The position numbers and the translations under genes were made by a program. 64,000 bases of DNA from Fidelibacterota bacterium (GTDB taxonomy: Bacteria > Pseudomonadota > Alphaproteobacteria > Rhodospirillales > Rhodospirillaceae): the NCBI GenBank assembly GCA_947472795.1, contig CANJBL010000006.1, positions 1 to 64,000 of the forward strand, given 5' to 3'. The first letter of the stretch is position 1. Each line of letters begins with the position of its first letter. Shown piece after piece: positions 1 to 64,000 of this stretch. The notes under the pieces were generated by a model. The model ran no database searches. It was given only the letters and a program-made list of their open reading frames with translations, and was not told where the DNA came from.

Positions 1-85
1 CAACCTGCCGGCCCTGTGCCATCAACACATCGACCTGCCGTAACTTCGCAACAATCTCTTCAGCTGTATGCCGCTTCCTTGCCAT
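1..85 (-). CDS. IS3-family transposase OrfA, N-terminal part
   Basis: Partial gene running off the left edge. Translation from the ATG at 85 begins MARKRHTAEEIVAKLRQVDV, the typical basic N-terminus of IS3-family OrfA, which carries a helix-turn-helix that binds the element's ends. OrfA is normally about 90-100 residues and is joined to OrfB by a programmed frameshift; only 28 codons are visible here. GGAGG lies about ten bases upstream of the ATG and supports the start. Whether the element is intact cannot be judged from this window. Confidence 0.75.
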   Translation of the reverse strand, partial: MARKRHTAEEIVAKLRQVDVLMAQGRQV

Positions 86-147
86 TGGTCCTATCCTCCG
101 GGTCAAAATCATACTTCAGGGAGGACCACTTCAAAGGGGGCAGATCA
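1..147 (-). mobile_element. IS3-family insertion sequence, one end
   Basis: The element enters from the left edge and ends near 147. Read on the minus strand, its terminus is TGATCTGCCCCC (136-147), a TG-initiated end of the type seen in IS3/IS407-group elements, followed by a short untranslated stretch and the start of orfA at 85. Only the 5' end of the element is in the window, so the opposite inverted repeat, the orfB frame and the target duplication cannot be examined. Family assignment rests on the OrfA N-terminus and on the terminal sequence as remembered for this group. Confidence 0.7.
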
Positions 148-689
148 GCCGTGTTGCGGAACGTCCTCGGACCCATACCAAGGAATTAAGCGATGCCTTA
201 AAGGCGGCTATTCCTGGGTTGAGCGATGCAGAGCGCGCGGAGCTTTCTGCCTATTCAGATGCGAGAGGCGCCTTTCTTCTCGATGCGCGGACGTTGCCGA
301 TCTTTTTCAAGATCAGCCAAGTTTGTGCGCCAGTGGGCCCTTTTGTCGCGCTCTTCACGTCTGAAAGCGGACACGCGAGCGTTGTTGAATTCGGCCCCAC
401 GATGAACGGTCCGGACGTTCGTCTTGGGGTGACGAGAGTGGCGCGATCCTATCGAGTCAGTCGCGACTCAGTCGAAGAAAAAGGTCTCATAGCCGACTTG
501 TCGCGGAAGTTCGGATTTCGGATTGATGCCGAGGCGGAAAAGCACTTTGACGATGGCGACCGCCGGGTGGGCGCGGAATTCGTACGCCAAGAAACAGGCT
601 TCATCCTGGCCTTCACTGGTCCAAATATGGACGAAGGCGCGCAGCAATTTGCCGACCAAAAGGGCTGCAGCCGAATTAAGATTGATTGA
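148..689 (+). pseudogene. Hypothetical protein, probably 5'-truncated by the IS
   Basis: The reading frame is open from the IS border (about 148) to a stop at 689. The first usable start is TTG at 219, which gives 156 residues, but residues encoded upstream of it (KELSDALKAAIPGLSDAER) look like ordinary alpha-helical protein rather than leader sequence, and no Shine-Dalgarno precedes the TTG. The simplest reading is that the IS inserted inside a longer gene and removed its start. The product is soluble-looking with no signal peptide, no membrane span and no motif I recognise. It may still be translated from the TTG. Confidence 0.5.
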
Positions 690-1102
690 CGGGACAAAAA
701 TAAGTCGTAGGCCAGCCCTTGTGTGATATACATACACATCCAATATAACTAAATATCTTATCTCCATCGGGCGCGACCTATTCTCAAGCCGCATCCGTCA
801 CCATTCTAAGCATTACACATCATCGCGGCCTCACGCTTCAGCCCAGCTGTTGGGCGAAGCTGATTTCGACTTCTATAAAACAGAATTGGCGGTATTCACC
901 AGGCAGAGGAATAGGCGCGGAAGTAACCAGTGACTTGCGATGAACGCGATAGATCGAACATTTGATCGGTCGACGGTCGTTGCGCACTGGTGGCTCGCGC
1001 CCAGCTCACCGGGGCAACCTTGACCCCGGTGAGCTTCTTCTTGTTCCTCATCCGTCTGAAGGCGCGGGCAGGTGAGAACCAAAAACTAAAGCGGGAGAAA
1101 AT
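690..1102. other. Intergenic region with a strong hairpin
   Basis: No convincing gene. It holds an AT-rich stretch around 720-770 and the perfect inverted repeat at 1004-1034 described separately. The last bases before the next gene carry a good ribosome binding site (GGGAGA, 1091-1096). Confidence 0.6.
1004..1034 (+). terminator. Hairpin with pyrimidine tail, terminator or attenuator
   Basis: Perfect 11-bp arms GCTCACCGGGG (1004-1014) and CCCCGGTGAGC (1024-1034) enclose a 9-nt loop, followed by TTCTTCTTGTT on the plus strand. The minus-strand side has no T-rich tail. It lies 68 nt upstream of the 1103 gene and more than 300 nt past the previous stop. It could therefore attenuate the 1103-carD transcript as easily as end the upstream one. 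Confidence 0.6.
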
Positions 1103-1363
1103 ATGACTCGCACAACCGCTAAGTCCGTCACCTTCACGCGCCCCTTCCTGGTGAGTGGCTTTGAGGGCCACCAGCCTGCGGGAACTTATACGGTGGAAAC
1201 CGATGAGGAGTTGATTGAGGGGATCTCATTCCTGGCCTATCACCGGACAGGCATGAGGATACATTTGCTGCCAAGCCTGTCTCGCCCCGGCATCACGGAA
1301 ATCGTGACACTTGATCCTGCCGATCTCGATACAGCACTCATGGATAATTTAGATGAAAGATAA
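1103..1363 (+). CDS. Conserved small hypothetical protein
   Basis: An 86-residue protein with a clear Shine-Dalgarno and ATG. I recognise the type: short alphaproteobacterial proteins with a beta-strand-rich sequence, the phrase QPAGTYTVETDEELIEGISF and a C-terminal acidic helix. I know no function for them. There is no signal peptide or membrane span, so it is presumably cytosolic. Its 3' end overlaps the start of the carD gene by 11 bp, so the two are very likely translated from one mRNA. Confidence 0.7.
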   Translation: MTRTTAKSVTFTRPFLVSGFEGHQPAGTYTVETDEELIEGISFLAYHRTGMRIHLLPSLSRPGITEIVTLDPADLDTALMDNLDER

Positions 1364-1904
1364 TGTCGGAATATCACACGCAGAAGGCCACGGGAGACCC
1401 GCGCGCCGCTCTGGGAACGTGCAGTTCATTGTCGGTGATCACGTGGTCTATCCGGGCCACGGCGTCGGCACGGTCACCAGCATAGAGACCCTTCGCGTCG
1501 GTGAACATGACCTGAGCCTATTTGCCATCAGCTTCGCGCAAGATCGCATGACGTTGCGTGTGCCCATGCAAAAAGTCGAGTCCTCCGGGCTGCGGCGCCT
1601 TTCCACGCGCCGGGTCATGGAAGGGGCTTTGGCAAAGCTGAAGGAACCGGCAGTTAGATCCAGCGCCTTGTGGAATCGCCGATCTATGGAGTGCGCTGCC
1701 AAAATAAATTCAGGAGATCCTTGCCTCATCGCGGAGGTTGTACGCGATCTCCATAGCGTCAGCGCTGGGCGCGAACCGTCACATAGCCAACGCGTACTCT
1801 ACGAGCAGGCGCTTGGCCGTTTAGTTCAGGAAGTCGCTGCAATTGAGAACTCCCAGATCGAGGAAGCGACAGCGAAATTGGAACTCATGCTCAATGCCGC
1901 ATAG
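1353..1904 (+). CDS. CarD/CdnL-type transcription regulator
   Basis: A 183-residue CarD_CdnL_TRCF-family protein. Proteins of this family bind the RNA polymerase beta lobe and stabilise open promoter complexes. After about 23 variable residues comes the Tudor-like polymerase-binding domain (residues 25-75, with GDHVVYPGHGVGTV at 28-41 and RMTLRVPMQKV at 65-75). A helical DNA-binding part follows, with Trp107 in LWNRRSMECAAKINSGD, typical of the family. The unusual N-terminal tail and the position beside an IS and a small hypothetical gene suggest an accessory paralogue rather than the housekeeping copy, but I cannot see the rest of the genome. The start overlaps the preceding gene by 11 bp. 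Confidence 0.88.
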   Translation: MKDNVGISHAEGHGRPARRSGNVQFIVGDHVVYPGHGVGTVTSIETLRVGEHDLSLFAISFAQDRMTLRVPMQKVESSGLRRLSTRRVMEGALAKLKEPAVRSSALWNRRSMECAAKINSGDPCLIAEVVRDLHSVSAGREPSHSQRVLYEQALGRLVQEVAAIENSQIEEATAKLELMLNAA

Positions 1905-2139
1905 TGGGCCTCCCGGGCATACGGGCAAAGCAGACATCAAGGGCGGCGGCGTATCAACACGTTGCCGAGCCTGCCAGCTTCAATTGTGCAAGAGTCGGCG
2001 GGAGCCGCCGCATGCCGCGCTGGAGGAAACGTCGCGCGATGAAATGATGCACTTTGTGCGTTATGAGTGCAAATCCTGCGGCACAAAACTTATTTGCTCT
2101 CAGGATTTTGGTGTTTCGGGCTGGGCGGTCGTCCGCTGA
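1894..2139 (+). CDS. Putative small zinc-ribbon protein
   Basis: An 81-residue frame whose ATG at 1894 overlaps the last 11 bases of carD. It contains two CxxC pairs (CRAC and CKSC) about 32 residues apart, the spacing of a small zinc ribbon, and ends FGVSGWAVVR, a tail I associate with short conserved zinc-ribbon proteins of alphaproteobacteria. No Shine-Dalgarno is visible at 1894, so translation would depend on coupling to carD. A later start at the ATGs near 2042 would lose the first CxxC. Function unknown; the pairing with carD suggests a nucleic-acid-related role, which is inference only. Confidence 0.5.
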   Translation: MPHSGPPGHTGKADIKGGGVSTRCRACQLQLCKSRREPPHAALEETSRDEMMHFVRYECKSCGTKLICSQDFGVSGWAVVR

Positions 2140-2171
2140 GCCGTTCGCGATAGAGAGCCAGGTGGCACCGC

Positions 2172-2363
2172 TCAATTGTCTGAGACGCGGCCGTTGCGGA
2201 AGTGTCGTGCTTCCTCCGACGGACTAGCTCTGATGACGCAGTGAAAAGGTTTCATCGAAGAATGTTCTGAAGCAAGGAGGGTGGCGCTGGAAAGACTCCC
2301 GGCATCGCTCACAAACTCCGCCTGACCTCGCGGGAATATTTTATAGACGGAATACATGAGCAT
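2172..2363 (-). CDS. Small hypothetical protein
   Basis: A 63-residue frame on the minus strand starting at the ATG at 2363, preceded by AAGGTGAT at a good distance. A longer frame back to 2438 exists, but its upstream part looks like random low-quality sequence. The product is soluble-looking with an N-terminal MYSVYKIFPRGQ stretch. I recognise no domain. It is convergent with the zinc-ribbon frame. It could be a chance frame. Confidence 0.35.
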   Translation of the reverse strand: MLMYSVYKIFPRGQAEFVSDAGSLSSATLLASEHSSMKPFHCVIRASPSEEARHFRNGRVSDN

Positions 2364-2549
2364 TTGATCACCTTGTAACCACTGTTTGGGCCGCTTGCCT
2401 TTGGTGGAATAATCACACTGCGCCGCTGGACGAGGCATTGCGGTTCCCGCCAGGCGTGAAGCGGGTCCGAAATGCGTCGTGGTCGCCTTTGTCGCTCAAT
2501 GAGATCAGGTGTTTTTGTCGCTCATTGTCTCTGCCGACGGAAATCGCGC

Positions 2550-2822
2550 TTACTGATTGGCAGCAATTTGATCTTCGGCAACCACGAATTCCAATCCACT
2601 CGTGATGTTCTTAATTCGATATTGAAGCCCGGAGCCTTCGCCAGGGAGCGTTCGTGTTATTTCGAACTCTGAACCGCTTATGCCGGCCCTGCGCTCCTTG
2701 GAGCGCGGATCGGTGGCGGCGCCTAACAAGGTCACGTAGGTGCCAATAGTGTGTTTGTGCAGCTTTGCTGGGCGTTTTTCAACGCGCGCACTGGGGTAAC
2801 TTCTTACAAGCCGGTTTTCCAT
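2550..2822 (-). CDS. Hypothetical protein downstream of infA
   Basis: A 90-residue soluble protein, basic at the N-terminus, whose second half (SEFEITRTLPGEGSGLQYRI) is predicted beta-rich. It starts 12 bp after the infA stop on the same strand, so it is almost certainly co-transcribed with infA and probably with cspA upstream. I do not recognise the family. The context suggests a small cold- or stress-linked protein acting on translation or RNA, but the sequence itself does not show this. Confidence 0.6.
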   Translation of the reverse strand: MENRLVRSYPSARVEKRPAKLHKHTIGTYVTLLGAATDPRSKERRAGISGSEFEITRTLPGEGSGLQYRIKNITSGLEFVVAEDQIAANQ

Positions 2823-2834
2823 AAAGACTCCTTC

Positions 2835-3104
2835 TTATCGGCGCTTAACAAATGGGCGTGGGCTGCGCGCCAAATGCACGGCGGCTGCGTTGTGGCGATA
2901 AATGAGACGACCCTTCTCGAGATCATAGAGCGACATTTCGATCGTCACGCGATCACCTACAATGGTGCGAATGCGGCTTTTTTTCATACGCCCGGCGGTA
3001 TAGGCGATGATGAGGTGGTCATTGCTCAGGCGGACGCGGTAGCGCGCTTCCGGCAGGACTTCGGTTATGACGCCCTCAAACTCCAGTAGCTCTTCCTTGG
3101 CCAT
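2835..3104 (-). CDS. infA: Translation initiation factor IF-1, extended form
   Basis: An 89-residue S1/OB-fold protein beginning [18 protein letters not shown], the standard start of proteobacterial IF-1, with the conserved [13 protein letters not shown] and [16 protein letters not shown] segments. IF-1 occupies the ribosomal A site during initiation. Normal IF-1 is about 72 residues; this one carries roughly 17 extra basic residues after the usual end. Two tandem ATGs follow GGAGG; I chose the second (3104) because family members start MAKEE and the spacing is better. The extension and the neighbouring cold-shock gene suggest a second, specialised infA copy. Confidence 0.9.
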
Positions 3105-3202
3105 CATGCCTCCATAGGCACGGACGCCACCTGATGGTCAGAAGGCATATATGCGGTGTTAAAAACGAAAGGGACGGCCTACGCCGCCCTATTTCTGGAT
3201 CT

Positions 3203-3406
3203 CTAAAGGGCTTTAAGATTGCCAGCGGACGTTTTGCCGCGCTCACTTTGAAGGTCGTAGCTGACTTTCTGACCCTCACTCAGCATGCGCAAGCCCGCGA
3301 GTTCCACTGCCGTCTTATGGACAAAGACGTCCTTTGAACCATCTTCCGGTTGGATAAATCCGAACCCTTTGTGATCGTTGAACCACTTCACCGTGCCGTT
3401 TGACAT
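3203..3406 (-). CDS. CspA-family cold-shock protein
   Basis: A 67-residue cold-shock domain protein: one OB fold with RNP1-like KGFGFI (residues 13-18) and RNP2-like DVFVH (26-30), which bind single-stranded RNA and DNA. It starts MSNGTVKWFNDH at the ATG at 3406. The frame stays open far upstream, but that part has no similarity to the family and overlaps a divergent gene. It is followed 95 bp later by infA on the same strand. The 264 bp between its start and the NYN gene presumably hold divergent promoters and a long 5' leader, as is common for csp genes. I saw no clear cold box. Confidence 0.92.
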   Translation of the reverse strand: MSNGTVKWFNDHKGFGFIQPEDGSKDVFVHKTAVELAGLRMLSEGQKVSYDLQSERGKTSAGNLKAL

Positions 3407-3670
3407 GTCTTCCCAGCCCTGCTTTGTCCAAAAAAGGAAAAGTTCCGCGTGCGCATCGCGCAAGCGGATCAAATCGAAACAGGATGGGACCGGGCCGGGC
3501 TCTCTAATCGCGAGTGCGAGACGGGGAAGCGACCTATGACGAGCCGATAGAAACAATATAGAGTATAGGGTGAAATTAAGCAAACACCGCATAGTTGCGG
3601 CAAAAGTATCCATGATTGCAATGCGCTCATGACAGCGCCGCACCATCTCAATAAAGCAGAAGTGACCCTG

Positions 3671-4492
3671 ATGAGCGTTGAAGGCAATTTGGCCCTGTTT
3701 TGTGATTTCGAAAATATCGCCATAGGCGTTCGCGACGCAAAAGCCACAAAGTTCGATATCCGGCTCATCCTCGAACGTTTGTTGCTCAAGGGCAGCATCG
3801 TCGTCAAAAAAGCCTACAGCGATTGGGATCGCTATAAGGACTTTAAGCCGCAGATGCACGGCGCCGCGTTTGAACTTATCGAAATTCCCCATGTCAGACA
3901 GTCGGGAAAAAACTCCGCAGACATTCGCATGGTCGTTGACGCCTTGGACCTTTGCTACACCAAGGCGCACATCGGCACGTTTGTCATCATTTCAGGGGAT
4001 TCCGACTTTTCGCCACTGGTGAGCAAACTACGGGAAAATGCCAAAACAGTGATCGGCGTCGGTGTAAGAAATTCGACATCCGAGTTGCTGGTGAGCAACT
4101 GTGACGAATTCATATTCTATGATGATTTGATAGCCTTGCCGGCGCTCCCTCGAAAACGCACCAAGACGCGTCAGACATCCACACGGACTTCTGGCGCGAA
4201 ATCCGCTGGCGAGACTGGCGACCAAAAACCAGACAAGCTTCAAGAGGCCATAGACCTCGTGCTTGAAACTGCCGAGGCTCTGTACGCGGAGCGCGGCGAC
4301 CGCGCAAAACTTTGGGGGTCCATGGTCAAACAAACCTTGCAGCGCCGACGACCGCAGTTCAACGAAGCGGCGTATGGATGCAGGTCTTTCAATGACCTCC
4401 TCGATGAAGCTGCCACGCGCGGCCAACTTGAATTGGAGCGAGACGAAAAATCCGGCGGCTATGTCATTCGCAAGATTTTGCGTCTGACTTGA
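3671..4492 (+). CDS. NYN-domain RNase-like protein with OST-HTH
   Basis: A 273-residue LabA/DUF88-type protein. The N-terminal NYN (PIN-like) nuclease domain (residues 6-150) shows the expected acidic motifs: CDFEN (11-15), SADIRMVVDAL (82-92) and ISGDSDFSPL (107-116). A basic linker (155-185) leads to a C-terminal OST-HTH/LOTUS-like domain (about 195-265, ending SGGYVIRKIL). NYN proteins cleave RNA in a metal-dependent way and LOTUS domains bind RNA, so a cytosolic RNA-processing role is likely. Another ATG at 3629 would add 14 residues that family members lack. It is divergent from cspA. Confidence 0.88.
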   Translation: MSVEGNLALFCDFENIAIGVRDAKATKFDIRLILERLLLKGSIVVKKAYSDWDRYKDFKPQMHGAAFELIEIPHVRQSGKNSADIRMVVDALDLCYTKAHIGTFVIISGDSDFSPLVSKLRENAKTVIGVGVRNSTSELLVSNCDEFIFYDDLIALPALPRKRTKTRQTSTRTSGAKSAGETGDQKPDKLQEAIDLVLETAEALYAERGDRAKLWGSMVKQTLQRRRPQFNEAAYGCRSFNDLLDEAATRGQLELERDEKSGGYVIRKILRLT

Positions 4493-4539
4493 AGTCGAAG
4501 TGTTGGAGCACTGATCCGCTAAACTTTAGAGGAGTCTCA

Positions 4540-4704
4540 ATGACGCTGTCCAAGAAGATGCGCGCTGAAGTTATTGAGGGCGGAAGCAGAAATAGGGAAG
4601 AGCCGTATTTGAAAATACGACGGCGCCAAGAGGCAGAGAACTATATTAAGACCGAGCGTCTGCGCGCGCTGCGACTGGGAAAAGAAGTGGTTGAGCGCGA
4701 CTGA
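4540..4704 (+). CDS. Small hypothetical basic protein
   Basis: A 54-residue protein starting at the ATG at 4540 with GAGG seven bases upstream. It is highly charged and predicted helical (KKMRAEVIEGGSRNREEPYL, then Arg/Glu-rich), with no signal or membrane span. It follows the NYN gene by 47 bp and is probably co-transcribed with it. It ends just before the bidirectional hairpin at 4793. Family unknown. Confidence 0.55.
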   Translation: MTLSKKMRAEVIEGGSRNREEPYLKIRRRQEAENYIKTERLRALRLGKEVVERD

Positions 4705-4792
4705 TATTTGCGCCAGCAACGTTAACTTTTAGACCGGCTGCTCGCGAGGCCATGAGCTGCGTTTGCAGGGATGAACTTCTCAGGAGTGCAAA

Positions 4793-4822
4793 CACCCATG
4801 GGCATGTTATCGCCCATGGGTG
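4793..4822. terminator. Bidirectional terminator-like hairpin
   Basis: Perfect 11-bp arms CACCCATGGGC (4793-4803) and GCCCATGGGTG (4812-4822) with an 8-nt loop, followed by GGTTTTT at 4831 on the plus strand. It lies between convergent genes ending at 4704 and 4856. Confidence 0.75.
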
Positions 4823-4855
4823 CTGAAACGGTTTTTATCACTTCATGACGTAGAT

Positions 4856-5491
4856 TTAGCGGTAGAGCGACCGCTCGGCTTCAATCTGTGCTGCGGTATA
4901 AGCCGGGGCTTTGGCGTCGAAAGATGTCCAATCTTTCTCGGCATAGGCGGCACGGCGGGCTGCGGGATCGACGGCATTAAACTGCCTGAGAATTTGCTCG
5001 ACCTTGGCAATTTCTTTATCAGATGCCTTCACGGAGACAAGTGCTGCGCCGCGACGAATAGCTTCCGCATAAAACTCAGCATCATCCTTGCTGACTTCAT
5101 ATTCTGTCAGCCTGCCGACGATACCACCGGTCGCTGCTCCCGCCGTCGCGCCAACAGCGGCACCTGCGGCGGTCGCAATCAACCAGCCAGCAGCTACGAC
5201 AGGCCCCACGCCTGGAATGGCGAGCATGCCGAGGCCCGCAAGCAGGCCAACGCCGCCGCCAGCGACCGCGCCCGCTGCCGCACCGCCGCCGGCGCCCTTT
5301 GCACCGGCATTCTTTTCCGTGGGATCCTCGACTTTGTCTGTGTCGATCTTCTTCATCGGATCATTCTTATTGTCGACGTTATTGGCCACAATGCTGATGT
5401 CGTTGTGGGAAATACCGGCGTTTTCAAGAGCGTTGATAGCCGACACGGCGTCGCTGTAGCTGTCATAGAGCTTGTTTACGATATTCGACAT
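4856..5491 (-). CDS. YflT-like general stress protein with glycine zipper
   Basis: A 211-residue protein. The N-terminal part (MSNIVNKLYDSYSDAVSAIN, with ALENAGISHNDISIVAN next) matches the general-stress YflT-type domain. The middle (about 70-125) is a Gly/Ala-rich glycine-zipper segment with two likely membrane-inserting stretches (GVGLLAGLGMLAIPGVGPVV and a following Ala/Gly helix). A helical C-terminal region follows. Such proteins are typically induced by heat, osmotic or oxidative stress; their biochemical role is unknown. A GTG at 5503 gives four more residues; the ATG at 5491 is preferred. It lies 36 bp after the PepSY-like gene on the same strand, so probably one operon. Confidence 0.8.
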   Translation of the reverse strand: MSNIVNKLYDSYSDAVSAINALENAGISHNDISIVANNVDNKNDPMKKIDTDKVEDPTEKNAGAKGAGGGAAAGAVAGGGVGLLAGLGMLAIPGVGPVVAAGWLIATAAGAAVGATAGAATGGIVGRLTEYEVSKDDAEFYAEAIRRGAALVSVKASDKEIAKVEQILRQFNAVDPAARRAAYAEKDWTSFDAKAPAYTAAQIEAERSLYR

Positions 5492-5527
5492 TTGATTCAC
5501 CACGAAATGGGTTGAGGACTGATAAGA

Positions 5528-5851
5528 TTAGTTGGCGGTGATGTTGCCTTGATAATCCACAGCCACATTCACGGACTTGCCGGCCATTATGGCCTTGCCA
5601 CGCCAGACGGATTGGTCGTCCTTCATTAAGCTCGAGACTTCGGTGTAGCCGTTGTCTTGCAAGCGTTTTGTCACCTGGTCTTTCGTGAAGCTGTTCTTTC
5701 CCGCGACGGGTGCAGCAGTTGTTTTGCTAACGTCACTTGGGCGAGCCACCGCTGCCGGTGTATCGGTGGTGCGCGGAGCATTGTTGGATTGGGCAATCGC
5801 AGTGGACGCAATTAGCGTCAATGCGGCGCCTGCACAGGCGGCTACTTTCAT
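5528..5851 (-). CDS. Secreted PepSY-like protein
   Basis: A 107-residue protein with a Sec signal peptide (MKVAACAGAALTLIASTAIA, cleavage near residue 20), a Thr/Pro/Ala-rich linker to about residue 50, and one small C-terminal domain (SFTKDQVTKRLQDNGYTEV, ending VAVDYQGNI). The C-terminal domain has the helix-then-hairpin pattern of PepSY-type domains, which are often found in periplasmic inhibitors or binding proteins. AAGGAAT stands before the ATG. It is the first gene of a likely two-gene stress operon. Confidence 0.7.
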   Translation of the reverse strand: MKVAACAGAALTLIASTAIAQSNNAPRTTDTPAAVARPSDVSKTTAAPVAGKNSFTKDQVTKRLQDNGYTEVSSLMKDDQSVWRGKAIMAGKSVNVAVDYQGNITAN

Positions 5852-5949
5852 GATCTATTCCTTATAAAAGTGAGGCGAGAGTCGGAGGCAGCGACCCTGC
5901 GTGAGTGCGTGCCCGTTAAGGCAACGCGGCATTATCTGAAATGGCTCAA

Positions 5950-6441
5950 CTATTTCTCGGACTTAATGTTTGCCGGATGGCGCGCGCGGATCACACGTTG
6001 CAATGGGAAAGTCGACACCGCCATATCCGCAAAGGTTTCAGGAGTTCCTGCACCGCCTCCAACGCTATTGTGCCGAGCGCAGGAGTTGCGGGGGATGATG
6101 TAGAAGTGTCGGAAAAGTTTTGCCGGCCATTTTGAGACATGGTCATGAAGCTCTTTCGCTTCGTCTTCGTATTTAAAAAAGACTTCCTTACGATGCTCGA
6201 CCATGGCGTCGTCGAGAAATGCCGAAAGTGAATCCGCGACCGCTATCGTGGCGCAGAGCGTGGCGGCGAGCAGAAGCAGAGCATTTATTTCTGGTGTGTC
6301 CTTCTTCGAAATATCTAACGAATGCTCACAAGGAACTTGAGCTTTGATGGGCTGAGGCTCTTTGGCTGAAGTGCCGCAAAAATAGTCCCACCAGAACAGT
6401 CGAAGGACTTCCTCAGTGGGGGAGATTGTGAATGGTTTCAC
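5950..6441 (-). CDS. Hypothetical protein with one membrane helix
   Basis: A 163-residue frame starting at GTG (6441). It has one hydrophobic segment (INALLLLAATLCATIAVADS, about residues 52-71) and charged flanks on both sides, the second containing EHRKEVFFKYEDEAKELHDH. The last 40 residues look less protein-like and may mark a degraded end. The start is doubtful, since GGAG lies too close to the GTG. I recognise no family. It is divergent from the sigma-factor gene across 316 bp. Confidence 0.4.
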   Translation of the reverse strand: MKPFTISPTEEVLRLFWWDYFCGTSAKEPQPIKAQVPCEHSLDISKKDTPEINALLLLAATLCATIAVADSLSAFLDDAMVEHRKEVFFKYEDEAKELHDHVSKWPAKLFRHFYIIPRNSCARHNSVGGGAGTPETFADMAVSTFPLQRVIRARHPANIKSEK

Positions 6442-6757
6442 GCTCCGGTTTATTCACGGTTTAGTAGAACTCGCCCCGAAAAACTCGGCATAAGACTGAT
6501 CGAGATTTTTGGAGTTTGACAACTTTTGTTTGGATATGGCGTTGATCTATAGCTGTCAGATATGCGTCCCCCACATATCGTCCGTTCCCCCAACGGACAG
6601 GCAGCAAAAAAGCCAAGCCCGCTGCGTCCCCCCACGTAGCGGGCCAGTTTATTGACAAAAAGCGCCTCCAGGCAGGGCCCCGGGCCTTCAGAGCAATTTT
6701 GGCAACTATCTGCCTTGTCAGTCGTTAATGACATAACCGCAACATGGGGAGTGCGCT
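6442..6757. other. Intergenic region before the sigma-factor gene
   Basis: No gene seen. It contains a short dyad, GTCCGTT (6580-6586) and AACGGAC (6592-6598) around CCCCC, and two similar C-runs (GCGTCCCCC near 6565 and 6625). These may be promoter or operator elements for the divergent genes; I cannot assign them. Confidence 0.4.
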
Positions 6758-7333
6758 ATGTCGGAATTCCACAACAACTTGGTTTCACTGTTGCCGCAAT
6801 TGCGCGGCTACGCGATGACCCTCACGCGCGACCGCGCCGCATGTGATGATTTGCTCCAGGAAGCGGCTCTTAAGGCCTGGCGGGCGCAATCTCAATTTAT
6901 TGAGGGCACCAATTTCAAAGCATGGATGTATTGCATCGTGCGCAATGAATACATCTCGACGCTTCGCCGGCGAAAAAACGGCAGCGTGTCCATTGACCAG
7001 GTGCCTGAAGAACTCTTCAGCCGCGAAGGCGACCAGGATTTCAAAGTCATGGCAAAGGAAGTTATGACTGCGATGCAGTTGGTCAGCCCGGAACAGCGAG
7101 AAGTGTTAGTCCTGATCTGTATGAATGGCCTGAGCTACGAAGAAGCCGCTCAAGTCATTAAATGCACCATCGGAACCGTGAAAAGCCGCCTCTGGCGCGC
7201 TCGCGAACAAATGCAAAAGTTGCTGCTGGGTGATGAAAGAGATGACGGGAAGAGCGTGTCTGACCAGTCGGGTTCTTCAAAATCGCGCAGGCAGGTTTCC
7301 ACCGATGCTGGGATGGAACAGAGTTTGATCTAA
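6758..7333 (+). CDS. ECF-type RNA polymerase sigma factor
   Basis: A 191-residue extracytoplasmic-function sigma factor. Region 2 covers about residues 5-75 (LRGYAMTLTRDRAACDDLLQ, then the -10-recognition helix FKAWMYCIVRNEYISTLRRR). Region 4 covers about 110-160 (SPEQREVLVLICMNGLSYEE, then IGTVKSRLWRAREQM). A polar tail of about 30 residues follows. The pattern resembles the general-stress EcfG class, but no nepR, phyR or anti-sigma gene is adjacent, so the control partner is unknown. GGGGAG precedes the ATG. The nearby stress-type genes (YflT-like, CsbD-like) are plausible targets. Confidence 0.9.
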   Translation: MSEFHNNLVSLLPQLRGYAMTLTRDRAACDDLLQEAALKAWRAQSQFIEGTNFKAWMYCIVRNEYISTLRRRKNGSVSIDQVPEELFSREGDQDFKVMAKEVMTAMQLVSPEQREVLVLICMNGLSYEEAAQVIKCTIGTVKSRLWRAREQMQKLLLGDERDDGKSVSDQSGSSKSRRQVSTDAGMEQSLI

Positions 7334-7367
7334 TTTCTCTGGAAAAATACTAAGCGGTAAAAGAATA

Positions 7368-7400
7368 GGCCGCCCGCGAAAGCGGGCGGCCTTTGCTTTT
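7368..7400 (+). terminator. Rho-independent terminator
   Basis: Perfect 10-bp stem GGCCGCCCGC/GCGGGCGGCC with a GAAA tetraloop (7368-7391), followed by TTTGCTTTT. It ends the sigma-factor transcript and lies 12 bp from the end of the convergent CsbD-like gene, for which it could serve in the other direction. Confidence 0.92.
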
Positions 7401-7411
7401 GGACCTGGTTC

Positions 7412-7588
7412 CTAGTGTTTGGTTCCGGGCTTATTAGTTTTGGGCGCTTTCCCATCCTCAATGCGACCTTCGTTACGAAGGTTGCGGCCTTCTTGGGCTT
7501 TTTGCTGGCTCTTGGCCGACTTGCCGCCTTCGAAAGCTTCTTCCTTCGCATAGCCGGCAGCTTCTTTGATGTGGCCTTTTACACTCAT
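7412..7588 (-). CDS. CsbD-like small stress protein
   Basis: A 58-residue hydrophilic protein starting MSVKGHIKEAAGYAKEE, which resembles the N-terminal helix of CsbD-family stress proteins. The rest is rich in Lys, Gln and Glu (KSAKSQQKAQEGRN) and ends with a basic tail, and is probably disordered. A strong AGGAGA lies upstream of the ATG at 7588. It shares the terminator at 7368-7400 with the convergent sigma-factor gene. CsbD proteins are induced by general stress; a direct function is not established. Confidence 0.75.
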   Translation of the reverse strand: MSVKGHIKEAAGYAKEEAFEGGKSAKSQQKAQEGRNLRNEGRIEDGKAPKTNKPGTKH

Positions 7589-7904
7589 GGCTTTTCTCCT
7601 GTGTTGTTAACGCCATAAGCAAAAGGGATTTAGCCGTTGGTTTGTTCCTGCGCTCGCAATACGCGACCAGGCAAGCCCCAAACAGCGTCGCGGCTCTCAT
7701 ATATAAAGCGGTCTTATTTAACAGCACGCTGCTGAGATGTTCGCATGCACGCGCGCATGCGGCGGGTGTGGTGTGCATTCATATTCATGGTGTTGAAACG
7801 TCATCGGCACGCCCGGCTTGGCACCTTGTCACAACGTAAGCGACATAAAATTATTGTGAGGTTCTGCCTCACTGGGGGGCAGCCGTTACTTCGGGGGAAG
7901 TTAA
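7589..7904. other. Intergenic region, divergent promoters
   Basis: No convincing gene. On the minus strand GGAAC (complement of 7644-7648) lies 56 bp upstream of the CsbD-like start and resembles the -35 element of EcfG-type promoters, but the expected CGTT about 17 bases on is only approximated. A dyad CGCATGC (7742-7748)/GCATGCG (7755-7761) lies upstream of the plus-strand gene at 7905. Confidence 0.4.
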
Positions 7905-8144
7905 ATGAGATTCACGGCCAAGTCATATCTGCTCACCAGCGCCGCCACGCTGCTGGTCCCCAATGCCGCCTTTGCCAAACAACAGGCCGCGACCCAAAAA
8001 GCAGTGGGGGCGTGGAGAGAGAAGCGCGCTTATTCCGTCTCTCCGGTGGACGTTCTCAGAAACCGGAAAACCATTCCGGCAAATGAACAGTCACGGAGAT
8101 CTGGCGTGCGCCGCCCGGAAGACCAGATGAGGGGTGACAGCTAA
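7905..8144 (+). CDS. Small secreted hypothetical protein
   Basis: A 79-residue frame with a good Sec signal peptide (MRFTAKSYLLTSAATLLVPN, cleavage after AAFA near residue 24) followed by about 55 polar, basic residues without cysteines or a recognisable domain. GGGGGAAG stands upstream of the ATG. It ends at the palindrome at 8151 and is convergent with the GST gene. The mature part is probably disordered. Function unknown. Confidence 0.55.
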   Translation: MRFTAKSYLLTSAATLLVPNAAFAKQQAATQKAVGAWREKRAYSVSPVDVLRNRKTIPANEQSRRSGVRRPEDQMRGDS

Positions 8145-8150
8145 CCTGAT

Positions 8151-8183
8151 TGGGGGAAAATGTACCTGGTACATTTTCCCCCA
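8151..8183. terminator. Perfect 33-nt palindrome between convergent genes
   Basis: Arms of 16 bases, TGGGGGAAAATGTACC and GGTACATTTTCCCCCA, around a single T. The stem has TTTT within its descending arm rather than after it. It is the only structure between genes ending at 8144 and 8206, so a bidirectional terminator is the simplest reading; a protein-binding site is the alternative. Confidence 0.6.
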
Positions 8184-8205
8184 GAAGATAACGCATCGCG
8201 TGTGC

Positions 8206-8856
8206 TTAACCCGCCCGGCTTTTCTGCCAAGCCTTGAAGGAGTCATCCATGTCCTTCATGACGCTGCCCATGACCTTGTGCTTCTTGGCTTTGGTCATAT
8301 AAGCGTTCAGCTTCTTGCGCGCGCCCAGCGGTTTTGCGACTCCAAATACGGGCATGAACAGACTTGCGAACTGCAAGGCGGGCAGGGCGTAAATGTCGGC
8401 GATGGTGAATTTGGCGCCGGCAGCGAAGGGCTTCGCCGCGATCACCTGTTCGGCGATGTCGAGGTATTTGTCGATGTCTGCAAATACCGCCGTGAGCGCG
8501 GCTTTATCGGGGTTCGGGCCCATGAGCGGGAACAGCTTGCCCACCGCACCGTGCACATACTCGCCGATCACGGCCGCGATCATGCGTGCTTCCGCTGCCG
8601 CCTTCGCCTTCTTTGGCACCACCGGCTTTTTCTTTTTCTTGGCTTCCAGATATTCAACGATCACGCCGGATTCATAGATCACGGTCTTGCCGTCCTTCAG
8701 AGCCGGCACTTTGCCTAGCGGGTTGAGCTTGAGATATTCCGGCGATTTGTAACCGCCACCGGGCGTCGGCTTGAAATTGAGTTTGATGCCTTTAAAACGG
8801 GCCGTCAGCGCAACGCGCGCGCAGTAAGGCGAAAAGATTGCTCCGTAGATGTCCAT
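8206..8856 (-). CDS. Glutathione S-transferase family protein
   Basis: A 216-residue cytosolic protein with a GST N-terminal thioredoxin-like domain (residues 1-75; YGAIFSPYCARVALTARFKG, then LKLNPLGKVPALKDG and the glutathione-gamma-Glu contact motif YESGVIVEYL) and an all-helical C-terminal domain with FTIADIYALPAL, the N-capping box of the family. A Lys-rich insert (AKKKKKPVVPKKAK) lies between the domains and is unusual. It would conjugate glutathione to electrophiles or reduce peroxides; the substrate is not visible. A GGGGGAA Shine-Dalgarno lies before the ATG. Confidence 0.88.
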   Translation of the reverse strand: MDIYGAIFSPYCARVALTARFKGIKLNFKPTPGGGYKSPEYLKLNPLGKVPALKDGKTVIYESGVIVEYLEAKKKKKPVVPKKAKAAAEARMIAAVIGEYVHGAVGKLFPLMGPNPDKAALTAVFADIDKYLDIAEQVIAAKPFAAGAKFTIADIYALPALQFASLFMPVFGVAKPLGARKKLNAYMTKAKKHKVMGSVMKDMDDSFKAWQKSRAG

Positions 8857-8950
8857 TGTGGTTCCCCCGGTTGATGAAATGGTGTGGCGACGGTGTCCAA
8901 ATATCTATCGCATTTCAGGTGCCTGGAAAACGCGATTCCAGAGTGAAAGG

Positions 8951-11305
8951 TCAAAACCGCCTGGTCAGAGATGCGCCGAACGTTCTGGGATTGCCGATGG
9001 TCTGACGAACGCCGGTTGTCCCTGCCGTGCGTAGGGCGAAGACCGTGTCGAAGGTCTGATAAAAGGCGACAGTGCTGTACCCTTTATTCGTCAGGTTTTC
9101 GCCGAAGAGTGCGAAAAGCCAATGCTGGTTCCGGTTTCCGAGCGTAAGGCGCGTATTCAGAAGCGCGTACCCTTTGTTGAGAGTTTGTGGGTTGTTGTCG
9201 ACAGACGTGCCGATATTGCTGCGTGATCGGAAGGCAACGTCGGTTTGCAAGGTCCATGGAATCGACTGCGTCTCGTCGGTCCACTCCAACCCAACTGTGC
9301 CGGACCATTTCGGCGCAAAGTGGGCATATCCATTCGTGAGGTCTTGCGTGCCCGGCAAGCCGGGAAGGGCGGCTGCATTGGGGAAGGACGTAAATCTCGA
9401 CTCAAGATACGCGAGACCGAGGTTCAAACGTAAATGCGTGTCCAGCTGGGCCTGCGTTTCCAGCTCGACACCTTGATGGCGCAAACTTCCGACGTTGCGA
9501 ACGATATAGCCAATTCCATCAAAGGAGCGGTCCTGATAGCCGTCAATATCCATGCGATACACTGTCGCATTGACAATAAGCCGGTTGTCCATCCACGACG
9601 TTTTCGCCCCGGCCTCGTAACTCGTCGTCGACTCTGGGCTGTAAATGCGGCGCAGGCCTAAGGGCGTCGCGCTGCCCGCCGAGTTGAATCCACCCGACTT
9701 GTATCCCGTCGAGACTGTGGAAAACAGCATGACGTCATTATCGGGATGCCAGGACAGACCCGCCTTCCATGTCACGCGATTGCGGCCAAAGCTCAGCGGT
9801 GTATTTTCGGCGCCGCGCAACACAGTACCCGCCGCATTCGGCACGGCCTGCACAAAGCTTCCTGTCTTCAATTCATTGGTCCAGCGCACGCCTGTGGTGA
9901 CTTCAACGCCGGGCAGGACTTTTGTGTGCCCCTCGGCATAAGCCGCTTTGCTGGCTGTGGTTTGTTTGAAACTGCTTTGAGTCAGAAGAGCAGGGCCGGC
10001 GACGCACGATGGTACCAACGTGGGAGACAATGTGGCGACAATCAGCGGACAGTACAGCGGAAGGGCAGTGTTGACCTCGCCCACGCCATAGACTTCGCGA
10101 AAGTAATATAAACCAGCGACGGCATCGAAGCGGTCATGAAACAGACCGCCCTTGGGCGTCAGGAACTGAAGTTCGTGACTTTGATTGGCGCTGTTGAAGT
10201 CGGCATCGCGCGCGACGATGGGGCCAGGCAGAAAGGACGTGCCGGCATCAATCGAACGGTTTCTCCAGTCTCGATAAGAATCCAACAGCTTAATATTAAA
10301 GCCCGATGAGGATACCCATGAAAGCTCGCTGGTGCCCGACCATTGGTTGTCGTCGTTGCGAGTATTGGGCGGAAGATAGACGTTATTGTCCTGCCCATAG
10401 AGATTGGTGGTAGGGATGTTTGCGCCAAACGCATCCGTCAATCGCGCGAGACCGGCTGGCGGTACGCTGCGATAGTCGAGTTTGAAGTTGGGATACTGTG
10501 ATCCATTGAATCCGGAGTACTCGCCGCGCACAGTCCAGGTGAGGGCGTCGTCGACTTTGACTTTGGTGCTGAGGCGCCCGGCGAGCTGATCCAGTTTTTT
10601 CAGATCGCCATTTCCAAGCGTATTGTGCCAATAGCCGCCAAAGGACTGCGCCAACACGGCAAGACGGGTCGATACCCGGTCTGACAGAGGCACATTGGAG
10701 TTCGCCTCGAGACGATAGCGGTCTCCGCTGCCGGCTTCCGCTTTGAAAGCCGCAGAGAAGCTATCGGTGGGCTGAACGGTTCTTAGGACAAGAGCGCCCA
10801 CGCTGGCGTTACGTCCGAACATGGTGCCTTGGGGTCCGCGCAGCACTTCAATCGCTTCAAGATCCAGAAATGATGCGAAGATCATACCAGAGCGCGGCAC
10901 GTAAATGCCGTCCAGGAATGGCGCTACGCTCGGTTCAATCGCCGAATTCCCAAAGGTACCCACGCCCCGTATCGCAAGGCGGAGCCCGGGAGACTGCGCC
11001 GCCTGTTCGACCGAGAAATTCGGCGCGAGCCGCGGCAGGTCCTTGATGTCGCGGACGCTGGCTTTTTCCAGGGTAGTGCCACTGAAGGCAATAATCGAAA
11101 TGGGAACCTGCTGAAGGTTCTCCTCGCGTTTTTGCGCGGTGACTTTGATGTTTCCCAATTCTTCGATGGAGAGGGAAAGAAGATCGTCGGTCACATCCGC
11201 GGCACGACCCGCCGGTGCCGCCAACAGCGTGGGCGCGGCGAAGATGCCCAACACCCATTTAGCGGTGCGGGATTGGTGACGGAAAAGGCCTCGACGGATA
11301 TTCAT
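8951..11305 (-). CDS. TonB-dependent receptor
   Basis: A 784-residue outer-membrane receptor. It has a signal peptide (to about residue 35, ending GRAAD), then a TonB-box-like region (ELGNIKVTAQKREENLQQVP), a plug domain (about 55-170) with the conserved EVLRGPQGTMFGRNA, and a 22-strand barrel ending in a C-terminal Phe (ASLTRRF), the outer-membrane insertion signature. The type is common in sphingomonads and Caulobacter for aromatic, terpenoid or glycan scavenging; the ligand is unknown. The start follows GGGGA. It is divergent from a secreted M20 amidohydrolase, which suggests uptake and cleavage of an amide-containing substrate. Confidence 0.93.
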   Translation of the reverse strand: MNIRRGLFRHQSRTAKWVLGIFAAPTLLAAPAGRAADVTDDLLSLSIEELGNIKVTAQKREENLQQVPISIIAFSGTTLEKASVRDIKDLPRLAPNFSVEQAAQSPGLRLAIRGVGTFGNSAIEPSVAPFLDGIYVPRSGMIFASFLDLEAIEVLRGPQGTMFGRNASVGALVLRTVQPTDSFSAAFKAEAGSGDRYRLEANSNVPLSDRVSTRLAVLAQSFGGYWHNTLGNGDLKKLDQLAGRLSTKVKVDDALTWTVRGEYSGFNGSQYPNFKLDYRSVPPAGLARLTDAFGANIPTTNLYGQDNNVYLPPNTRNDDNQWSGTSELSWVSSSGFNIKLLDSYRDWRNRSIDAGTSFLPGPIVARDADFNSANQSHELQFLTPKGGLFHDRFDAVAGLYYFREVYGVGEVNTALPLYCPLIVATLSPTLVPSCVAGPALLTQSSFKQTTASKAAYAEGHTKVLPGVEVTTGVRWTNELKTGSFVQAVPNAAGTVLRGAENTPLSFGRNRVTWKAGLSWHPDNDVMLFSTVSTGYKSGGFNSAGSATPLGLRRIYSPESTTSYEAGAKTSWMDNRLIVNATVYRMDIDGYQDRSFDGIGYIVRNVGSLRHQGVELETQAQLDTHLRLNLGLAYLESRFTSFPNAAALPGLPGTQDLTNGYAHFAPKWSGTVGLEWTDETQSIPWTLQTDVAFRSRSNIGTSVDNNPQTLNKGYALLNTRLTLGNRNQHWLFALFGENLTNKGYSTVAFYQTFDTVFALRTAGTTGVRQTIGNPRTFGASLTRRF

Positions 11306-11355
11306 ATTTTCCCCAATTTATCGCGCCGTCGCCCGGCGGCAATGTCTCTAATATT

Positions 11356-11389
11356 ATGTGTGGGTCCGCCTGTACCGGTTAGCACACAT
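11356..11389. promoter_or_regulatory. Dyad in the divergent TonB receptor/M20 promoter region
   Basis: ATGTGTG (11356-11362) and CACACAT (11383-11389) form a 7-bp inverted repeat 20 bases apart, about 50 bases upstream of the receptor start. It is a candidate operator for the receptor or the M20 gene; no known regulator consensus is matched. Confidence 0.35.
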
Positions 11390-11594
11390 CATATAGTATC
11401 GTCTCGAAACATTAGTATCAAACAAGATAACGCGTCTGTATTCTGCCTGAAATGGAAAGTCTTCTTGTTCATGACTTTCCTATTTCTTTTCATAAGAAGT
11501 GTTCTTTTCGCCGTGCTTAAATTCGCTCGCGCACATGACCAATTTTTCCGGCGTTAAAATCTCTGGCGTTACAATCAAGGGGACGGTGATCACC

Positions 11595-13241
11595 ATGACT
11601 TCTTCTCCCAGGCTGCTCGCGTTCTTGCTGTCGACTTCCTTTCTGCTGCCGGTGCCGGCCTTCGCCGCTGCTCCGGATGACATGAAGAAAGAAGCCATTG
11701 CCAACGTGGACAGTAACGCCAAGCTGGTACAGGTGATGGTCGATACGGTGTTCAGCTTCGGTGAGCCCGGCTTTCAGGAGTTTCGCACCAGCGATTACCT
11801 GACGGACATTTTGCAGAAGAATGGCTTCAAGATCACGAAGGGTGTCTCCGGCATTCCCACGGCCTGGACGGCGACGTGGGGCGACGGCGGGCCTTTGATC
11901 GCGATGGGCAGCGACGAGGATGATCTTCGGACAGTTTCCCAAATTCCCGGCGACCCGAAAATCGAACCGATTGTTGCCGGTGCCCCGGGGCACGGCGAAG
12001 GGCACAATTCCGGCGTTCCGCTGCAAATCGCCGCCGCCATCGCCGTCAAGAATGTGATGGAGAAGCACCACCTCAAGGGCCGGCTGATGGTTTGGCCCGG
12101 CATAGCCGAAGAGTTGCTGGGCTCGAAAGCGTTCTACGTCCGTGATGGCATGTTCAAGGGTGTCGATGCCTGCATTTTTGCGCACGTCGCTTCCAGCTTT
12201 AATACGAACTGGGGTCCCGGCACCAACGGCATGGTGTCCGTGGAGTTCACGTTCCACGGCAAGACAGCGCACGCGGCGGGAGATCCGTGGGATGGCCACA
12301 GCGCGCTGGACGCGGTCGAGCTGATGGACGTAGGCATGAATTTCAGGCGCGAGCATCTGCCTCTGTCTCAGCGCACGCACTATGTCATCAGTGATGGCGG
12401 CGGGCAGCCCAACATCGTGCCGGGAACGGCCAAGGTTTGGTACTATTTCCGCGAGCGCACGCCTGACGCGGTTCAGGAGCTCTACAACATCGGCATCAAG
12501 ATCGCGGACGGTGCGGCGATGATGACCGATACCACCGTGGAACATAAACTGCTCGGCACTGCTGCGCCGGAGTTCGGCAACAAGCCGATGGCAGAACTGG
12601 CCCAGGCCAATATGGAAGCGGTCGGCATGCCGAAATGGAGCGCCGACGATCAAGCCTTCGCCAAATTGGTGCAGGAAACGCAGAAATTCAAAGTCGAGCC
12701 GCTGAAGGATAAGGTCGACCCGTTACGCGCGCCGCGCGTGGAAGCCATCCCGACGGGCGGCGGCTCGGACGATATCGGTGATGTGATGTGGACGGTACCC
12801 AGCATCGTTCTGCGCTTTCCATCGAACATTCCCAACATGATTGGACACAATGTGACGTCCGCCATGTCGATGGCCACACCCATTGCGCATAAGGGCGCGG
12901 TAGCGGGTGCTAAGGCTGTCGCGCTGACGGTTCTGGATTTGCTGACGTCGCCCGAAGAGTTGAAGAAGGCCAAAGAGTATTTCGATACCGACCAGCAGAA
13001 ACACGACCGCTACAAGCCGTTCCTGACGGCGTCGGACGTACCGGCGATCCATCTCAATGATGACTATATGCGCACGTACCGGCCGCTGATGGAGCCCTAT
13101 TACTACGATGCCAGCAAATATCCGTCGTATCTGGAGCAATTGGGAATCACATATCCAAATCCGCCGGCGGGACCCATCCGCAAGATCACGCCGCCGAAGC
13201 AATTCCTGACGCCGATTGGGCCCAGCAGTGGCGCTCGGTGA
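11595..13241 (+). CDS. Secreted M20-family amidohydrolase (AbgB-like)
   Basis: A 548-residue metallo-amidohydrolase with a Sec signal peptide (SPRLLAFLLSTSFLLPVPAF, cleavage near residue 24). The M20 signature is visible as APGHGEGHNSG (metal-binding His) and PGIAEELLGSKAF (catalytic Glu pair), with a dimerisation-domain motif FHGKTAHAAGDPWDGHSALD. This subgroup includes p-aminobenzoyl-glutamate hydrolase subunits and indole-acetyl-amino-acid hydrolases, which split amide bonds of acyl-amino acids. Export to the periplasm is less usual. The ATG at 11595 begins a clean signal peptide; the upstream frame to 11499 does not. It is divergent from a TonB receptor. Confidence 0.88.
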   Translation: MTSSPRLLAFLLSTSFLLPVPAFAAAPDDMKKEAIANVDSNAKLVQVMVDTVFSFGEPGFQEFRTSDYLTDILQKNGFKITKGVSGIPTAWTATWGDGGPLIAMGSDEDDLRTVSQIPGDPKIEPIVAGAPGHGEGHNSGVPLQIAAAIAVKNVMEKHHLKGRLMVWPGIAEELLGSKAFYVRDGMFKGVDACIFAHVASSFNTNWGPGTNGMVSVEFTFHGKTAHAAGDPWDGHSALDAVELMDVGMNFRREHLPLSQRTHYVISDGGGQPNIVPGTAKVWYYFRERTPDAVQELYNIGIKIADGAAMMTDTTVEHKLLGTAAPEFGNKPMAELAQANMEAVGMPKWSADDQAFAKLVQETQKFKVEPLKDKVDPLRAPRVEAIPTGGGSDDIGDVMWTVPSIVLRFPSNIPNMIGHNVTSAMSMATPIAHKGAVAGAKAVALTVLDLLTSPEELKKAKEYFDTDQQKHDRYKPFLTASDVPAIHLNDDYMRTYRPLMEPYYYDASKYPSYLEQLGITYPNPPAGPIRKITPPKQFLTPIGPSSGAR

Positions 13242-13261
13242 GGTATCGCGCGCCCTAGCGT

Positions 13262-14692
13262 CTAGCCATATTTTGCAATGGCCTTCGCCAGGACAGCGAT
13301 GCCCTGGCGCAGCTGGGTGTCATCAAGGCTCGCGTAGCCTAACGTGACACCAGCCATTGCGGGCCGATCACTGGTCACAAAAGTGTGCGAGACCGGATAG
13401 ATGCCGACACCGCGAGAACAGGCTTCGGCGACAACATCGGCCTCGTGTTCAGCCGGCACACCGTTCAGCCAGAGAAGGACGTGCAATCCTGCATCCGCTC
13501 CGGACACGGTGACGGAGTTTCCAAGATGGTCGCCCAAGGCCTTGAGAAGCACGGTTCTGCGATGCGCATTCTTGCGGCGCATGCTGCGGACGTGGCGTTC
13601 ATAGGCTCCGCTTTCCAGCAGATCGGTTAAGGCCTCTTGATCGTATAATTGCGTATGGCGATCCATGATGCGCTTCGCGCCAAAAAAAGCCGCGCACAAG
13701 CTGTTCGGCGCGATGAGATATCCGAGGCGCAGTGTCGGCGAGAGTGTTTTGGAGACGGTTCCCAGGTAGATTACAGAGTCTGGATCAATGGTTTGAAGCG
13801 GCGCGATGGGTGCGATGCCATGCCGGTATTCACCGTCATAGTCGTCCTCCACCACGTAGGCGCCGTTCTGCGTCGCCCACGCCAGCAGGGCGCGGCGCCG
13901 GGGCGCGGACAGAACGCTGCCAACAGGAAATTGATGCGAGGGCGTCACATAAGCCAGCCGTGCCGGCGGCAGCGAAGCCGTTTGCATGCCCTCGCTATCA
14001 ACCGGGATCGGGATCGCAAGGCCCCCCGTGGCTTCGAAGGCATGGCGCGCGAGGCGGTAGCCGGGGTTTTCGATCAAGAAGGGATCGCCGGGATCAAGCA
14101 GCAGACGCGCACAGATATCCAACCCCTGCTGAATGCCATTGACGATAACGATGTGCTCGGCCGCGCAACGGATCCCACGGGCGCGCCAGAGATAGCCCTG
14201 AAGGGCTATGCGAAGGGGAAGGTAGCCTTGCGGCTGGTCATTGCGCAGCTTCGTGCGGTGGCGAAGCATGGCCTTATTTAAAGCCCGTCGCCACGCCAAG
14301 ACCGGAAAGTCGCCGGCGCACAAATCGCCATAAAGGAAATCCGCGACATCCACTTTTTCGGGAATATTGAGCCGCTTAAATGTGGATATGCGTTGGGCAA
14401 AGGATGAGACACGGCGCTGGGCCGTCTTTGCCGCCGCCGGCGATGGGGAGGGATCTTGCTCCAACCCCGAAACCACGACCGCGCGGGCACCGGCCTGCGT
14501 GCTCAGATACCCTTCGTCGGCCAGCTGGCCATAGGCGGCGGTCACCGCCGTGCGCGAAACACCCCATTCCGCCGCAAATACCCGGGAGGACGGCAGCCGG
14601 TCGCCGGCTTTGTACACGCCCCTATGTATCTGTTCTTTAATGGATTCTGTGATCCGGCGCGCAATTCCGTAGCTTGGCAACTGGCCCCCCAA
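13262..14692 (-). CDS. MocR/PdxR-type GntR regulator with aminotransferase domain
   Basis: A 476-residue MocR-family regulator: an N-terminal GntR winged helix (about residues 8-75; GDRLPSSRVFAAEWGVSRTA) joined to a fold-type I aminotransferase domain (about 115-476) with the PLP lysine in GTVSKTLSPTLRLGYL and the DDYDGEYRH motif. MocR proteins sense PLP-bound amines and control amino-acid, GABA or vitamin B6 genes. The start is TTG at 14692; no ATG is available before an in-frame stop. It is divergent from an AraC gene across 85 bp containing two dyads. Confidence 0.88.
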   Translation of the reverse strand: MGGQLPSYGIARRITESIKEQIHRGVYKAGDRLPSSRVFAAEWGVSRTAVTAAYGQLADEGYLSTQAGARAVVVSGLEQDPSPSPAAAKTAQRRVSSFAQRISTFKRLNIPEKVDVADFLYGDLCAGDFPVLAWRRALNKAMLRHRTKLRNDQPQGYLPLRIALQGYLWRARGIRCAAEHIVIVNGIQQGLDICARLLLDPGDPFLIENPGYRLARHAFEATGGLAIPIPVDSEGMQTASLPPARLAYVTPSHQFPVGSVLSAPRRRALLAWATQNGAYVVEDDYDGEYRHGIAPIAPLQTIDPDSVIYLGTVSKTLSPTLRLGYLIAPNSLCAAFFGAKRIMDRHTQLYDQEALTDLLESGAYERHVRSMRRKNAHRRTVLLKALGDHLGNSVTVSGADAGLHVLLWLNGVPAEHEADVVAEACSRGVGIYPVSHTFVTSDRPAMAGVTLGYASLDDTQLRQGIAVLAKAIAKYG

Positions 14693-14704
14693 AATTCATC
14701 AAAA

Positions 14705-14744
14705 CTGGATATTTTCTGGAGGCCAGATTGTCGGTCATATCCAG
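14705..14744. promoter_or_regulatory. Nested dyads between MocR and AraC genes
   Basis: CTGGATAT (14705-14712) and ATATCCAG (14737-14744) form an 8-bp inverted repeat flanking a smaller dyad CTGG-AGG-CCAG (14717-14727). The region is the only space between two divergent regulator genes, so it likely holds the operators for one or both. Confidence 0.5.
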
Positions 14745-14777
14745 GGAGAAGGCAATAGGGCCCGGGGTCAGACTTTT

Positions 14778-15779
14778 ATGTATGACGGCAATAGCCAAGT
14801 TTGGCCTCAGCGTAAGACCTACGACGAAATTCAAACGCGCGATAAGGACTCATACGCGCAGTTCGTCGTCGCGAATGTGTGCGACGTCTCCACCACGGTG
14901 GAAGATACCGGCCCCGCACCGGCCTCCAATTTTGCCGCTTCTGCTTTTGCCTTTTCGTCAGGCGATTTCACCATTCTACGAACGAAAACGAGCGGCGGGC
15001 GCTTCAACGCTGTCCGGACAATGACCGAGGTCAATGCGGACAAGGAGCACCGCTATGCGATCAGTATCCCCATCAGGGGTGGTTTAGAGGTTCGGCAAAT
15101 GGGTCGCACGGCACAGTGTGCGCCGGGTGCCATTGTCATGACGTGCTCGACAGAGCCCGATACCTTCGCCGAACTGGACGAAGAAAGCGATATTTTGGCG
15201 GTGTTATTGCCTCGGCATTTTGTCGAAGCCCGCCTAATTAAGCCGGAATACTTCTGCGCGCGCGCGGCGTCAGGAGATGCACTTCAGCGCTTGGTGCTGG
15301 CGTCGGTATCAGCACTTCATGAAAACGCGCACGATATTGGCGAGCCTCTTTTAGACAAAGCCATCCAAACGGTGAGCGAGCTCATTTTGGCCGGCGTCGG
15401 CAATTTGGCAGATGCCAGATCAAGCCTCAGCTCCGTGCGGGCAGGGAATCTGTTGAGAGCCAAACGCATTATTCGCAGCAGGTGCCGCGATCCGAATTTG
15501 ACCGTCGAGACCGTTGCGAGAGAGTGCGGCATCTCACTGCGGTATTTGCAAAATCTTTTCAAAGAAGATGGGCGCTCCTGCCGTGAGCATATAAAGCATG
15601 AGCGTCTTTATCTGGGCCGCCATTTGCTGCGGCTCAGTTCATCGGCCACAACCAGCGTGAACGAAATCGGCCGTACCGCCGGATTTTCGAATACCTCGAA
15701 TTTTTCCAAGGAATTCAGCAAGGCTTTCTCGCTCTCGCCGCGAGAAGTCTTGGATAAACGCAAACGGCCGCAGAGCTGA
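14778..15779 (+). CDS. AraC-family transcriptional regulator
   Basis: A 333-residue regulator with an N-terminal AraC-binding-like domain (about residues 20-200, with IPIRGGLEVRQMG) and a C-terminal double helix-turn-helix (about 230-325; VARECGISLRYLQNLFKEDG and IGRTAGFSNTSNFSKEFSKA). The N-terminal type occurs in regulators of aromatic and short-chain catabolic operons. ATG at 14778. It stands 105 bp upstream of the secreted amidohydrolase gene at 15885 on the same strand, which it may activate. Confidence 0.88.
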   Translation: MYDGNSQVWPQRKTYDEIQTRDKDSYAQFVVANVCDVSTTVEDTGPAPASNFAASAFAFSSGDFTILRTKTSGGRFNAVRTMTEVNADKEHRYAISIPIRGGLEVRQMGRTAQCAPGAIVMTCSTEPDTFAELDEESDILAVLLPRHFVEARLIKPEYFCARAASGDALQRLVLASVSALHENAHDIGEPLLDKAIQTVSELILAGVGNLADARSSLSSVRAGNLLRAKRIIRSRCRDPNLTVETVARECGISLRYLQNLFKEDGRSCREHIKHERLYLGRHLLRLSSSATTSVNEIGRTAGFSNTSNFSKEFSKAFSLSPREVLDKRKRPQS

Positions 15780-15884
15780 CAGGTATGCGGTGCCTCGTTA
15801 GCACCAAGCAAGTCCTGGAATTACACCTCTCTAGAGACCAATACGTTGGTATTGGTTATAGTTCCTGAATGGGGAGGCACCACT

Positions 15885-17600
15885 ATGTATAAAAAAGCTT
15901 ATCTTATTGCAGCCGCGTTTGCGTTCAGCACAACGGCGGCTTGGGCTCAATCCGCGCCCGCTGACTTGGTGATCATCAACGGCAAGGTGATTACGGTCGA
16001 CGCCAAGGAAACGATTGCAGCCGGCGTGGCTGTGACAGGAAACCGTATCGTCGCTGTCGGCGATGTTTCCAAACTGCGCGGGCCCAACACGCAAGTCATC
16101 GACCTCAAGGGGCGCGCCTTGCTGCCCGGCTTCATTGATTCCCATTCGCACGTTTCGGGCATGGCCGATGTGGAGGCGCATCAAGTCAACATCCAGGTGC
16201 CGCCATTGAAAGACGGCGCGGCGATCATCGCCAAGCTGAAAGCGGCAGCCGCCAAACTTCCGCCGGGCTCATGGCTCGTGGGGCAGGGAACCTACAACCA
16301 AGTGATGCCCAAGCGGGAAGACCTCGATGCGGCTTTTCCGGATAATCCGATCGAGCTGCAGTGGAGCGTGCACGACCGGCTGATCAACCACAAAGCCGCC
16401 CAGATCATGGGCATGAACAAAGACTTCCCGAATCCCGGTCCCGGCGTCGCTGGGCGGTATGAACGCAGAGCGGACGGCGAAGTGACGATCATCCGCGATG
16501 CGCCGGCGCCATTCCCGGCCGACCGCATGAAGGTTTTCACCTATCCCGAAAAGAAAGAAGCGCTGCGCAACACGCTGCAAAAGTTCTATCTGGAGCGCGG
16601 CGTCACCACCGTTTCGGATATGTCGGACGCGGACTCCTATAAAGCGTACGCTGAACTAAAGGTGGAGCAAAAGCTGCCGACCCGCATGCGCATAAACTTC
16701 ATTGTCGGTAACGGGTCCACGAGCTTTGCATCGTTCAATGATCCGTCGCCGATCGAAAAAGTAGAATCTCTGGGATTCAAACCGGGCGGGGGTGATGATC
16801 GCATTCGCTTCGGCGCCATCAAGATCATCGAAGACGGCGTATGGGGCACGACGGCGGGAGTTTATAAGCCCTTCTGGGAAGGATCGGGCACGACGTGGAT
16901 CGCAAATAACACGGGCGGTACGTCTTTCAATCAAGAGCAGTTGAACCGCGTGGTGTCGGATGCCTACGGACGCGGTTGGCAGGTGCAGATCCATGCCAAC
17001 GGCGACCGGGCGCAGGATATGGTGCTGACAGCCTATGAACTGGCGCAAAAGGAACACCCGCGGGATGACGGCCGCTTCCGCATCGAGCACTTCGGGCACT
17101 TCCTGGTGCAGGACCCGCAGCGCACGGAAGAACGCCTGCAGCGGGCGGCGCGCCTTCACGTGATTCCTTCACCGCAGCCGGCCTTCATGTGGCGCCTGAC
17201 CGACGTCAATATCAAGGAGCCCGACGTCACGTTCTTCTCGCTGAAGACATTCATCAACCGCGGTTTCCACCCGGCGGGCGGCATCGACACCATCGGCACG
17301 CAGAACTTCGCGACCTATCCGATGTTCTCGATTGCCCGTGCCGTCAACCGCGACACCAAGTACGGCAAGCCCGTGCATCCGCAGGAAGCCATCAGCGTGA
17401 TGGACGGCATCCGCATGTTCACCATCTGGGCGGCGGAAGCGAATTTCCTGGAGAAGAACTTCGGCACCATCGAAGTAGGCAAGATGGCCGACTTCGTTGT
17501 GCTGGCCCTGGATCCGCTGACGATTCAAAAGACCAAGCTCGATGCCATTCCAGTCGATATGACGATCATCGACGGCAAAGTGGCTTACGCGCGTAATTGA
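15885..17600 (+). CDS. Secreted YtcJ-like amidohydrolase
   Basis: A 571-residue amidohydrolase_3-family metalloenzyme with a Sec signal peptide (MYKKAYLIAAAFAFSTTAAW, cleavage near residue 21). The N-terminal composite beta domain leads into PGFIDSHSHV, whose His87 and His89 are the HxH metal ligands; later motifs include VQIHANGDRAQDM and FRIEHFGH. The C-terminal IEVGKMADFVVL returns to the beta sandwich. YtcJ-type enzymes are thought to hydrolyse amides, N-formyl or cyclic amide compounds. Shine-Dalgarno GGAGG lies just before the ATG at 15885. It forms a likely unit with the alpha/beta hydrolase downstream, though a hairpin separates them. Confidence 0.9.
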   Translation: MYKKAYLIAAAFAFSTTAAWAQSAPADLVIINGKVITVDAKETIAAGVAVTGNRIVAVGDVSKLRGPNTQVIDLKGRALLPGFIDSHSHVSGMADVEAHQVNIQVPPLKDGAAIIAKLKAAAAKLPPGSWLVGQGTYNQVMPKREDLDAAFPDNPIELQWSVHDRLINHKAAQIMGMNKDFPNPGPGVAGRYERRADGEVTIIRDAPAPFPADRMKVFTYPEKKEALRNTLQKFYLERGVTTVSDMSDADSYKAYAELKVEQKLPTRMRINFIVGNGSTSFASFNDPSPIEKVESLGFKPGGGDDRIRFGAIKIIEDGVWGTTAGVYKPFWEGSGTTWIANNTGGTSFNQEQLNRVVSDAYGRGWQVQIHANGDRAQDMVLTAYELAQKEHPRDDGRFRIEHFGHFLVQDPQRTEERLQRAARLHVIPSPQPAFMWRLTDVNIKEPDVTFFSLKTFINRGFHPAGGIDTIGTQNFATYPMFSIARAVNRDTKYGKPVHPQEAISVMDGIRMFTIWAAEANFLEKNFGTIEVGKMADFVVLALDPLTIQKTKLDAIPVDMTIIDGKVAYARN

Positions 17601-17612
17601 TGACTGCCGCGA

Positions 17613-17655
17613 CGGAAGAGGAGCAGGAGACTGTTCCTCTTCCGACGTCAGATTT
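17613..17655 (+). terminator. Terminator-like hairpin
   Basis: A 14-bp stem with one G-T pair, CGGAAGAGGAGCAG (17613-17626)/CTGTTCCTCTTCCG (17631-17644), GAGA loop, then ACGTCAGATTTTC. It follows the amidohydrolase stop by 12 bp. Confidence 0.7.
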
Positions 17656-17786
17656 TCTCAACGAAACCAAGGCTCCCCCTCATCTTTGGCCGTCGAGTGG
17701 CCTCGATCTCGTGCCCTTTCCGCATCCGGTGTTATGATGCATCAGCGGAATGGGTAGAGTTTGAAAGACGATGAGGGGTGAGGGCC

Positions 17787-18800
17787 ATGCTTAGAGTCGC
17801 ATTCAGCGCGCTGCTGGTTTTGATATCCGTATCGGCATTCGCCCAAGCGCCGCAATTGCCCACACCCACCGACGTCAAGCCCGCCAGCATTACGTCGGAA
17901 GACATTCCTTATCCCTATCCCACATCGCTTTTCCCGGTGACGGAGTACTGGCAGGATTTGCGCATGGCCTATATGGACGTTTCCCCGCAAGGCACGCCCA
18001 ACGGACATACTGTCGTTTTGCTGCATGGAAATAACTTTGCCGGTTTTTATTGGGGTGGACCTATCGACGCCCTGCGCAAGGAAGGCTTCCGCGTCGTGGT
18101 TCCCGATCAGATCGGCTATGGCCGCTCATCGAAAGCGTTGATTCCCTATAACTTCCACGATATGGCGCGCAATACCGCCGACCTCCTTCGCTCGCTCAAG
18201 ATTACGAAAGTCATGGTCATCGGCCATTCCATGGGTGGCATGGCGGCAGCGCGCTTTGCCAGCCAGTATCCCGACCTCGTGGAACGGCTGGTGCTTTATA
18301 ATCCGATTGGCGTGCTGGACGGCCGTTTCAACGGGCGGCCGCAGGAGAAGGTGGACGATGTTTATCAGCGCGTGCTCAATTCTACCTATCAGGACGTGGC
18401 GACCAGCATTCGCCGCTATGTGGCGCACGATCCCAGCAAGTGGAATGCCGAGTTCGAGAAATACACGCGCTACCGCTACGCCTGGACCCTGAGCGCCGAT
18501 TGGCCGCATTACGCCAAGGTGCAGGTCATGATTGGGCAAATGCTGTCGCAGGACCCCGTTATCAATGACTGGTCGCACATCAAGGCCCCGACGCTGCTGT
18601 TCGGGGGCGCCGAAGACATGCTGGCGGGCTCGGCGAAGATTTTCCAGGAGCGTATGAAGGTCATTGCCGACAGCATTCCGGGCGGCAATGGAAAGGTCCT
18701 GCTGATCCCAGGTCTCGGCCATGTGCCGCACCTAGAGGCGCCTGAGAAAACGTACCCGCCGCTCATTGCCTTCCTGAAAGAGGGAGTAGGCAAAAAATAG
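17787..18800 (+). CDS. Secreted alpha/beta hydrolase
   Basis: A 337-residue alpha/beta-hydrolase with a Sec signal peptide (MLRVAFSALLVLISVSAFAQ). It shows the oxyanion-hole motif LLHGNNF (residues 78-84), nucleophile elbow GHSMGG with Ser148, an Asp candidate in LFGGAEDML and His in GLGHVPHLEAPE. Likely an esterase, lactonase or C-C hydrolase acting in the periplasm; the substrate is unknown. GTG at 17778 would add three residues; GAGGG before the ATG at 17787 favours the shorter form. It is tail-to-tail with a TonB receptor. Confidence 0.9.
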   Translation: MLRVAFSALLVLISVSAFAQAPQLPTPTDVKPASITSEDIPYPYPTSLFPVTEYWQDLRMAYMDVSPQGTPNGHTVVLLHGNNFAGFYWGGPIDALRKEGFRVVVPDQIGYGRSSKALIPYNFHDMARNTADLLRSLKITKVMVIGHSMGGMAAARFASQYPDLVERLVLYNPIGVLDGRFNGRPQEKVDDVYQRVLNSTYQDVATSIRRYVAHDPSKWNAEFEKYTRYRYAWTLSADWPHYAKVQVMIGQMLSQDPVINDWSHIKAPTLLFGGAEDMLAGSAKIFQERMKVIADSIPGGNGKVLLIPGLGHVPHLEAPEKTYPPLIAFLKEGVGKK

Positions 18801-18824
18801 CGGCGGGCTTTGGGGGCTCTGACG

Positions 18825-21359
18825 TTAGGACTTGAAGCGCACCATCACACCAAACATACGCGGATCGCCCGCCTGGCCCAGGATGAGGCCGGAGTTGCCG
18901 GTCTGGACCGTGAGCGCGGTGACGTAGTTCTTGTCGAGCACGTTGCGGACAAACAGCTTCGCTTCCCAGCTCTTGTTGAACTGATAACCGACGGACGTGT
19001 TCAGCACGCCATAACCGCCGATCCTGGTGTAGCGGGAGTTGGTGGTGTCTGAGTTGTAGCTGGAGCGCACGTTCCAATCGCCGCTGAAGATCAGTGCGCT
19101 CTGATCCATCGGCATCACATAGTCGGCGCCCAGTGAGCCAACCCACTTGGACAGGCCGGCGAGCGGCAGGCCGGTGATGACATAGGCACCGGGGATCGTC
19201 GGGTTACCGCGCGGGTTCGGGGTCTGGATGGCGAGGCTGGCCGGCGGCACGAGCGGCTGGCAGCTGCCGGTGGCGTTGGTGTTCTGCCATTCGAGCGGGC
19301 AGGGACCAGCCGGATAGTCGGTGTACTTGCCTTCCGAGTAGGCGACGGAGGCGCGCAGGCTGAAGCCGGACGTGACCCGCGCCGCAAAATCAGCTTCCAC
19401 GCCCTTCACTTGCACTTCGGGGATGTTGGCCGGGAAGGTGCGCAAAGGTGCTGCGTTGTTCGCCGTCACTGGTGCAGCGATATTTGCCTGGAAGTTCTTC
19501 ACGATGGTCCAGAAGCCGGCCAGGTTCGCCGTGACGCGGCCGTCGAGCATGGCGGACTTCAGGCCGAGTTCGAAGGTACTGTTCTTTTCGTCGCCGATGA
19601 CGGCGGTGTCGAGCGCAGGCAAGTTGGCGCCGGCGCCGGTTCCGCCAGTAAGCTGCAAGCCGGACATGTTGAGGCCGGCGGCCTTATAGCCGCGGGCGTA
19701 AGTGGCGTAAGTCATCACTTCATCGGTTGCTTGCCATGCCAAGTTGGCGCGGCCCGAGACGTTGCCGCCCTTGTTACTCACCGCATAACACTGCGGGCGG
19801 AACAAGGAGAGCTTGGCATTGTCGCGATTGTTCAGCGTGGCATTGTTCAGCGCGGTGCAGGTCACCGGATCGGGCAGGGTGGAGAACGGCACGCCGCCTT
19901 TCACAGTAGTCGAGTAGTTACCCTTCTTGTCTTCGTATGTGTAACGCAGGCCTACGGTCGCGGTGACGGTGGGCATGACGTGATAGTTCACTTCGCCGAA
20001 AGCGGCATAGCTGGCCATGGTGAAGTGAGAGTCGCCGTACTGACCGAAGCCGTCGGTCAAGTTATCCGGGCGGTCGGCGGCGGCGAATGTTGTGGTGCTG
20101 ATCAGCCAGTAAGCCGAAGCCGGTCCGTACACGCTGGTGGGATGGCCGTCGATGGTCTGCGTGTAGAAATACAGGCCCGTCACATAGTCGAAGGGTCCTT
20201 TTTCGTTGGAGGCCAGGCGGATTTCTTCGCTGTACTGGTCCTGGCGCGAGGGGATGCGCTGCACGAGCTGGATAGGGATACCCGTGTAGTCGCGGTCGTT
20301 GGCGACATCCCAGTCCCAATAGCGCCAGGCCGAAATGGAGGTGAGCGTTGTGGAGCCCAGGTTCCAGTCGATATTCAGTGAAGCACCACCGTCCTGCGTA
20401 TTGACGTGCAAGGGAGCGTCGATGTCGCTCAGGCGGTCATAGACATTTGTGCTGGCCGGCGAATAAGGGGCAAGGCCATGAGCGGGCAGGGCGGCGATAA
20501 GCCCGTAGAACTGACGCGCGGCACTGCGCATGCTTGTGCCGACGCGGTAGAAGGTCTGCGTGCAGCAATCGGAGTCAAGATCCGACACGTCCGCGATCAG
20601 GCGTATGCGCAAATCATCATTCGGTTCGTACAACAACTGTCCACGTAATGCGAGGTTGTTCAGATTATTGAGTTTGCGCGCCGTGTTGACATTGGTGACG
20701 AGGCCATCACGTCTTGTGAATTGCGCCGACATGCGTCCCGCAATGTGATCCGTGAGCGCGCCGGAGTAGCTGGCTTTCGCCTGCATGAATTGGTAATTGC
20801 CGTAGGAGACTTCGCCGGTGGCCTCGGGCTCGAAGGTCGGTGCGCGGCTGACGATGCTGATGGCGCCGTCCGCGGTGTTTTTGCCGAACAGCGTGCCTTG
20901 CGGGCCGCGCAGCACTTCGATGCGGTCGATGTCGGTGAAATCAAATGCCGCCGTGGCAGGACGGCCGTGATAGACGCCGTCGACGTAGAAGCCGACACCT
21001 GACTCGATGCCGTCATTGGCCGCGCTGACCGACAGCGTGTTCGAACCAAGGCCACGGATCGTATAGGCCGTGTTACGCGGATTTGCGGAGTTGTAGTAGA
21101 GCGAGGGCACGAGGTTCGCCAGCGACTGCGTGTTCACCGTGCCGGTGTCGTCGAGCACATCGCCGCGAACGACAGAAACGGCGATGGGGACAGTCTGAAG
21201 GTTTTCCTCGCGCTGACGCGCCGTGACGATGATCTCTTCGAGCCCACCGCCTCTGCCGGCTTCTTCGTCCGCCATGGCAAGGACGGGCATGGCCGTAGAG
21301 GCCAACAGGGCCAGCTTGAACGTTGTTTTGAACAGAGAGCCGAGCGTACGGGCCTTCAT
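18825..21359 (-). CDS. TonB-dependent receptor
   Basis: An 844-residue receptor: signal peptide to about residue 30 (LALLASTAMPVLAMADEE), TonB box region LEEIIVTARQREENLQTVP, plug domain (about 45-165) with EVLRGPQGTLFGKNTADGA, then the barrel, ending MFGVMVRFKS. The final Phe is two residues from the C-terminus. GGGGAATAAA precedes the ATG. Its plug is of the same general class as that of the 8951-11305 receptor, but the barrel differs. Neighbouring exported hydrolases suggest that it imports a substrate handled in the periplasm. Confidence 0.93.
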   Translation of the reverse strand: MKARTLGSLFKTTFKLALLASTAMPVLAMADEEAGRGGGLEEIIVTARQREENLQTVPIAVSVVRGDVLDDTGTVNTQSLANLVPSLYYNSANPRNTAYTIRGLGSNTLSVSAANDGIESGVGFYVDGVYHGRPATAAFDFTDIDRIEVLRGPQGTLFGKNTADGAISIVSRAPTFEPEATGEVSYGNYQFMQAKASYSGALTDHIAGRMSAQFTRRDGLVTNVNTARKLNNLNNLALRGQLLYEPNDDLRIRLIADVSDLDSDCCTQTFYRVGTSMRSAARQFYGLIAALPAHGLAPYSPASTNVYDRLSDIDAPLHVNTQDGGASLNIDWNLGSTTLTSISAWRYWDWDVANDRDYTGIPIQLVQRIPSRQDQYSEEIRLASNEKGPFDYVTGLYFYTQTIDGHPTSVYGPASAYWLISTTTFAAADRPDNLTDGFGQYGDSHFTMASYAAFGEVNYHVMPTVTATVGLRYTYEDKKGNYSTTVKGGVPFSTLPDPVTCTALNNATLNNRDNAKLSLFRPQCYAVSNKGGNVSGRANLAWQATDEVMTYATYARGYKAAGLNMSGLQLTGGTGAGANLPALDTAVIGDEKNSTFELGLKSAMLDGRVTANLAGFWTIVKNFQANIAAPVTANNAAPLRTFPANIPEVQVKGVEADFAARVTSGFSLRASVAYSEGKYTDYPAGPCPLEWQNTNATGSCQPLVPPASLAIQTPNPRGNPTIPGAYVITGLPLAGLSKWVGSLGADYVMPMDQSALIFSGDWNVRSSYNSDTTNSRYTRIGGYGVLNTSVGYQFNKSWEAKLFVRNVLDKNYVTALTVQTGNSGLILGQAGDPRMFGVMVRFKS

Positions 21360-21444
21360 TTTATTCCCCAGTGAACCAGTGCAGACGGGTGTGAAACCAA
21401 GTCGATGCGCTATATACGTGCAAATATATCGAAATGTCCACGAG

Positions 21445-21460
21445 ATATTCGTAAGAATAT
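21445..21460. promoter_or_regulatory. Perfect dyad upstream of the TonB receptor
   Basis: ATATTC-GTAA-GAATAT, a perfect 16-nt dyad, 86 bases upstream of the receptor start in the divergent region shared with a methyltransferase gene. It is in an AT-rich stretch, as expected for an operator. The regulator is unknown. Confidence 0.45.
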
Positions 21461-21641
21461 AACGATTAAGGCCCTTTAAAAGCAGCCTTGGCAGGCATGG
21501 AAAGTGCCTGGCGGCGAGGGGGCAGCCATACGTTTACGGGCATGCTTTTTGAACGCTGACCGAAACTTCCGCCGATACCTGACGTTGCCTTACCGAGAAA
21601 ATGCCGCGCGCTTTCCGCGCAAGCAAGCACAGGTCCCAATC

Positions 21642-22469
21642 ATGAGCGCCGTCATCTACGACAAGGACATTGGCTTCACCGAGCGCCAAAAGAGCGAGAT
21701 CGACTATCACGTTGGTTTTGCCGCGCAGCATCGCGGCCTCGCCGAGGAAAATGCCAACCTGGACGTCTGTACATCGGACACGCGCCGGCCGTGGAACGCC
21801 TATTGGTCGCTCTATGACCGTGTCAGAGGCATGGACCTTCGAGGCAAGCGCGTCCTCATCCCAGGATGCGGCTTTGGCGAGGACTGCCTGCGCATCGCAC
21901 AACGTGGCGCAGACGTGCATGGGCTCGATCTGTCGCCCGATATCGTCGACATCGCGCGCGCGCGCGTGGCGAGGTTTGCCCCGGGCAGCATCACCGTGCA
22001 GGCCATGCCCTGCGAGCAGATCGATTACCCCGATGGTTATTTCGACGCCGTCATGCTGGTGAATATTCTTCATCATGTGGATATTCCGCGCACCATGAAG
22101 GAAGTGGTGCGGGTGACAAAGCCGGGCGGTGAGCTGCTGGGGCTTGAGATGTACACACACTCGGCCGCGCAACGTATCCGGGAGTCAAAATTCTCCCGGG
22201 AGATTTTGTATCCCAGAGTCATGCGGACGATTTATGGCGGCGTGCCATACATCACGCCAGATGAGCGCAAGCTTAACGAGGATGAATTGGATTTCATCAC
22301 CGGTCATCTGAAGGGGTGTGAGTCCGAATATTTCTGCATGCTCACGGACCGTCTTTTCTCCGACAGCAATGTAACACTCGCCAAGTTCGACAAAGCCCTC
22401 CTGCGCCTTGCGGGCGGCTTGGGGCGCTATCTGGCGGGTCGCGTGGTCTTTTCGGGTCAGCGCATCTGA
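21642..22469 (+). CDS. Class I SAM-dependent methyltransferase
   Basis: A 275-residue methyltransferase. The AdoMet-binding motif I is VLIPGCGFGEDCLRIA (about residues 71-86), with the acidic residue after strand 2 in VHGLDLSPDIVDIARAR and motif post-I LVNILHHVDIPRTMKEV, all of the Methyltransf_11 type. The substrate is not visible. The frame is open back to 21504, but the upstream part lacks conservation features; the ATG at 21642 is chosen although its Shine-Dalgarno is weak. It is divergent from the TonB receptor. Confidence 0.8.
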   Translation: MSAVIYDKDIGFTERQKSEIDYHVGFAAQHRGLAEENANLDVCTSDTRRPWNAYWSLYDRVRGMDLRGKRVLIPGCGFGEDCLRIAQRGADVHGLDLSPDIVDIARARVARFAPGSITVQAMPCEQIDYPDGYFDAVMLVNILHHVDIPRTMKEVVRVTKPGGELLGLEMYTHSAAQRIRESKFSREILYPRVMRTIYGGVPYITPDERKLNEDELDFITGHLKGCESEYFCMLTDRLFSDSNVTLAKFDKALLRLAGGLGRYLAGRVVFSGQRI

Positions 22470-22602
22470 TCTAATAAGGCGGCCAGATGGGACACCCGGC
22501 CATCTAAAGATTGCGTGAGCGCGCGGGAGGACTGCTTATCCCGTCCTAGGCGCCCTTGATGCCGCAATGCTATCCTCCGTCTCGCATATGGGGAGGACAA
22601 AC

Positions 22603-23478
22603 ATGCACAAGACACTGCACACCACACGCGCGGCCTTTGCCGCACTCGGCGTTGCTACCGCACTCATGGCTTCAAGCCCTGCGTTCAGCGCGGCGGCGCC
22701 CACACTCGGCGGCTACAGCGACGAGAACTCCACCAAGATCGACTTTGGCCTCATGACCTGGCCGGAAGTGAAAGCGGCCATCGCCGCCGGTAAAACCACT
22801 GCGCTCTTCTATACGGGCGGCACCGAGCAGCGCGGCCCTCAGAACGCCAACGGGGGCCATAACCTGCTGGCCACGGCGACCGTGCGCGCGGTGGCGACCA
22901 AGCTCGGCAATGCCATCGCCATGCCGGTGCTGAATTACACACCCAACAACGCCAGCGCCGATCTGCCGGGCACCATCGGTCTGACGCCCGAAATTCTGGG
23001 TGCGATCTTGGAGCGCGTGAGCGAGCAGGCGATTGCGTCTGGCTTCAAGAACGTCGTCATCATGGGTGATCATGGCGGCGGGCAACCGAAGATCTATGAG
23101 GAGGTCGCCAAAAAGCTGGAAGCCAAGTACGCGGCGCAAGGGATTCACGTGTTCTACTGCGATCAGGTCTATAAGCCCGCCAATGAAGCCTTCGACAAAT
23201 ACCTTCAAGACCACGGTTATCCGGCAAACTCGCACGGCGGCATTCCCGACACGTCGGAGATGCTCTACCTCGGCGGCGAGACGTGGGTGCGCAAGGACAA
23301 GATCGCGGGCGCGCTGGGTGATGCTGTGCCGGCGCCCGGGGCTCAACCCGAACGCAAGGTCAACAACGGCATCGTCGGTGACGCGCGCCGTTCCACCGCC
23401 GAGCTTGGCAAGATGGTGTTCGAGATGAAAGTTGATGGTGCCGTGAAGCAAATCCGTGGATTTATTCCGGCGAAGTAA
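22603..23478 (+). CDS. Secreted creatininase-family amidohydrolase
   Basis: A 291-residue protein with a signal peptide (ending about residue 30, SSPAFSAAAP) and a creatininase domain. Metal-site motifs are TGGTEQRGP (Glu), NGGHNLLAT (His), MGDHGGGQ and HGGIPDTSEM. The family opens cyclic amides (creatinine to creatine) or related formamides using Zn or Mn. Family members are usually cytosolic; an exported form is notable. GGGGAGG stands upstream of the ATG at 22603. A hairpin follows the stop. Confidence 0.88.
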   Translation: MHKTLHTTRAAFAALGVATALMASSPAFSAAAPTLGGYSDENSTKIDFGLMTWPEVKAAIAAGKTTALFYTGGTEQRGPQNANGGHNLLATATVRAVATKLGNAIAMPVLNYTPNNASADLPGTIGLTPEILGAILERVSEQAIASGFKNVVIMGDHGGGQPKIYEEVAKKLEAKYAAQGIHVFYCDQVYKPANEAFDKYLQDHGYPANSHGGIPDTSEMLYLGGETWVRKDKIAGALGDAVPAPGAQPERKVNNGIVGDARRSTAELGKMVFEMKVDGAVKQIRGFIPAK

Positions 23479-23500
23479 AACGTTGCGGGTGTAAAAACAG

Positions 23501-23530
23501 CGGCCGGCTTCATCGAGAAGCCGGCCGTTG
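23501..23530. terminator. Bidirectional terminator-like hairpin
   Basis: 10-bp arms CGGCCGGCTT/AAGCCGGCCG around a 7-nt loop (23501-23527) between the convergent creatininase and molybdenum-hydroxylase genes. Confidence 0.75.
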
Positions 23531-23544
23531 CTACATTTGGCTCT

Positions 23545-25869
23545 CTAAACCTGACGCAGCGCGCGCAGGACATGCTCCGGGCGCATGGGCAGGTCACGAA
23601 GCCTAATGCCCGCCGCCGCGAAAATCGCATTGCCAATCGCAGGCGCTATAGCGACCACCGGCGGCTCGCCCATGCCGGTGGGGAACTCGGTGTTGTCGAT
23701 GAACTCGATATCGAGTTCGGGCACGTCGCTCATACGTAATGGTGTGTAGGTATCGAGGTTCAAGGTGGTGACGCGCCCCTTGTCGAAGCTGGAGCCCTCG
23801 TGCAGCGCCAAGCTTACGCCCCATAACGTTCCACCCTCGGCCTGAGCCAGGGCGCCGTCGGGATCGACGCGCGTGCCGCAATCCAGCACGTGCGTGAGTT
23901 TTTCAACGTGAATGGCGCCAGTGGTGGGATCGACACGCACGCGCGCCACGCAAGCCGTCCAGGTGGGCATGTCGCGTTCCTGACCGAAGGCGCTGGCGAG
24001 ACCCAACCCGGTGTAGCGCGGCATGGGTGTGCCCCAGCCGGCTTTCTCCATGGCCCGTTTCAGCACAGCGGCCTGGCGTTTGGCGCCGCCGACGCTGGCG
24101 TGTTGGTCACCGGCGTTCTTACCGGCGGCGTCAAGCATGGCGAGGCGGAAGGCGGCAGGATCTTTTCCTTGCGCATGGGCGATCTCGTCGAAGAAGCTTT
24201 CGGTCGCCCACGTCACCCAGCCGGGTCCAACAGAGCGCAGGAAGCCGGGCACAAAGGTCTGATGCGCCATCTCGTTGAGGATCGCGCGGACGCGGTGATG
24301 GGGCAGGGTGTACCAGTGATCGGCGCCGGCGATGGAATAGCGGTCCACCTTGCCACCATCCTTAATGTTCTCGCGCATGTAAGAAGGCGGCTTCACGCCT
24401 TCCGGCCATCCGGCCTTGGCTCCACGGTCCGTGGCTTCCAGAGGCCATGCTGCAGCGGCGGCGTGGTCGATGCCGGTGAGGGTGCCTTTTTCATCGAAGG
24501 CGGCCTTCAGGGTTTGCACCGTGGGCGAGCGCACGCAGTCGAGCTGCGTATCGTCGGGCCGTGTGAACACGAGTTTCACGGGGCGGCCCAATTTTTTGGC
24601 AGTGAGCGCGGCGAGAACGGCGTAGTCAGACCAAAGCCGTCGGCCAAAGCCGCCGCCTAAGTAGTAGGTGCGCAGCACGACGTTATCGATGGGCACGTCG
24701 AGCGCCTTGGCGATGATGGGGCGGATCAATGACTGCCACTGCGTGCCCATGTGGATGTTCCAGATGCCATCCTCGAACACGGCGAGCGTGTTCGCGGGCT
24801 CCAGCGTGAAATGCAGGGCCGTCGTTGTGGTGTAACGGGCATCCATGGTTTTCGCCGCGCCGGCGATGGCTTTATCGATGTCGCCTTCCTTGACCCACAT
24901 CGATCCAGCTTTGGGATCGGCACAAAGACGCAAAGCTTCTGCCTGAAGCTCGGCTTCGCCGGTGTGCACCTGCGGCCCGGTCTTCCATTCCACGTGCAGC
25001 GCATCGGCGGCCTGAACGGCACCCCAATAGGTCTCGGCCGCGACCGTGACCCAGCCGGGTGTCAGGCCGCTTGGATCATCCATGATCACATAGCCGACAT
25101 AACCATCGACCTTGCGGGCATCGCTTTCATCGACGGACACCACTTCAGAGCCCAGCCGTGTCGGCGGCGCCTTTGGCCGCGCATAAATCATGCCGGGCAC
25201 GGCGGCATCGATACCAAACTTCGCCGAACCGTCGGTTTTTGATCTGATATCGAGTTGCGGGCCTGAGACGCCGATGAGACGGCGCTCAGACGGCGCTTTT
25301 ATGGGGAGCTTTGATAGTTCTTGCGGCGTGAAGGTGCGATTCAATTTGCCGCTGCGCACGATATCGGCATAGCTGACAGAGCGATTGCCGAGGATGACTT
25401 TGCTGGCTTCCGCGCGCGCATCTTCGGGTTTTCCGCCCAGCATCTTAGCGCCGGCCTCGATCAACGCGATACGTCCCGCGGCCCCGACCTGGGACATGCG
25501 GTTGAAGCTGGCGAAGAGGCCGGTGCTTCCGCCGGTTTCCTGCATACCCCATTTGGTCGCGGAGTCCGCGTGAATGATCCGCACGTCGGCCCAATTGATC
25601 TCGAGTTCGTCGGCGACGATGCGGGCCTGGGCCGTGCCGATGTGGTGGCCCATCTCGACTTTAATGATGTTGATGTGGAGGATGCCGTCCGCATCCATCT
25701 CCCACCAGATCGTGGGCGCGAAGCGCCGTTCGGCAATCTCTTCGCGCGCCTCGAGTGACTGGCCCCCCATGAGGCCAAAGGCCATGACGAGGCCGGTGCC
25801 CGTGGATCCGATCAGGAATTTCCGGCGCGAGAGCGATAAAGCTGAGTCGGAGGTGTGCATCTTGTTCAT
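23545..25869 (-). CDS. Molybdopterin-binding subunit, IorB-like oxidoreductase
   Basis: A 774-residue large subunit of the xanthine-dehydrogenase/isoquinoline 1-oxidoreductase type. The Tat signal SRRKFLIGSTGTG (residues 14-26) exports the folded cofactor-bound protein. Moco-binding stretches include YYLGGGFGRRLW and, near the C-terminus, GMGEPPVVAIAPAIGNAIF with the catalytic Glu. These enzymes hydroxylate N-heterocycles or oxidise aldehydes using water as oxygen source. An AGGAGCT Shine-Dalgarno precedes the ATG. It starts 3 bp after the [2Fe-2S] subunit gene. No MCD-type chaperone (XdhC/CoxI) is adjacent. Confidence 0.93.
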   Translation of the reverse strand: MNKMHTSDSALSLSRRKFLIGSTGTGLVMAFGLMGGQSLEAREEIAERRFAPTIWWEMDADGILHINIIKVEMGHHIGTAQARIVADELEINWADVRIIHADSATKWGMQETGGSTGLFASFNRMSQVGAAGRIALIEAGAKMLGGKPEDARAEASKVILGNRSVSYADIVRSGKLNRTFTPQELSKLPIKAPSERRLIGVSGPQLDIRSKTDGSAKFGIDAAVPGMIYARPKAPPTRLGSEVVSVDESDARKVDGYVGYVIMDDPSGLTPGWVTVAAETYWGAVQAADALHVEWKTGPQVHTGEAELQAEALRLCADPKAGSMWVKEGDIDKAIAGAAKTMDARYTTTTALHFTLEPANTLAVFEDGIWNIHMGTQWQSLIRPIIAKALDVPIDNVVLRTYYLGGGFGRRLWSDYAVLAALTAKKLGRPVKLVFTRPDDTQLDCVRSPTVQTLKAAFDEKGTLTGIDHAAAAAWPLEATDRGAKAGWPEGVKPPSYMRENIKDGGKVDRYSIAGADHWYTLPHHRVRAILNEMAHQTFVPGFLRSVGPGWVTWATESFFDEIAHAQGKDPAAFRLAMLDAAGKNAGDQHASVGGAKRQAAVLKRAMEKAGWGTPMPRYTGLGLASAFGQERDMPTWTACVARVRVDPTTGAIHVEKLTHVLDCGTRVDPDGALAQAEGGTLWGVSLALHEGSSFDKGRVTTLNLDTYTPLRMSDVPELDIEFIDNTEFPTGMGEPPVVAIAPAIGNAIFAAAGIRLRDLPMRPEHVLRALRQV

Positions 25870-25872
25870 GCT

Positions 25873-26346
25873 TCAGCTCCTCGTCGTCGCGTGCGCGACT
25901 TTTTTGATAGCGCGCTTGATACGCACGTAAGCCATGCAGCGGCAGAGGTTGCCGTTCATGGCTTCGTTGATCTGCTCGTCACTGGGGTTCGGGTTTTCAC
26001 GCAGTAGCGCGGCGGCGGACATGATCTGGCCCGACTGGCAGTAGCCGCATTGCGGTACCTGCTCCTCGATCCATGCCTGTTGCAACGGATGCGGCGCATC
26101 GGACGCCGCGAGCCCTTCGATGGTCACGACCTCGGCATCCACCACAGCGCCTACGGGAAGCACGCAAGCGCGCGTTGGCTGACCGTTGATGTGAACCGTG
26201 CATGCGCCACATTGCGCGATACCGCAGCCGAACTTGGTGCCGGTGAGGGCAAACTCGTCGCGGATGACCCAGAGCAGGGGCGTGTCAGCGGGCGCCTGCG
26301 AGGACACGCGCCGGCCATTGAGCATAAACGCAACGGTATTTGCCAT
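25873..26346 (-). CDS. [2Fe-2S] subunit, IorA-like
   Basis: A 157-residue small subunit that passes electrons from the molybdenum centre. The plant-type cluster ligands are Cys41, Cys46, Cys49 and Cys61 (CGIAQCGACTV...RAC); the second all-helical cluster uses Cys100, Cys103, Cys135 and Cys137 (CGYC and CRC). It has no signal peptide, as expected for a subunit carried out with its Tat-tagged partner. The start at 26346 begins MANTVAFMLNGR after AGGGAAG; a longer frame to 26406 lacks similarity. First gene of the two-gene operon. Confidence 0.93.
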   Translation of the reverse strand: MANTVAFMLNGRRVSSQAPADTPLLWVIRDEFALTGTKFGCGIAQCGACTVHINGQPTRACVLPVGAVVDAEVVTIEGLAASDAPHPLQQAWIEEQVPQCGYCQSGQIMSAAALLRENPNPSDEQINEAMNGNLCRCMAYVRIKRAIKKVAHATTRS

Positions 26347-26671
26347 GTTGGCTTCCCTGGGTGACGGCTGGATTAAAAATAGTGCCATGCCACAAGGCTT
26401 TATCAAAGACGCGACAGGCTCATCGGCACAGGTTTTATGGAGCCTAAAGGAGCGGAGTGCGGTGCATCCAGGTCACCGTGAAAAGCCTGGGCGAAATCCT
26501 GCGATGTAAGTAGGGGCCGGCTCTTCGCGTTCGCACTTGCGGAAAATACCCCACTTAATTCTGTGCCAATATATGGTTTTTGTGCCGATTTGTGGGTTTA
26601 GGCACCACCCCTAACCAAAAAGGCCCCAGTTTGGTTGCATTTTTATTTCTAAAGTTGAAAGCGCGTCCGTT
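26347..26671. other. Divergent promoter region
   Basis: No complete gene. It contains promoters for the molybdenum-hydroxylase operon and, presumably, what remains of the 5' end of the broken receptor. A 7-bp dyad AACCAAA (26613-26619)/TTTGGTT (26630-26636) lies close to the receptor frame. Confidence 0.4.
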
Positions 26672-29007
26672 TTGGGACTGGCGCCGGCGGCAAATGCTGC
26701 TCAGCAAGCCACGGCAGTTGGCGGCGATGTGGGCATTGGCGAAATCGTCGTCACCGCCACACGCAGAGAGGAATCCCTCGCGAAGGTTCCCATTAGCATC
26801 GCGGCCTTTACGCCCCAATTGTTGGAAGATCAGAACGTCAAGACACTGAATGACCTGTCGCGTTCGATCCCTTCGCTGAGCTTTAACGGCAACACTGTCG
26901 CAATTCGCGGCATCGGTTCATCGGCTGGGGCGCCGACCACGGGTGTTTATGTGGACGACACGCCGATTCAGATTATCGGTTTTGGATATGGCCTTCAGAA
27001 TCCGGTTCCGCTGCTGTTCGACCTTGACCGTGTGGAAGTGCTGCGCGGCCCGCAAGGCACCTTGTTCGGTGGCGGCGCCGAAGAGGTGGCGTCGTGCGCT
27101 ACATTACGCCGCAGCCTAGTCTGAGCAGCTACTCGGGCTATCTGCGCGCCGAAGCGGGCACCATCAAGAACGGCGCACAAAATTCGGAACTCGGGTTCGC
27201 TGTCGGCGGCCCGATCGTTGACGACAAGTTGGGTTTCCGAGTGAGCGCAGATCAGCGCACAAATGGCGGCTGGGTTGATTTCCTGGATCCGTGGTCTCAC
27301 CAATTGACCCGTAAAGACGGAAACAACGGCATGCAGCGCATGTTCAGGCTGGCCCTGACATGGGCGGCGACCGATGAGCTGAAAATCACACCGTCTTATC
27401 ATTGGCAGGAAGACATCGGCAGCAGCCAGTACGCCAACGGTAACATCGGCACCCAATCGGTCTACTATTCCGACCGGGACAAGGCCCAATACAGAGCTCT
27501 GACGTGGGGCAATAGCGTGGCCACCAATCGCTGGTTCTTGCCGGCCTTGAAGGTCGAATACGATACGCCGAACGTGAACATTATCTCCAGCACGTCTGCG
27601 ATTTTCTCGCATTACATGCAGAATCAAGATCCGTTCTACATGGTCACCAGTTATATTTCGGTGGGCCGCTACTTGCCCGGCGTCAACATCGTCCAGACGG
27701 ATGGATTTCATCTGCCGCCGGGCGCTCAGGCGTTTCAGCCGAACTACGGTAACCTCAATTCGTCGAAAGTGTTTACGCAGGAAGTTCGGGCACAGTCTGC
27801 TAGCGGCTCTGCTTTCCAGTGGGTCGTCGGCGGTTATTACACTCACAACCGCAATTTCAATCATGAGCAGGACGATACCCCGGGCTACGACGACTTCCTG
27901 ATGAAAGCCATCGGGATGAATGTTCAACAATGGTTCGGCGTTCCGCTGCTTTGCAACGCCTCCAACACAAGTTGCAACGTTCAATTTGAGCAACACTTCA
28001 CCGCGCGCGCCACTGACTTGGCCGCGTTCGGCGAGTTCAGTTACAACGTCACCGATGCGCTCAAGCTCACCGTCGGCCTTCGCGAAACGCAAAATAAGTT
28101 CTCGTTCGACGTCATTGCGCGCGGCGCGGCGAACGGAGGAACCGCGTCAGGAACGGGCGCGTCCAAAACCAGCGCCTTTACGCCGAAGTTCAACATTTCG
28201 TACCAGATTGACGAGAGCAACATGGTCTACGCCACGGCGGCGAAAGGTTTCCGCGCCGGTGGTGGTAACCAGCCGGTTCCCGCCACGACGTGCGGCGCCG
28301 ACTTGGCCAACCTGGGTCTCAAGGCTCCGCCGCCGACGTACGGACCCGATAGCGTCTGGAGCTACGAAGTGGGCGGAAAGAACAGATTGTTGGGCGGTGC
28401 CCTGTCGTTGGATTCCGCAGCCTACTATCTCAAGTGGAACAACATCCAAACGCGCATTGGGCTTCCTTGCGCCTTCGCCGTCGTCTTGAACTCGGGCGAA
28501 GTCACCGTGAAGGGCTTGGAGACCGCTATCAATGCGAGAGCGAATGATAACTTCAGCGGAAACCTCTCCATCGGCTATATGAACGGCAAGTACACCACAG
28601 GCCCCGCGACACCTCCGGGCGGCAAGCCGGTGGCCTCGGTGGGTGACCGACTGCCCGATCCGGATCTGAAAATCGCAGCCGGCGTGCAATACGATACGGA
28701 AGTCGCTACCCGTCCGATTTTCGCCCGCGTTGACTGGCAATACGCTCATACGGCCAATGCGGTTACGGTCCCGACCAACCCGGTGAACGCCTCATACGAT
28801 GCGCTCATTCCACGGCCGGCATCGCGAAGCTTCCTCACGGCCCGTACGGGTATAACCTTCGACAACTTGGATGTTTCGCTGTTCGTCGAGAATCTTTTGA
28901 ATTCGACGAAGCAGCTGAACCTGTCGCACACCAGAGGCCGTGCGTACTACCAGTTCACATCGTTCCGTCCGAGAACCATTACGGCTCAGGCTAAATACAA
29001 ATTCTAA
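26672..29007 (+). pseudogene. TonB-dependent receptor, frameshifted
   Basis: Two frames encode one receptor. The first (26672-27124) has LGLAPAANAAQQA (end of a signal peptide), the TonB-box region IGEIVVTATRREESLAKVP and plug motif EVLRGPQGTLFGGGAE. The second (usable from about 27085, ending 29007) continues with VRYITPQPSL and a full barrel to QAKYKF. Between them, GAAGAGGT at 27081-27088 would read through if one G were restored (GAAGGAGGT), so a single-base deletion explains the break. The 5' end lacks an ATG and the hydrophobic core of a signal peptide, a possible second lesion. Either a real pseudogene or a sequencing error. Confidence 0.85.
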
Positions 29008-29069
29008 AATACAGAGGCAGGGCGCTTTCAAATGACAATTGTGAGCGCGCTGTTTGACTGAACGATCTA

Positions 29070-29104
29070 AGCGGGCTCCGCCACCAGCGGGGCCCGTTCT
29101 ATTT
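29070..29104 (+). terminator. Terminator-like hairpin after the broken receptor
   Basis: GCGGGCTCCGC (29071-29081) pairs with GCGGGGCCCG (29087-29096) through one G-T pair, loop CACCA, followed by TTCTATTTCT. It separates the receptor from the flavoenzyme gene downstream. Confidence 0.6.
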
Positions 29105-29139
29105 CTAAAAGGTGAATCTCTATCCACAGCGGGGGGCCA

Positions 29140-31065
29140 ATGGCAAAGAACGTCGATAAAGATTTGGGCATGAATCGCGACATCAGCCGCCGCGATTTTA
29201 TCAATGGCGCAGTTGCTTCGGTTGGGGCGTCCGTGGTCGCTGGCAGCGTTGCCGCTGGTTCTCCGGCCAATGCAGCTCCACTGCCTTCCAATTATAATCC
29301 GCCGGCCCTTCAACACTTGCGTGGAAGCCATCCCGGCTCGTTTGAGTCCGCTCACGCGGTCCGCGATGCCAATGGCTGGAAAGCCATTCAGCAAAGCGCT
29401 GTGGATGTGGGTGAAAAGTATGACCTTGTCGTGGTCGGGGGCGGACTCTCCGGTCTGGCGGCGGCTCATTTCTACCGGAAACAGCATGGGGCCAACGCCC
29501 GCATACTGATCCTCGACAATCACGACGACTTCGGCGGCCATGCCAAGCGCAACGAGTTCGTCCACAATGGCCGGACCTTCATCGGCTATGGCGGCACCGA
29601 GCAGATCTATCATGGGCCATGGGACTTCAGCCCCTCGGCGCTCAGTGTGCTGACCGACATCGGCGTTGAGACCGACAAATTTTACAAGGCCTTCGATTGG
29701 ACGCGGTACGCGCGCATGCAGCTTACGGAAGGTGTCTTCTTCGATAAGGAGACCTTTGGCCGCGATCATTTGGCTGTCGGCGAAAGGCAGCTGCCGTGGG
29801 CTGAATTCCTGAAGGATGCGCCGCTCAGTCCGGCTGCGAAGGCCGATATCCTGCGGCTCTACGAAGACAACACCGACTACTTGCCCGACATGTCCGTCGC
29901 GCAAAAGCTCGAACTGCTGCGCGGCATGACCTACAACGAGTTTCTCCTGAAGGTCGCCAAGGCCGATCCCAGCGTCGTGCCGTACTTCCGCTCCCGGACG
30001 GATCGCGGAACCCGCCCCACGGACTATACGCCAGCCCTTTCCACGCGCTCGGCGCCAGAGTTGCTACCGGGCCTTAACGGCATGGGTCTGCCACCAGCCA
30101 CGCGTCGCTGGAAGCGCGACCCAGAGCAAATCTTCCATTTCCCCGACGGCAATGCCGGTGTGGCGCGGCTCTTGGTACGCTCGCTGATTCCGGCAGCTCT
30201 TCCTGCCGCGAACATGGAAGAGTCGGTGACCACAAAGGTGGCCTACGGCAATATCGATCTGCCGACGTCACCTGTACGCATTCGTGTATCGAGCATCGTG
30301 GTGAATGTTCGCCACCTGGGAGACCCGCATAGCGCCAAAGAAGTCGAGGTGACGTACCTTAATGGCGGCAAAGCTTACCGCGTCAAAGGGGCGAACGTGA
30401 TTATGGCTTGCTATAATTCCATGATCCCGTTCCTTTGCCCGGCACTGCCGGAGCCGCAAAAAAAGGCGCTCGCGTTCGCGGTGCGCTCGCCGCTCATTTA
30501 TACAAACGTGCTGATTTCAAACTGGCGTGCATGGGCCAAACTTGGCGTGCATTTCATTCATTCGCTCACCGGCTACTACCACGAACTCAAGCTCGACTTT
30601 CCGGTGGACATGGGCAGTCATAAGAGCGCTGCCTCGCCCGACGAGCCCATTGTCCTGCATTTAGAGAAGCGCTTTTTCGATCCGGGTCCGGCGGCGTGGA
30701 AAAATCCCGATATGAAGTCTATTCGGGATCGCTCAAGGTTGGGCCGCGCGCAACTTCTGGCGGCGAGCTACGAGGAAATGGAGCTGGAGATCCGCAGTTC
30801 ACTGGGGCGCATCCTGGGGCCCGGGGGCTTCGATCCAGCCCAAGATATTCTGGGTATTACGATCAACCGCTGGCCGCATGGGTATGCACAGGGGCGTGAT
30901 GCTGCGGTGGATCCAGAGTGGAAAGACGGCGAGCAGCCTTGGGTCATTGGCCGTCAGCGCTTTGGGCGCATCGCCATCGCGAATTCGGATGCTGGCGCCA
31001 GCGCGTTGACCCAGACAGCGTTTGATCAGGCTTATCGCGCTGTAAACGATTTGGCCGCTGTATAA
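29140..31065 (+). CDS. Tat-exported FAD oxidoreductase, spermidine-dehydrogenase-like
   Basis: A 641-residue flavoprotein. The twin-arginine signal is ISRRDFINGA (residues 15-24), followed by an Ala/Val-rich segment to about 48. The FAD Rossmann motif is VVVGGGLSGLAAAHFYR (about 97-113) with an acidic strand-2 end (ILDNHDDFGGHAKRNEF). Length and layout match bacterial spermidine-dehydrogenase-like proteins, which oxidise polyamines in the periplasm; another amine or alcohol substrate is possible. It follows the broken receptor in the same direction. GGGGGG stands before the ATG. Confidence 0.82.
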   Translation: MAKNVDKDLGMNRDISRRDFINGAVASVGASVVAGSVAAGSPANAAPLPSNYNPPALQHLRGSHPGSFESAHAVRDANGWKAIQQSAVDVGEKYDLVVVGGGLSGLAAAHFYRKQHGANARILILDNHDDFGGHAKRNEFVHNGRTFIGYGGTEQIYHGPWDFSPSALSVLTDIGVETDKFYKAFDWTRYARMQLTEGVFFDKETFGRDHLAVGERQLPWAEFLKDAPLSPAAKADILRLYEDNTDYLPDMSVAQKLELLRGMTYNEFLLKVAKADPSVVPYFRSRTDRGTRPTDYTPALSTRSAPELLPGLNGMGLPPATRRWKRDPEQIFHFPDGNAGVARLLVRSLIPAALPAANMEESVTTKVAYGNIDLPTSPVRIRVSSIVVNVRHLGDPHSAKEVEVTYLNGGKAYRVKGANVIMACYNSMIPFLCPALPEPQKKALAFAVRSPLIYTNVLISNWRAWAKLGVHFIHSLTGYYHELKLDFPVDMGSHKSAASPDEPIVLHLEKRFFDPGPAAWKNPDMKSIRDRSRLGRAQLLAASYEEMELEIRSSLGRILGPGGFDPAQDILGITINRWPHGYAQGRDAAVDPEWKDGEQPWVIGRQRFGRIAIANSDAGASALTQTAFDQAYRAVNDLAAV

Positions 31066-31080
31066 GTGAATATTCCAGGA

Positions 31081-31114
31081 AGTATTCCTCGGTTCATGCG
31101 AGCCGAGGAATACT
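31081..31114. terminator. Hairpin between convergent genes
   Basis: 12-bp arms AGTATTCCTCGG (31081-31092)/CCGAGGAATACT (31103-31114), 10-nt loop, without a clear T run. It lies between genes ending at 31065 and 31130. Confidence 0.6.
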
Positions 31115-31129
31115 GTCCAGGCTTAGCTG

Positions 31130-31657
31130 TTAGTCGCAGCGGACGACTTTGCCTTTTTGCGTGCCGGAGTAAGACACGATTTTCCAGCCCGCGTCGTTCT
31201 TCGACAGGATGTAAGCCACACCGCCCACCGACATAACCGAGTCATCGGTTTTATAGCGCGTGTTGTAACCGCTCACGATAGCGGCGCTCTGGCTCAGGAC
31301 GCAGACGTTCTCGATCGTGAAGATCGACTTGCCCCAACCGCTCTCGAGCAGGCCTTTGAGAGAAGCTTCAAAACCGGCGAGGGACTGTTCGTCGGTGAGA
31401 TTGTTTTGCGGGCCTTTGCCGGTGAGCAAAATCCAAGGAACATAGAAGGATTCCTTCTGCAGGCCCTTCATGTTCTTGTCGCGGAAGAATTGATAGTATT
31501 TCTGGACCGCCGCAGAGGCGTCCTTCTTGACCATCTCCATTTGCTCGCCGGTCATGCCGCCGCCTTGCGGAGCCTGGGCGGCGAGGACGGCCGTAGCCGG
31601 CACGAGGGTCGTGGCGGTCAGTGCGAGGGCGCGCGCGATTTTCTTAAAGAAAGTCAT
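31130..31657 (-). CDS. Secreted NTF2/SnoaL-like protein
   Basis: A 175-residue protein with a signal peptide (ALALTATTLVPATAVLAAQ, cleavage near residue 27) and a helix-rich start followed by beta strands (SIFTIENVCVLSQSAAIVSG; WKIVSYSGTQKGKVVRC) in the order of the cone-shaped NTF2-like fold. It has two Cys, one near the centre and one at the extreme C-terminus, in the same places as the protein at 37818-38324, so the two are probably paralogues. Function unknown; such folds act as small-molecule enzymes or ligand binders. GGGGAA precedes the ATG at 31657. Confidence 0.65.
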   Translation of the reverse strand: MTFFKKIARALALTATTLVPATAVLAAQAPQGGGMTGEQMEMVKKDASAAVQKYYQFFRDKNMKGLQKESFYVPWILLTGKGPQNNLTDEQSLAGFEASLKGLLESGWGKSIFTIENVCVLSQSAAIVSGYNTRYKTDDSVMSVGGVAYILSKNDAGWKIVSYSGTQKGKVVRCD

Positions 31658-31871
31658 GGTGATTCCCCAAAAGGTTTGATTGCACCGTAAATCTACAGTC
31701 GCGGGCGGGTCCCGCACAGGTGTTTTTGTCCCCAAAGGGCCGCTTTCAAGGTCACCAGCGGGGGGAAAAGACTCCCCGCCCGTTTTGGATCGCGGTACTC
31801 TGATCTGTTCCGGCCTGTCACAATTCAAATGGCAGGCCGGTATAGCCATACATCCGGGAGGGGACGACATC

Positions 31872-32792
31872 ATGGATCAGACCAACGAACGCAAGAAAAT
31901 GCCCGCGGAAGCGGTGGACCTTTATTCGCAATTCATTCACGGCGATATCGCCCGCCGCGACTTTCTCGATGGGTTGAAGCGTTTCGCCGTCGGCGGCCTG
32001 ACCGTCGGAGCGATGGTCGAGGCGTTGATGCCGAACTACGCGCTGGGCCAGCAGGTCCGCAAAGACGATGAGCGCATCAAAGTAAGTTATGAAACCGTGC
32101 CGTCGCCCGATGGCAATGGCTACATCAGGGGGTATTTCGCGCGGCCCTTCAGCCAGGACACGCGCACCGCGACACCGACGAAATTGCCCGGCGTGATCGT
32201 CATTCACGAAAACCGCGGCTTGAACCCGCACACGGAAGACGTCGCACGCCGCTTCGCCCTGGAGAACTTCATGGCGTTCGCGCCGGATGCGTTGTCGTCC
32301 GTCGGCGGTTATCCCGGCGACGATTTCAAGGGCGGTGAACTGTTCGGCAAGATCGACGGCGCTAAGCGGACGCAGGATTTCGTCGCCGCCGCGCGGTGGC
32401 TGAAGGGGCGCGCCGATTGCAACGGCAAGATCGCCGCGACGGGCTTCTGCTTCGGCGGGGGGCTGTCCAACACGTTGGCCGGCATACTGGGGCCGGATCT
32501 GGCAGCGGCGGCGCCGTTCTACGGCACTCCGACCAAGGCGGAAGAGGTGCCGAAGATCAAGGCGGCCATCCTCATTCATCACGGCGGGCTCGATAAGGCT
32601 TTGGCGGGTGGCTATCCCGCGCAGGAAGCCGAGCTGAAGAAAAACAAGATCAAGTACGAAGGCCACATCTATCCGGATTCCGTGCACGGCTTCTTCAACG
32701 ACGCCACGCCGGAGCGCTACAACAAGGTGACCGCACAGCAAGCCTGGACGCGCACCATCGAGTGGTTCAACCAGAATACGCGCGAGGCGTAA
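31872..32792 (+). CDS. Tat-exported dienelactone hydrolase family protein
   Basis: A 306-residue protein. After about 25 residues comes a twin-arginine motif (ARRDFLDGLKRFAVGGLTVG, residues 28-47). The hydrolase domain has IVIHENRGLNPH (Glu113 equivalent to the dienelactone-hydrolase gating Glu), nucleophile Cys193 in TGFCFGGG, an Asp candidate in HHGGLDKAL and His in DSVHGFFND. Dienelactone hydrolases open lactones formed in chloroaromatic breakdown; exported members have unknown substrates. GGAGGGG lies 9 bases before the ATG at 31872. A strong terminator follows. Confidence 0.88.
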   Translation: MDQTNERKKMPAEAVDLYSQFIHGDIARRDFLDGLKRFAVGGLTVGAMVEALMPNYALGQQVRKDDERIKVSYETVPSPDGNGYIRGYFARPFSQDTRTATPTKLPGVIVIHENRGLNPHTEDVARRFALENFMAFAPDALSSVGGYPGDDFKGGELFGKIDGAKRTQDFVAAARWLKGRADCNGKIAATGFCFGGGLSNTLAGILGPDLAAAAPFYGTPTKAEEVPKIKAAILIHHGGLDKALAGGYPAQEAELKKNKIKYEGHIYPDSVHGFFNDATPERYNKVTAQQAWTRTIEWFNQNTREA

Positions 32793-32810
32793 TTCACGGC
32801 TAAGAACAGT

Positions 32811-32846
32811 AAAGCCGCGGAGGGTGACCTCCGCGGCTTTTTTTAT
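32811..32846 (+). terminator. Rho-independent terminator
   Basis: AAAGCCGCGGAGG (32811-32823), GTGA loop, CCTCCGCGGCTTTTTTTATT. A perfect stem with a T run ends the dienelactone hydrolase transcript and can serve the convergent cupin gene. Confidence 0.93.
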
Positions 32847-32867
32847 TCCAGAGGCTAGAGGCGCGCG

Positions 32868-33356
32868 CTATTTTCCGCTGGGAATGTGGACCGACATCAA
32901 GATGAGCGTTCCATCAATGGCGCTGAACCAATGCGGCGTGTTGTGAGGGACGAGCATAAAGTCGCCCTTGGCCACGGCTTTGATTGTGCCGCCTTCTATG
33001 CCGGTTCCGCTCAGGTTTTCAGCATTCGTCCTGGTTTCGCCAGCCAGTTTTCCGCCCGTCACCATGGTTCCTTTGCCGTCGATGACATAAAAAAGTTCTG
33101 CTTCCTTTTCATGAACGGCAGCGGGGCCAACCAAGGTGCGATACTCCAGATTGGCTCTGTAAGGCGCTGACTGCAGGATTGTTTCGACAACGGTGGGTTG
33201 CCCATCCTTCTTGTCGGTCTTGGCTTTTGCGATCAAATCCATAACGTCGCTTGACGACGAGAACGTCTTGGGAGCCGGCGGCGCGGCGGTTTGTGCCATG
33301 CTTTGTGATGCGGCGGCAGCGGCCAAAAGTGTGATCAAAATCGCGATATGACGCAT
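32868..33356 (-). CDS. Secreted cupin protein
   Basis: A 162-residue protein with a signal peptide (MRHIAILITLLAAAAASQSM, cleavage near AQT at 22). The single cupin barrel spans about 60-160, with EKEAELFYVIDGKG (motif 1, lacking the usual HxH pair) and LVPHNTPHWFSAID (motif 2 with His). The partial metal site suggests ligand binding or a weak metal enzyme. AGGAGGG stands before the ATG. It is divergent from a PF03640 gene. Confidence 0.8.
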   Translation of the reverse strand: MRHIAILITLLAAAAASQSMAQTAAPPAPKTFSSSSDVMDLIAKAKTDKKDGQPTVVETILQSAPYRANLEYRTLVGPAAVHEKEAELFYVIDGKGTMVTGGKLAGETRTNAENLSGTGIEGGTIKAVAKGDFMLVPHNTPHWFSAIDGTLILMSVHIPSGK

Positions 33357-33446
33357 GAATCCCTCCTATTTTGAGACGATAATCATAACATGAATTTGTT
33401 ATAGTGACTTCAGGTCTTGGAACTTTGGCGCTGGATGAGGTGTGCG

Positions 33447-33860
33447 ATGGCTGTTTTGCGGATGACAATTCTCGGATTGGGCGCGCTGGCTGTGGCCGGC
33501 ACGGCGCTGGGGGCCATCGACGAAAACGCGGCGGTACCGGTGGACGTGAGCATTATCAGCCAAGGAACGGGGAAGGGCTTTATATTCCAGAACGTCTATG
33601 CTCAGCCGTTCTACATTTACGACAAGGACCAGCCCGGCAAGTCCGCTTGCGTGGATAAATGCGCGGAGGTGTGGATTCCGCTTTATCCCAGCGACCGCAA
33701 TGCGACCGACCTCGGCGATGCGTGGAAGCTCATCGTGCGTACCGACGGCTACAAACAATGGGCCTATAAAGGTAAGCCGCTTTACACCTTCGGCTACGGC
33801 GAGTTGCCGCCGCCGACGGCCAAGGATACGGCGGGCGTCTGGCACAAGCTGGAACCCTGA
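33447..33860 (+). CDS. Secreted PF03640-type repeat protein
   Basis: A 137-residue exported protein (signal LGLGALAVAGTALGAID, cleavage near residue 22). It has two copies of the short beta repeat of the secreted/lipoprotein_15 family: QPFYIYDKDQPGKSACVDKC followed by WIPLYP, then KQWAYKGKPLYTFGYGE. The CxxxC pair (CVDKC) is typical. The family has been linked only loosely to the periplasm and redox stress. ATG at 33447 follows GATGAGG; upstream in-frame starts exist at 33417 and 33435. The same family is found as a 435-residue version at 48976-50283. Confidence 0.8.
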   Translation: MAVLRMTILGLGALAVAGTALGAIDENAAVPVDVSIISQGTGKGFIFQNVYAQPFYIYDKDQPGKSACVDKCAEVWIPLYPSDRNATDLGDAWKLIVRTDGYKQWAYKGKPLYTFGYGELPPPTAKDTAGVWHKLEP

Positions 33861-33950
33861 GCGTCGGCTAGCGCGACATGCACGCGGCCCGAAAATTGAC
33901 ACTTTTCGGCGCCAGTCTGACCTCGCTTTCAGAGCGATTGGGGTCTTTGC

Positions 33951-34772
33951 ATGCGGCACATCCTGTCTCGCGCCATGTTTCGCACGATATCGCGTGCCTT
34001 GGTGGGCGCGTTTTGCATATTCGCACTTGGCGCCTGTGCGCCGAACTATTCGCCCAACACCTATTCGGGCAATGCGGTTCAACTTGCCAACCGGGTCGAA
34101 GCAGGTGTGATCATCGGCTATCGCCAGGTGGCTATTAGCGCAAGCGGGACCATCGGCACCGTGACCGGCGGCGCTGCCGGCGGTGTCCTGGGTGCGGAGT
34201 ACGCCAACTCGGCCCTGGTGACCGTGGGGGCCACGGCTGTCGGCAGCGTTATCGGCAGTACGCTCGATCATGCTATCGGTGACACCACGGGCTGGGAATA
34301 CATTGTGCGCAAGCCGAGTGGCGAGATGCTGTCGGTCACGCAGCGTGAGAAAACGCCGCTCTCTCTGGCCCAGAAAGTGCTGGTGATCATGGGTCCTCAA
34401 GCGCGCGTCGTGCCGGACTATTCGGTGGTGCCCGACGCGCCAGCCGTGCAGGTTGTGGCGCCTGTAGTAGAGAAAAAGCCCGAGGCCCCGGTGAAGGTGG
34501 AACTGGTGCTGTCGCTTCCGCCTGGTGTTGCCGTGCAGACCACAAACCTAGCGGCAAACGCAATCCCGAGCACAGAACCTCAGGCAGAGGGGACGCATGC
34601 ACCACCGAAACGGTCCGATGACCTTATTCCGGGTTTAAGCGATGCCATGAGGACGTTGGGGCTGAGTCCGATTGTGGCTACCCCGGCGGAAAACGCACGT
34701 ACCGCGACCGCTGAAACGAACCTTTGCGCTGCTGAGGCCACCGAAACCTGTTCTTCGGCTCCCGTGAACTGA
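33951..34772 (+). CDS. Glycine-zipper outer-membrane lipoprotein (SlyB-like)
   Basis: A 273-residue lipoprotein: signal with lipobox LGAC, acylated Cys29. After a short NYSPNTYSGNAVQL linker comes VEAGVIIGYRQV and a glycine-zipper stretch (about 67-110; GTVTGGAAGGVLGAEYANSA) typical of SlyB/Pcp-type envelope lipoproteins. The usual family length is about 155. Here a Pro/Ala/Val-rich and Thr-rich extension of about 120 residues follows, ending with several Cys (LCAAEATETCSS). The extension is probably disordered. A second ATG at 33975 is also usable. Confidence 0.8.
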   Translation: MRHILSRAMFRTISRALVGAFCIFALGACAPNYSPNTYSGNAVQLANRVEAGVIIGYRQVAISASGTIGTVTGGAAGGVLGAEYANSALVTVGATAVGSVIGSTLDHAIGDTTGWEYIVRKPSGEMLSVTQREKTPLSLAQKVLVIMGPQARVVPDYSVVPDAPAVQVVAPVVEKKPEAPVKVELVLSLPPGVAVQTTNLAANAIPSTEPQAEGTHAPPKRSDDLIPGLSDAMRTLGLSPIVATPAENARTATAETNLCAAEATETCSSAPVN

Positions 34773-34908
34773 GGCCATCGGCGAGAAGGGTTCGATTATT
34801 CCGGGCTCGGGCGTGGAAACGCGCGCGCATTCTGTTAACGTTATAAGGTCGCATGGCCTGAAAGCCGCATACGGCGAGGGCGACGTGCGGACTTAGAACG
34901 GATTCATC

Positions 34909-35934
34909 GTGTTGCCTGCGCTGATCGATCACGAAGACGTCAATAAGCTCATTATGCCGGGCACGAGTGAGATTGTCGGCGTACAGCTTTCTATTCCACC
35001 GGGTGTGCGTTCAAACCAAGATGCACTAACGCAGTATGGCCTTAAGGTCACATCCGGGCGTGCGCTGGTACATTCCTTTGGCGTGCTGCCAATCATCGAC
35101 GGCATGACCTGCACGCGCGCTTTCTACGAATATAATCCCAGCAAAATTGGCGATCGTCTGAATGACCCAGGCCCAGCATCCTATAAACTGCGGGATGTGG
35201 TTATTGTCGCCGGTCACGCGCATTACTATCACTTCCTGGCGCATCACCTGCCGAGTTTCCTTCTGCTCGCGACGGCCGAAACAGATCCGGCCATTTGCGC
35301 GACGATGGCAGCGTGTCCTGCGAACCTTTCCGGCTTTCTCGCGCAATTCATGGCGCAGGCGGCAGCGCCGCGGCAGAGTTCCCTGCAGACTCTCGATTAC
35401 GGTGTCTATGACGTCGAGAACGTAATTTTCGCTGCGCGTCCCAATAGAGCCCTGACGTCGGTGGTGGGCACCGAGATCGTGGTGCCCATGATCTTGAAAC
35501 AGGCCGGAATTGCGGATGCGTTGCGCGAGCAGGGGCCGGTCAAACTTTTTGTCCGTCGCGAGAACCATAGCCTGGGCCGCAATTTATTGAATGCGGCCGA
35601 GATCGAAGCCTGGTTCGTTGCCCGCGGATTTCTCTCCGTTAATCCAGGCGCGCTCAGCTTTCAGGAGCAGGTGATCCTGTTCTCGCGGGCGACGCATGTT
35701 GCGGGGGTGGAGGGCGGCGCGCTCATCAACCTGATGTTTGCCAAGCACCTGCGCAGCGTTGTGATGATCGCCGGCCCCGCGACCAAGGGTGAGAACTTCT
35801 TCCATCGTATCGTCAAGGACCGGGATGTGGCGTTCCGGACTTTCTATGGCCAAGCCGAGAGCGCCGAACGGAGCGCGGACTACACTTTTTCCAGAAGCGA
35901 GCTGGACTCTCTTGGAAGTGAGATGACGGCTTAA
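34909..35934 (+). CDS. GT61-family glycosyltransferase
   Basis: A 341-residue cytosolic protein of the DUF563/GT61 type. The conserved C-terminal part reads KLFVRRENHSLGRNLLNAAE, then FSRATHVAGVEGGALINLMF with the family's HGxGL-like segment, and an early HAHYYHFLAHHLPSFL. GT61 enzymes transfer xylose, GlcNAc or related sugars; bacterial members work on surface polysaccharides. Start GTG at 34909 with no evident Shine-Dalgarno. It is followed by a short gene of unknown function in the same direction. Confidence 0.75.
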   Translation: MLPALIDHEDVNKLIMPGTSEIVGVQLSIPPGVRSNQDALTQYGLKVTSGRALVHSFGVLPIIDGMTCTRAFYEYNPSKIGDRLNDPGPASYKLRDVVIVAGHAHYYHFLAHHLPSFLLLATAETDPAICATMAACPANLSGFLAQFMAQAAAPRQSSLQTLDYGVYDVENVIFAARPNRALTSVVGTEIVVPMILKQAGIADALREQGPVKLFVRRENHSLGRNLLNAAEIEAWFVARGFLSVNPGALSFQEQVILFSRATHVAGVEGGALINLMFAKHLRSVVMIAGPATKGENFFHRIVKDRDVAFRTFYGQAESAERSADYTFSRSELDSLGSEMTA

Positions 35935-36035
35935 GCATTTACCAATACGGATGATGCCGTCGCTTCGTGGCGGACAGGTTGTCATCTATAGTGAGGGCGG
36001 TCCGGAGTCTTGACCAAGAGGTAAGGGGAGTTTGT

Positions 36036-36584
36036 ATGGGCGAGGACGGCTTCAAGATCAGTGTGCAGCAAGTTGTCGCGGCCCTGGTGGTTGCGGCTGG
36101 GATCGCGGCGGCGGTGTGGGGCTTTGGGCAGGAGCGTCACCCTGTCGCGACGGAATGGCGTCCGCATGCGGTGGCGGAGAATAACTTCACCGTGGACGCC
36201 CCCGGGGTTTTCATCGTCAACAAGCAACCGATGGATTTCGAAGGTACGGAAGTAAGTGCGCAGACTTATCAGGCCTCGGATCTTGGCATGGACTACAGCG
36301 TGTTGGTGGCGCGCCGGCCCGACAGCGACATGCGCTCGGTCGCACAGGTGGCCAAGGACATGCGCCTGAGCGGAGCCGGCGCGGGCGAAGACATGGGTGG
36401 GCTAGTTGTGTTTCACCACGACGTGGCCGTGGAGGGCCGCAGGACACAGGCCGTCGTCTATTTCCAGGACCGCCTCATGTACCAGCTTATGGCGAGTGCG
36501 CGGACACAGCAATTCTCACCGCCTCAATCCGTGCGGTTCCTGAACTCGTTTCACCTTTTAAATCCGACATTGGCACCGCGCTAA
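36036..36584 (+). CDS. Membrane-anchored hypothetical protein
   Basis: A 182-residue protein with one N-terminal membrane helix (VQQVVAALVVAAGIAAAVWG, residues 10-29) and a periplasmic domain of about 150 residues with alternating strands (FTVDAPGVFIVNKQPMDFEG, YSVLVARRPDSDMRSVAQV). The layout resembles small beta-rich domains that bind lipids or proteins at the membrane, but I recognise no family. AGGGGAG stands before the ATG at 36036. Confidence 0.65.
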   Translation: MGEDGFKISVQQVVAALVVAAGIAAAVWGFGQERHPVATEWRPHAVAENNFTVDAPGVFIVNKQPMDFEGTEVSAQTYQASDLGMDYSVLVARRPDSDMRSVAQVAKDMRLSGAGAGEDMGGLVVFHHDVAVEGRRTQAVVYFQDRLMYQLMASARTQQFSPPQSVRFLNSFHLLNPTLAPR

Positions 36585-36728
36585 GCTCCCGGGCTGTCCG
36601 CCGATTGTAACGAAATTTCAAGCCTCTGTGCCCATTTCGGGCGGTATTCCGTGCCCGGAATCGTGTGGACGACGCCCGCTCATTCCAGCAAAATCCCGCC
36701 TTCGGCATTCTTGTCTTGGGAGGGACTT

Positions 36729-37766
36729 ATGAAAATGTTCGCGCGCAGTGCTGCCATCGCCGTGATGGCGGCTTGGTCTGTCAGTTCGGCCTTCGCGGCT
36801 GAACCCACGTCCTATCAATTTGAGAAGGTTGCTGACGGTGTTTACTTCGGCAAACCCAACATGCCCGGCCGCATGGATTGCAATGTCATGGTGGTGGTGG
36901 GCGACAAGGACGTGCTGCTGATGGACGGCGGCACAGAAAAAGACAGTGCCCAGAAGCTGCTGGCGGACGTGAAGACGCTCACCGACAAGCCCGTGCGCTA
37001 TGTCGTGAACAGCCATTTCCATTTCGATCATGCCGGCGGAAACGAAGGTTTCGGCGCGGACGTAAAAATCATCACCAGCGAGTACTCGGCCAAGCGCCTC
37101 TCTGGTAATCCTTACGCGGGCATCACCTTCCAGCGCTTCTTCGGTGCGAGTGGCACGCAGCCGCAAGCGCTTGCCACAATGAAGGCCGATCTCGCCAAAG
37201 AGACAGACGCCGCGAAAAAGGCCGACATGCAGGCGCGCATCAAGGGCATCGAAGAGCAGATGGCGGTGCTGAAGACCGCAAAGGCGCGCACCGGCGATAT
37301 CGTGGTCAAGGATAAGTACATCATTCCCCGCGCGGCTGGTGAAATCCAGGTGCTGTATATGGGCCGCGCGCATACCGGCGGCGATCTCACGGTCTATCTG
37401 CCGAAGGAAGGGATCGTTGCCACCGGCGATTACATGCAGAACGGCCTCGCCTACATGGGAGACTCTTATCTCGAAGAGTGGCCGAAGACATTGGAAGCTC
37501 TCAAGGGCCTCAAGTTCGATCTGGTGATCGGTGGCCATGGACCCAGTTTCCACGGCACCACTAAGATCGTGGCCTACCAAGGCTACTTGCGTGAATTCGC
37601 CAAACAGGCGGCTGCCATGAAGAAGCAGGGCGTGAGCGCCGATGACGCTTCAAAGCGCATGGATCTTTCAGCCTTCAAGGGGGAGTTCCCGCAAGCCGCC
37701 ACCGGCGCGCCGCTGCCGGGCGTGATTCGCTACTACGAGATCCTGGACGGCAAGGACACGCCGTAA
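36729..37766 (+). CDS. Secreted metallo-beta-lactamase-fold hydrolase
   Basis: A 345-residue protein with a Sec signal peptide (AAIAVMAAWSVSSAFAAEP, cleavage near residue 24) and the MBL motif HFHFDH at 96-101 (His96, His98, Asp100, His101). Further ligands are in YMGRAHTGGD (His), VATGDYMQNG (Asp) and GGHGPSFHG (His). An inserted helical hairpin (about 135-195, Ala/Lys-rich) sets it apart from class B3 lactamases and resembles SoxH/QuinoPAC-type proteins. The substrate is unknown. GGGAGG precedes the ATG at 36729; the SnoaL-like gene follows 51 bp later. Confidence 0.88.
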   Translation: MKMFARSAAIAVMAAWSVSSAFAAEPTSYQFEKVADGVYFGKPNMPGRMDCNVMVVVGDKDVLLMDGGTEKDSAQKLLADVKTLTDKPVRYVVNSHFHFDHAGGNEGFGADVKIITSEYSAKRLSGNPYAGITFQRFFGASGTQPQALATMKADLAKETDAAKKADMQARIKGIEEQMAVLKTAKARTGDIVVKDKYIIPRAAGEIQVLYMGRAHTGGDLTVYLPKEGIVATGDYMQNGLAYMGDSYLEEWPKTLEALKGLKFDLVIGGHGPSFHGTTKIVAYQGYLREFAKQAAAMKKQGVSADDASKRMDLSAFKGEFPQAATGAPLPGVIRYYEILDGKDTP

Positions 37767-37817
37767 GCCTTGATGAACATTATTCGTATCTTTGGGCATA
37801 TCTTTGGGAGGGATATC

Positions 37818-38324
37818 ATGATGAAGCGTTTTGTAGGTGCAGTTGTTGTCGCTGCAATGTGCGTTGCCGTTTCGCCTGCGTCCGCGCAGCAGAAGCCAGT
37901 TCCGGCGGCGGAGGTGGCGAAGATCAAAGCGGATGTGATCAAGGCCGCCAACGATTATCTCGCTACTTTCTCGAAGGAAGATTGGAAGGGTGTGGCAGAG
38001 AACGTCTACAGCCACCCAGCCATTCAGAACGGTCCCACCGGTGTCTCGAACATCGATCCGGCGAAGCAAATCGAAGGCTACACCAGCAATGTGAAGAACA
38101 TGAAGGCCGCAGGCTGGGTGAAGTCGGCGTTCTACAACCCCACTGTCTGCGTCATCAATCCCAACACGGCGTTGATGAGCAGCAGGTTCCGCCGCTACGA
38201 CAAAGACAACAAGGTGATCGCCGAAAACGCCGAAACAGGATTGTTCGCCAAAGTCGGCGACAACTGGAAGCTCGTGGGTCTCTTCGGCCATGTCGTGGAC
38301 AAGGTTATCACCTGCAACGACTAA
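37818..38324 (+). CDS. Secreted NTF2/SnoaL-like protein
   Basis: A 168-residue exported protein (signal VVVAAMCVAVSPASAQQ, cleavage near residue 24). The mature part starts with helices (IKADVIKAANDYLATFSKED) and ends in beta strands (WKLVGLFGHVVDKVITC), an NTF2-like order. The central phrase NPTVCVINPNTALMSSRFRR matches in position the VCVLSQSAAIVSG of the 31130-31657 protein, and both end in a Cys-Asp or Cys-Asn-Asp. It is co-directional with and 51 bp after the metallo-hydrolase gene. GGGAGG precedes the ATG pair. Confidence 0.7.
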   Translation: MMKRFVGAVVVAAMCVAVSPASAQQKPVPAAEVAKIKADVIKAANDYLATFSKEDWKGVAENVYSHPAIQNGPTGVSNIDPAKQIEGYTSNVKNMKAAGWVKSAFYNPTVCVINPNTALMSSRFRRYDKDNKVIAENAETGLFAKVGDNWKLVGLFGHVVDKVITCND

Positions 38325-38351
38325 GGCTTCGTCGTACAATCCGAAGTTCTC

Positions 38352-38384
38352 AGAGTCCCGGAAGAAATTCCGGGACTCTTTGCT
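38352..38384 (+). terminator. Rho-independent terminator
   Basis: AGAGTCCCGGAA (38352-38363), GAAA loop, TTCCGGGACTCT (38368-38379), then TTGCT. Perfect 12-bp stem 27 bp after the stop of the SnoaL-like gene. Confidence 0.85.
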
Positions 38385-38507
38385 ATGGGTGACGCGGCGC
38401 CGTGAGCCCCGCGCAATTCGTGTCGCTACGGCGCACTCTGTCACCGTCTGTTACCCGAAAGTGCGCTCTCGCGTCATGACAGCCTCCTAATACGGCTGCT
38501 AACAAAG

Positions 38508-38564
38508 TCCCCACGTGGCGTTCGGCGCGGAGGCCGGCGCTTTTGCTTCGCTGGCCTGTGGGGA
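38508..38564 (+). promoter_or_regulatory. Structured leader covering the receptor RBS
   Basis: The leader folds as an outer stem TCCCCAC (38508-38514)/GTGGGGA (38558-38564) that encloses GC-rich sequence and an inner 9-bp stem AGGCCGGCG (38531-38539)/CGCTGGCCT (38549-38557) with a CTTTTGCTT loop. The two stems stack directly, as the inner stem ends at 38557 and the outer begins at 38558. The 3' outer strand includes the Shine-Dalgarno GGGGAG just before the ATG at 38570, so the fold would block initiation. A riboswitch or protein-bound leader is possible; I cannot assign a known class. Confidence 0.55.
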
Positions 38565-38569
38565 GTTCA

Positions 38570-40558
38570 ATGGGAAATCTGTATCGGTCCGGCGCGCAAC
38601 CGTGCGAGCCGCATGCGTTGGGCAGGCCCCGGCTTAGAATGCGCGACTGGTGTCTGGCCGTCGCTGTTAGCTCATTCCCTGTTGAAGATGCTTTTGCTCA
38701 ATCCTCGACCAATGTCGCCACCGTCGCGGTCGATGCCTTTGGTGAGAAGGTGGGCTCTGAGCAGATCGGCCTTTATAACGAGCAGCAGGTGCGCGGCTTC
38801 AGTCTGCAAGACTCCGGCAACTACCGCATGGACGGCGCCTATTTCATTCGCGGCGCCAACATCACCGACACCGTGCTTGATGGCGTGACCATCCGCGTCG
38901 GCATCAACGCGCTCGGCGAGGATTTTCCCGCTCCCTCCGGCGTGGTTGAGTATCGCTTGAGCACGGCTCAGCCAGGGGTCCGTGAGCAAGTGGAGATGGG
39001 ATTGCGCGACTACGGCGGTTGGGCGGTGCTGCTGCGCGGATCGGCTGGCACGGCAAACGGTAAGATCGGCACGTCCTACGGCATCAATTACATCAATGAC
39101 TATGGCTCTGACGGTGCGAAACGCGCACCGCGCCATTTCGGGCTGCTGCCGCTCTGGCGGCCCAGCGACAAGCTTGAAGTGCGGGGTATGTTCTCGGCTG
39201 ATCGCATTACGCGGCCAGGCGATTATGGCGTCACGCTGAGCGGTACAGATTTACCTTCACCGCAGCCGCATCCGAACATTTATCAAGCCTCCTGGTCAGG
39301 CGTGGCCCAATGGCAGATCGCCGCCGGCTCTTTGGTCAAGTACACCGTGACCGACCATCTCGCCGTACAAGGCGCGTTCGTACTGACGGACTGGGATAGA
39401 AAGCGTAACGACTTCACACAGCTCGTTGTCGGCGCCGACGGCAAGGGCACGGCCAGCGCGGTCCTCAGCCGGCCTTATCACAATCAGGCACTTTCGGGCG
39501 AAACGCGCATGAGCTGGCTGCTGACAGGCAAGCAGCGCCTTTTCGCCACCGTACGCTGGCGCAATTCGGGCAGCGAGAGCCGCCCCGGTGTCGCCGTTCC
39601 CATAGGCGCTTTCGATCAGGAACGGGGCGTGGCGGCAACCGCCGATCCCGGAGAGCCCACGGATGTCACGCCAACCAAGGACAGAACGCGCCAGGTCATC
39701 GGCGGACTCGGGTATGAAGCCGATCTCACGGATAAGCTTTGGTTCCGCGCGGCAGTGCTGCGCACGCGCTATGAGAAAGAAGTCACGCCACCGGGTTTGC
39801 CGTCGCAGACAAACATAACCTCACCCTGGCTTTACAACCTCGCCACCACGTATGCGCCGCTGCCGAATCTGACGATCTTCGCAACGACGGTGAAGGGACT
39901 GGAAGAGTCCGGCTTTGCGCCCAACAATGCCGCCAACCGCAACGAAGTCCTTCCTGCGGTGCGTGCCACGCAATATGAGCTGGGCTTGCGCTACAAACTC
40001 GCTGCGAACGTGACGTTTATCGGCTCGCTCTTTGAGGTATCCAAACCCACACCGGGGCTCGATACACTCAACGTTTATCGCCTCATTGGACAGGCGCGAC
40101 ATCGCGGCGTGGAGCTTTCGCTCACGGGGCGTCCCATGCAAGGCGTGAACGTGGTGGGTGGGGTGGCGCTTCTGGATGCGGACCGGCGGGGCGAACTCAT
40201 CGATCGCGGCGTGCTGCTGGGCAAAGCCGCCGGCGTGCCGGCAATGACGGGTTTGCTTAATCTGACCTATCAGCTGCCGTTTGTGGCGGGGCTCTCCATC
40301 GACAGTCAGCTCAACTATACGAGCAAGCGCCTGCTGAATCCGCGCACCGGAGTCTATACGCCGGCCTATGCAACCCTCGACATTGGCATGCGGTACGCTT
40401 TTGAGATCGGTGAAAGCCCCGCTGTCATTCGTGCACGCTTAGGCAATGCATTCGATCAGAACGCATGGTCCGCCAACCGCAACGAAACCTTGGGCCGCGT
40501 GCAGCGCCGGGCTTTCCGGCTCTCACTCACGACAAACTTCACGCACGGTATGCCTTAA
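38570..40558 (+). CDS. TonB-dependent receptor, atypical plug
   Basis: A 662-residue receptor. The N-terminus is odd: about 20 polar residues before the hydrophobic segment (DWCLAVAVSSFPVEDAFAQ). There is no recognisable TonB box of the usual EEIVVTG kind, and the plug has a variant core (SGNYRMDGAYFIRGANITDT, then PAPSGVVEYRL). The barrel ends FRLSLTTNFTHGMP, with Phe six from the end. The ATG at 38570 lies in a structured leader. A Mop-domain remnant is convergent 7 bp beyond the stop, which raises a possible but unproven link to molybdate. Confidence 0.82.
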   Translation: MGNLYRSGAQPCEPHALGRPRLRMRDWCLAVAVSSFPVEDAFAQSSTNVATVAVDAFGEKVGSEQIGLYNEQQVRGFSLQDSGNYRMDGAYFIRGANITDTVLDGVTIRVGINALGEDFPAPSGVVEYRLSTAQPGVREQVEMGLRDYGGWAVLLRGSAGTANGKIGTSYGINYINDYGSDGAKRAPRHFGLLPLWRPSDKLEVRGMFSADRITRPGDYGVTLSGTDLPSPQPHPNIYQASWSGVAQWQIAAGSLVKYTVTDHLAVQGAFVLTDWDRKRNDFTQLVVGADGKGTASAVLSRPYHNQALSGETRMSWLLTGKQRLFATVRWRNSGSESRPGVAVPIGAFDQERGVAATADPGEPTDVTPTKDRTRQVIGGLGYEADLTDKLWFRAAVLRTRYEKEVTPPGLPSQTNITSPWLYNLATTYAPLPNLTIFATTVKGLEESGFAPNNAANRNEVLPAVRATQYELGLRYKLAANVTFIGSLFEVSKPTPGLDTLNVYRLIGQARHRGVELSLTGRPMQGVNVVGGVALLDADRRGELIDRGVLLGKAAGVPAMTGLLNLTYQLPFVAGLSIDSQLNYTSKRLLNPRTGVYTPAYATLDIGMRYAFEIGESPAVIRARLGNAFDQNAWSANRNETLGRVQRRAFRLSLTTNFTHGMP

Positions 40559-40565
40559 GTAGGGT

Positions 40566-40712
40566 CTACTTCCCGATCATCACATCCGAAGCTTTGATGA
40601 TTGCCGTCACGTCATCGCCCTTCTTGAGAGCGAGATCGTCCACAGCTTCATTCGTGATGGAAGACGTGACCAAAGCACGAAGCTTATCCGTTATGGACCC
40701 TGCCTCCAAACT
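40566..40712 (-). pseudogene. Mop/TOBE-domain fragment (molbindin-like)
   Basis: Read on the minus strand from about 40712 to a TAG at 40566, the frame gives SITDKLRALVTSSITNEAV, then DDLALKKGDDVTAIIKASDV and MIGK, the C-terminal half of a Mop (molybdate/TOBE) domain, very close to the consensus of molbindins and ModE/ModC tails. There is no start codon, and the first half of the domain is missing. The 5' border overlaps the end of the membrane-protein gene at 40691, so the gene seems cut by a rearrangement there. Too short and startless to be a normal gene. Confidence 0.75.
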
Positions 40713-41155
40713 CTATAGTAAACCTTCGCCAAAGCCAAAATTCGATAGGTAAGGAGTACCAATCCGATCAGCGCGAAACAGGCGATCGGAATCCTGAAGG
40801 CCAATGGATGGGCCTCAGAGCTGACATCGAAAGCCTCCAGAAGCAAAACCCAAGGTGTGGACAAAAACATGCAGAAAATACCTAATGCCAAAAAGCGCAA
40901 AGATTTGCGTTCGGCATCGACCAACTCGGTAACTGGGGTGGTGCGTTTGCGGTGAATAATGACATTGAGTATGCCGGTGATAAACACGCTTGCCCATAAA
41001 ACCAGGTCGATAACATAGAATGTCACCGCAACTGGTCCGCCGCCATGCAGGCGAAGGTAAAGTTCAAGGGTTGCCAGCACGGCGAGGGCTAAAATCAACA
41101 ATCGCCGCCCCCACAATACCAGCCGTTTCTGTGTCGTTTCGGAATAGAAGGTCAT
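40691..41155 (-). CDS. Four-helix membrane protein, unknown
   Basis: A 154-residue inner-membrane protein with four predicted helices: LLILALAVLATLELYL, AVTFYVIDLVLWASVFITG, FLALGIFCMFLSTPWVLLL and IACFALIGLVLLTYRILAL. A basic loop with HRKRTTPVTELVDAERK lies between helices 2 and 3. I recognise no family. Its last residues (RVWRQGP) fall inside the Mop fragment, so the native C-terminus may have been changed by the same rearrangement. The Shine-Dalgarno is weak. Confidence 0.6.
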   Translation of the reverse strand: MTFYSETTQKRLVLWGRRLLILALAVLATLELYLRLHGGGPVAVTFYVIDLVLWASVFITGILNVIIHRKRTTPVTELVDAERKSLRFLALGIFCMFLSTPWVLLLEAFDVSSEAHPLAFRIPIACFALIGLVLLTYRILALAKVYYRVWRQGP

Positions 41156-41339
41156 GCGGCGCGGTGCCCCTCTGAGTACACAACGCCCCCAGAGATTCGG
41201 TGTTCCTCATGGATGGCCGATCAGATGCTATTTTGCGCGGAGCATGAGCAGATTTTGTACGCCGTGAGAAAAGTCGCTCGCTTGACACCTAAGTGCCGGC
41301 GAGATCAGAATTAATGCCTTTTCATAGCTGGGGCGTGAA

Positions 41340-42875
41340 ATGAGCAGCAATACCGAGTTGAGCCGCCGGGATTTTATCGCCGGCAGTGCAGTTGTCGGAA
41401 GCGCCTTGAGCGGGCTCGCCGGTTCTTCGGCACAAGCGGCCGCACCAGCAGCATCATCCGAGATTGTGGAATGGGAGGCGACGCAGCTTTCCGCCGCCAT
41501 TCATGCACGCAAAGTCTCCTGCGAAGAAGTCATGCGCGCTTATCTGGATCGCATCAAAAAGGCGAACGGCAAAGCCAACGCCATCGTGTCGCTGCAAGAC
41601 CCCGATGGATTGCTCAAGGAAGCAAAGGCGAAGGACAATGATTTCGCGCGCGGCACGCCCGGGCCGCTCTATGGATTTCCCCATGCGGTGAAGGACCTGC
41701 AGCCGGTGAAGGGCATGCGCTTCACCAGTGGATCGCCGATTTATAAAGATAGAGTCGCGACAAACGACAGTCTTTACGTCGAGCGCCTGAGGGCTGCCGG
41801 TGCCATCATGATCGGAAAGACCAACACGCCGGAGTTCGGGCTGGGGTCGCACACCGTCAACCGCGTCTTTGGTGCGACGACCAATCCTTACAACAACACC
41901 TATTCTTCAGGCGGTAGCAGCGGCGGCGCTGCGGTGGGGCTTTCGCTGCGCATGTTGCCTGTCGCCGACGGCAGCGACTACGGCGGTAGTCTGCGCAATC
42001 CTGCCGGATGGAATAACGTGTGTGGCTTCAGGATCAGCATTGGCCGCGTGCCGGGTGTTGGCGGTGAAGTTTGGCTACCGTCCATGTCGGTCTCGGGCCC
42101 CATGGCGAAGACGGTGGGCGACGTAGCCCTTCTGCTGTCGGTGATGGCAGGGCCCGATCCACGCGTGCCGCTGTCATTGGAAACCGAAGGTGCGACATTC
42201 AGAGAGCCACTGAAAGCCGACATGAAAGGCAAGAGGATTGCCTGGCTCGGCGATTTCAAGGGCACCGTTCCTTACGAACCCGGCTTGGTTGACGTCTGCA
42301 AGGATGCGCTCAAGCGCTTCACGGCCCTGGGCTGCACCGTGGAAGAAGCATCGCCGAACTTCGATGTGGAGCGCGCGTGGCAGGCCTTTGTCTCGCTGCG
42401 TGGCTGGCAGATGTCCGGTGCGTTCCTCGCCATGACGCCCGAGCAGCGGGCTCTCCTTAATCAGCAGGCGTTGTTTGAACTGGAGACGGTGCAGAAGCTT
42501 TCGCTGGCTGATGTCGTGCAGGCTTCCAACGTGCGCTCGCAGTGGACGGCGGCGGTTAACCAGATGTTCGAGCACTACGACTATTTGGTCGCACCGACGG
42601 CGCAGCTTTTCCCGTTCCCGCTCACCCAGCCTTGGCCCACGGAGATCGCGGGTCAGAAGATGCGCACCTATCACGAGTGGATGAAAGGCGTTTGCCTCAT
42701 CACGCTCACCGGCTGTCCGTCGCTGGCCGTTCCGGCAGGATTCGGCGCGAAGGGCCTGCCCATCGGCTTACAAATCATCGCCCCCGTTCGCCAGGAAATG
42801 GCGGCCTTGAAGATGGGCGCGGCCTTTGAGGCCGCCGAGCCCCTGTGGCGTACGCGGGCGCCGAAAGTGGCTTAG
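41340..42875 (+). CDS. Tat-exported amidase
   Basis: A 511-residue amidase-signature enzyme with a twin-arginine signal (SRRDFIAGSA, residues 8-17). The Ser-cisSer-Lys triad is visible: Lys118 in PHAVKDLQ, the cis Ser in SSGGSSGGAAVG (193-194) and nucleophile Ser217 in GSDYGGSLRNPA. The C-terminal half has the expected FNSPWN-like region (LTGCPSLAVPAGF). Such enzymes hydrolyse aliphatic, aromatic or peptide amides. Export suggests that it works on imported or wall-bound amides in the periplasm. Upstream is a short leader without a strong Shine-Dalgarno. Confidence 0.9.
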   Translation: MSSNTELSRRDFIAGSAVVGSALSGLAGSSAQAAAPAASSEIVEWEATQLSAAIHARKVSCEEVMRAYLDRIKKANGKANAIVSLQDPDGLLKEAKAKDNDFARGTPGPLYGFPHAVKDLQPVKGMRFTSGSPIYKDRVATNDSLYVERLRAAGAIMIGKTNTPEFGLGSHTVNRVFGATTNPYNNTYSSGGSSGGAAVGLSLRMLPVADGSDYGGSLRNPAGWNNVCGFRISIGRVPGVGGEVWLPSMSVSGPMAKTVGDVALLLSVMAGPDPRVPLSLETEGATFREPLKADMKGKRIAWLGDFKGTVPYEPGLVDVCKDALKRFTALGCTVEEASPNFDVERAWQAFVSLRGWQMSGAFLAMTPEQRALLNQQALFELETVQKLSLADVVQASNVRSQWTAAVNQMFEHYDYLVAPTAQLFPFPLTQPWPTEIAGQKMRTYHEWMKGVCLITLTGCPSLAVPAGFGAKGLPIGLQIIAPVRQEMAALKMGAAFEAAEPLWRTRAPKVA

Positions 42876-42956
42876 CATTGGGCTCTGCAAGCCGGAACCT
42901 TGACATCATGTCGGCGTTTTTCTCTGTGATAGTCTCCAGGAACAACAGGGGGCCCC

Positions 42957-43814
42957 ATGCAGTGGGAAGACGGACGTGAGGGTGGCGGCGTTGAAGACCG
43001 CCGCGGGATCGGCGGCAGTGGCATCGGTATTGCTGGCGGCGGGCTTGGCACGCTGGCCATAGCGCTCGTTGGTTACTTCGTTTTCGGCATCAATCCTTTT
43101 GTCACCGAACAGGTCGTGAGCCAGTTTGATAACGCGGGTTCCTCTGTTGAGCAGGGACGTCCGGGCACGCCGGGAGACCGCGAAGGGCGCTTTGTCGATG
43201 TCATCAGCGCCAATGTGAACGACGTCTGGGCGACGAAAGTCCGCGGCTATCAGCCGCCGCGCGTGGTGTTGTACGAACAAGGCACGCGCACAGGCTGCGG
43301 CTATGGCCAATCGGCGATGGGGCCATTCTATTGTCCCAACGACTCAACCGTGTATATCGATCTGGGTTTCTGGCGCGAGATGCAGACTCAGCTGGGCGCA
43401 TCGGGCAGCGACTTTGCCCATGCTTATGTTATTGCGCACGAGTTCGGTCACCATGTTCAGAATGTGCTCGGCATGTCGGCGCGTGTGCGCCAAGCGCAGC
43501 AAAACGCCGCCAGCGAAGCCGATGCGAACAAATATTCCGTGGCGCTGGAACTGCAAGCCGACTGTTATGCCGGCGTTTGGGCAGCCAGTGCGGCAACCGC
43601 TTCCGGCGGAAAGGTGTCCATGGACCCGGGTGATCTGGAAGAGGGGCTCAAGACCGCCAACGCCATCGGTGACGATGTCTTGCAAAAGCGTGCGACGGGG
43701 CGCATCAGTCCCGAAGGTTTTACGCACGGCACATCAGCGCAACGCGCGGAGTGGCTTCGGCGCGGCGCGCAGTCGGGCGACCCCGCTCAGTGCAATACCT
43801 TCAACGGCCTTTGA
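42957..43814 (+). CDS. YpfJ-like neutral zinc metallopeptidase
   Basis: A 285-residue membrane-anchored protein. After a Gly-rich N-terminus lies one membrane helix (IGIAGGGLGTLAIALVGYFV, about 23-42). A peptidase domain follows with Zn-binding HEFGH (161-165) and NASEADANKYSVALELQADC (third ligand region). Members of the YpfJ/PF04228 family are putative periplasmic proteases of unknown substrate. GGGGG stands before the ATG. A strong terminator follows. Confidence 0.88.
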   Translation: MQWEDGREGGGVEDRRGIGGSGIGIAGGGLGTLAIALVGYFVFGINPFVTEQVVSQFDNAGSSVEQGRPGTPGDREGRFVDVISANVNDVWATKVRGYQPPRVVLYEQGTRTGCGYGQSAMGPFYCPNDSTVYIDLGFWREMQTQLGASGSDFAHAYVIAHEFGHHVQNVLGMSARVRQAQQNAASEADANKYSVALELQADCYAGVWAASAATASGGKVSMDPGDLEEGLKTANAIGDDVLQKRATGRISPEGFTHGTSAQRAEWLRRGAQSGDPAQCNTFNGL

Positions 43815-43821
43815 GTATAAA

Positions 43822-43848
43822 AAAACGCCCCCGAGATGGGGGCGTTTT
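43822..43848. terminator. Bidirectional terminator
   Basis: AAAACGCCCCC (43822-43832), GAGAT loop, GGGGGCGTTTT (43838-43848), an uninterrupted stem with A/T ends on both sides, between the convergent peptidase and methyltransferase genes. Confidence 0.93.
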
Positions 43849-43870
43849 CGTCACACTATTTTAGAAGAGC

Positions 43871-44614
43871 TCAGGGCTTCTTCATGCGCAGCATGAAGCG
43901 GTCGGTTGCGAAATGAGCGCCTGACTCGGAATTGCCACTGACTTTGTTATCTGCCGGATTGCGCAGGACGTTGCCTTCGGCATCGACCTTAAAGCCCACG
44001 GCTGTCAGTTCGCTCTTGGCGATGTCTTCGTCCATGCGGTGGACTTTGGATGTGGCTTCGGCGCCCGCACCCTTTGCGGCAGCATGATCTTCCACATAGA
44101 AGATGCCGCCCGGCTTCAGGTTCTCGAACACCGACTTGTTCAGGCCGGCAACGTTAGCCGTGGGGCCGTTATGAAAGTCGTGATAGTTCTCGGTGGTCCA
44201 GAACAGATCAGCTTTTTCCGGCAGCATCATGGTGCCGAAGTCCACGGTCACGATGGTCACGTTCGGATAGGCGCTGGCCCAGGCCTTCATGCCGTCTAGA
44301 AAGCCGGCGCGTTCAGCCTGCGCCTTGGTGATGAGCGCAAACACCTTGCCCTTGGGGCCGACGGCCTTGGACAGAATTTTCGTGTAGTACCCGCCGCCCG
44401 GACCCAGTTCGGCGACGGTCATGCCGGGCTTCACACCGGCGAAGGCGACGGTTTCAGCAGGCTTGCGGTTGGCATCGCGTTCCTTGTCGGCAGCCGGGCG
44501 GCCAGCGTCGGCGACGGCGGCGCTGATGGCTGCAGGAACGGCGTCGGCAGCATAAATGGCGGTCGTGGATAGAAGCGCAGCCACAAATGCGGCCGCTGCA
44601 AAGGTACGTGTCAT
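43871..44614 (-). CDS. Exported class I methyltransferase-like protein
   Basis: A 247-residue protein with a clear Sec signal (TFAAAAFVAALLSTTAIYA, cleavage near residue 22) and a Rossmann AdoMet-binding fold: motif I VAELGPGGGYYTKILSKAVG, then VFALITKAQAERAGF and FENLKPGGIFYVEDHAA. Methyltransferases are normally cytosolic, but this exported class recurs in proteobacteria; whether it binds AdoMet outside the cytoplasm is unknown. GGGAGGAT precedes the ATG at 44614. The gene is monocistronic. Confidence 0.85.
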   Translation of the reverse strand: MTRTFAAAAFVAALLSTTAIYAADAVPAAISAAVADAGRPAADKERDANRKPAETVAFAGVKPGMTVAELGPGGGYYTKILSKAVGPKGKVFALITKAQAERAGFLDGMKAWASAYPNVTIVTVDFGTMMLPEKADLFWTTENYHDFHNGPTANVAGLNKSVFENLKPGGIFYVEDHAAAKGAGAEATSKVHRMDEDIAKSELTAVGFKVDAEGNVLRNPADNKVSGNSESGAHFATDRFMLRMKKP

Positions 44615-44773
44615 ATTGATATCCTCCCGGGGTGCGTCGGTTGACGGGTGAGAGTCTATCGGTTTGAGGCACCGGCAACAAGCATTCCACCGCTTTGCCT
44701 TCTGTGAAGATTTCGGATATTCCACGGTTTTACGGTCCTGTTACACCGCTGTTGCCTTTGGAGGAGGAGCCGC

Positions 44774-44990
44774 TTGGTCCAAACGCCGTCAAAGCACGTC
44801 TTTCACGTCATCAGCCTTGATCCGGCGGGCCAGCGTTATCAGGCCTTTGCTGCGCGGAATGCACACCTAGGCCCCATCAATGTCTTTAAGGGCATTAAAG
44901 GCGCGGATATTCCGCCCAACGAGCGCGTCTCCTCTGGGCTCATCACGCAGGCGCTGCTGGACGCGGGTGCCATCAACCCGGGTACCGCCG
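44774..44990 (+). pseudogene. GT25-like glycosyltransferase, N-terminal fragment
   Basis: TTG at 44774 with GGAGGAGGAG six bases upstream begins a frame with the start of a GT25/LPS glycosyltransferase: HVFHVISLDPAGQRYQAFAA, then RNAHLGPINVFKGIKGADI and INPGT. Beyond about 44990 the same frame (open to 45349) loses any such pattern and runs antisense to the pyruvyltransferase gene. The usual length is above 200 residues, so only about 70 remain. The break coincides with the end of similarity of the convergent gene. Confidence 0.6.
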
Positions 44991-45937
44991 TAGATCACCG
45001 TCAATGGAATACCCGCAATCTTCAGGGCTTCGGCGATGCCGCGTTCAGCGTCGGAATGAACGAAGTAAGTGAAGCGGCAGGGAGTCTCCGCCTGCAAGCG
45101 GTTAAGTACCCGCACAAAGATCGGCAACACGCGGCGCGTGGCCTCGGCGGTGTGGGTGCCATGGAATGCGATATTGAGGCCGATATCGAGGCAGTCGTCA
45201 GGTGCAACGGGGGGTGGTTGTCCGGCCATGGCTTCTGGCGCCAGCACAAAGGCCGGATCGACAATGACGGGAATCGAACGGAAGCTCTCGGCCGCCAGAG
45301 CACGCTGCGTGGTCTCATCGCGCACGGAGATCAGGGCGAGGCGCGCTAGGAACTGGCGGATATCCGCGCGGCTATCGCCGTGGAAACGGAACGTATCGCG
45401 TGGGCCTTCGGAGATGAGATTGTTAAGGCCGATGGATGTCGCCACCACGGGGCAATCGAGCTGGCTCAGGATTTCCACGTCGCGCGCAAAACGTGGAGGC
45501 AGGCGGCCGTTGGCATCGGCAAAGAGATAGCCGCCGCCTGCGATCACCACCAAATCCACAGGGCTGCTCGGCGCGAAAATATCGTCCAGCTCGCACCACG
45601 GAATCTCGGTGAATTTAATGTGCCGCCCTGCAAAGGCTTCGATGAGTTGGTGTTTCACACCCTGACCCACGGCTACGTCGCCACGGTTGGTGTGCATCGC
45701 GTCTTTGAAAGTGCTGTAGTGAGCGCGCCAGACGCCGAAAGTACGCCATAGCATCAGTTCCAGCCAACGCCGCGTGCGGTTCCGCAAGGCCACCAGTGGA
45801 CCGCGTTGGATAGGTTGGCATGCATGGGATGCGGGGATCAGTGTGTAGATGACAATATGAAGCGGCCGGCGCTGAGCGCTCTGGCCCTCTGCAAAGAACG
45901 ACGACGTGGGAACTGCGGGGGTGTGTCGCGTTTCCAT
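44867..45937 (-). pseudogene. Polysaccharide pyruvyl transferase family, 3'-truncated
   Basis: A 356-residue frame starting METRHTPAVP at 45937. Its body reads as a polysaccharide pyruvyl transferase (PS_pyruv_trans): NRGDVAVGQGVKHQL, VDLVVIAGGGYLFADANGRL, CPVVATSIGLNNL, LALISVRDETTQRAL and FTYFVHSDAERGIAEALKIA. These enzymes add ketal pyruvate to exopolysaccharide sugars or transfer related groups. After IYGGTR (near 44990) the last 40 residues do not fit the family, and the conserved C-terminal segment around the His and Gly-Val-Pro motif is missing. I therefore read it as truncated, its end being antisense to a GT25-like fragment. If the family match is loose, it may be intact. Confidence 0.6.
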
Positions 45938-46026
45938 AACCAACTTAACTATACTGCGGGAACGGATAGAGCCTCGTCGAACCACAACCCTCCTGGGCAG
46001 CCTTTGTTCCCGTAAAGAGAGAAATT

Positions 46027-47250
46027 TCATCCGACTAACAAATCCAACGCGGCGAGTTGCTTTGGCCAACCGTAGGCGCTTTCCATGAGCTCTCTGGCGC
46101 CTGCGCCTAAGGCGGCGGCCTGGGTGGGCGTCATCTCCAGCACAGCTTGAATGAAGGCTTCGGCTGTTTCCGCCACCAGCAGGTGCTCGCCATGACCGGC
46201 AGCAATGCCTTCCAGACCTTGCGGTGTGGTGATGACGGGTTTGCCCATGGCCATGCCTTCCAGAACCTTGTTCTGAATCGCGCGTGCAATACGCAACGGC
46301 GCCACCACCATATCGGCGCCGGCGATAAAAGGACGCACATCGGGTAGGCGGCCAGTCACCGTGATGCCCGGGCGGCTGCCAAGCTCGCTGACGGCTTTGG
46401 CGGGTTTGGCGCCGGCAATGGTGAAACTCGCTTGCGGATGGCGCGCACGGATCGCGGGGAAGATCTCGTCGGCAAACCACACGACGGCATCCACATTGGG
46501 GCGGTAGTCCATGGTGCCGGTGAAGACCAGATGCGGACCAATAACTTTATAGGGCGACGGAAAACGGTGGGCCGGCGAGAAGTAATCGCAATCTACGCCA
46601 TTGGCCACTGTATAAGTGGACGCTGCCGTTTCCGGTGAGAGCGTGCGGAACAGCGCCGCCTCCATGTCGGAGACGAAGAGCGAGGCATCGGCGGCACCGG
46701 CCACGCGACGGTCGAATTCCAGCATTTTGCGCGCTTCGCGGGAGTACACCCATTTCATGGGAATCGATGCCGTGCGGGCGTATTGGCGCCACTTGTCGGA
46801 ATCCACATCCACGAAGTCCATCACCAGCCGCGCTTTGCCGCGGTCGATCCCCAGCATGAACTGGGCCATGGCCGAGGAATAGACAAAGATCACATCCGGC
46901 TTCTCGCGAATGATCTGTTGGCGAACCCAGGCCTGGAAAGGCGCACTGGCGAAAGTCGCTACGGAAATTGCATCGCCCTTCATGAGGCCGACAAGAGCTT
47001 TCAACTTGGCGGTGCGCGGCGGGCGCGGGAACCATCCCAGGCTGGTGCAGTGGCTCTGAAGTGCACCGACGTGTGCGATGTCGGCGTCATCGTCTATGAA
47101 ACAGCCAACATGCACGCTGTAGCGCTGACGCAGATGTTCGAGAATGCGGAACGCGCGGATCTTCTCGCCTTTATCGGGCGGGAAGGGAATGCGATGACAC
47201 AGGAAAAGCAGCGAGGGCTTTGACAGAGTCGCAGGAGCCGCGTCGTACAT
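46027..47250 (-). CDS. XrtA/PEP-CTERM-associated GT4 glycosyltransferase
   Basis: A 407-residue GT-B glycosyltransferase. Its N-terminal motif LLFLCHRIPFPPDKGEKIRA and the internal VFVYSSAMAQFMLGID and MDFVDVDSDKWRQYA stretches are those of the sugar-transferase family tied to the exosortase A/PEP-CTERM exopolysaccharide system (TIGR03087). The C-terminal donor-binding part has APLRIARAIQNKVLEGMAMG with the conserved acidic residue. Starts further upstream (to 47472) lie in unlikely sequence; the ATG at 47250 fits the family best, though no good Shine-Dalgarno is seen. Divergent from the UDP-glucose dehydrogenase gene. Confidence 0.85.
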   Translation of the reverse strand: MYDAAPATLSKPSLLFLCHRIPFPPDKGEKIRAFRILEHLRQRYSVHVGCFIDDDADIAHVGALQSHCTSLGWFPRPPRTAKLKALVGLMKGDAISVATFASAPFQAWVRQQIIREKPDVIFVYSSAMAQFMLGIDRGKARLVMDFVDVDSDKWRQYARTASIPMKWVYSREARKMLEFDRRVAGAADASLFVSDMEAALFRTLSPETAASTYTVANGVDCDYFSPAHRFPSPYKVIGPHLVFTGTMDYRPNVDAVVWFADEIFPAIRARHPQASFTIAGAKPAKAVSELGSRPGITVTGRLPDVRPFIAGADMVVAPLRIARAIQNKVLEGMAMGKPVITTPQGLEGIAAGHGEHLLVAETAEAFIQAVLEMTPTQAAALGAGARELMESAYGWPKQLAALDLLVG

Positions 47251-47499
47251 CGGAAAGCCGTACAAATAATGAGCTGGAATTGGCTCGTACCTAACGGTCT
47301 CCGCGAGCTTTCGTTCTTCCAAAACCAAAAGATTTAAAATCAAAGCATGGGGGTATGACTTCGGGAAGCCGAGGGAGGTTGCACAACTTTTTTGAGGCCA
47401 ACTTTGCAATCTCGGCGTTATGGCAGCGGGTGCGGCCATTTTTGGGCTGCGCGTCCGGCTCGCATTTTTCACGGGCCTTTCACAGCAAGAGGGATTGCA

Positions 47500-48948
47500 A
47501 TGCGCATTGCCATGATCGGCACCGGCTACGTGGGCCTGGTGTCTGGAGCCTGTTTTTCAGAATTCGGCATCGATGTCGTTTGCGTCGATCGTGATGCGGA
47601 GAAGATTGCCCGCCTGAAGAAGGGCGAAATTCCCATTTTTGAACCGGGCCTCGACGTACTGGTGAAAAGCAATGCCGAAGCTGGACGTCTCAGCTTCACC
47701 ACCGACCTGAAAGCCGCTGTCGCCGGCGCGGAAGCCGTGTTTATCGCCGTGGGCACGCCCAGCCGCCGCGGTGACGGCCATGCTGATCTGTCATATGTCT
47801 ATGATGCCGCCAAAGACATCGCCGGTGCGCTGACCGAGTATGCCGTCGTGGTCACGAAGTCCACCGTGCCCGTAGGCACAGGCCGCGAGGTGGACGCCAT
47901 CATTCGTGCTGCACGCCCGGACCTGCATTTCGATGTGGCTTCAAACCCAGAATTCCTGCGCGAAGGCTCAGCCATCAACGATTTCATGCGTCCTGATCGT
48001 GTCGTCATCGGCACGGAAAGCGACCGCGCCCGTGCCGTGATGCGCCAGCTTTATCGCGCCCTGTTCCTGATCGAAACACCGATCCTCTTCACAACCCTGG
48101 AAACGGCAGAAATCATTAAGTACGCCGCTAATACCTTCCTCGCCACCAAGATCACCTTCATCAACGAAATCGCCGATCTCTGCGAGAAGGTAGGTGCCGA
48201 TGTGCACGATGTGGCGCGCGGCATCGGCCTTGATGGGCGCATCGGTAAGAAATTCCTGCACCCGGGTCCGGGTTACGGCGGGTCTTGCTTCCCGAAGGAT
48301 ACCTTGGCACTGGTCAAGACAGCCCAGGACTACGGCGCGCCATTGCGCATCGTGGAAACGGTCGTGGCCGTCAACGATAAGCGCAAGCGCAGCATGGCCG
48401 ACAAGATCGCGCGGGCCTGCGGTGGCGACATCAACGGCAAGACCATTGCCGTGCTCGGTCTGACGTTCAAGCCCAACACCGACGACATGCGCGATGCGCC
48501 CAGCCTCGCCATTGTACCGGCCTTACAGCAAATGGGCGCCACGGTGCGCGCTTATGATCCGGAAGGCATGCACGAATCTAAGAAGTTCCTGCCTGATATC
48601 ACCTATTGCGTCGATGCTTACGATGCCATGGAAGGTGCCGATGCGGTCGTGCTCCTCACGGAATGGAACCAGTTCCGCAGCCTCGATCTGCGCCGCGCGA
48701 AGGCGCTGTTGAACGCGCCGGTCATGGTTGATCTGCGTAATGCCTATTCACCGGCGGACGTGATTGCTGCGGGCTTCACCTATGTGTGTGTGGGCCGCAG
48801 CGGCTCGACGATTGCGACCACTCCGCAAGTTCAGACGCCTGCGGAACCCTCAACAGCCACGGTGGCCGGCGAAACGAAGTGGTGGCCACAAACAGAAGCG
48901 GCACCTCTCGCCGCCCAAGTGGCAGTGGGTGCCGCTCCCGCAGAATAG
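47500..48948 (+). CDS. ugd: UDP-glucose 6-dehydrogenase
   Basis: A 482-residue enzyme that oxidises UDP-glucose to UDP-glucuronate with two NAD+, supplying acidic sugar for exopolysaccharide. It has the NAD-binding GTGYVGLVSG (7-16), a dimer/linker helix, the catalytic Cys in PGYGGSCFPKDTLALV, and the C-terminal domain ending TYVCVGRS. About 40 Thr/Pro/Ala-rich residues are added at the C-terminus (TTPQVQTPAEPSTATVAG), absent from most homologues. ATG at 47500 follows AAGAGGG; the frame upstream is not conserved. Confidence 0.95.
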   Translation: MRIAMIGTGYVGLVSGACFSEFGIDVVCVDRDAEKIARLKKGEIPIFEPGLDVLVKSNAEAGRLSFTTDLKAAVAGAEAVFIAVGTPSRRGDGHADLSYVYDAAKDIAGALTEYAVVVTKSTVPVGTGREVDAIIRAARPDLHFDVASNPEFLREGSAINDFMRPDRVVIGTESDRARAVMRQLYRALFLIETPILFTTLETAEIIKYAANTFLATKITFINEIADLCEKVGADVHDVARGIGLDGRIGKKFLHPGPGYGGSCFPKDTLALVKTAQDYGAPLRIVETVVAVNDKRKRSMADKIARACGGDINGKTIAVLGLTFKPNTDDMRDAPSLAIVPALQQMGATVRAYDPEGMHESKKFLPDITYCVDAYDAMEGADAVVLLTEWNQFRSLDLRRAKALLNAPVMVDLRNAYSPADVIAAGFTYVCVGRSGSTIATTPQVQTPAEPSTATVAGETKWWPQTEAAPLAAQVAVGAAPAE

Positions 48949-48975
48949 CCCTCGCAAGGCTATGGGTCGAATGGG

Positions 48976-50283
48976 CTAGTAGTTGAACAAACCGGCGATG
49001 TGCCAGTAGTAGCCAGCGCCGGTATTGTTCCGACTGCCGGGAATGTCGCCGCCCGTGGGTGCCAGGTCGATTTTGCCTTCGGCATCGCCGTAAACCACAT
49101 CGCTGCGATTGTTGCCTTCGATATCGCCCGGCTTCTTGTCGCCTGCGTAGGCGTAGATAGGCGCGCCCTTATAAAGCCACTGCTTGGTACCGTCGTCACG
49201 TGTCGCTACTTCCCAGAACCCGGAAGAGACGGCATTGGCGGGTGCTACGATGGGATGCCAGGTCTTCAGGCAATCGGCAACGCAGCCGCGCGGACCAATC
49301 CCTTTGGAATCTGAATACAGGTATCGGAAGCCGTCACGCGTGCGTCGCCCGCCGTATTGCAGGTGGTAGCGCGTCTCCGTATAGACTGTCATGCCCTTCT
49401 GATCGGTGAGCAGGGGTCCGCGAATATTATAAACTCCGATCTTCAAAGCCTCGGGCATGAAGTTGCGATAAGCCAGCGCCGGGGCTGCGTCCTTCTCCGC
49501 GAGCACGCCATTGATATCGGTGTCGGAGTAGTCGCCGTTGTACGTGTAGAGGCGCTGTTCCTTATAAGCCCACTGACGCTTACCGCTCTCGGTCTGCATG
49601 ACGGTGAAGTCGGCGAGGGGAACTGCAGCCGCCGGTGCATAAACCGGCGTCCAGTCGGCGGGGTTTTTCGGCGGCGTCTTCAAGACGTATGTCGCCATGC
49701 CCGTGCTGGTGGAGACAAAGCCGTAACCATTGGCGACGCCCAGGCTGTGCAGCTCAACTTCGCCCGGCATCGCTATCGTCTTGGCGGGATTGAAGGCCGC
49801 ACGTTTCCAGCCTTCCTTGGGGATGTACATCTTGCTGCCGGGGTCGAGCCACGCCGGATCTTCCGAACTCAAGTTGCCGCCTGTGGGCTGGCCTGCCGGA
49901 TCTTTGCCAGAATAGCGGTACAGGGGTTGGCCTTGATAGGCCCATTGCTGACTGCCGTCTGGGCGCGTCACGAGAGTCCAGTCGGGCAGCGCCGTAGCCT
50001 TGGCGCCGGCGAGATAGGGCTGGAATTCCTTGGCGCACGCATCGATGCAATTAGCTTGGCCGTTTTCATCCTTATTATATGTGTAGAGGGGTTTGCCGTC
50101 GGCATCGCCCAATCGGCGCCACAGATATTGCTCCGAGGAATTGGAGATATACAGCGTCACATCGACAATGGTGATGCCGGGTGGTGACGTGAGCGGAACA
50201 TTCATCGCCTTGTCGGCGGCACTTGCCGCGTTGGCGGTCAGTGCGAGTACGGCGAAGCTTGCGGTGATCTGGGGCGTGCGCAT
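48976..50283 (-). CDS. Secreted PF03640 repeat protein
   Basis: A 435-residue exported protein (signal ASFAVLALTANAASAADK, cleavage near residue 23) with several copies of the PF03640 beta repeat: KPLYTYNKDENGQANCIDAC, QPLYRYSGKDPAG, QRLYTYNGDYSDTD, TVYTETRYHL, APIYAYAGDKKPG, and two CxxxC pairs (CIDAC, CVADC). The repeats pack into a rigid beta structure, and the paired Cys may form disulphides. Last gene of the four-gene operon; starts 2 bp after the DUF1552 gene. No catalytic motif is visible, so a scaffold or electron-carrier partner role is possible. Confidence 0.82.
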   Translation of the reverse strand: MRTPQITASFAVLALTANAASAADKAMNVPLTSPPGITIVDVTLYISNSSEQYLWRRLGDADGKPLYTYNKDENGQANCIDACAKEFQPYLAGAKATALPDWTLVTRPDGSQQWAYQGQPLYRYSGKDPAGQPTGGNLSSEDPAWLDPGSKMYIPKEGWKRAAFNPAKTIAMPGEVELHSLGVANGYGFVSTSTGMATYVLKTPPKNPADWTPVYAPAAAVPLADFTVMQTESGKRQWAYKEQRLYTYNGDYSDTDINGVLAEKDAAPALAYRNFMPEALKIGVYNIRGPLLTDQKGMTVYTETRYHLQYGGRRTRDGFRYLYSDSKGIGPRGCVADCLKTWHPIVAPANAVSSGFWEVATRDDGTKQWLYKGAPIYAYAGDKKPGDIEGNNRSDVVYGDAEGKIDLAPTGGDIPGSRNNTGAGYYWHIAGLFNY

Positions 50284-50285
50284 GG

Positions 50286-51632
50286 CTAGGCCATTACTTC
50301 TGAAATCGGGCTGGTGACACGGTTAGACCCTACGCCCCACGCGCTGACGGGCACGCCCATGATTTGCTGCACGGTCAGGCCCACGCGGGTGGCTGCGTCG
50401 CCCGGCTTGGGGATATGCATCCCGGTTTTCATGCGGCCGTTGGCGCTGCCGAGCAGAACGAAGGGATAGTTGCGCAAGGAGTGCAGACGCGGTGCGCCGT
50501 GGTCGGTGTAGGCGTAAAGGATCATGCGGTCGAGCAGCGTTTTCTCGCCCTCCTGGATACCGTCCAGCACCGCAGCGTAGTCATGCAGAGCTTGCATGTA
50601 GAGCGCGGTGAACCATGCGCTCTTCACCTGGTAACCCAGAACCGGATCAACCGGCTCTTCGTGAGTATAGGTGTGGTGGTTGGTGGGATCACCTTCACGC
50701 CTGAGGCCCGACATACCTTGCGTGATGCAGAGATTGGCGACGCGCGTTTGGCCGCAGGCCAGTGCATGCGCCAGCAACTCAGCGAACTGGTTGTGGCGTG
50801 CCATGGCTTCCGTCGCGATGTTCAGCGCCTGTTTCTCTTCCTTCTCCGGCTGCTTGGGCTTGGTGCAAGCGGGCAGGGGTTCGGGCTTCTGAAGCTGGAT
50901 ATCCAGCTTCTGTTCCAGCGAACGCAGCGAGGTGAAATAGTTGTCCAGGCGCGCGCGGTCCGTGGCGCCAAGGTTGCGCATCAGATCTTGCCGTTCCTCG
51001 GAAACGCCGGAAAGGACACTGCGGCGGACCATGATCTGCGGATCGGGCGTGAACTCGGCGGCGTTGGGGTCTTTGAACTCAGGGCCGAAGATGCGCGTAT
51101 AGAGCGCCAGCGGCGAGACTTCCGCCGGCTGACGACCGCTGGATGTGCGTGCACTCCAGGAATCGCGCGGATCGCCGTCGCAGGCCACCTCGATGGAGCG
51201 GAAACGCGTGCCGTTGCCGATGACATCACCCACCAGTGCATCGACGCTGCCGTAATATTCGGAACCGCCCGAGACGCGGCCCGTCATGTGCCCTTGCACA
51301 CCTGTGAAGTGCGTATTGTTGCTCTGGCCGTCCAGGAATACTTCACCGCCCGAGAAGAGGTTCATCTTCTTCTGGAAGGGCTTCAGCGGTGCCAGCTGCG
51401 GGGGCAATTCATAGTCGGTGCCGGCGGTCTTGGGGCGGTACTCAGCTTCGCCCAGGCCCAGTGCCCAGAACCAGGTGGCAAAGCGCAGAGGGATCGGTGC
51501 GCCTGTGGCGGCGAAGGCATTGCCGCTTTCGTTCAGCATGCAATCGAGGATCGGCAAACCGACCGTGACGGCGCTGCCGGCCATCATGCCTTTGAGCGCG
51601 CGGCGGCGAGTCATGAGGGATGTGGGTGTCAT
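50286..51632 (-). CDS. DUF1552-family Tat-exported protein
   Basis: A 448-residue protein of the DUF1552 family (DUF1501/sulfatase-like fold clan). The Tat motif is MTRRRALKGMMAGSAV (residues 7-22), so it is exported folded, often with a metal. Characteristic segments are PLRFATWFWALGLGE, NNTHFTGVQGHMTGR, VANLCITQGMSGLRRE and ILYAYTDHGAPRLHSLRNYP. The repeated His residues suggest a metal site. No biochemical role is established. Downstream of and apparently coupled to the DUF1592-type gene (13 bp gap, GGAGAC as Shine-Dalgarno). Confidence 0.88.
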   Translation of the reverse strand: MTPTSLMTRRRALKGMMAGSAVTVGLPILDCMLNESGNAFAATGAPIPLRFATWFWALGLGEAEYRPKTAGTDYELPPQLAPLKPFQKKMNLFSGGEVFLDGQSNNTHFTGVQGHMTGRVSGGSEYYGSVDALVGDVIGNGTRFRSIEVACDGDPRDSWSARTSSGRQPAEVSPLALYTRIFGPEFKDPNAAEFTPDPQIMVRRSVLSGVSEERQDLMRNLGATDRARLDNYFTSLRSLEQKLDIQLQKPEPLPACTKPKQPEKEEKQALNIATEAMARHNQFAELLAHALACGQTRVANLCITQGMSGLRREGDPTNHHTYTHEEPVDPVLGYQVKSAWFTALYMQALHDYAAVLDGIQEGEKTLLDRMILYAYTDHGAPRLHSLRNYPFVLLGSANGRMKTGMHIPKPGDAATRVGLTVQQIMGVPVSAWGVGSNRVTSPISEVMA

Positions 51633-51645
51633 GATGTCTGTCTCC

Positions 51646-53286
51646 TCAAGGCGTCTTCGGTGCGGGCAGGATATAGAGCGCATCGCTCATGGCCACCTGG
51701 CGCATCAGTTCAAGAACGTTGTATTTGCTGTCGGTGAACTTCTTCTGGACCAGCGCGAACTCTGCTTCACCCGGCAGCGGCGCGCGGCCGGCGCCGTAAG
51801 AGAAGACGCGCTTGGCCACACAGGAGGTGAGCGCCGGATCGTCGTGCAGCACCTTGGCGAGGCCCACGGGTCCGTCGAACTTCACACCAGAGAGGTCGCC
51901 ACTGGTGTCGATCTTCGCGCCGTTCTCTTCCGTGCGGTAGCCGCCGGCGGAATCGAAGTTCTCCAGTGCAAGGCCGATGGGATCAGTGATCTTGTGGCAG
52001 CCCGCGCACATGGCCTCCGAACGGTGCGCAGTCAGGCGGTCGCGTGTGGTCTTGTAGACGGGGTTGGATGTGTCCTGCACGAATTTGAAGTCCACATTAC
52101 CCGGCGGGGGTGGAACGGCTTGGCAGAGAATGTTCTCGCGCAAGGCTTTGCCGCGGCCCGTTGGCGATGTGCGGCCCGAGGGCGAATGCAGCGCCACGAA
52201 GCTCGCCTGCGCCAGGATGCCCGCGCGCGGATCGCCCGGCTGATAGCTGTAAGGAATCCAGCGTTCGGGTTGGCCGTTATCGACCAGTTCCACCAGCGGC
52301 ACGTTGTAGAGCGCGGCCAGCGAGCGGGTGAGGAAGGTATTGGGCGTCGTGTAGAGGTCGCGGTAATCGCCCTGACGCTTGACCACGTGGTCAACAATGG
52401 TGCGCAGGGTCTGCTCTTCCGATTGGTCGCGCACTTTCAACGTATAGCGCGGGAAGAAGTTGGGATCCTTGGACAAGGTCTCGAAATCCGAGAAGCCCAG
52501 CATGTCGGAGAAAAAGGCACGCACACCGCCTTCCATGCTGCCAGCGGACACCATGCGGTCGACCTGACGCTTTAATCCATCTTTGGTATGGATGTCGCCG
52601 CTCTCTGCGGCTTTCAACAGAAGATCGTCGGGTGCGGTGTTCCAGAGGAAAGAGGCCAAGGTCGTGGCTTTGGCATAACCCGTCAAACGCATGCTGCCCG
52701 CATGCGCCGGGTCGGGTTCGATGTCGCGTTGGCGGAAAAGGAAGTTGGGCGAGATCAGCATGTCGGCGACGACGGCCGAGATGCCGGCGTAAAAGTCGTG
52801 CAGCGTGTTGGCGGCGTCGCCGGCGGCTTTCACTTTCCGCGAAATCTCCGCGTCGGTGAGCGCGCGACGATAGACGAGGCGTCCGATGCTGGTGACGAAA
52901 GCCCGTGTGCAAGCATCGTCGGCGGCTTTGACATTCTGCGGTGTGCAGGGGATCAACGCGGCACGGTGCTTGGCATCGATCACCTGAGCCGCGACGGTGC
53001 GCGCAAGATCGTCGTAACGTTCAAGGCCCGTGTCGGTGATGCTGACCTTGCGCCCGCCGAGAGCCATCAGGCCTTCGTCGCGCACTTCCGGTTCAAAGCG
53101 GCCCGTGACCTTGATCGACGTGCCGAAGATATCGGCCACGCTCTGCTGATACTGGCTGGGGCTGATGCGAACCGGCGGCGGTGATTCAACCTTGGGCAAG
53201 GCGTCATCAGCGGCGACGTAAACGCCGGGTACGGCAAGCGCGAGCGCGCTTGCCGCCAGGATAAGGGTGCGCTTCATTCTTTTCAC
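51646..53286 (-). CDS. DUF1592/1588/1585/1587/1595 protein with CxxCH
   Basis: A 546-residue secreted protein (signal [20 protein letters not shown]). In order I see DUF1587-like (residues 40-105, [16 protein letters not shown]), DUF1595-like (125-190, [18 protein letters not shown]), DUF1592 (about 205-335, [12 protein letters not shown]), DUF1588 (about 340-440, with [20 protein letters not shown]) and DUF1585 (C-terminal). CAGCHK near residue 420 is a c-type haem attachment motif. The compact five-domain form is shorter than the planctomycete versions. The start is GTG 53286 or ATG 53277. It is the second gene of the operon. Confidence 0.88.
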
Positions 53287-53297
53287 AGGATCTCTAC

Positions 53298-54446
53298 TTA
53301 TTTATCTGCGACTTTTTCGGCGGCGGGTGCCGGCAGGGAGCCCGGCTTGGCAATGATCTTGCCGTCGGTGGTGGCAAGATAAACCGTAGTGGCCTCCATG
53401 CGATAAGCCGTGGAGATCATCTGATTCTGGCCGCTCTTCGGATCGGGATTATAGTCGGCCAGCTTCTTCAGGGCGTGATACATGCCCACCACATCCTCGC
53501 CGTTAATGCCGCCGCGCGCGGTGTACATGTACACAAACTTCTTCCAGTCGGTGTACCCGCCCCAATAGCCGAGCAGCTTGCCGTCTGACTCCTGCTTGAT
53601 GCGCATGTGGGTGTTGGCCAGAGAAATCTCGGTGTAATAGGGCAGCTCGCCCTCGAGATAGAGATTGCCGGAATTGATCCGCAGCTCACCGTCCTTGATC
53701 TCGCCTTGGAAGACGTTGTGCGAGCGCGGGCTGGGATCGATGACGTACGTAGCGTTGGTCATGACATTGCCTGAAGCATCACGCATGAGGTGCTGTACGG
53801 TCTTATCGAACGTGACCGTCACCTTGCCGTCTTTCGACAGATCATCGCCGGTGACCTGGAACGCCCACGCCGGCGCTGAATCGATCATCAGGTGCCACGT
53901 CAGATCTTCGAAGTATGGGATATCTGGAGCCACGGCCTTAAAGGACTCTACGCAGCCCACAGCGCGCCAGAGCTGGTTGTCGACTTTCAGATGCGTCTCG
54001 GGGTCTTCGAACTTTGCGTCGTTGTTCTTGCTGCCGAGGTCGAAACCGAATGCATACTTGCCCGAGGAAAGCTCGATCATCGGATCGGCGACGGCCTCGG
54101 GGTAATTGTAGATGCTGGCCGGTTTGCCGTTCACGCGTGCGCGCGATTCAATCTTCTTCATATACTCAGGGCCAAGCAGCGCATCCTGTGTGGCCATGAT
54201 CTTGACGGCTTCTTCTTCTGTATAGCCAATGGTCATCAGCGCCTTCACGCTGTTGCCGTAGCGGCCCCCGTTTTTATTCTGCGGACAGTTGTTCTTGAAA
54301 TCCTGGCTGTAGGTGGCGGTGGCGAACCAACTCACCACATAGCCGCGTGTCTCGGCGTGGGCCGGTGCGGCAGCAATAGCGCTTGCAACAAGAGCGCCGG
54401 CCGCCAAAACGGAGGATGAGGGGCGCAACATGCGTTTCAGGTTCAT
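53298..54446 (-). CDS. Unknown secreted protein, first gene of DUF1592 operon
   Basis: A 382-residue exported protein with a Sec signal (SSVLAAGALVASAIAAAPAH, cleavage near residue 31). The mature protein has two Cys (NNCPQNK and VGCVESF), a helix with GYTEEEAVKIMATQ, and a long beta-rich middle (VTVTFDKTVQHLM, YYTEISLANTHMRIKQE). A C-terminal stretch MYHALKKLADYNPDPKSGQN is helical. I know no family for it. It stands 11 bp upstream of the DUF1592-type gene and has a good GGGAGA Shine-Dalgarno. Its dedicated place at the head of the operon suggests a role in the same pathway. Confidence 0.8.
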   Translation of the reverse strand: MNLKRMLRPSSSVLAAGALVASAIAAAPAHAETRGYVVSWFATATYSQDFKNNCPQNKNGGRYGNSVKALMTIGYTEEEAVKIMATQDALLGPEYMKKIESRARVNGKPASIYNYPEAVADPMIELSSGKYAFGFDLGSKNNDAKFEDPETHLKVDNQLWRAVGCVESFKAVAPDIPYFEDLTWHLMIDSAPAWAFQVTGDDLSKDGKVTVTFDKTVQHLMRDASGNVMTNATYVIDPSPRSHNVFQGEIKDGELRINSGNLYLEGELPYYTEISLANTHMRIKQESDGKLLGYWGGYTDWKKFVYMYTARGGINGEDVVGMYHALKKLADYNPDPKSGQNQMISTAYRMEATTVYLATTDGKIIAKPGSLPAPAAEKVADK

Positions 54447-54959
54447 GCTTATATATCTCCCTCGCTGGGGCGGCCTTCGGCGGCCCCGGTGCCATGCATG
54501 CTTACATACAAGAGCGTGGCATCCCCCTGAGGTGGACTTACCTTGTGTACGGGCCGCATCCCCCGGCACCGCACTGCTCATAGCCGCACTTTATGTAAGT
54601 GGATCAATATAACAGACGCCACGCGCGACGGTCGATGATGCGGCCTTCACAAAGCTGCTAGGTCAAGAGAACAATTTTAAGATGTAATCTTATATATAAA
54701 TCAATTTAAGTATGTGAATCCAATAGACCATGGCGTGGCATGACCAGGTCTATCTGTGTCTCCGGCGCCACAGCTTGTAATAGACGCACAAAATCACGGG
54801 GATTTTGGTAACGTACTTAGCGCATTTACGGTAAGCGTCGGATGTCCATGGCCTCGGCCATGTGAAGCTACTGCGCGGGCAACCGGGCGAGGGTTTTGCC
54901 TGCGTAATGGGAGAATTATCAGGTCGATCGACCACACCAGTCTCATAAGAGGGGGGAGC
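54447..54959. other. 513-bp divergent regulatory region
   Basis: No gene is convincing here. It lies between the DUF1592 operon and a large TonB receptor, both starting outward. The centre (54660-54720) is AT-rich (GATGTAATCTTATATATAAA). The similar phrases GGTAACGTA (54807) and CGGTAAGCG (54829) may be parts of a direct repeat. This is the best place in the window to look for operators shared by operon and receptor. Confidence 0.5.
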
Positions 54960-57857
54960 ATGCTTTATTTTCGCAATCAAACCACGTCGCGTGCATTAGT
55001 TGTCACCACGGCCGCCAGCATCGTCGCGATGTTGGCCACAATGCCGCACACGGCCTATGCCGCCGATGCGCAAACGGCTCAAGAGCCGCTTGAAGAAATT
55101 ATCATCACTGGTTCGCGCATTGTCCGCGACGGCTACGAAGCCCCAACCCCTGTGACGGTGGTGGGCGCTGAAGAACTGCAAGGTGCGGCCAAGCAGAATC
55201 TCGCCGACGTACTCAATAACCTCCCGGCATTCCAGAACAGTAGCCGCCTCGCTGGCGCCGGCACCACAAACCTTTCGGGCGCGATAGCGGGTTCCAGCTC
55301 GCTGAACCTGCGCGGCCTCGGTGCCGAGCGCACGCTCATCCTGTTCAACGGTCGCCGTCAGCCGCCGTCCTTCGCAACGGGCGTTGTCGATACCGGTCAG
55401 TTCCCCGACGCTCTTGTCACCCGCGTGGACGTGGTGACCGGTGGTGCGTCCGCTGCTTACGGCTCCGACGCCGTCGCCGGCGTGGTGAACTACATTCTCG
55501 ATACCAACTTTACCGGCGTGAAGGGCTCGCTCACGGGTGGTATTACTACCCACGGCGACCGTCGCAACTACAAGGTCACTCTGGCGGCCGGCTTTGGCTT
55601 CGCCAATGACCGCGGCCACGTTTTGCTCAGCGCCGACGATGCTTACTCCGCGCAGTTGCGCGGTTATCAGCGCGACTGGAACACAGTCGGTTTCGTCCGC
55701 ATCGTGAACCCGCAGCGCACCGCCGCTAACGGTCAACCGCAATTGCTGACGCGTTACAACGTCGGCCTCGCCGACACGTACGGCGGCGGCCAGATCACCT
55801 CCGGTCCGCTGAAGGGCATTGCTTTCGGCGCCGGTGGCCAGCCCTTCAACTGGGATTACGGTGATCTTTCTCTGCTCAGCAGCACCTTCCAGGTGGGCGG
55901 CAACTGGAAAGACGGCAACATGCAGGCCATTGCAAGCTTGTCGCCGGTGAACCCCAGCAAGCACATGTTCAACCATGTCAGCTATGACGTGACCGACAAC
56001 ATCCAGCTCTTCGCCGAGTATCAGTTTGCTCAGGCCTATACGTTCTCGTTCTGCTGCTATCAGTACTATCACTCGAATCTGACAGTTCGCACCGACAACG
56101 CCTTCCTGCCGGCATCTGTCGCCGCGCGTGCGACGGCTCTGGGCCTGACCACGCTGCAAATGGGCAAGACTGTGCGCGACCTGCCGGCCTTCGGCGCCGG
56201 CTTCGACCGCATGAGCCATGTCTATGTCGTCGGCGGCAAAGGTAATTTTGACGCCTTCGACAGCAAGTGGACCTGGAACGCCTACGTACAGCGCGGTATC
56301 TCGAAGATCTCCGGTTCTGCGCCCCAGAGCGACATCAACCGTTTTGCTGCCGCTATCGACGCGGTGCGCGCGCCAAACGGGCAGATCGTCTGCCGTAATG
56401 CCGCCACCAACCCCGGTTGCGTGCCTTATAACCTCTTCGGCACAGCCATCCAGGACCGTCCGTTGTCCATTCCCGGCGTCAACAGCCAGGCCGCGCTGGA
56501 CTACATCACCGGCGGCGGCGATCCGTACCTGGGCCAGCGCCTGAAGCGCGATACCGGCAGTTTCGACTTCAACGGCGAGCCGTTCTCCTCGTGGGCCGGT
56601 CCGATGTCGTTGGCGTTGGGTGCCGAATGGCGTCGTGACAGCCTGATCTCGACCTCCGATCCGGGCTCCACCGCGCGTACGCATTACTCCACCAACTTTG
56701 CGTTGCCGTTCACGGCGTCAAATACGGTGGCCGAAGGCTTCGTGGAAACAGTTGTGCCGTTGGCCAAGGGCATGAGCTGGGCTGACTCGTTGGACTTCAA
56801 CGGCGCGGTGCGCATGACCAGCTACAGCACCTCGGGCTTCGTGAAGACGTACAAGGCGGGTTTGACCTATAACCCGATCCCCGACGTGCGATTCCGCGTC
56901 ACGCAATCGCGTGACATTCGCGCTCCGAACCTGAATGAATTGGCCGCTGCTCCGGCGACGGGCCGTTCGACATCGCTCGATCCGTTCTTCAACAACACCA
57001 GCGTTCCGCGTTTCGCGGTTACAGTGGGCAACCCGAACTTGAAGCCGGAAAAAGCCGACACCACCGGCCTCGGAGTTGTCTATCAGCCTAGCTGGTTTGA
57101 AGGTTTCAGCACGTCGGTGGATTACTACCGCATCAACGTGAAGGGCATCATCGCCTCGCTGGACCCGCAGGTCATCCTGAACCTGTGCTACGCGGGCCAG
57201 CAAAACATGTGTGCGCTTGTTACCCGCGATCCGCCATCTGCGGGGCAGACCGTTGGTACGCTTGTGAGCGTTCTGCAGCAGCCTTTGAACCAGAACAGCC
57301 AGCTGGTGAAGGGGCTTGATATTGAAGCCAGCTACCGCAAGCCGTTGTCGGATCTTGTATCCTCATGGGACGGCGACTTCGCATTGCGCTTGGTGGCGAC
57401 CCACACAATCACCGACACTATCAACAGCACGACGATCATCATCAATCGTGCCGGCGATAACGGCGCCGGCGTTCCGGATTGGAGCGCGACATTCTCGGCC
57501 CAGTACAACAACGGTCCGTTCCGCGCGAGCTGGACGAGCCGTTGGATTAGCGCCGGCCATGTCGATAACACCTATATCGAGTGCACCACGGCTTGCCCAG
57601 CGACCATCCCGGCCGGCTTCACGACCATCGACAGCAACCGCGTGAAAGCCAACCTCACGCACGACATTACGCTCACCTACCGCTTCTATCAGGAGGGCAG
57701 CGACAACGCGGAAATGTTCTTGGCTGTGAACAACGTGATGAACCGTATTCCGCCGCTCATCACGCAGTCGGGCAATGCTTACTCCGCGATCACGAACCCG
57801 AACCTCTATGACGTGATCGGCCGCGACTTCAGGCTCGGCATCCGCTTCAAGATGTAA
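54960..57857 (+). CDS. Large TonB-dependent receptor
   Basis: A 965-residue receptor with signal peptide (ALVVTTAASIVAMLATMPHT, ending YAAD), TonB box region LEEIIITGSRIVRDGYEAPT, and plug domain (about 50-170) with LNLRGLGAERTLILFNGRR and GGASAAYGSDAVAGVVNYIL. A long barrel follows, ending GRDFRLGIRFKM. This plug class is widespread in Caulobacterales and xanthomonads; some members import oligopeptides. It starts at 54960 after GGGGGGAG. It is divergent from the DUF1592 operon. A terminator follows directly. Confidence 0.94.
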   Translation: MLYFRNQTTSRALVVTTAASIVAMLATMPHTAYAADAQTAQEPLEEIIITGSRIVRDGYEAPTPVTVVGAEELQGAAKQNLADVLNNLPAFQNSSRLAGAGTTNLSGAIAGSSSLNLRGLGAERTLILFNGRRQPPSFATGVVDTGQFPDALVTRVDVVTGGASAAYGSDAVAGVVNYILDTNFTGVKGSLTGGITTHGDRRNYKVTLAAGFGFANDRGHVLLSADDAYSAQLRGYQRDWNTVGFVRIVNPQRTAANGQPQLLTRYNVGLADTYGGGQITSGPLKGIAFGAGGQPFNWDYGDLSLLSSTFQVGGNWKDGNMQAIASLSPVNPSKHMFNHVSYDVTDNIQLFAEYQFAQAYTFSFCCYQYYHSNLTVRTDNAFLPASVAARATALGLTTLQMGKTVRDLPAFGAGFDRMSHVYVVGGKGNFDAFDSKWTWNAYVQRGISKISGSAPQSDINRFAAAIDAVRAPNGQIVCRNAATNPGCVPYNLFGTAIQDRPLSIPGVNSQAALDYITGGGDPYLGQRLKRDTGSFDFNGEPFSSWAGPMSLALGAEWRRDSLISTSDPGSTARTHYSTNFALPFTASNTVAEGFVETVVPLAKGMSWADSLDFNGAVRMTSYSTSGFVKTYKAGLTYNPIPDVRFRVTQSRDIRAPNLNELAAAPATGRSTSLDPFFNNTSVPRFAVTVGNPNLKPEKADTTGLGVVYQPSWFEGFSTSVDYYRINVKGIIASLDPQVILNLCYAGQQNMCALVTRDPPSAGQTVGTLVSVLQQPLNQNSQLVKGLDIEASYRKPLSDLVSSWDGDFALRLVATHTITDTINSTTIIINRAGDNGAGVPDWSATFSAQYNNGPFRASWTSRWISAGHVDNTYIECTTACPATIPAGFTTIDSNRVKANLTHDITLTYRFYQEGSDNAEMFLAVNNVMNRIPPLITQSGNAYSAITNPNLYDVIGRDFRLGIRFKM

Positions 57858-57871
57858 GCGAATAGCCTTCG

Positions 57872-58018
57872 TCACAAAGCAGAAGGGCCCCGCCTCGGCG
57901 GGGCCCTTTTTCTCTTGGTATGGTGTGGCGAGCTTACCAGTCGCGCGACCTTGTAATAGTCGTAGGACTTTTCGCGGATGGCGCCAAGCTGGCCGTCATC
58001 CAGCACAAGGTCCTTCAT
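57872..58018 (-). CDS. Small ORF after the PRC-barrel gene
   Basis: A 48-codon frame starting with ATG three bases after the PRC-barrel stop, MKDLVLDDGQLGAIREKSYD, then YYKVARLVSSP. The first 30 residues look like protein; the rest reads through the receptor terminator at 57884 into the GC-rich stem and is probably not meaningful. Either a short coupled gene or the truncated start of a larger one. Uncertain. Confidence 0.3.
   Translation of the reverse strand: MKDLVLDDGQLGAIREKSYDYYKVARLVSSPHHTKRKRAPPRRGPSAL
57884..57914 (+). terminator. Rho-independent terminator
   Basis: AGGGCCCCGCC (57884-57894), TCG loop, GCGGGGCCCT, then TTTTCTCTTG. Strong stem and T run 27 bp after the receptor stop. 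Confidence 0.93.
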
Positions 58019-58021
58019 GCT

Positions 58022-58300
58022 TTAGGCGGGCGCGCCCTTCAGTTCGTCTTCCGACATGGGGATCACATAACCGCCCTTGTCCTTGGAATAGTCCAATACC
58101 GACCACGGCACCGGTGCGTATTTCTCCCCCATGCCCAGCACGCCGCCGAAGCCAAGAGCTGCGAACATGATGCGGTCCGATTGCTTGTCCAGCACTACGT
58201 CCTCTACGTGGCCGATTTTGTCGCCGACGCTATTGTAAACCGCCGCGCCCTTGACCTTCGAAGCCAGGATCGCGCTCGTGTGTCCGGTTGCAGTAGGCAT
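58022..58300 (-). CDS. PRC-barrel domain protein
   Basis: A 92-residue protein consisting of one PRC-barrel: ILASKVKGAAVYNSVGDKIG, then HVEDVVLDKQSDRIMFAALG and PVPWSVLDYSKDKGGYVIPM. PRC-barrels serve in photosynthetic reaction centres and in RNA processing; standalone alphaproteobacterial copies are of unknown function and often stress-linked. AAGGAGGAATT precedes the ATG at 58300. It is divergent from the methyltransferase at 58494. Confidence 0.88.
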   Translation of the reverse strand: MPTATGHTSAILASKVKGAAVYNSVGDKIGHVEDVVLDKQSDRIMFAALGFGGVLGMGEKYAPVPWSVLDYSKDKGGYVIPMSEDELKGAPA

Positions 58301-58493
58301 AGGAATTCCTCCTTGGTTAAAAAGCTCGCAAGCCCCCAACGGCTCTCTTGCCGCAAAGTTCCAAAAATGAATAACTTTCAACGCAAGCCCGCTGCCGCGC
58401 GCGATAAACGCGCGCCATATTTGCGCTGGCCTTGCGGCACCATTTTTCCGATACTCCGGGCAACGTTATTCACCTTCATTCTGCGAAACATCC

Positions 58494-59210
58494 ATGTCCT
58501 TGAATATTGGCCACCTCATTGAGGAATGGGCGCGCGGTCTGCTGCGCGACCCGGGTCAATACGTCGCGCCACGAGCGTTGCGTGAATGCACGGTCTGCGA
58601 TTTTGAAGGCCGCTTTATGACCGGTCCTGGCCGGCGCGAGCGCCGCTGCCCAAACTGCGGCAGCCGCGAGCGCGACCGTATCATCGGACTTTTTATGCGC
58701 CGGGAAGGGCTCACGGTCACCGGCAAACGTGTCCTGCACATGGCACCTGAGGCAGCTTTCCGCCGCACATGGCCAGCCGCGCCGGGATATGTTGCCGCTG
58801 ATCTTGTGCCCACGCGCACGTCCGAGCGCCGGGTGGATATCACTGCGATTGATTTTCCAGATGCGCGCTTTGACCTCATCATCTGCAATCACGTGCTGGA
58901 GCATGTGGATGCCGATGCCAAGGCCATCGGTGAACTCTATCGCGTGCTGGACCCCAAAGGGGTTGCCATTATCTCCGTACCTGTGGCTGCCGACCGCCTT
59001 ACGACCTGGACGCCGCCCGCCGATATGCCGCGCACCGAAGTGGACCACATCTGCGGCCTGGGCCACGTGCGGCTCTATGGCATGGACTTCGAGGATCGCT
59101 TGCGCGCGCCGGGCTTCCGCGTTGAGCGCATCACATTCTCTTCTGCGGAGAATGAACGTCACCGCCTGGCCGACGAGATCGTACATCTTTGCCGTAAGGA
59201 CCGTGCATAA
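58494..59210 (+). CDS. Zinc-ribbon SAM methyltransferase-like protein
   Basis: A 238-residue protein. Near the N-terminus two CxxC pairs (CTVC at 33-36 and CPNC at 53-56) make a zinc ribbon. After it comes an AdoMet-type Rossmann domain with VLHMAPEAAFRRTWP in place of the usual glycine-rich motif I and FDLIICNHVLEHVDADAKAI (motif post-I, Methyltransf_11). The weakened motif I makes AdoMet binding less certain. Its stop codon is directly followed by the GTG start of the flavoprotein gene, so the two are translationally coupled. Confidence 0.82.
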   Translation: MSLNIGHLIEEWARGLLRDPGQYVAPRALRECTVCDFEGRFMTGPGRRERRCPNCGSRERDRIIGLFMRREGLTVTGKRVLHMAPEAAFRRTWPAAPGYVAADLVPTRTSERRVDITAIDFPDARFDLIICNHVLEHVDADAKAIGELYRVLDPKGVAIISVPVAADRLTTWTPPADMPRTEVDHICGLGHVRLYGMDFEDRLRAPGFRVERITFSSAENERHRLADEIVHLCRKDRA

Positions 59211-60428
59211 GTGAGCGGGGCAGAAGGCGTCATTGTCATCGGCGGTGGACCCGCGGGTCTTATGGCGGCGGAGGTCTTGAGCCGCGCCGGCATCGCCGTG
59301 GACCTTTACGACGCCATGCCGAGCGTCGGGCGCAAGTTCCTGATGGCGGGCAAGGGTGGCCTCAACATCACCCACTCGGAGCCGAGCGAGAGATTCCTTG
59401 CGCGTTATGGTCAACGTCAAAAGAATATCGCGCCGCTGCTGGCGGATTTCGGTGCTGATGCTTTACAGACCTGGGTACACGATCTTGGCATCACAACTTT
59501 CGTCGGCAGTTCTGGGCGTGTGTTCCCGGCGGAGATGAAAGCAGCACCGCTCTTGCGCGCTTGGCTGCGGCGCTTGAAGCAGGCCGGGGTTCGCTTCCAC
59601 ATGCGCCATCGCTGGACCGGCTGGGACGACGGCGCGGTTGCGTTCGATACGCCGGACGGACTGGTGCGCTCCCAGGCCAAAACGGTGATACTCGCGCTCG
59701 GCGGCGGCAGCTGGCCGCAGCTTGGCTCTGACGGTTTGTGGGCGCCGGTCTTGCGCACCGCCGGTGTCGAGGTATCGTCCCTGCGCTCGGCCAACTGCGG
59801 CTTCGACGCAACATGGAGCGAGTACTTCCGCACCCGCTTTGCCGGCACCCCGGTAAAATCCGTCGCGGCCCAGATGGCGGGTGGACGTTTTCAGAGAGGC
59901 GAGTTTGTCGTGTCCACCACGGGCATCGAAGGTGGTCTGGTGTACGCGGCTTCTGCGCACCTGCGCGACGAGATCGAGGACAAGGGCAGGGCGATCTTTG
60001 CTCTCGATCTCAATCCTGCCAAAAATGAGACAGCATTATTACAAGAGCTCGCCCGCCCGCGCGGTAAAAACTCGCTGGCCAATTACTTGCGCAAATATGC
60101 CGGACTGGATGGCGTGAAAGCCGGACTTTTGCGCGAGGTTCTGGCGCCGAAGGATTTTGATGATCCGAAGGCGCTCACGGCCGCTATCAAAGCGCTGCCG
60201 CTCCCGCTCACGGCGCCGCGGCCCTTGATTGAGGCCATCAGCACGGCGGGTGGCGTGCGCTTCGAAAGCCTGAATGAGCACCTCATGCTGCTCGGGAAAC
60301 CGGGGGTCTTCTGCGCTGGCGAGATGCTGGACTGGGAAGCCCCAACAGGCGGCTACCTCCTGACGGCCTGTTTTGCCAGCGGCAAGGCGGCCGGCGAGGG
60401 GGCGTTGTCCTGGCTTAGGGCCGCGTGA
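59211..60428 (+). CDS. BaiN/HI0933-like flavoprotein
   Basis: A 405-residue NAD(P)/FAD-dependent oxidoreductase of the HI0933/YhiN family (the TIGR03862-like subgroup). FAD-binding IVIGGGPAGLMAAEVLSRAG (residues 8-27) is followed by SVGRKFLMAGKGGLNITHSE, the family signature; the C-terminal FAD motif is PGVFCAGEMLDWEAPTGGYL. Proteins of this family are thought to reduce double bonds in metabolites; no substrate is known here. Start GTG immediately after the upstream TAA. The ABC-F gene begins 13 bp after its stop. Confidence 0.9.
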   Translation: MSGAEGVIVIGGGPAGLMAAEVLSRAGIAVDLYDAMPSVGRKFLMAGKGGLNITHSEPSERFLARYGQRQKNIAPLLADFGADALQTWVHDLGITTFVGSSGRVFPAEMKAAPLLRAWLRRLKQAGVRFHMRHRWTGWDDGAVAFDTPDGLVRSQAKTVILALGGGSWPQLGSDGLWAPVLRTAGVEVSSLRSANCGFDATWSEYFRTRFAGTPVKSVAAQMAGGRFQRGEFVVSTTGIEGGLVYAASAHLRDEIEDKGRAIFALDLNPAKNETALLQELARPRGKNSLANYLRKYAGLDGVKAGLLREVLAPKDFDDPKALTAAIKALPLPLTAPRPLIEAISTAGGVRFESLNEHLMLLGKPGVFCAGEMLDWEAPTGGYLLTACFASGKAAGEGALSWLRAA

Positions 60429-60441
60429 TACACCCCCGCCC

Positions 60442-62337
60442 ATGTTGAATATCGCCAATCTCACCTACCGCATCGGCGCGCGCGTGCTTCTGGACGAGGC
60501 CAGCGCGGCCATCAATGCCGGTCACCGCGTTGGCCTCGTAGGGCGCAACGGTACCGGCAAAACAACCCTGCTGAAGCTCATCACCGGGGCCCTGTCTCCG
60601 GCCCAGGGTACCATCGACATCCCGCGGCGTTGGAGCGTGGGTATCACCAGCCAGGAAGCGCCCAACGGACCTGAAAGCCTTATCGATACGGTCATCGCCG
60701 CCGATAAGGAACTCGTCGCGCTGGAAGCCGAGGCCGAGACCGCGACTGATCCCGAACGCATCGCCCATATTCACACACGCCTTTCCGATAAAGAGTCGCA
60801 CACCGCCCGCGCCCGCGCGGCCGTCATCCTTTCGGGCCTCGGTTTCGACGAAGCCGCGCAGCAGCGCGCCTGCCGCGATTATTCCGGTGGCTGGCGTATG
60901 CGCGTGGCATTGGCGGGCCTGTTGTTCACAGCACCCGATCTTTTGCTGCTGGACGAGCCCACTAACCACCTGGACCTCGAAGCCACCATCTGGCTTGAGG
61001 AATATCTGCGCGGCTATCCCGGCACGATCCTGCTGGTGAGCCACGACCGCGATCTTCTGAACCGCGCCGTCGACGAGATTCTGCATCTCGAGAACGGTAA
61101 AATGACGCTCTATCGTGGTGGCTACGACCGCTTCGAATCTACGCGCCGCATGCGCCTTGAGAACAACGAAAAGCAGCGCGTGAAGCAAAACCAGAAGCGC
61201 GCCGAGATCGAAGCCTTCGTTGCGCGTTTCCGTGCCAAGGCCACCAAGGCCAAGCAGGCCCAGTCGCGCCTCAAGATGCTGGAGCGCATGCAGCCCATTG
61301 CCGAGCATCACGAAGAAGGCAGCGTCAGCTTTATGTTCCCGGAGCCCGAACCGCTGTCGCCGCCGCTCTACAGCATGGACAAGGTGGCGGTGGGCTATAA
61401 CGGCAAACCTGTGCTCAGCAATCTCGGCCTGCGCCTCGACACCGAAGACCGCATCGCGCTGTTGGGTGCCAATGGCAACGGTAAGTCGACTTTAGTAAAG
61501 ATGCTTGCGGGCAAGCTTGCGCCGCTGTCGGGCGACGTCTCCAAGTCCGGCAAACTGCGTGTAGGCTACTTCGCACAGCATCAGGCGGAAGAACTCGATC
61601 TTTCCGTCACGCCGGTCATTGAGATGCAGCGCCGCCGGCCGCAGGATTCCGAGACGCAGCTGCGCAGTCATCTGGGGCGCTTCGGTTTTGGCCAGGAGAA
61701 GGCCATCACCAAAATCTCCAGCCTGTCGGGCGGAGAAAAAGCGCGCCTGCTGTTCGCGCTCATGACCATCGCCAAGCCGCATATCCTTCTGCTCGACGAG
61801 CCGACCAACCATCTCGATATGGATTCCCGCCAAGCGCTGGCGGAGGCCATCAACGCTTTTGCGGGCGCGGTCATCATCATCAGCCACGATCCGCACGTGC
61901 TGGAGCTGACCGTGGACCGCTTCTGGCTGGTGGAGAACGGCCGCGTCACCAACTTCGACGGCGACATGAACGACTACCGTGCACATCTATTGCAGGAGCA
62001 TCCCGTCAGTACCAACGGCGGTGCGCGCGGCAGCCGCGATCCTTCATCAAACAAGAAGGACGAGCGTAAGAAGGCCGCCGAGAAACGCCAGTCCCTGGCG
62101 CCGCTAAAGAAACAGCTCGTGGATGCGGAGAAGCAGGTGGCGAAGTTCTCCGCTGAGCGCGCGGCACTTCGTAAATCCATGGAAGATCCCAAGATATACG
62201 GCAAGGACGTCGGCAAACTTCTCGACATGCAGAAGACCTTGGGTCAAATCGAGAAGAACCTCGAAACCGCCGAGAATGCGTGGCTCATTTTGCAGGAAGA
62301 ATGGGAAGGCGCGCAGGAGTCCGCAGAGAGCGCGTGA
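60442..62337 (+). CDS. ABC-F family ATPase
   Basis: A 631-residue protein with two ABC nucleotide-binding domains and no membrane spans: Walker A GLVGRNGTGKTTLLKL and LGANGNGKSTLVKML, signature YSGGWRMRVALAGLL and LSGGEKARLLFALM, Walker B LLLLDEPTNHLDLEAT and ILLLDEPTNHLDMDSR. The linker has the ABC-F helical pair (RRMRLENNEKQRVKQNQKRA) and a C-terminal coiled-coil tail (about 555-625). ABC-F proteins bind the ribosomal E site and relieve stalling. Length and tail are closest to the Uup/YheS type. No antibiotic-resistance extension is seen. Confidence 0.92.
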   Translation: MLNIANLTYRIGARVLLDEASAAINAGHRVGLVGRNGTGKTTLLKLITGALSPAQGTIDIPRRWSVGITSQEAPNGPESLIDTVIAADKELVALEAEAETATDPERIAHIHTRLSDKESHTARARAAVILSGLGFDEAAQQRACRDYSGGWRMRVALAGLLFTAPDLLLLDEPTNHLDLEATIWLEEYLRGYPGTILLVSHDRDLLNRAVDEILHLENGKMTLYRGGYDRFESTRRMRLENNEKQRVKQNQKRAEIEAFVARFRAKATKAKQAQSRLKMLERMQPIAEHHEEGSVSFMFPEPEPLSPPLYSMDKVAVGYNGKPVLSNLGLRLDTEDRIALLGANGNGKSTLVKMLAGKLAPLSGDVSKSGKLRVGYFAQHQAEELDLSVTPVIEMQRRRPQDSETQLRSHLGRFGFGQEKAITKISSLSGGEKARLLFALMTIAKPHILLLDEPTNHLDMDSRQALAEAINAFAGAVIIISHDPHVLELTVDRFWLVENGRVTNFDGDMNDYRAHLLQEHPVSTNGGARGSRDPSSNKKDERKKAAEKRQSLAPLKKQLVDAEKQVAKFSAERAALRKSMEDPKIYGKDVGKLLDMQKTLGQIEKNLETAENAWLILQEEWEGAQESAESA

Positions 62338-62338
62338 C

Positions 62339-62737
62339 CTAGTGGGCCGCGGCGTTGTCGGGAGTCCAGGCTTGGCCGCGCGCCGCCGCCACGATTTCCG
62401 CCAAGCCTTGGCGCATATCGGTCATGATGAACTCGCCCTTAGCGCCCGGGCCACCGGATTTGGGGTTGGGGAAGCAGAGCACCCAGGCATTCATCTTCAC
62501 GGTCAAGCCACACAGCACGCTGCCGACTTTGACTTGCGTATCTTCGATATAGGCTTTCACCTGCTCGAATTTGGCGGCCGTCAGGTTGTTCCACATGTCT
62601 TGCGACATGGTGCCAAAATCCTGGAATGTGCGTTTCAGGAAGTTGATGAGCCCGGTGATCAGCTTTTCAACCTTGTCCATTTCAGCCATCAGGTTGCGGT
62701 CATTGCGCACCTGCATGCTCTTGCGCATGTCCTGCAT
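62339..62737 (-). CDS. Hypothetical helical protein, start uncertain
   Basis: A 132-residue frame from the ATG at 62737. The product is helical and amphipathic (KVEKLITGLINFLKRTFQDF; LTAAKFEQVKAYIEDTQVKV), with a beta-like middle (NAWVLCFPNPKSGGPGAKGE) and two Cys. The reading frame is open for about 26 codons upstream with protein-like residues (LLEAFIYV) but no start codon, so its 5' end may be truncated. The stop codon is one base from that of the ABC-F gene. Family unknown. Confidence 0.5.
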   Translation of the reverse strand: MQDMRKSMQVRNDRNLMAEMDKVEKLITGLINFLKRTFQDFGTMSQDMWNNLTAAKFEQVKAYIEDTQVKVGSVLCGLTVKMNAWVLCFPNPKSGGPGAKGEFIMTDMRQGLAEIVAAARGQAWTPDNAAAH

Positions 62738-62934
62738 GACATAGATGAAAGCTTCCAGCAGTGGGGCGTGAGGCGGTCGAGGCTCGGGCGCACCGACGGC
62801 GTCCCCTGGCGGTCAAATGTCCCCTAGACCCGGACCTTTGATCCTATTACCTACACTAACACAAAGTCCTATCAAAGGCTTAACCGATTGTCGAAAATGG
62901 CGGTTCAGAGCCTCTTATCAAACCGAAAACGGGT

Positions 62935-63273
62935 ATGGACCGCCTTAAAACCGAACTCCGCGTGCAGGCCTGGTTGCGACGTTGTGCTGGCCTTGGTCTC
63001 ATGGCGACTGTGGCGCGAAAGGGTGATGCCGACGCGGGCGCGCTCTTTCTGAAGGTCAACCGCTTCAAGGACGGCTGCGAGGTCTTCTCTGGCATTACCG
63101 CCCCCGATGGCAGCCCAGCGTGGCTGCGCGCCATGGGCGCGGCCCCCGTGGCCGAGAAGGACGCCGACGCCTATCTCGCCCGCCAGAGCACTTACGATCC
63201 TGATGCGTGGGTCCTGGAAATCGAGGACCCGCGTGCCATCTTTGTCCTCGACGAGCCGATTCAAAGCCTCTGA
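62935..63273 (+). CDS. DUF1491 family protein
   Basis: A 112-residue soluble protein with the DUF1491 pattern RLKTELRVQAWLRRC (residues 3-17), VARKGDADAGALFLKVN and a C-terminal YDPDAWVLEIED. The family is almost confined to alphaproteobacteria and its function is unknown. The ATG at 62935 has no strong Shine-Dalgarno. It lies 107 bp upstream of gcrA in the same direction. Confidence 0.88.
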   Translation: MDRLKTELRVQAWLRRCAGLGLMATVARKGDADAGALFLKVNRFKDGCEVFSGITAPDGSPAWLRAMGAAPVAEKDADAYLARQSTYDPDAWVLEIEDPRAIFVLDEPIQSL

Positions 63274-63380
63274 GTGTTTGATAAGCTGAATAAAATCACC
63301 ATTTCTGGCGAGTGGACAGGCTGGGGGTGCCCCGAGTATGTTCTCCGCTTCCAATGAAAGGGTACTGCGGATTGGAAAAC

Positions 63381-63767
63381 ATGGGCTGGAACGACGAAAA
63401 AATACAACGGCTGAAAAAGCTGTGGTCTGAAGGCTTGACCACAGGCGAAATCGGCAAGCGTCTTGGCGTGTCCAAAAATGCTGTTGTGGGTAAAGCTCAT
63501 CGCCTCGGCCTCAAGGGCCGTCCGTCGCCCATCAAGCGTCAGGATGTGAAAGCGCCCGCGGCCAAGAAGCCCGAGACGCGCATCTTCACGCTCACCGATC
63601 TGTCGGCGCAGACCTGCCGCTGGCCCATCGGCGACCCGAAACACGAAGACTTCCGCTTCTGCGGCAAGGGCGTGTATGCGGGTAAGCCCTATTGCGCCGA
63701 GCATTGCGCGACCGCTTACGTCGGATCGAGCAAGTCTTCGCGCAGCAACAACGAAGACGCGGCTTAA
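63381..63767 (+). CDS. gcrA: GcrA cell-cycle regulator
   Basis: A 128-residue GcrA-type protein. The N-terminal helix-turn-helix (GWNDEKIQRLKKLWSEGLTT, then IGKRLGVSKNAVVGKAHRLG, residues 2-50) is the part that binds sigma70-bound promoters carrying methylated GANTC sites. The C-terminal region has the conserved Cys-rich segment (TCRWPIGDPKHEDFRFCGKG, then KPYCAEHC). GcrA is found only in alphaproteobacteria and controls cell-cycle genes with CcrM. A start at 63381 fits the family. Confidence 0.93.
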   Translation: MGWNDEKIQRLKKLWSEGLTTGEIGKRLGVSKNAVVGKAHRLGLKGRPSPIKRQDVKAPAAKKPETRIFTLTDLSAQTCRWPIGDPKHEDFRFCGKGVYAGKPYCAEHCATAYVGSSKSSRSNNEDAA

Positions 63768-63791
63768 CTTATTAGTTGGTCGCGTCGTTAA

Positions 63792-63818
63792 GCCGAAAAC
63801 CGGTTCCCACTTTTCGGC
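63792..63818. repeat. Intergenic palindrome, alphaproteobacterial type
   Basis: GCCGAAAA (63792-63799) and TTTTCGGC (63811-63818) around CCGGTTCCCAC. This sequence type is scattered between genes in many alphaproteobacterial genomes, judging by memory, and could end the gcrA transcript and the convergent gene. Confidence 0.6.
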
Positions 63819-63826
63819 ACGACGCT

Positions 63827-64000
63827 CTAGACGATAGGCGTCGGCGGCTCGCGCCCGTTCAGCACCGCTTCCAGATTATCGATGGCGAGCATGCCCATGG
63901 CCGTGCGCGTCTCCACCGTTGCGCTGCCGATGTGCGGCAGCAGGAAGACGTTTTCAACGTCACGGTAGCGTGGATCGATGGCAGGCTCGCCGGCATAAAC
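63827..64000 (-). CDS. D-2-hydroxyacid dehydrogenase, C-terminal part
   Basis: Partial gene entering from the right edge; 57 residues and a TAG at 63827 are visible. The sequence AGEPAIDPRYRDVENVFLLP, then HIGSATVETRTAMGMLAIDN, matches the C-terminal part of glyoxylate/hydroxypyruvate reductases of the 2-hydroxyacid dehydrogenase family. The His in LLPHIGSAT is the catalytic acid-base. The NAD-binding half lies outside the window. Confidence 0.88.
   Translation of the reverse strand, partial: VYAGEPAIDPRYRDVENVFLLPHIGSATVETRTAMGMLAIDNLEAVLNGREPPTPIV

What the first reader, a model, noticed from the sequence alone, without database searches (positions are those of the whole stretch)
48976..54446. 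Four-gene exported DUF1592-DUF1552-PF03640 operon with an unknown lead protein
Gaps of 11, 13 and 2 bp join an unrecognised 382-residue secreted protein, a compact five-DUF protein with CxxCH, a Tat-exported DUF1552 protein and a PF03640 repeat protein with CxxxC pairs. DUF1592/DUF1552 proteins are abundant in Planctomycetes and have no proven role; here they form a tidy proteobacterial operon with new partners and a large divergent TonB receptor. A periplasmic redox or lyase system is a reasonable guess.
Basis: partly seen in the sequence, partly recalled or inferred. Interest (0 to 1): 0.8.

Follow-up and report, generated by a model that had tools for sequence, protein, structure and literature searches.

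The report
Twenty-copy operon with haem-motif protein
A set of four exported proteins of unknown function, one with a haem-binding motif and an unfamiliar predicted shape, is kept together and repeated about twenty times in one small bacterial genome, as if each copy handled a different nutrient.

Summary
The genome (3.2 Mb) holds 20 DUF1592 genes; 15 of 20 stand in the order A (unknown lead) - B (DUF1587/1595/1592/1588/1585) - C (DUF1552, Tat) - D (PF03640), the other five are rearranged. The order recurs as 49 operons in 47 of the 75 loci kept from a scan, from 22 assemblies. Over 61 intact operons the four proteins diverge in step (Mantel r 0.81-0.87, 0 of 999 permutations). A and D are the variable pair and also occur without B and C; B-C occur without A-D in a distant relative. 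TonB receptors are enriched beside the operons; some copies carry ECF sigma/FecR, PQQ dehydrogenase or propeller genes. A is modelled with a beta-barrel, B as helical without a close PDB match. B resembles the uncharacterised X132 domain of Cellvibrio Cbp2D, but LPMO_10 genes are absent from 13 of 13 genomes. Best guess: substrate-specific, TonB-linked periplasmic oxidation modules; substrate and chemistry unknown.

The parts
53298..54446 (-). A, lead protein, 382 aa, signal peptide by eye, no known family; two invariant Cys (C54, C165); model with an up-and-down beta-barrel and helical insertions
   Evidence: C54 and C165 in 76 of 76
51646..53286 (-). B, 546 aa, DUF1587-DUF1595-DUF1592-DUF1588-DUF1585 (PSD3-PSD5-PSD4-PSCyt3-PSD2), signal peptide by eye, single CxxCH, four further invariant Cys (C114, C126, C388, C489)
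51994..52008 (-). CAGCH motif (residues 427-431 of B), candidate c-type haem attachment site
   Evidence: CxxCH present once in 57 of 57 aligned B proteins
50286..51632 (-). C, DUF1552 (PF07586) protein with twin-arginine signal; the ORF can start at 51683; invariant H125, H337, H341, D385 in the numbering of the 465-aa ORF
48976..50283 (-). D, 435 aa, signal peptide by eye, four PF03640 stretches and CxxxC pairs
54756..57857 (+). divergent TonB-dependent receptor (Plug + barrel); the signal-peptide start is probably the ATG at 54960
   Evidence: start inferred from sequence
54447..54755 (.). intergenic region between A and the receptor ORF, with the only two promoter-like matches of the region (54606-54675)
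   Evidence: not above chance

Best explanation
Shown: A-B-C-D is one co-inherited four-gene unit, amplified to about 20 diverged copies in this genome, with export signals, and more often next to TonB receptors than chance gives. Inferred: each copy is the periplasmic part of a scavenging locus for a different class of dissolved organic compound. The TonB receptor brings the compound in. A, a beta-barrel protein, binds it and (with D) sets specificity. B, a haem protein of unfamiliar fold, oxidises or reduces it. C, a Tat-exported His/Asp-rich protein that is probably a metalloenzyme, works on the same substrate or product. D, a repeat protein with CxxxC pairs, docks the parts or passes electrons. 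Electrons would leave through the respiratory chain; PQQ and aldehyde dehydrogenases encoded nearby at some loci would work on the same compounds.
For: Copy number and order: 20 A, 20 B, 21 C, 22 D in the fetched parts; 15 of 20 B in A-B-C-D order. Co-divergence of the four: r 0.81-0.87 over 61 operons, 0 of 999 permutations. Median pairwise identity A 0.37, D 0.35 against B 0.51, C 0.50 in the same 61 operons: variable pair versus conserved pair. A TonB receptor within 5 kb of 17 of 49 operons of the loci; 7 of 30 Plug domains of this genome lie in the 7.0% of it within 5 kb of an operon, P 0.004; weaker co-divergence of receptor and operon on 18 pairs, r 0.40-0.52, 0-3 of 999 permutations. 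A cluster of ECF sigma factors in 6 loci (five checked by Pfam) and of FecR proteins in 5 (two checked). CxxCH in B, CcmH in the genome. Paralogues of different assemblies interleave on the A tree, so diversification is older than these lineages. Recurrent neighbours: NHL-type propeller in 9 loci (7 of the 9 tested match NHL), PQQ dehydrogenase in 4 of 4 tested, one with a cupredoxin domain and one directly after A-B-C-D-TonB in Steroidobacter gossypii, aldehyde dehydrogenase in 4 of 4 tested of 5 loci.
Against: No substrate, enzyme activity or haem has been shown. 32 of 49 operons have no receptor in the held flanks, and in this genome 23 of 30 Plug domains are elsewhere. Neighbouring gene families are mixed: in 219 neighbours no Pfam family matched more than 4 members in either batch. 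The barrel likeness of A stays under Z 8, a level that may mean only a common arrangement. C could not be placed firmly in a metalloenzyme superfamily.
Confidence: 0.42

Rival explanations
1. The operon supplies electrons to secreted polysaccharide-oxidising enzymes (LPMO-type), or cuts polysaccharide itself, as proposed for Cbp2D of Cellvibrio japonicus, whose C-terminal X132 domain carries a CxxCH; DUF1587, the first domain of B, is annotated in Cbp2D.
For: Cbp2D/Cbp2E deletions impair growth on insoluble cellulose and a direct cutting role is proposed (PMC12542752, passages); DUF1587 and two CxxCH domains in Cbp2D (PMC8981238, section 5 and passages); PF08450 lies in the same Teredinibacter protein as X132 (PMC10916295, passages) and NHL/SGL-type propellers are encoded beside some operons here.
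Against: No LPMO_10 gene in 13 of 13 genomes, nine of them of this genus. B matches only the five DUF domains in Pfam and has one CxxCH, so no CBM and no second cytochrome domain was seen. The Teredinibacter results were called inconsistent with LPMO donation. No glycoside hydrolase among the 25 families shown for either neighbour batch (not a full list).
Confidence: 0.12
2. Iron, haem or other metal acquisition: TonB receptor plus ECF sigma/FecR is the classical siderophore arrangement, and B/D would reduce or bind the metal.
For: Best NCBIfam matches of the window's receptor are haem/haemoglobin, B12 and siderophore receptor models, all far below their cut-offs; sigma/FecR neighbours in some loci.
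Against: About 20 diverged copies of a four-gene unit is more than metal uptake normally needs (general knowledge); the haem would be a fixed cofactor of B; neighbours include catabolic dehydrogenases.
Confidence: 0.1
3. Extracellular or periplasmic electron transfer: the operons form an electron conduit rather than substrate-specific enzymes.
For: CxxCH in 57 of 57 B; two or three CxxxC in 54 of 56 D.
Against: Only one haem motif per operon; A and D diverge more than B, which fits recognition of varied ligands better than a common conduit; A-D pairs exist without the haem protein.
Confidence: 0.08
4. The arrays are recent or selfish duplications with no shared function.
For: Some copies are tandem (contigs C13 and C16).
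Against: Copies are old and interleave between assemblies, all 20 B matches lie in open frames without stops, and the four proteins diverge in step.
Confidence: 0.03

Closest known systems
PSCyt3 (DUF1588/DUF1592) proteins and their gene neighbours in Planctomycetes and Verrucomicrobia
   Same: B carries PSCyt3 with PSD domains. PMC5615132 (passages) reports that PSCyt2 and PSCyt3 genes usually stand next to two families of unknown genes and are numerous in some genomes. That the PSCyt3 neighbour is DUF1552 I infer: the search listing counts DUF1552 three times in that record, but the main text shown does not hold the word.
   Different: Here B is compact (about 550 aa) and lacks the N-terminal PSCyt1 domain and the long region between PSD3 and PSD5 seen in the 1425- and 897-aa proteins of genome G225; A and D are added and the four genes form a fixed operon.
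X132 domain of Cellvibrio japonicus Cbp2D and of Teredinibacter TERTU_2913 / TERTU_3803
   Same: One CxxCH, exported protein, DUF1587 annotated in Cbp2D, about the same length (X183 of Cbp2D ends near residue 558 of 1,122, computed); no solved relative of B found, as PMC10916295 says of X132 (passages; its Fig. 1 legend prints DUF1687 at the start of X132, which I take to mean DUF1587).
   Different: B stands alone without CBM, X158, X183 or FN3; no LPMO_10 in 13 genomes. No direct sequence alignment to Cbp2D was made.
Polysaccharide utilisation loci (SusC/SusD type)
   Same: Many diverged copies of one operon type, TonB receptors, some with sigma/FecR-type regulators.
   Different: No SusD and no recurrent glycoside hydrolases seen in the part of the lists shown; instead a haem-motif protein, DUF1552 and PF03640 proteins.
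PF03640 secreted repeat (SCO0930 family)
   Same: D has four PF03640 stretches and a partial match to SCO0930 (78.8 bits, cut-off 275).
   Different: Here D is usually in one operon with A. None of the titles and abstract openings listed is about a function of the family.

Membership tests
DUF1592-type (PSCyt3/PSD) proteins - B | Pfam domains PSD3, PSD5, PSD4, PSCyt3, PSD2 over their cut-offs | tested here: met
   26.0/23, 48.5/34.2, 96.3/23.3, 101.3/27, 35.7/25.8 bits
DUF1592-type (PSCyt3/PSD) proteins - B | one CxxCH, in the PSCyt3 domain | tested here: met
   57 of 57 have exactly one; residues 427-431 lie in the PSCyt3 match 354-454
c-type cytochrome - B | covalent haem | not testable with these tools
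   motif and CcmH present but binding not shown
c-type cytochrome - B | cytochrome c fold around the CxxCH | tested here: inconclusive
   no cytochrome c chain among the rows shown, but residues 226-501 were barely tested by the aligner
X132 domain (CAZy) - B | sequence similarity to Cbp2D residues after X183 | not tested
PF07586 (DUF1552) - C | score over the Pfam cut-off | tested here: met
   148.3 bits, cut-off 30
PF07586 (DUF1552) - C | literal H-x-x-S-H-H motif of the Pfam name | tested here: inconclusive
   H337 and H341 in 93 of 93, but E at 342 in 89 of 93; which profile columns carry the motif was not looked up
Alkaline phosphatase / sulfatase superfamily - C | profile similarity | tested here: inconclusive
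   C versus 12 sulfatases: HHalign probability 61, P 8e-5; A, B, D versus the same: P 0.46-0.65; C versus DUF1501 probability 3 and 18; positive control DUF1501 versus sulfatases only 3.5
Alkaline phosphatase / sulfatase superfamily - C | conserved Asp-His metal ligands in [ST]DHG (recalled) | tested here: inconclusive
   D394 in 81 and H395 in 55 of 93
Avidin / lipocalin / FABP-type barrels - A | fold | tested here: inconclusive
   best Z 7.3 to 7n35_A (91 aligned, 3.2 A), avidins 6.1-7.2, FABP-like chains about 5-6; Foldseek best E 0.066
Polysaccharide utilisation locus | SusD-like partner and glycoside hydrolases | tested here: inconclusive
   none among the first 25 of 110 and of 156 families matched by 219 neighbours; the rest of those lists was not shown
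LPMO redox partner | an LPMO to serve | tested here: not met
   PF03067 in 0 of 13 genomes; other LPMO families not searched

The most novel reading that the evidence does not exclude
The operons are a previously undescribed class of uptake-coupled oxidation loci: a functional counterpart of polysaccharide utilisation loci built around a haem enzyme of new fold and a DUF1552 metalloenzyme, with an interchangeable recognition pair (A and D) that has been tuned about twenty times in one small genome to different dissolved organic compounds. The B-C pair would then be the same enzyme core that Planctomycetes and Verrucomicrobia carry in large numbers, giving those proteins a function.
Probability: 0.3. 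Interest if true: 0.87.

Novelty: new variant of a known kind. Interest (0 to 1): 0.68.

Why it matters
PSCyt/PSD (DUF1592-type) proteins are numerous in some Verrucomicrobia, and the 2017 study whose passages I saw states that nothing is known of their functions (PMC5615132). Here the core is reduced to a compact four-gene unit in a proteobacterial genus and in a named strain (Steroidobacter gossypii S1-65), with defined partners, which makes it far easier to express and delete. If each copy serves one substrate, the family would explain how a bacterium with a small genome uses varied dissolved organic matter. It also bears on the open question of what the X132 part of Cbp2D does.

Tried and rejected
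LPMO electron donation was tested by searching PF03067 in 13 genomes and found in none. A metal-dependent hydrolase identity for C was tested by profile comparison with DUF1501 (29 of 30 loci used) and with sulfatases (12 of 30 loci used); both sets had been filtered on a short active-site motif, the positive control DUF1501 versus sulfatase was weak, and so the suggestive sulfatase match is not claimed. Solved-structure searches by sequence gave nothing for B and D and two chance hits for C at E 0.07 and 1, and a chance hit for A at E 0.12. Foldseek gave no match at E 0.001 for A or B; for B no cytochrome c chain was among the rows, which does not show that the fold is absent. No viral contig with a relative of A was found. 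No 16S gene was found in this assembly, so its class stays open; NCBI titles of the related assemblies disagree (Alphaproteobacteria, Gammaproteobacteria, 'Marinimicrobia'). Neighbourhood families gave no single substrate (219 of 238 filtered neighbours were scanned; 19, 16 from fetched stretches of this genome and 3 from the window, were dropped by me for size).

Paper searches for DUF1592 and DUF1552 together (0 papers), DUF1592 (2), DUF1552 (2), PSCyt/DUF1585/1587/1588/HXXSHH (9), Cbp2D (9), PF03640/COG4315/SCO0930 (14) and DUF1553/1549/1501/PSCyt1/PF07635 (13) listed no paper that, by title and opening of the abstract, is about this four-gene operon; the listed papers were not read through, and most subscription papers are not in that library.
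Full report
What is there. The four genes are as described. A (53298-54446) has a signal peptide by eye and no family in Pfam or NCBIfam. B (51646-53286) has five PSD/PSCyt domains over their cut-offs. C is DUF1552 with a twin-arginine signal: R26 and R27 are kept in 93 of 93 aligned proteins. D has four PF03640 stretches. Gaps are 11, 13 and 2 bases if C starts at 51632.

It is one of about twenty. PF07631 has 20 matches in the genome, all over cut-off and without stops. A six-frame profile table over the fetched regions gives 20 A, 20 B, 21 C, 22 D and 8 TonB receptors; one D is a fragment elsewhere in the window, and one A and one D on contig C9 stand apart from any B. I read that table as follows: 15 of 20 B genes stand in A-B-C-D order, three in B-C-D-A, one in B-C-C-A-D, and one as B-C-D with the nearest A behind another ORF. 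A 22nd DUF1552 gene (contig C8) stands without A, B or D.

Distribution. Among 248 genomes of the order, A is found in 12 and DUF1592 in 12, with 11 in common, this genome included. The A-only genome (G212) has only 57-residue N-terminal matches; the DUF1592-only genome (G225) has 1425- and 897-aa proteins with an N-terminal PSCyt1 domain, next to DUF1552 genes, without A and D on the fetched DNA. All 13 genomes of this genus searched have 6 to 29 DUF1552 genes, none of 8 genomes of other families of the order; in the phylum sample 4 of 249 genomes have any, this one included. A scan of genome contigs found 123 stretches with a relative of A; the best 80 were kept, 75 distinct loci, in 22 assemblies (counted). 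Some are named after lakes or bogs; one is the named strain Steroidobacter gossypii S1-65 (L058), where the order is A-B-C-D-TonB followed by a PQQ dehydrogenase. A-B-C-D also holds in the stretches read from three genomes of two other genera of the family (L208, L209, L210).

One unit. In the 75 loci, 59 of 84 A genes are followed directly by B; median gaps are 4 (A-B), -4 (B-C) and 13 bases (C-D). 49 intact A-B-C-D operons were taken from 47 loci and 12 from this genome by simple ORF calling; the other own copies, hidden by overlapping ORFs, split by stretch ends or rearranged, were not used. Pairwise identity matrices of A, B, C and D correlate at 0.81 to 0.87 over the 61; no permutation of 999 reached this, the highest being 0.13. 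The 12 own copies alone give 0.91 to 0.97, again with 0 of 999, but there permutations reach up to 0.91, so that subset is weaker evidence. Median identities over the 61 are A 0.37, B 0.51, C 0.50, D 0.35.

Two modules. Eight A genes are followed directly by D. On re-reading seven loci with this pair (L060, L065, L077, L083, L097, L123, L124) show no trace of B or C on the held DNA, though L060, L077 and L124 lie near contig ends; in the eighth (L056) B and C stand divergently upstream of A-D. On a FastTree tree of 99 A proteins the A-D arrangement needs 7 changes for 8 rows; shuffled labels give 7.7 on average, so the pairs are scattered over the tree. So A-D and B-C appear separable: B-C in G225 without A-D, A-D here without B-C.

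Surroundings. 17 of 49 operons of the scanned loci have a TonB receptor within 5 kb (no locus had a full 5 kb on both sides). In this genome 7 of 30 Plug domains fall in the 7.0% of the assembly within 5 kb of an operon, P 0.004. Receptor and operon divergence correlate at 0.40 to 0.52 on 18 pairs, looser than within the operon. Recurrent neighbours by similarity cluster, with members checked by Pfam: an NHL-type propeller in 9 loci, this genome included (NHL in 7 of 9 tested, one per locus); ECF sigma factor in 6 loci (5 of 5 tested); FecR in 5 (2 of 2 tested); aldehyde dehydrogenase in 5 (4 of 4 tested); PQQ dehydrogenase in 4 (4 of 4), the one of L116 ending in a cupredoxin domain. A tannase family protein stands in L088. 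A Pfam scan of 219 neighbours found no dominant family: at most four members per family in each batch.

Structure. A: mean pLDDT 91, pTM 0.87. Its best structural neighbours are barrels (Cap15 Z 7.3, avidins 6.1 to 7.2, fatty-acid binding proteins, NanoLuc, phenolic acid decarboxylases), about 100 of 350 residues aligned; Foldseek alone found nothing significant. Z under 8 may mean only a common arrangement. C54 and C165 are invariant (76 of 76), a likely disulfide. B: mean pLDDT 89, pTM 0.88, mostly helical; best Foldseek E 1.4, best Z 5.2, with the middle of the model barely tested. CxxCH is in 57 of 57, and H421 is the only other invariant histidine. PMC10916295 (passages) says of X132 that no structurally or functionally characterised homologue was known to its authors.

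Mechanism. What the evidence shows is a co-inherited, amplified unit with export signals, a conserved core (B, C) and a variable pair (A, D), linked to TonB receptors at a part of its loci. That pattern is what one expects of a substrate-specific scavenging system. The assignments (A binds, B does redox, C is a metalloenzyme, D docks or passes electrons) are inference. LPMO service is unlikely because PF03067 is absent from 13 of 13 genomes. Haem is likely but unproven; CcmH is present.

What is new. DUF1592-type proteins standing next to unknown gene families are in print for Verrucomicrobia (PMC5615132, passages), and X132 is in print for Cellvibrio and Teredinibacter (PMC8981238, section 5 and passages; PMC12542752 and PMC10916295, passages). 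I found no listed paper on the four-gene operon, the A family or its amplification in the searches named under Tried and rejected. That DUF1552 is the Verrucomicrobial partner is recollection and inference.

Noticed in passing
window 33408-33857 (+): A short PF03640 ORF (150 aa, two stretches) resembling part of D, 15 kb from the operon.
   Followed up: partly
window 43871-44725 (-) and L055:15190-15957: Methyltransferase-like proteins with what looks like an export signal, 43% identical over 251 aa, lie near an A-B-C-D operon in both genomes; family judged by eye.
   Followed up: partly
L207:6418-7806 (contig C8 of this genome): A DUF1552 gene without A, B or D neighbours.
   Followed up: no
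L205:2125-6402 and L206:1183-3876 (genome G225): Planctomycete-style 1425- and 897-aa DUF1592 proteins with PSCyt1 beside DUF1552, and in L206 DUF1501, genes in a genome of the same order; transfer or binning error not decided.
   Followed up: partly
L055:1051-15002: TonB receptor, FecR and sigma factor divergent from A-B-C-D-TonB: the fullest regulated version of the locus seen.
   Followed up: partly
L116:4062-6893: PQQ dehydrogenase-like ORF with a C-terminal cupredoxin domain near an A-B-C-D operon.
   Followed up: no
L074:14663-16879, L087:11517-13775 and others: A recurrent protein of about 730-880 aa, with a carboxypeptidase-regulatory-like domain in the member tested, next to the operon (5 loci).
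   Followed up: no
L051:3322-6540: A run of small proteins of 143-178 aa with export-like N-termini, several alike, beside the operon of contig C11; related ones in L044, L063 and L067; no Pfam family for the one tested.
   Followed up: no
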